Positions 1 to 7,709 of a DNA stretch of 7,709 bases are shown piece by piece. Position numbers and translations under genes: made by a program. The notes beneath the pieces are model-generated. The model saw nothing but the letters and a program-made list of their open reading frames with translations, did not search any database and was not told the origin of the DNA. The DNA comes from Desulfuromonas sp. SDB (GTDB lineage: Bacteria > SDB-A), in assembly GCA_001412365.1 (NCBI GenBank), contig LKUE01000420.1, positions 1 to 7,709 on the forward strand, given 5' to 3'. The first letter of the stretch is position 1. Each line of letters begins with the position of its first letter.

Positions 1-580
1 AATAATCCAGGTGTGAAGATTTTTTATAAAGTTTTTTTAAGGATTCAATTAAGGATTTCCTTACTTCTTCATTGGGATATAATTCCCAGGCCAGAAGAGA
101 TAATTCCTGGACAATTTGCCAATTGTCCTTTGGTTTATTGACCTCAATAAATTTCTGAGCCCACCAACTCCCTAACTTCGGTTTACCATTATCTCCCCAG
201 CGTCTGCACCATTTAATTACTTTTAATTTATCAAACCACTGTTCACTGATTAAGAACTCTAAAAATTCAGAAGATTCTGCTTCTTTTTTTTCAGTTATCA
301 AATCATCTATGGCTTGAACATATTCATCCACAGATAATTCAGTTAATTCACTCAATCTAATCCATAAATCCGATTTTTTATTTTCAAAATTCAGCAGTTT
401 CTTTAGTACTTTTTTTTCTTTTTCCGGTTGTCCTCTGACCTTATAGGCATACTCCAAACCGCGATAAGATATTTTTAATTCCTCCCCATTGTTTATTTTT
501 TGATTACAAATTCTTTCCAATTCATCAATATCGTTAAGTTTTCTTAAATTTTCCACTACATCACTGAATTGTTCACTCAT
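1..580 (-). CDS. GreA-like N-terminal helical domain protein (3' end missing)
   Basis: An open frame of 193 codons starts at ATG 580-578 and runs off the left edge without a stop, so the C-terminal part is not visible. The start is preceded by AGGAGA with a 5-base spacer. A second in-frame ATG two codons upstream lies inside that site and is unlikely to be used. The product is hydrophilic, helical and rich in Lys, Glu and Trp, with no signal peptide or membrane segment. The stretch around residues 173-193 (VRKSLIESLKKLYKKSSHLD) resembles the conserved segment before the core domain in long GreA proteins of spirochetes and related bacteria, where TPR-like helices precede a GreA/GreB transcript-cleavage domain. 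That family match is from memory of the motif. The gene lies 17 bases after pgi and is probably cotranscribed with it. It could instead be an unrelated helical repeat protein. Confidence 0.6.
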   Translation of the reverse strand, partial: MSEQFSDVVENLRKLNDIDELERICNQKINNGEELKISYRGLEYAYKVRGQPEKEKKVLKKLLNFENKKSDLWIRLSELTELSVDEYVQAIDDLITEKKEAESSEFLEFLISEQWFDKLKVIKWCRRWGDNGKPKLGSWWAQKFIEVNKPKDNWQIVQELSLLAWELYPNEEVRKSLIESLKKLYKKSSHLDY

Positions 581-585
581 GTGCA

Positions 586-591
586 TCTCCT
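586..591 (-). promoter_or_regulatory. Ribosome binding site of the GreA-like gene
   Basis: AGGAGA on the minus strand, 5 bases before ATG 580-578. It fixes the start of the GreA-like gene and leaves only 17 bases between the pgi stop and this start, consistent with one transcript. Confidence 0.7.
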
Positions 592-597
592 GTCAGT

Positions 598-1869
598 TCA
601 TCGGGGTCCACTTAATAATTTTTTCATCTCTTTCTTATAATTCTCTACTCCAGGTTGGTCGAAGGTATTTACATTCAACATCATTGAGCTGAAGAAAACA
701 CTTTGTTGAAAGAACATAACCAACTCGCCAAAATTATATTCATCTGCTTCCTCTGTCTGTATTTCAATAACTGGTCTATATCCCTGTTGATGAGCATTTT
801 TAGTTGCCTGTCTAGCGGTTGAATTCACCCAGTCCATAGAACTATTATTTAAATAATTCAGATGTTCCATCATTCCGCAGGATTTTATAGTGAATTCAAA
901 TTCGTTTTTAACTGAGAAAAAAGTCTCAAATATTTTTAATCCACCTTGTTGGAGATATTGTCCCAGCGAATGTAAATCCCGGGTATAATGAGCCACGGTC
1001 GGGAATATCCCCTTGCCCTGCTTCCCTTCACTTTCCCCGAATAGCTGCTGCCACCACAGACCAAAATCAACTGTGGAACTGGACCAAGTGGTAAACAGCT
1101 CCACCAGATATTGTTTTAAATACAGATTAAATCTGATTGCAGCATATTGCATGGCTTGATTTAATTGGGGATCAGGAGATAAAATTACATTTTTCTCCTG
1201 ATGAGCCCCCTCAATTATCTTTTCAATATCTGCCCCACTCATAGCTAAGGGGAATAAACCCACCGGACACAATACTGAAAACCTCCCCCCCACATCCGGG
1301 GGAACATTTAATTTTTCCCAGTTATTCTGACGGGCTAATTTTCCCAGCTGTCCGTCTTCAGGATCAGTTGTAGCAATTACATAATCAGATAATTTTTTTG
1401 AATTAAGTTTTTTTTTCAAATGATTTAACAAAGCCTGAAAACTTATACTGGGCTCAAGAGTGGTTCCTGACTTGCTGATGAAATTAATAGCGTATTTTTT
1501 GTCATCCAAATATTCAAGCAGTTTTTGTAGATAGGTGCCATCAAGATTGTATCCTGCAAAAACCAACTGGGGGAATCCTTTCCTGGGTAAATCCAGGAAA
1601 TCATAAGCAGCCTTTGCCCCCAGATAAGATCCTCCTATCCCCACTACCACTAAAACCTCAATGTCACCGCTAAACCGGTTCACCAGATTTTTCAGGGAAG
1701 CAAGGCTGTTTTTAGATTCCTCGGTCAAATCCAGCCAACCTAGATATTCACTTCCCCGGACCTGCCTTTTTTTCTGCTGCTGCAAGGCTTGCTGCAGCAG
1801 GGAGTAGCTTCCTTCCAGTTCCTGTTGCTCAATAAATTCCTGATTACCGGTAAAATCTATTTCAATCAT
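598..1869 (-). CDS. pgi: Glucose-6-phosphate isomerase
   Basis: Interconverts glucose 6-phosphate and fructose 6-phosphate in the cytosol, in glycolysis and gluconeogenesis. The 423 residues show the family landmarks in order: the sugar-phosphate binding loop GIGGSYLG at 77-84, SKSGTT at 132-137, the first signature DVGGRFS at 192-198 with Arg196, GESEGKQGKG at 278-287 with the presumed catalytic base Glu279, the HSLGQY segment with His300, and the second signature near the end (FDQPGVENYK, 403-412) with catalytic-type Lys412. All expected active-site residues are present, so the enzyme should be functional. The length fits the short bacterial form of about 450 residues, as in bacilli, rather than the 550-residue proteobacterial form. 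The ATG start has AGGGGG 4 bases upstream. The GreA-like gene follows by 17 bases. Residues 24-32 are a Leu/Gln-rich stretch coded by a near-palindromic DNA segment. Confidence 0.97.
   Translation of the reverse strand: MIEIDFTGNQEFIEQQELEGSYSLLQQALQQQKKRQVRGSEYLGWLDLTEESKNSLASLKNLVNRFSGDIEVLVVVGIGGSYLGAKAAYDFLDLPRKGFPQLVFAGYNLDGTYLQKLLEYLDDKKYAINFISKSGTTLEPSISFQALLNHLKKKLNSKKLSDYVIATTDPEDGQLGKLARQNNWEKLNVPPDVGGRFSVLCPVGLFPLAMSGADIEKIIEGAHQEKNVILSPDPQLNQAMQYAAIRFNLYLKQYLVELFTTWSSSTVDFGLWWQQLFGESEGKQGKGIFPTVAHYTRDLHSLGQYLQQGGLKIFETFFSVKNEFEFTIKSCGMMEHLNYLNNSSMDWVNSTARQATKNAHQQGYRPVIEIQTEEADEYNFGELVMFFQQSVFFSSMMLNVNTFDQPGVENYKKEMKKLLSGPR
1774..1800 (-). repeat. 27-base near-perfect palindrome inside pgi
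   Basis: The outer arms are CTGCTGC and GCAGCAG (7 bp), followed by a T-T mismatch, then inner arms GCAAG and CTTGC (5 bp) around a single central base. It lies in codons 24-32 of pgi, which read L-L-Q-Q-A-L-Q-Q-Q using CTG, TTG, CAG and CAA. The mRNA could form a stable hairpin about 70 bases after the start codon. It may simply be a by-product of alternating Leu and Gln codons. Confidence 0.6.
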
Positions 1870-1873
1870 AATG

Positions 1874-1879
1874 CCCCCT
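1874..1879 (-). promoter_or_regulatory. Ribosome binding site of pgi
   Basis: AGGGGG on the minus strand, 4 bases before ATG 1869-1867. It supports the start chosen for pgi. Confidence 0.65.
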
Positions 1880-1967
1880 GGCTAAACATTGATTTTTTTG
1901 TACATGATCAGGTTTATCAGATAATACTCTTACCTTGCCAGCAAACAGCCTTTCCACATTTAGTGTT

Positions 1968-1980
1968 GTAATCATATTAC
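1968..1980. repeat. 13-base perfect dyad GTAAT-CAT-ATTAC
   Basis: Five-base arms GTAAT and ATTAC flank a 3-base centre. It abuts the next dyad and lies between the divergent promoters, which is the expected place for a regulator binding site. Its length is near what chance gives in AT-rich DNA. Confidence 0.35.
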
Positions 1981-1999
1981 CTGGAATGATCAACCCAGG
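1980..1999. repeat. 20-base operator-like dyad CCTGG-AA-TGATCA-AC-CCAGG
   Basis: The outer arms CCTGG and CCAGG share exactly the same centre (between 1989 and 1990) as an inner perfect TGATCA palindrome, so 16 of 20 positions are symmetric. G/C-rich arms stand out in this AT-rich spacer. It lies about 75 bases before the esterase-like start and about 110 bases before the pgi start, and it overlaps a weak -35-like TTGATC for pgi. It is most simply a dimeric regulator site. No cognate regulator is encoded nearby. Confidence 0.4.
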
Positions 2000-2025
2000 C
2001 AAGAAAAGAAAATTCCCAAAGAAAA

Positions 2026-2049
2026 ACCTTGAAGTTTTCAACTTAAGGT
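2026..2049. repeat. 24-base inverted repeat with 10-bp stem before the esterase-like gene
   Basis: Arms ACCTT-(G)-AAGTT and AACTT-AAGGT pair over 10 bp with one unpaired G (2031) and a 3-base loop TTC. It covers the likely -35 and spacer of the plus-strand promoter, so it could be an operator. Read on the minus strand, the stem is followed directly by TTTTTCTTT, so it could also end antisense transcription coming from the esterase-like gene toward pgi. The sequence alone does not decide. Confidence 0.5.
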
Positions 2050-2056
2050 ATATTCT
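2029..2056 (+). promoter_or_regulatory. Candidate sigma-70-type promoter for the esterase-like/HD-GYP pair
   Basis: TTGAAG (2029-2034) and TATTCT (2051-2056) are separated by 16 bases, each matching 4 of 6 consensus positions. Transcription would start near 2063, leaving almost no leader before the ribosome site at 2065-2069. That closeness makes the assignment weak. An alternative -10 is TATATT at 2049-2054. Confidence 0.25.
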
Positions 2057-2064
2057 ATAAAAAA

Positions 2065-2069
2065 AGGAG
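2065..2069 (+). promoter_or_regulatory. Ribosome binding site of the esterase-like gene
   Basis: AGGAG, flanked by A-rich sequence, lies 5 bases before ATG 2075. It is a strong site and fixes this start. Confidence 0.75.
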
Positions 2070-2074
2070 AAAAT

Positions 2075-3283
2075 ATGAATGTTGACAATTTTTTATTACT
2101 GCTAGAGGAACTTAATCAACTTGAAGATGAACATCAGCGCGAGGAGACCATTGGTAATACCCTAAAAGCCTTGAACAAAAAAAACAAACTTCCCTTACAT
2201 GGAGAAAAGGGTAAAGTCATCTTCGTCTGGTTTGACCAGGATAATCTAAATCAGGACTATATTTATATACGGTCTAATAATCTTAATTGGGAGAGAGATG
2301 GATATTTAGGAAGATATTACAACGGTAAATACAGATTAGCCATAAGAACTTATCATCAACTGGACAAATTACTGTACAAATTTGAGATAGATGATAACTG
2401 GTTATCCGATCCCTTGAATATCAATGTAGAATGGGATGGTTTTATCGGTCCCCGTCTGCATAAGAATATGAATTCAGTAATTCACTTTTTACCTGATCCT
2501 TCTTGGCCCGAAGGCAGAATGGTAAGACATCATATTAATTTTGAATTCGAAGGAATGACAATTTCCAAGGATCTCTTTGTGGTTCTTCCTCCTGATTACG
2601 ACAGAAGCAGGAAAACCTATCCGGTGCTGTACCTTAATCATGGAGAACATTATGCTACCTATCTGGAAGCTCAGAAAACTCTTATTCAGCATATCAATTC
2701 TAAAACAGTGGTGGATCCGCCAATTATGGTTATGATCCCCCTGAACTGTGATGATATTGCTGATCTTGATGAGCAAGATCTTTACTGCCCTTCCGGAAGA
2801 TTTTACCGGATGTTCCAAAGAATGTTTATTGATAAAATTATATCCTCAGTGGATAATTCCTTCCGCACAAAAAATGACTACAAATACAGGGCTTTAGGGG
2901 GACTGGGCAGCAGCGGGACCTTTTCCATCATCATGGGCATTGAACATCCTCACCTGTTTAAATACATAATATCTCAGGGAACCAAATATTTTCCTTTTGA
3001 TCGTTTTTCCCATCACCAATCTCATCGGGATCCTTCTAAAACCAATATTTTTTATCTGGATTGCGGGGAAGTTGGCTCAGTGGAACAAACTAAAAAAGTT
3101 TCCCATCTACTAACTCAAAGAGGATATTCATCAGTAAATACGGTTATATTTGACCAGGAAGATGACAACTGCTGGAATCTAAAAAAACGGTTGAGTTCGA
3201 TTTTCACCAGCCTTTACGGACGTTTCCCCCTGGGAAGCGATTATGAAAATAATTACTCAGCTGATCTCACCCCCCATGATTGA
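2075..3283 (+). CDS. Esterase-like alpha/beta-hydrolase with N-terminal early-set domain, catalytic triad apparently lost
   Basis: The 402 residues have the architecture of enterochelin-esterase (Fes/esterase D) proteins. A helical N-terminus (1-40) is followed by an early-set, carbohydrate-binding-48-like domain (about 45-138, with the typical DP-N and NSV motifs at 112-115 and 133-135), then an alpha/beta-hydrolase domain (about 150-382). There is no signal peptide, so it is probably cytosolic. The fold landmarks are clear: YPVLYLNHG at 182-190, the DNSFRT segment at 260-265, EHPHLF at 290-295 and YLDCG at 327-331. The residues expected for catalysis are not. The nucleophile motif GxSxG reads GLGSSG (276-281), placing Gly278 at the serine position. 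The acid position after LDCG is Gly334. The usual GGHxW near the end reads DDNCW (363-367), with no histidine between 345 and 400. It is probably a non-catalytic binding or sensing protein, unless Ser279 serves with other partners. Its end overlaps the HD-GYP gene, suggesting a joint role. Confidence 0.8.
   Translation: MNVDNFLLLLEELNQLEDEHQREETIGNTLKALNKKNKLPLHGEKGKVIFVWFDQDNLNQDYIYIRSNNLNWERDGYLGRYYNGKYRLAIRTYHQLDKLLYKFEIDDNWLSDPLNINVEWDGFIGPRLHKNMNSVIHFLPDPSWPEGRMVRHHINFEFEGMTISKDLFVVLPPDYDRSRKTYPVLYLNHGEHYATYLEAQKTLIQHINSKTVVDPPIMVMIPLNCDDIADLDEQDLYCPSGRFYRMFQRMFIDKIISSVDNSFRTKNDYKYRALGGLGSSGTFSIIMGIEHPHLFKYIISQGTKYFPFDRFSHHQSHRDPSKTNIFYLDCGEVGSVEQTKKVSHLLTQRGYSSVNTVIFDQEDDNCWNLKKRLSSIFTSLYGRFPLGSDYENNYSADLTPHD
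3232..3237 (+). promoter_or_regulatory. Weak ribosome binding site of the GAF-HD-GYP gene
   Basis: GGGAAG lies 5 bases before ATG 3243, inside the end of the esterase-like gene. It supports the upstream start over the in-frame ATG at 3276, which has no such site but overlaps the esterase-like stop (ATGATTGA) and could be reached by re-initiation. Confidence 0.4.
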
Positions 3284-4457
3284 CACAGTTAAGCTACTAT
3301 ACCGATTGAACAAGATTGGCATTGCCCTCTCCGTTTTGTCTGATGTTAATTCTTTTTTCGAATACATTTTAAAGGAAGCACGGGAATTCACTAACTGTGA
3401 CGCGGGGACTCTTTATACTGTACATGATGATCAGTTAGAATTAACAGTCAGTCAAAATCAAACCCTTTCGGAAAGAGCCGGAGATAATGTGGTAAAAACA
3501 AGCTACATCAATGAAATGATGCCCATATCCAATCAAAGTATAGCCGGATATGTCACTTTAACCGGAAAAACTGTGAATATTGAAAATGCTTATCAAATAC
3601 CCAGCCGATTTCCATTCAAACATAATAAATCTTTTGATCTGAAAGCGGATTATAAAACCATTTCCATTCTAACCGTACCCATGAAAGATCCCTCTGAAAG
3701 GATACTGGGAGTTTTACAATTGATAAACCACAAAGAGCAAAATGGTGATATTGTAACTTTCCCCGAAAAACTGGTGGAATTAACTCAATCATTGGCTTCC
3801 CAGGCAGCAGTGGCATATCGAAATGTAACCTATCAAAATGAATTGAAACAAGCTCATTATGACACTATCTTCAGACTTTCGGTAGCGGCTGAATTCAAAG
3901 ATACCGACACTGCCAATCATATCAAAAGGATGAGTAATTATTGTTTTCTTATTGCTGAAAATTTAGGATTACCGGTGGAGGAGCAGGAATTAATTCTTCA
4001 TGCTGCTCCCATGCACGATATTGGAAAAATCGGCATTCCCGATTCAATTCTTCTTAAACCAGCAAAATTAAATAAAACTGAATGGGAGGAAATGAAAAAG
4101 CACACTATCTACGGGGCAAAAATATTGGAAAATGCCCGGGACAAGATCACTGAAACTTCCCGGTTAATCGCCCTGCACCATCATGAACGATGGGATGGAA
4201 AGGGATATCCCTTTGGCCTGCATAAAGAGGAAATACCCATATATGCAAGAATTTGTACAATTGCCGATGTCTTTGATGCTCTTACTTCTAAACGACCCTA
4301 TAAACAATCATTTCCCCTGGAAAAATCCCTTAAAATTATCAAAATGGAATCGGGAACTATTTTCGATCCTGAATTTGTGGAAGCATTTCTGGCTTATCCT
4401 GATAAAATCAGTCAGATAAAAGAAAAATATGTAGCCGATCAGCATTCCTCTGATTAG
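3243..4457 (+). CDS. GAF-HD-GYP protein, predicted cyclic-di-GMP phosphodiesterase
   Basis: The predicted role is cytosolic hydrolysis of the second messenger cyclic-di-GMP, controlled by a ligand or protein bound to the GAF domain. A GAF domain spans about 20-195 and an HD-GYP domain about 205-388 of 404 residues. The metal and signature residues are all present: Glu217, His226, the HD pair His258-Asp259 in AAPMHDIGKIGIP, His287, the HHERWDGKGYP motif at 313-323 and Asp342 in IADVFDAL. The enzyme therefore looks active. There is no membrane segment or signal peptide. ATG 3243 overlaps the esterase-like gene by 41 bases. An alternative in-frame ATG at 3276 (residue 12) overlaps its stop by 8 bases and would leave both domains intact. 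Either way the two are translationally coupled. Typical partners in other genomes are response regulators, but here the sensor is the GAF domain. Confidence 0.93.
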   Translation: MKIITQLISPPMIDTVKLLYRLNKIGIALSVLSDVNSFFEYILKEAREFTNCDAGTLYTVHDDQLELTVSQNQTLSERAGDNVVKTSYINEMMPISNQSIAGYVTLTGKTVNIENAYQIPSRFPFKHNKSFDLKADYKTISILTVPMKDPSERILGVLQLINHKEQNGDIVTFPEKLVELTQSLASQAAVAYRNVTYQNELKQAHYDTIFRLSVAAEFKDTDTANHIKRMSNYCFLIAENLGLPVEEQELILHAAPMHDIGKIGIPDSILLKPAKLNKTEWEEMKKHTIYGAKILENARDKITETSRLIALHHHERWDGKGYPFGLHKEEIPIYARICTIADVFDALTSKRPYKQSFPLEKSLKIIKMESGTIFDPEFVEAFLAYPDKISQIKEKYVADQHSSD

Positions 4458-4507
4458 TACCAATTCTGAATATACCCGCTGATAAAAATTTGATGAACTT
4501 ATTCCTA

Positions 4508-4560
4508 ATCTGCTTAAGATAATACTTGATCAGAACAAGCTGAATATTAGATAAGCAGAT
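4508..4560. repeat. Inverted repeat at the convergent gene ends, possible weak bidirectional terminator
   Basis: Arms ATCTGCTTA (4508-4516) and TAAGCAGAT (4552-4560) match perfectly over 9 bp, and a smaller CTTG/CAAG pair (4525-4528, 4536-4539) lies between them. The repeat spans the stop of the CcdA-like gene at 4530. The 72-base gap between the converging genes is where a terminator is expected, but the stem is AT-rich, the loop long and there is no T-tract, so termination by it is uncertain. Confidence 0.25.
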
Positions 4561-5633
4561 AATCCGAACAATAACAATGAAATGAATATCATAATTTTTG
4601 AATAATGGCGATTAACTAAATTTTCAAAAACTTTTAAGTTGGGAACAAAAAAATAAAACACCACTACCCCCACCAGGGGAGCTACAAAGCAGATATTGTA
4701 AACTAGCAGATAGACAATATCCGTCAAATGAAATTCATGGATCATCACCAGGGTGGGAAAATATATCTGCCCGGTGCAGATTAACTCAGCAAAACCAACC
4801 AGCATTCCAACTAAAATCCAAAGAGGTAAAAAGGACTTCTGCCCCCATTTTATCAATTTATGGATTTTTCTGTGATCAGATTTGGATAATCCTGACAGAT
4901 ACACTTTCTTTTTTGCCAGTTTGACTACTATACTCACCCCAGCAAATATGCCCATGGATATAGCTGCCAGTTTAATCCCTGTGGAAAAATATGGAATGAT
5001 CACTATAAAACTTTTCATGAATCGCAGTATCCCCACTCCAAAAATAAAATAAAACAGAAAATTTCCCAAGATGAACATCCCCGCAGAGATAAAGATTTTA
5101 TAACGGGATGAATGCTTTAAACTCATATAGGATAATAAAAACAGAAGAACTGAAAAAGCACAGGGATTTATACCATCACCTAATCCCAATAATACCACTG
5201 AAAACCAGGAAAGATCAGTTAGTGGGGGGGGATCAGAATCTTTTTGACTGCGGTTGTAAAAATAATACAGTAGCAGGGAATCACTTATATCCATTCCGGT
5301 TAAAACAGTATCACCCACAAATATTGCTGGGAATACATAGTAATCCTGTTGATTTTTAGCTTGTAATTGTGACCACCTAATTTGATATTCTTTTCTTCCT
5401 TGATTAGTATAAGGGTCATATCCATAAATTTGGAATATGGGATCGTACTGCTTTATGGATTCCAGACGGTTATATAAATTTCTGCATTTAGAGCAAGTAG
5501 ATGGGGCAAAATAATAAACTGGTTCAGAAAATAAACTCCCCCCCATCCCCATAACCCAGATCAGGGCAAACATTAAGGAAACAGGAGATTTTTGATTAAT
5601 AAAGCTACATCTATATTTAATCCATCCGGTCAA
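4530..5633 (-). CDS. Thioredoxin-like/CcdA-DsbD-type membrane thiol-disulfide protein
   Basis: Proteins of this type move reducing power across the membrane to extracytoplasmic thiols, as in cytochrome c maturation or disulfide repair. The 367 residues begin with a hydrophobic segment (17-34) that is a signal peptide or anchor. A small thioredoxin/glutaredoxin-like domain follows (about 38-128) with the redox pair Cys47-Ser-Lys-Cys50 and a cis-proline-type VFPAIFVGD (100-108). After a Pro-rich linker (134-137) comes a CcdA/DsbD-like core of about six membrane helices, roughly 143-168, 181-204, 209-238, 268-290, 304-329 and 346-366. The core carries paired cysteines in GINPCAF (Cys158) and ICTGQIYFP (Cys286), matching the DsbD/CcdA redox pair. 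The start is TTG at 5633-5631, preceded by GAAGG, and it overlaps the response regulator by 17 bases. A downstream ATG (residue 21) has no ribosome site and would cut into the signal segment. A C8 tract lies in the linker and a G7 tract in the signal segment. Confidence 0.88.
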   Translation of the reverse strand: MTGWIKYRCSFINQKSPVSLMFALIWVMGMGGSLFSEPVYYFAPSTCSKCRNLYNRLESIKQYDPIFQIYGYDPYTNQGRKEYQIRWSQLQAKNQQDYYVFPAIFVGDTVLTGMDISDSLLLYYFYNRSQKDSDPPPLTDLSWFSVVLLGLGDGINPCAFSVLLFLLSYMSLKHSSRYKIFISAGMFILGNFLFYFIFGVGILRFMKSFIVIIPYFSTGIKLAAISMGIFAGVSIVVKLAKKKVYLSGLSKSDHRKIHKLIKWGQKSFLPLWILVGMLVGFAELICTGQIYFPTLVMIHEFHLTDIVYLLVYNICFVAPLVGVVVFYFFVPNLKVFENLVNRHYSKIMIFISLLLFGLSAYLIFSLF

Positions 5634-6537
5634 TGTAACCTTCGGATTTTAAAGTGAACAGTTTCTCAATTATGTCATAACTGGAATAAGGCAGTAATCT
5701 GATCATGTCCTCAATTTCCTTTTTATCCTTGATCATCTTTATCAATTTACCCAGCAGTTCATCATCTTTGACCTCAATTTCCGAACAAATCTTAAATAAG
5801 GAGTTAACCGAACCGAGTGATTTCAGCATCTTTTTTTCTTCATCATACTGGTGGGCAAATTCCAAAATCATCCTTTCCAGGTTTTGATCAAATTCACGAC
5901 CTTCCACTAATCCTTCTTCAAAAGAGAAGAAGCCCTTATTCTGAGTTAAAATCATGTAAAATGCAGGCCAACCGGTGCGTTGTCCGAATTTAGCTTTAAC
6001 CACCTTACCTTGATTCAAGTAAATAATCCCCTTGTTTTCTGAGCCATCTATTTTAAGCATTCCCGATTTAGTTGATACGGAGAGATTTTGAATTATATCA
6101 ATTATGGGCATTACTGCTAAATTACCTCTAATTCCTTCTGATTCTAAATTTCGGATTTTCTTGGAAATACTCAAATGAGCCTTGGCTCTGGCAAACAACT
6201 CCTCAAACACAAATGGTTTCACCAGATAATCTTCAGCTCCTTCTTTAAGACCTCTAATTTTATTTTCAATGGCCTTCTTGCCCGATATCAGTATAAAGGG
6301 GACATCTTTGGTTTTAGGATCCTTTTTTACTGTTTCTAAAAGTGAATAACCATCAATACCGGGCATCATAATATCAGAGATAATGATATCAGGAAGATGA
6401 TGATTGACTTTTAACACTGCATCCATCCCGTCATAACTGACCACTACTCTCCATTTCCTCTGCTCAAAATTAAACTTTATCAGTTCCACCAGTTCTCTGT
6501 CATCATCTACTATTAATACCAATGGATATTCTTGCAT
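5617..6537 (-). CDS. Response regulator with REC and PATAN (DUF4388) domains
   Basis: It receives a phosphoryl group from the upstream kinase. The receiver domain (about 5-122) is complete: acidic pocket Asp11-Asp13, phospho-acceptor Asp55 in IISDIMMPGIDG, switch Ser85 and Lys107 in LVKPF. A PATAN/DUF4388 domain follows at about 134-230 (motifs GNLAVMPIIDIIQNLS, SGMLKI and GIIYLNQGKVVKA). The C-terminal 50-75 residues are a helical tail with the LxxLxxEGYI pattern (293-302) often found after DUF4388. No recognisable DNA-binding domain of the OmpR, NarL or NtrC type is present, so output is probably through protein contacts. A winged-helix-like fold in the tail cannot be excluded. The ATG start has AGGG 9 bases upstream and lies 15 bases after the kinase stop. 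The 3' end overlaps the CcdA-like gene by 17 bases, so the three genes form one operon. Confidence 0.92.
   Translation of the reverse strand: MQEYPLVLIVDDDRELVELIKFNFEQRKWRVVVSYDGMDAVLKVNHHLPDIIISDIMMPGIDGYSLLETVKKDPKTKDVPFILISGKKAIENKIRGLKEGAEDYLVKPFVFEELFARAKAHLSISKKIRNLESEGIRGNLAVMPIIDIIQNLSVSTKSGMLKIDGSENKGIIYLNQGKVVKAKFGQRTGWPAFYMILTQNKGFFSFEEGLVEGREFDQNLERMILEFAHQYDEEKKMLKSLGSVNSLFKICSEIEVKDDELLGKLIKMIKDKKEIEDMIRLLPYSSYDIIEKLFTLKSEGYIDRMD
5639..5643 (-). promoter_or_regulatory. Ribosome binding site for the TTG start of the CcdA-like gene
   Basis: GAAGG on the minus strand, 5 bases before TTG 5633-5631 and inside the response regulator gene. It decides for the rare TTG start and points to translational coupling. 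Confidence 0.5.
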
Positions 6538-6546
6538 AATTTAATT

Positions 6547-6554
6547 CCCTACCT
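6547..6554 (-). promoter_or_regulatory. Ribosome binding site of the response regulator
   Basis: AGGTAGGG on the minus strand, ending 9 bases before ATG 6537-6535. It overlaps the TAG stop of the kinase (6555-6553), which favours coupled translation of kinase and regulator. Confidence 0.55.
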
Positions 6555-7709
6555 AAATAATAATTGTAAAAACACTGCCTTTGCCAGGTTTGCTTTCCAC
6601 CTTAATTTCAGCTTGATGGAGCTGAATTATTCTTTTGACCAGAGATAAACCCAAACCAGTTCCGGGGATGGATGATACTCGGTCAGACCTGTAAAATTCA
6701 TTGAATATGTTTTCTACATCCTTGTCTTCCAATCCCATTCCTTTGTCCTGAATTTTAATAATCCAGTTGGGATCATCCCTGATTAAATCTATTATAACTT
6801 TTTGTTTACAATTTGAGTATTTTATAGCATTGTTCAGTAAATTCTCAACTGCTCTTTTCATATAATTTTTATCAACTTCAGCCAATGCACTGGTTTTGGG
6901 TAAATTCAATACTAAATTAATTTCCTTCTGATAAGCATAATCAACCTGAGACAAGTAAGCTTCTCTGATCAATTGTTTTAAATCAGTGGAGGTTATATCC
7001 ACTAACTGGTTAAGATTCTGAAGGTGAGATAACTCTAATAGATCTTCAATCATTTTAGTTATCTCATTAGACTTCAGCAGTATGGAAGTTAAAAACCTTT
7101 TCTGCAAATCTACAGGGACTTCACTTCTAAGCATAGTATTAGCGTAACCGCTTATAACGGTTAATGGATTTTTAATGTCATGAGCAATTCCCCGGAGTAA
7201 GGTTTCCTTTTCTTTCTGCAGGTTGATCAATTCCCTATTGGTTAAAAATACATCCAATTCACTAATCACCAGCTGAAAAAACCCGACCAGGGTCATGAAT
7301 TCCTCTCTTGCCGGTTCTTCTCTGATTAGTGGATCATCCAGCATCAACCAACCCGCATATTGAGAAGCTCTTCTAACCAAAGGTACCAGGATTATATAAT
7401 TCGGTTTCCAATACTTAGATTTATCTTTTCCCAGTAATTTATCAATTCTCTTAAATCCTGGTACTATATAGTAAATACCCTGATTATTGATCATCTCATT
7501 GGATAAATTTTCCAATTTATCAGGTAAATCATTGGCAATATTATTTTCAATGTCCGTTTCTTCCTCTTTTATATAACCGGCAAAAGAATAATAAATTTTA
7601 TTGTTCAAATTGTAGCAAAAGGTAATTTTTTCCCACCCGGTATTTTTTGCTGCATTTACTGCAACTTTCATTTTCCTGGGGACATCTTCTGCTAAAATAA
7701 TTTTTTTCC
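6553..7709 (-). CDS. GAF-domain sensor histidine kinase (5' end outside the window)
   Basis: This is the sensor kinase for the adjacent response regulator. The frame has an ATG at 7671-7669, but it stays open without a stop to the right edge. The 12 codons before that ATG continue a GAF-like helix (KKIILAEDVPRK, then MKVAVNAAKNTGWEKI), and the only ribosome-site-like bases (AGGA) are too close to the ATG. The true start is therefore most likely beyond 7709. Counting from that ATG, a GAF-like domain covers 1-145, a dimerisation/phospho-acceptor helix follows with His164 in GIAHDIKNPLTVISGY, and the ATPase domain is at about 260-372. The ATPase has the N box ENLLNNAIKYS (276-286), the G1 box DKGMG (309-313), the FYRSD segment and the G2 box GTGLGLSLV (337-345). 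All key residues are present. No membrane helix is visible, so the part seen is cytosolic. Domains further upstream are unknown. Confidence 0.93.
   Translation of the reverse strand, partial: KKIILAEDVPRKMKVAVNAAKNTGWEKITFCYNLNNKIYYSFAGYIKEEETDIENNIANDLPDKLENLSNEMINNQGIYYIVPGFKRIDKLLGKDKSKYWKPNYIILVPLVRRASQYAGWLMLDDPLIREEPAREEFMTLVGFFQLVISELDVFLTNRELINLQKEKETLLRGIAHDIKNPLTVISGYANTMLRSEVPVDLQKRFLTSILLKSNEITKMIEDLLELSHLQNLNQLVDITSTDLKQLIREAYLSQVDYAYQKEINLVLNLPKTSALAEVDKNYMKRAVENLLNNAIKYSNCKQKVIIDLIRDDPNWIIKIQDKGMGLEDKDVENIFNEFYRSDRVSSIPGTGLGLSLVKRIIQLHQAEIKVESKPGKGSVFTIII

Follow-up and report, generated by a model that had tools for sequence, protein, structure and literature searches.

The 7,709-nucleotide stretch of Desulfuromonas sp. 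SDB DNA analysed here (the window) contained a gene for an esterase-fold protein, hereafter the pseudo-esterase, and the conclusion that it is a maintained protein without a serine-hydrolase triad is well supported and held with high confidence. Through computation we found the loss of the triad, shared ancestry, conservation, overlap of the gene with the one downstream, and intact metal ligands in the HD-GYP protein that the latter encodes. The open reading frame was uninterrupted over its 402 codons (Table 1). Its product matched the Pfam Esterase family (PF00756, Putative esterase) over residues 167-302 with an E value of 1.1e-14, and the score of 55.3 bits, above the cut-off of 22, placed it in this family.

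Table 1. Features of the pseudo-esterase locus; positions refer to the window unless another locus is named.
Feature	Position	Strand	Remark
Pseudo-esterase gene (402 aa)	2075..3283	+	Helical N-terminal segment, CBM48-like early-set domain, triad-less esterase-fold domain
CBM48-like early-set domain, residues 46-150	2210..2524	+	Most conserved region (50-53% identical to orthologs)
Alpha/beta-hydrolase (CE1/PF00756) domain, residues 151-390	2525..3244	+
Oxyanion-loop region, residues 190-195 (GEHYAT)	2642..2659	+	5/6 invariant in four orthologs
Former nucleophile position, Gly278	2906..2908	+	Ser in 16/16 triad-type relatives
Former acid position, Gly334	3074..3076	+	Gly in 4/4 orthologous proteins including the window's
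Former histidine position, Glu362	3158..3160	+	Gln in three orthologs, His in 16/16 relatives
ATGATTGA, overlap of pseudo-esterase stop and HD-GYP start	3276..3283	+	Conserved
GAF-HD-GYP c-di-GMP phosphodiesterase gene (predicted)	3276..4457	+	Alternative ATG at 3243
Phosphoglucose isomerase (PGI) gene, divergent	598..1869	-	Neighbour in 4/4 genomes
PF00756 paralog with apparent triad	L011 1123-2118	-	Counterparts in L014, L015, L016

Loss of the catalytic triad

The three triad positions were placed through sequence alignments of 20 proteins, composed of the window protein, three orthologs and 16 relatives from other phyla. An earlier note had put the nucleophile on Gly278, the acid on Gly334 and the histidine on Asp364. 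The first two positions were the same in our alignment, whereas the third fell on Glu362, two residues away; the loop contained no His either way. As the note had also claimed, no His lies between residues 344 and 401: from residue 344 on, histidines were found only at these two positions.

In the nucleophile column the window protein and its three orthologs had Gly, Glu, Lys and Lys, so that the Ser required by the GxSxG motif is absent, and all 16 relatives had Ser. The acid column contained Gly in all four, and Asp or Glu in 12 of the 16 relatives; the catalytic acid is thus missing. At the catalytic His column we found Glu in the window protein and Gln in each ortholog, against His in every relative. 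Ser and His therefore occupied the triad positions in 0/4 proteins of this phylum and in 16/16 triad-type relatives, a difference not due to chance. The sequence context is GGLGSSG around Gly278 and DCGEVGS around Gly334, with Glu332, which is invariant in the four, two residues before the latter. In the tree a branch supported at 100/100 separated the four from the relatives, with weak support for its attachment point. The earlier note had raised the question whether orthologs share the loss, and all three do. Since the loss is common to two genera, it is no recent lesion.

Two serines stand beside the elbow in GLGSSG, which might suggest that the window protein is a still-active serine esterase through a shifted Ser279 or Ser280. 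We rejected this active site, because the orthologs have no Ser there (GLEEGA, GFKEGA and GFKAGA); the His loop also lacks His in 4/4, and activity of this kind is hardly credible.

Each of the four genomes also encodes a second PF00756 protein, in which a Ser is kept at the elbow and Asp and His are apparently present; these paralogs served as an internal control. They directly precede an AlgI-like MBOAT (acyltransferase-like) gene.

Conservation of the gene and its HD-GYP neighbour

The phylum sample comprised four genomes in two genera, including the window genome. The pseudo-esterase gene was present and intact in all of them, with no stops or frameshifts, in line with the claim that it is maintained rather than decaying. 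Searching 386 genomes with the ortholog profile gave strong matches (E < 1e-200) only in the four of this phylum, and the next best match had an E value of 3e-20. Scans of viral contigs, for which the queries were the window protein, two relatives and the ortholog alignment, yielded no homologs. A public contig labelled candidate division WOR-3 bacterium Zod_Metabat.185 contains one of the orthologs; we took this ortholog to be the match in genome G002, as the contig position is equal, and the NCBI label may differ from the phylum assignment.

Between the genera the pseudo-esterases showed 36-38% identity, and the parts differed: 33-38% for the helical segment, 50-53% for the CBM48-like domain and 28-30% for the esterase domain. 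Invariant positions in the four made up 44% of the CBM48-like domain versus 22% of the esterase domain. Within the latter, the oxyanion loop had 5/6 and the acid loop 5/7 invariant residues, compared with 1/6 for the elbow and 1/9 for the His loop; these loops were chosen post hoc. H192, T195, E198 and E332 occur in all four pseudo-esterases and seldom in triad-type relatives. Judged from these sequences, the conservation of the loops and of H192, E198 and E332 is compatible with a binding pocket that was retained or remodelled, without proving one. The same residues (H192, T195, E198 and E332, plus D329 and C330) could instead form a new, lineage-specific catalytic site for another reaction, and the two conserved loops in a domain of only 22% invariance would agree with this. 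However, a known catalytic signature is absent, the residues are on different loops by sequence, and the esterase domain is weakly conserved overall, so a new enzyme appears improbable.

The gene order divergent PGI, pseudo-esterase and GAF-HD-GYP was the same in 4/4 genomes, and so was the frame overlap ATGATTGA between the latter two genes. The downstream signalling gene noticed earlier thus overlaps the pseudo-esterase gene, and its counterparts do so in the three other genomes. The HD-GYP reading frame has two possible starts, ATG 3243, preceded by GGGAAG, and ATG 3276, with which the orthologs agree. No clear ribosome site was found before 3276 in the window; in the orthologs a purine-rich ribosome site precedes the HD-GYP gene, and therefore coupling is not obligatory there. 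This bears on whether the pseudo-esterase is a decaying gene retained solely through translational coupling to HD-GYP. The fast-changing esterase domain and the window start without a clear ribosome site would suit such decay, but the absence of stops and frameshifts in four genomes, the 44% of invariant CBM48-like positions and the ribosome site of the orthologs argue against it, and we consider it very unlikely.

The HD-GYP protein is a homolog of PmGH (4mcw), a GAF-HD-GYP c-di-GMP phosphodiesterase (E 1.4e-78). In the alignment to PmGH, of which the metal ligands are listed in PMC4159591, the HD, H, HH and D ligands and the GYP motif were kept, with the difference that E185 of PmGH is Asp in the window's HD-GYP protein. 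Its identity across genera was 68-70%, versus 36-38% for the pseudo-esterase. GGDEF proteins were found in 4/4 phylum genomes, and c-di-GMP is therefore probably used in these four organisms.

Fold, domain layout and origin

From four sequences, AlphaFold2 modelled the esterase domain (residues 149-382) at a pLDDT of 74 and a pTM of 0.77. In this model a strand covers 272-276 and a helix starts at 278, the location expected of the nucleophile elbow. For a second AlphaFold2 model the three usable esterases came from pattern scans; a full-length model from two sequences reached a pLDDT of 35 and was not used. Through VIA-align the domain model matched the CE1 feruloyl esterase 7xrt with Z 21.7 and rmsd 2.7 over 220 aligned residues. 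Scores were similar for the CBM48-CE1 structures 7b5v and 6rzo (CE1 matches at Z about 21-22), and the Fes or IroE-like structures 3c87, 2b20 and 3gff gave Z about 18-20, with Fes at about 20. Together with the Pfam match, the Z of 21.7 to a CE1 esterase agrees with the esterase fold claimed before.

By sequence, CBM48-CE1 esterases were the best matches of the ortholog profile among solved structures (E 2e-10 to 4e-8). The CBM48-CE1 feruloyl esterase 6rzo was among the best of them, with E 2e-10 to the profile and 3.5e-10 to the window protein. The layout of Fes and esterase D proteins proposed earlier thus stands for the early-set N-domain and the esterase fold, whereas the closest solved relatives are CBM48-CE1 enzymes and Fes is lower in the list.

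Pfam CBM48 and AMPK1_CBM did not directly match the window protein, and searches of PDB sequences with the early-set domain alone returned matches at chance level only. Comparison by hhalign of its N-domain with the AMPK1_CBM-matching N-domain of L008 gave 77.5% probability. Relatives with the same layout match Pfam CBM_48, and the relatives of the window protein also match Pfam Enterochelin_N. W72, K102 and W109 of the domain are common to triad-bearing relatives. In CE1 enzymes, CBM48 packs against the CE1 domain and faces the active site, and none of the glycans tested was bound by CE1-attached CBM48 domains (PMC8040265); a glycan ligand is therefore possible for the window protein, not established.

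The pseudo-esterase could also act independently of HD-GYP, for instance as a glycogen- or polysaccharide-associated scaffold in sugar metabolism, with the HD-GYP gene merely co-transcribed. Evidence on this side includes the CBM48-like domain as the best conserved part, with its W72, K102 and W109 common to relatives, the GlgA-family (Glyco_transf_5) and amylase-family proteins in 4/4 genomes, and the PGI neighbour in all four. However, PGI is divergent, whereas the pseudo-esterase and HD-GYP genes overlap in 4/4, and both the missing glycan affinity of CE1-attached CBM48 domains and the lack of a direct Pfam CBM48 or AMPK1_CBM match speak against it. We regard the scaffold role as a possible but rather unlikely one.

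Relatives in other phyla (L117-L123) are composed, as the window protein is, of a helical segment, a CBM48-like domain and an esterase domain, and the profile comparison of the N-terminal parts gave E 1e-6 over 120 columns from residue 2. A hydrophobic leader was present in most relatives of this layout and in 0/4 pseudo-esterases. Several of these relatives also have C-terminal tails which, in our reading, resemble those on secreted proteins. The simplest reading would be descent of the pseudo-esterase from an exported esterase through loss of both export signal and triad; considering the missing signal peptide, the protein is probably cytosolic.

Possible role and known counterparts

Because the overlap is conserved and c-di-GMP enzymes tuned by partners have precedents, we judge the most likely role of the pseudo-esterase, probably a cytosolic protein, to be that of a partner which binds a ligand and tunes the adjoining GAF-HD-GYP c-di-GMP phosphodiesterase; we propose it tentatively, at somewhat below even chances. 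The earlier note had suggested a glycan or ligand sensor that feeds the HD-GYP protein, and this part of its reading likewise stays a tentative proposal. The ancestor would have been an exported CE1-type esterase of helical, CBM48-like and CE1 layout, which lost the export signal and the three catalytic residues and retained above all the CBM48-like domain, together with the fold and both the oxyanion and the acid loop. A ligand would be bound, probably where the CBM48-like domain and the esterase domain form a cleft, and the ligand-binding protein might then adjust the neighbouring phosphodiesterase, whose active site is intact by sequence. Both the binding of a ligand and the effect on the phosphodiesterase are inferred. 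The better-conserved HD-GYP protein, which has its own GAF domain, may not depend on the pseudo-esterase. A more specific form of the partner role is a phylum-wide cytosolic receptor, formerly an exported polysaccharide esterase, in which the remodelled pocket (H192, E198, E332) would bind an acylated sugar or something similar and directly switch the GAF-HD-GYP phosphodiesterase; this form is speculative and on present evidence unlikely.

If the receptor reading is true, it would add a novel input type to c-di-GMP signalling. An exported-type, polymer-degrading esterase appears to have turned into a cytosolic pseudoenzyme tied to a second-messenger enzyme, and if the link is real it would provide an esterase-derived sensor type for c-di-GMP signalling and a testable enzyme-to-receptor model. 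There are known examples of non-catalytic proteins with an esterase fold and, separately, of c-di-GMP enzymes controlled by partners. In a limited literature search we found no description of their combination, neither as a pseudoenzyme with a hydrolase fold nor as a pseudoenzyme with c-di-GMP.

Among known systems, the feruloyl and acetyl xylan esterases wtsFae1A (6rzo), DmCE1B (7b5v/7b6b) and Bacint_01033 (6mou) likewise have a CBM48 followed by a CE1 domain, and CBM48-CE1 esterases are also among the best fold matches of the window esterase domain. These enzymes are catalytic and participate in polysaccharide degradation, whereas the window protein has no triad and no signal peptide and its gene overlaps a signalling gene. 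The enterochelin esterase Fes also has an early-set N-domain and an esterase fold; however, Fes and IroE are active enzymes, and their fold and sequence matches are weaker than those of the CBM48-CE1 enzymes. MPT51 is a secreted mycobacterial protein without a CBM48-like domain or an HD-GYP partner. As an alpha/beta-hydrolase that is described as non-catalytic (Wilson et al. 2004, as cited in PMC6119806), MPT51 (FbpC1) would be a precedent for a maintained inactive member of the esterase fold.

For PmGH, the counterpart of the downstream gene product, no pseudo-esterase partner is known to us. Tuning of c-di-GMP enzymes through partner proteins is well established, and separate sensory proteins exert it in H-NOX with diguanylate cyclases, PapB-PapA and EIIAGlc-PdeS (PMC8846402). 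To these the window pair, with its conserved gene overlap, may be likened. An example of a partner-regulated c-di-GMP enzyme using a pseudo-esterase was not found in our limited literature search.

In this region the genes generally keep their order, and L013 has flanking genes like those of the window on either side of the pair. The adjacency of the pseudo-esterase and HD-GYP genes may thus partly reflect general synteny, as PGI and the L013 flanks are conserved too. The PGI encoded at 598-1869 (-) is short (423 aa), with a partial Pfam match and 43-44% identity between the two genera. Beyond PGI, L013 encodes at 2144-4636 (-) an 830-aa protein that seemingly ends in a Gre-factor-like domain, and part of its counterpart is located at 2-586 (-) of the window. 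The window gene at 4530-5633 (-) encodes an apparent CxxC redoxin-like start and a CcdA/SfLAP-like membrane part, for which the family matches are weak; in L013 the counterpart of this membrane part adjoins the HD-GYP gene. Also near the HD-GYP gene, the region at 5617-7671 (-) of the window encodes a response regulator with DUF4388 beside a histidine kinase.
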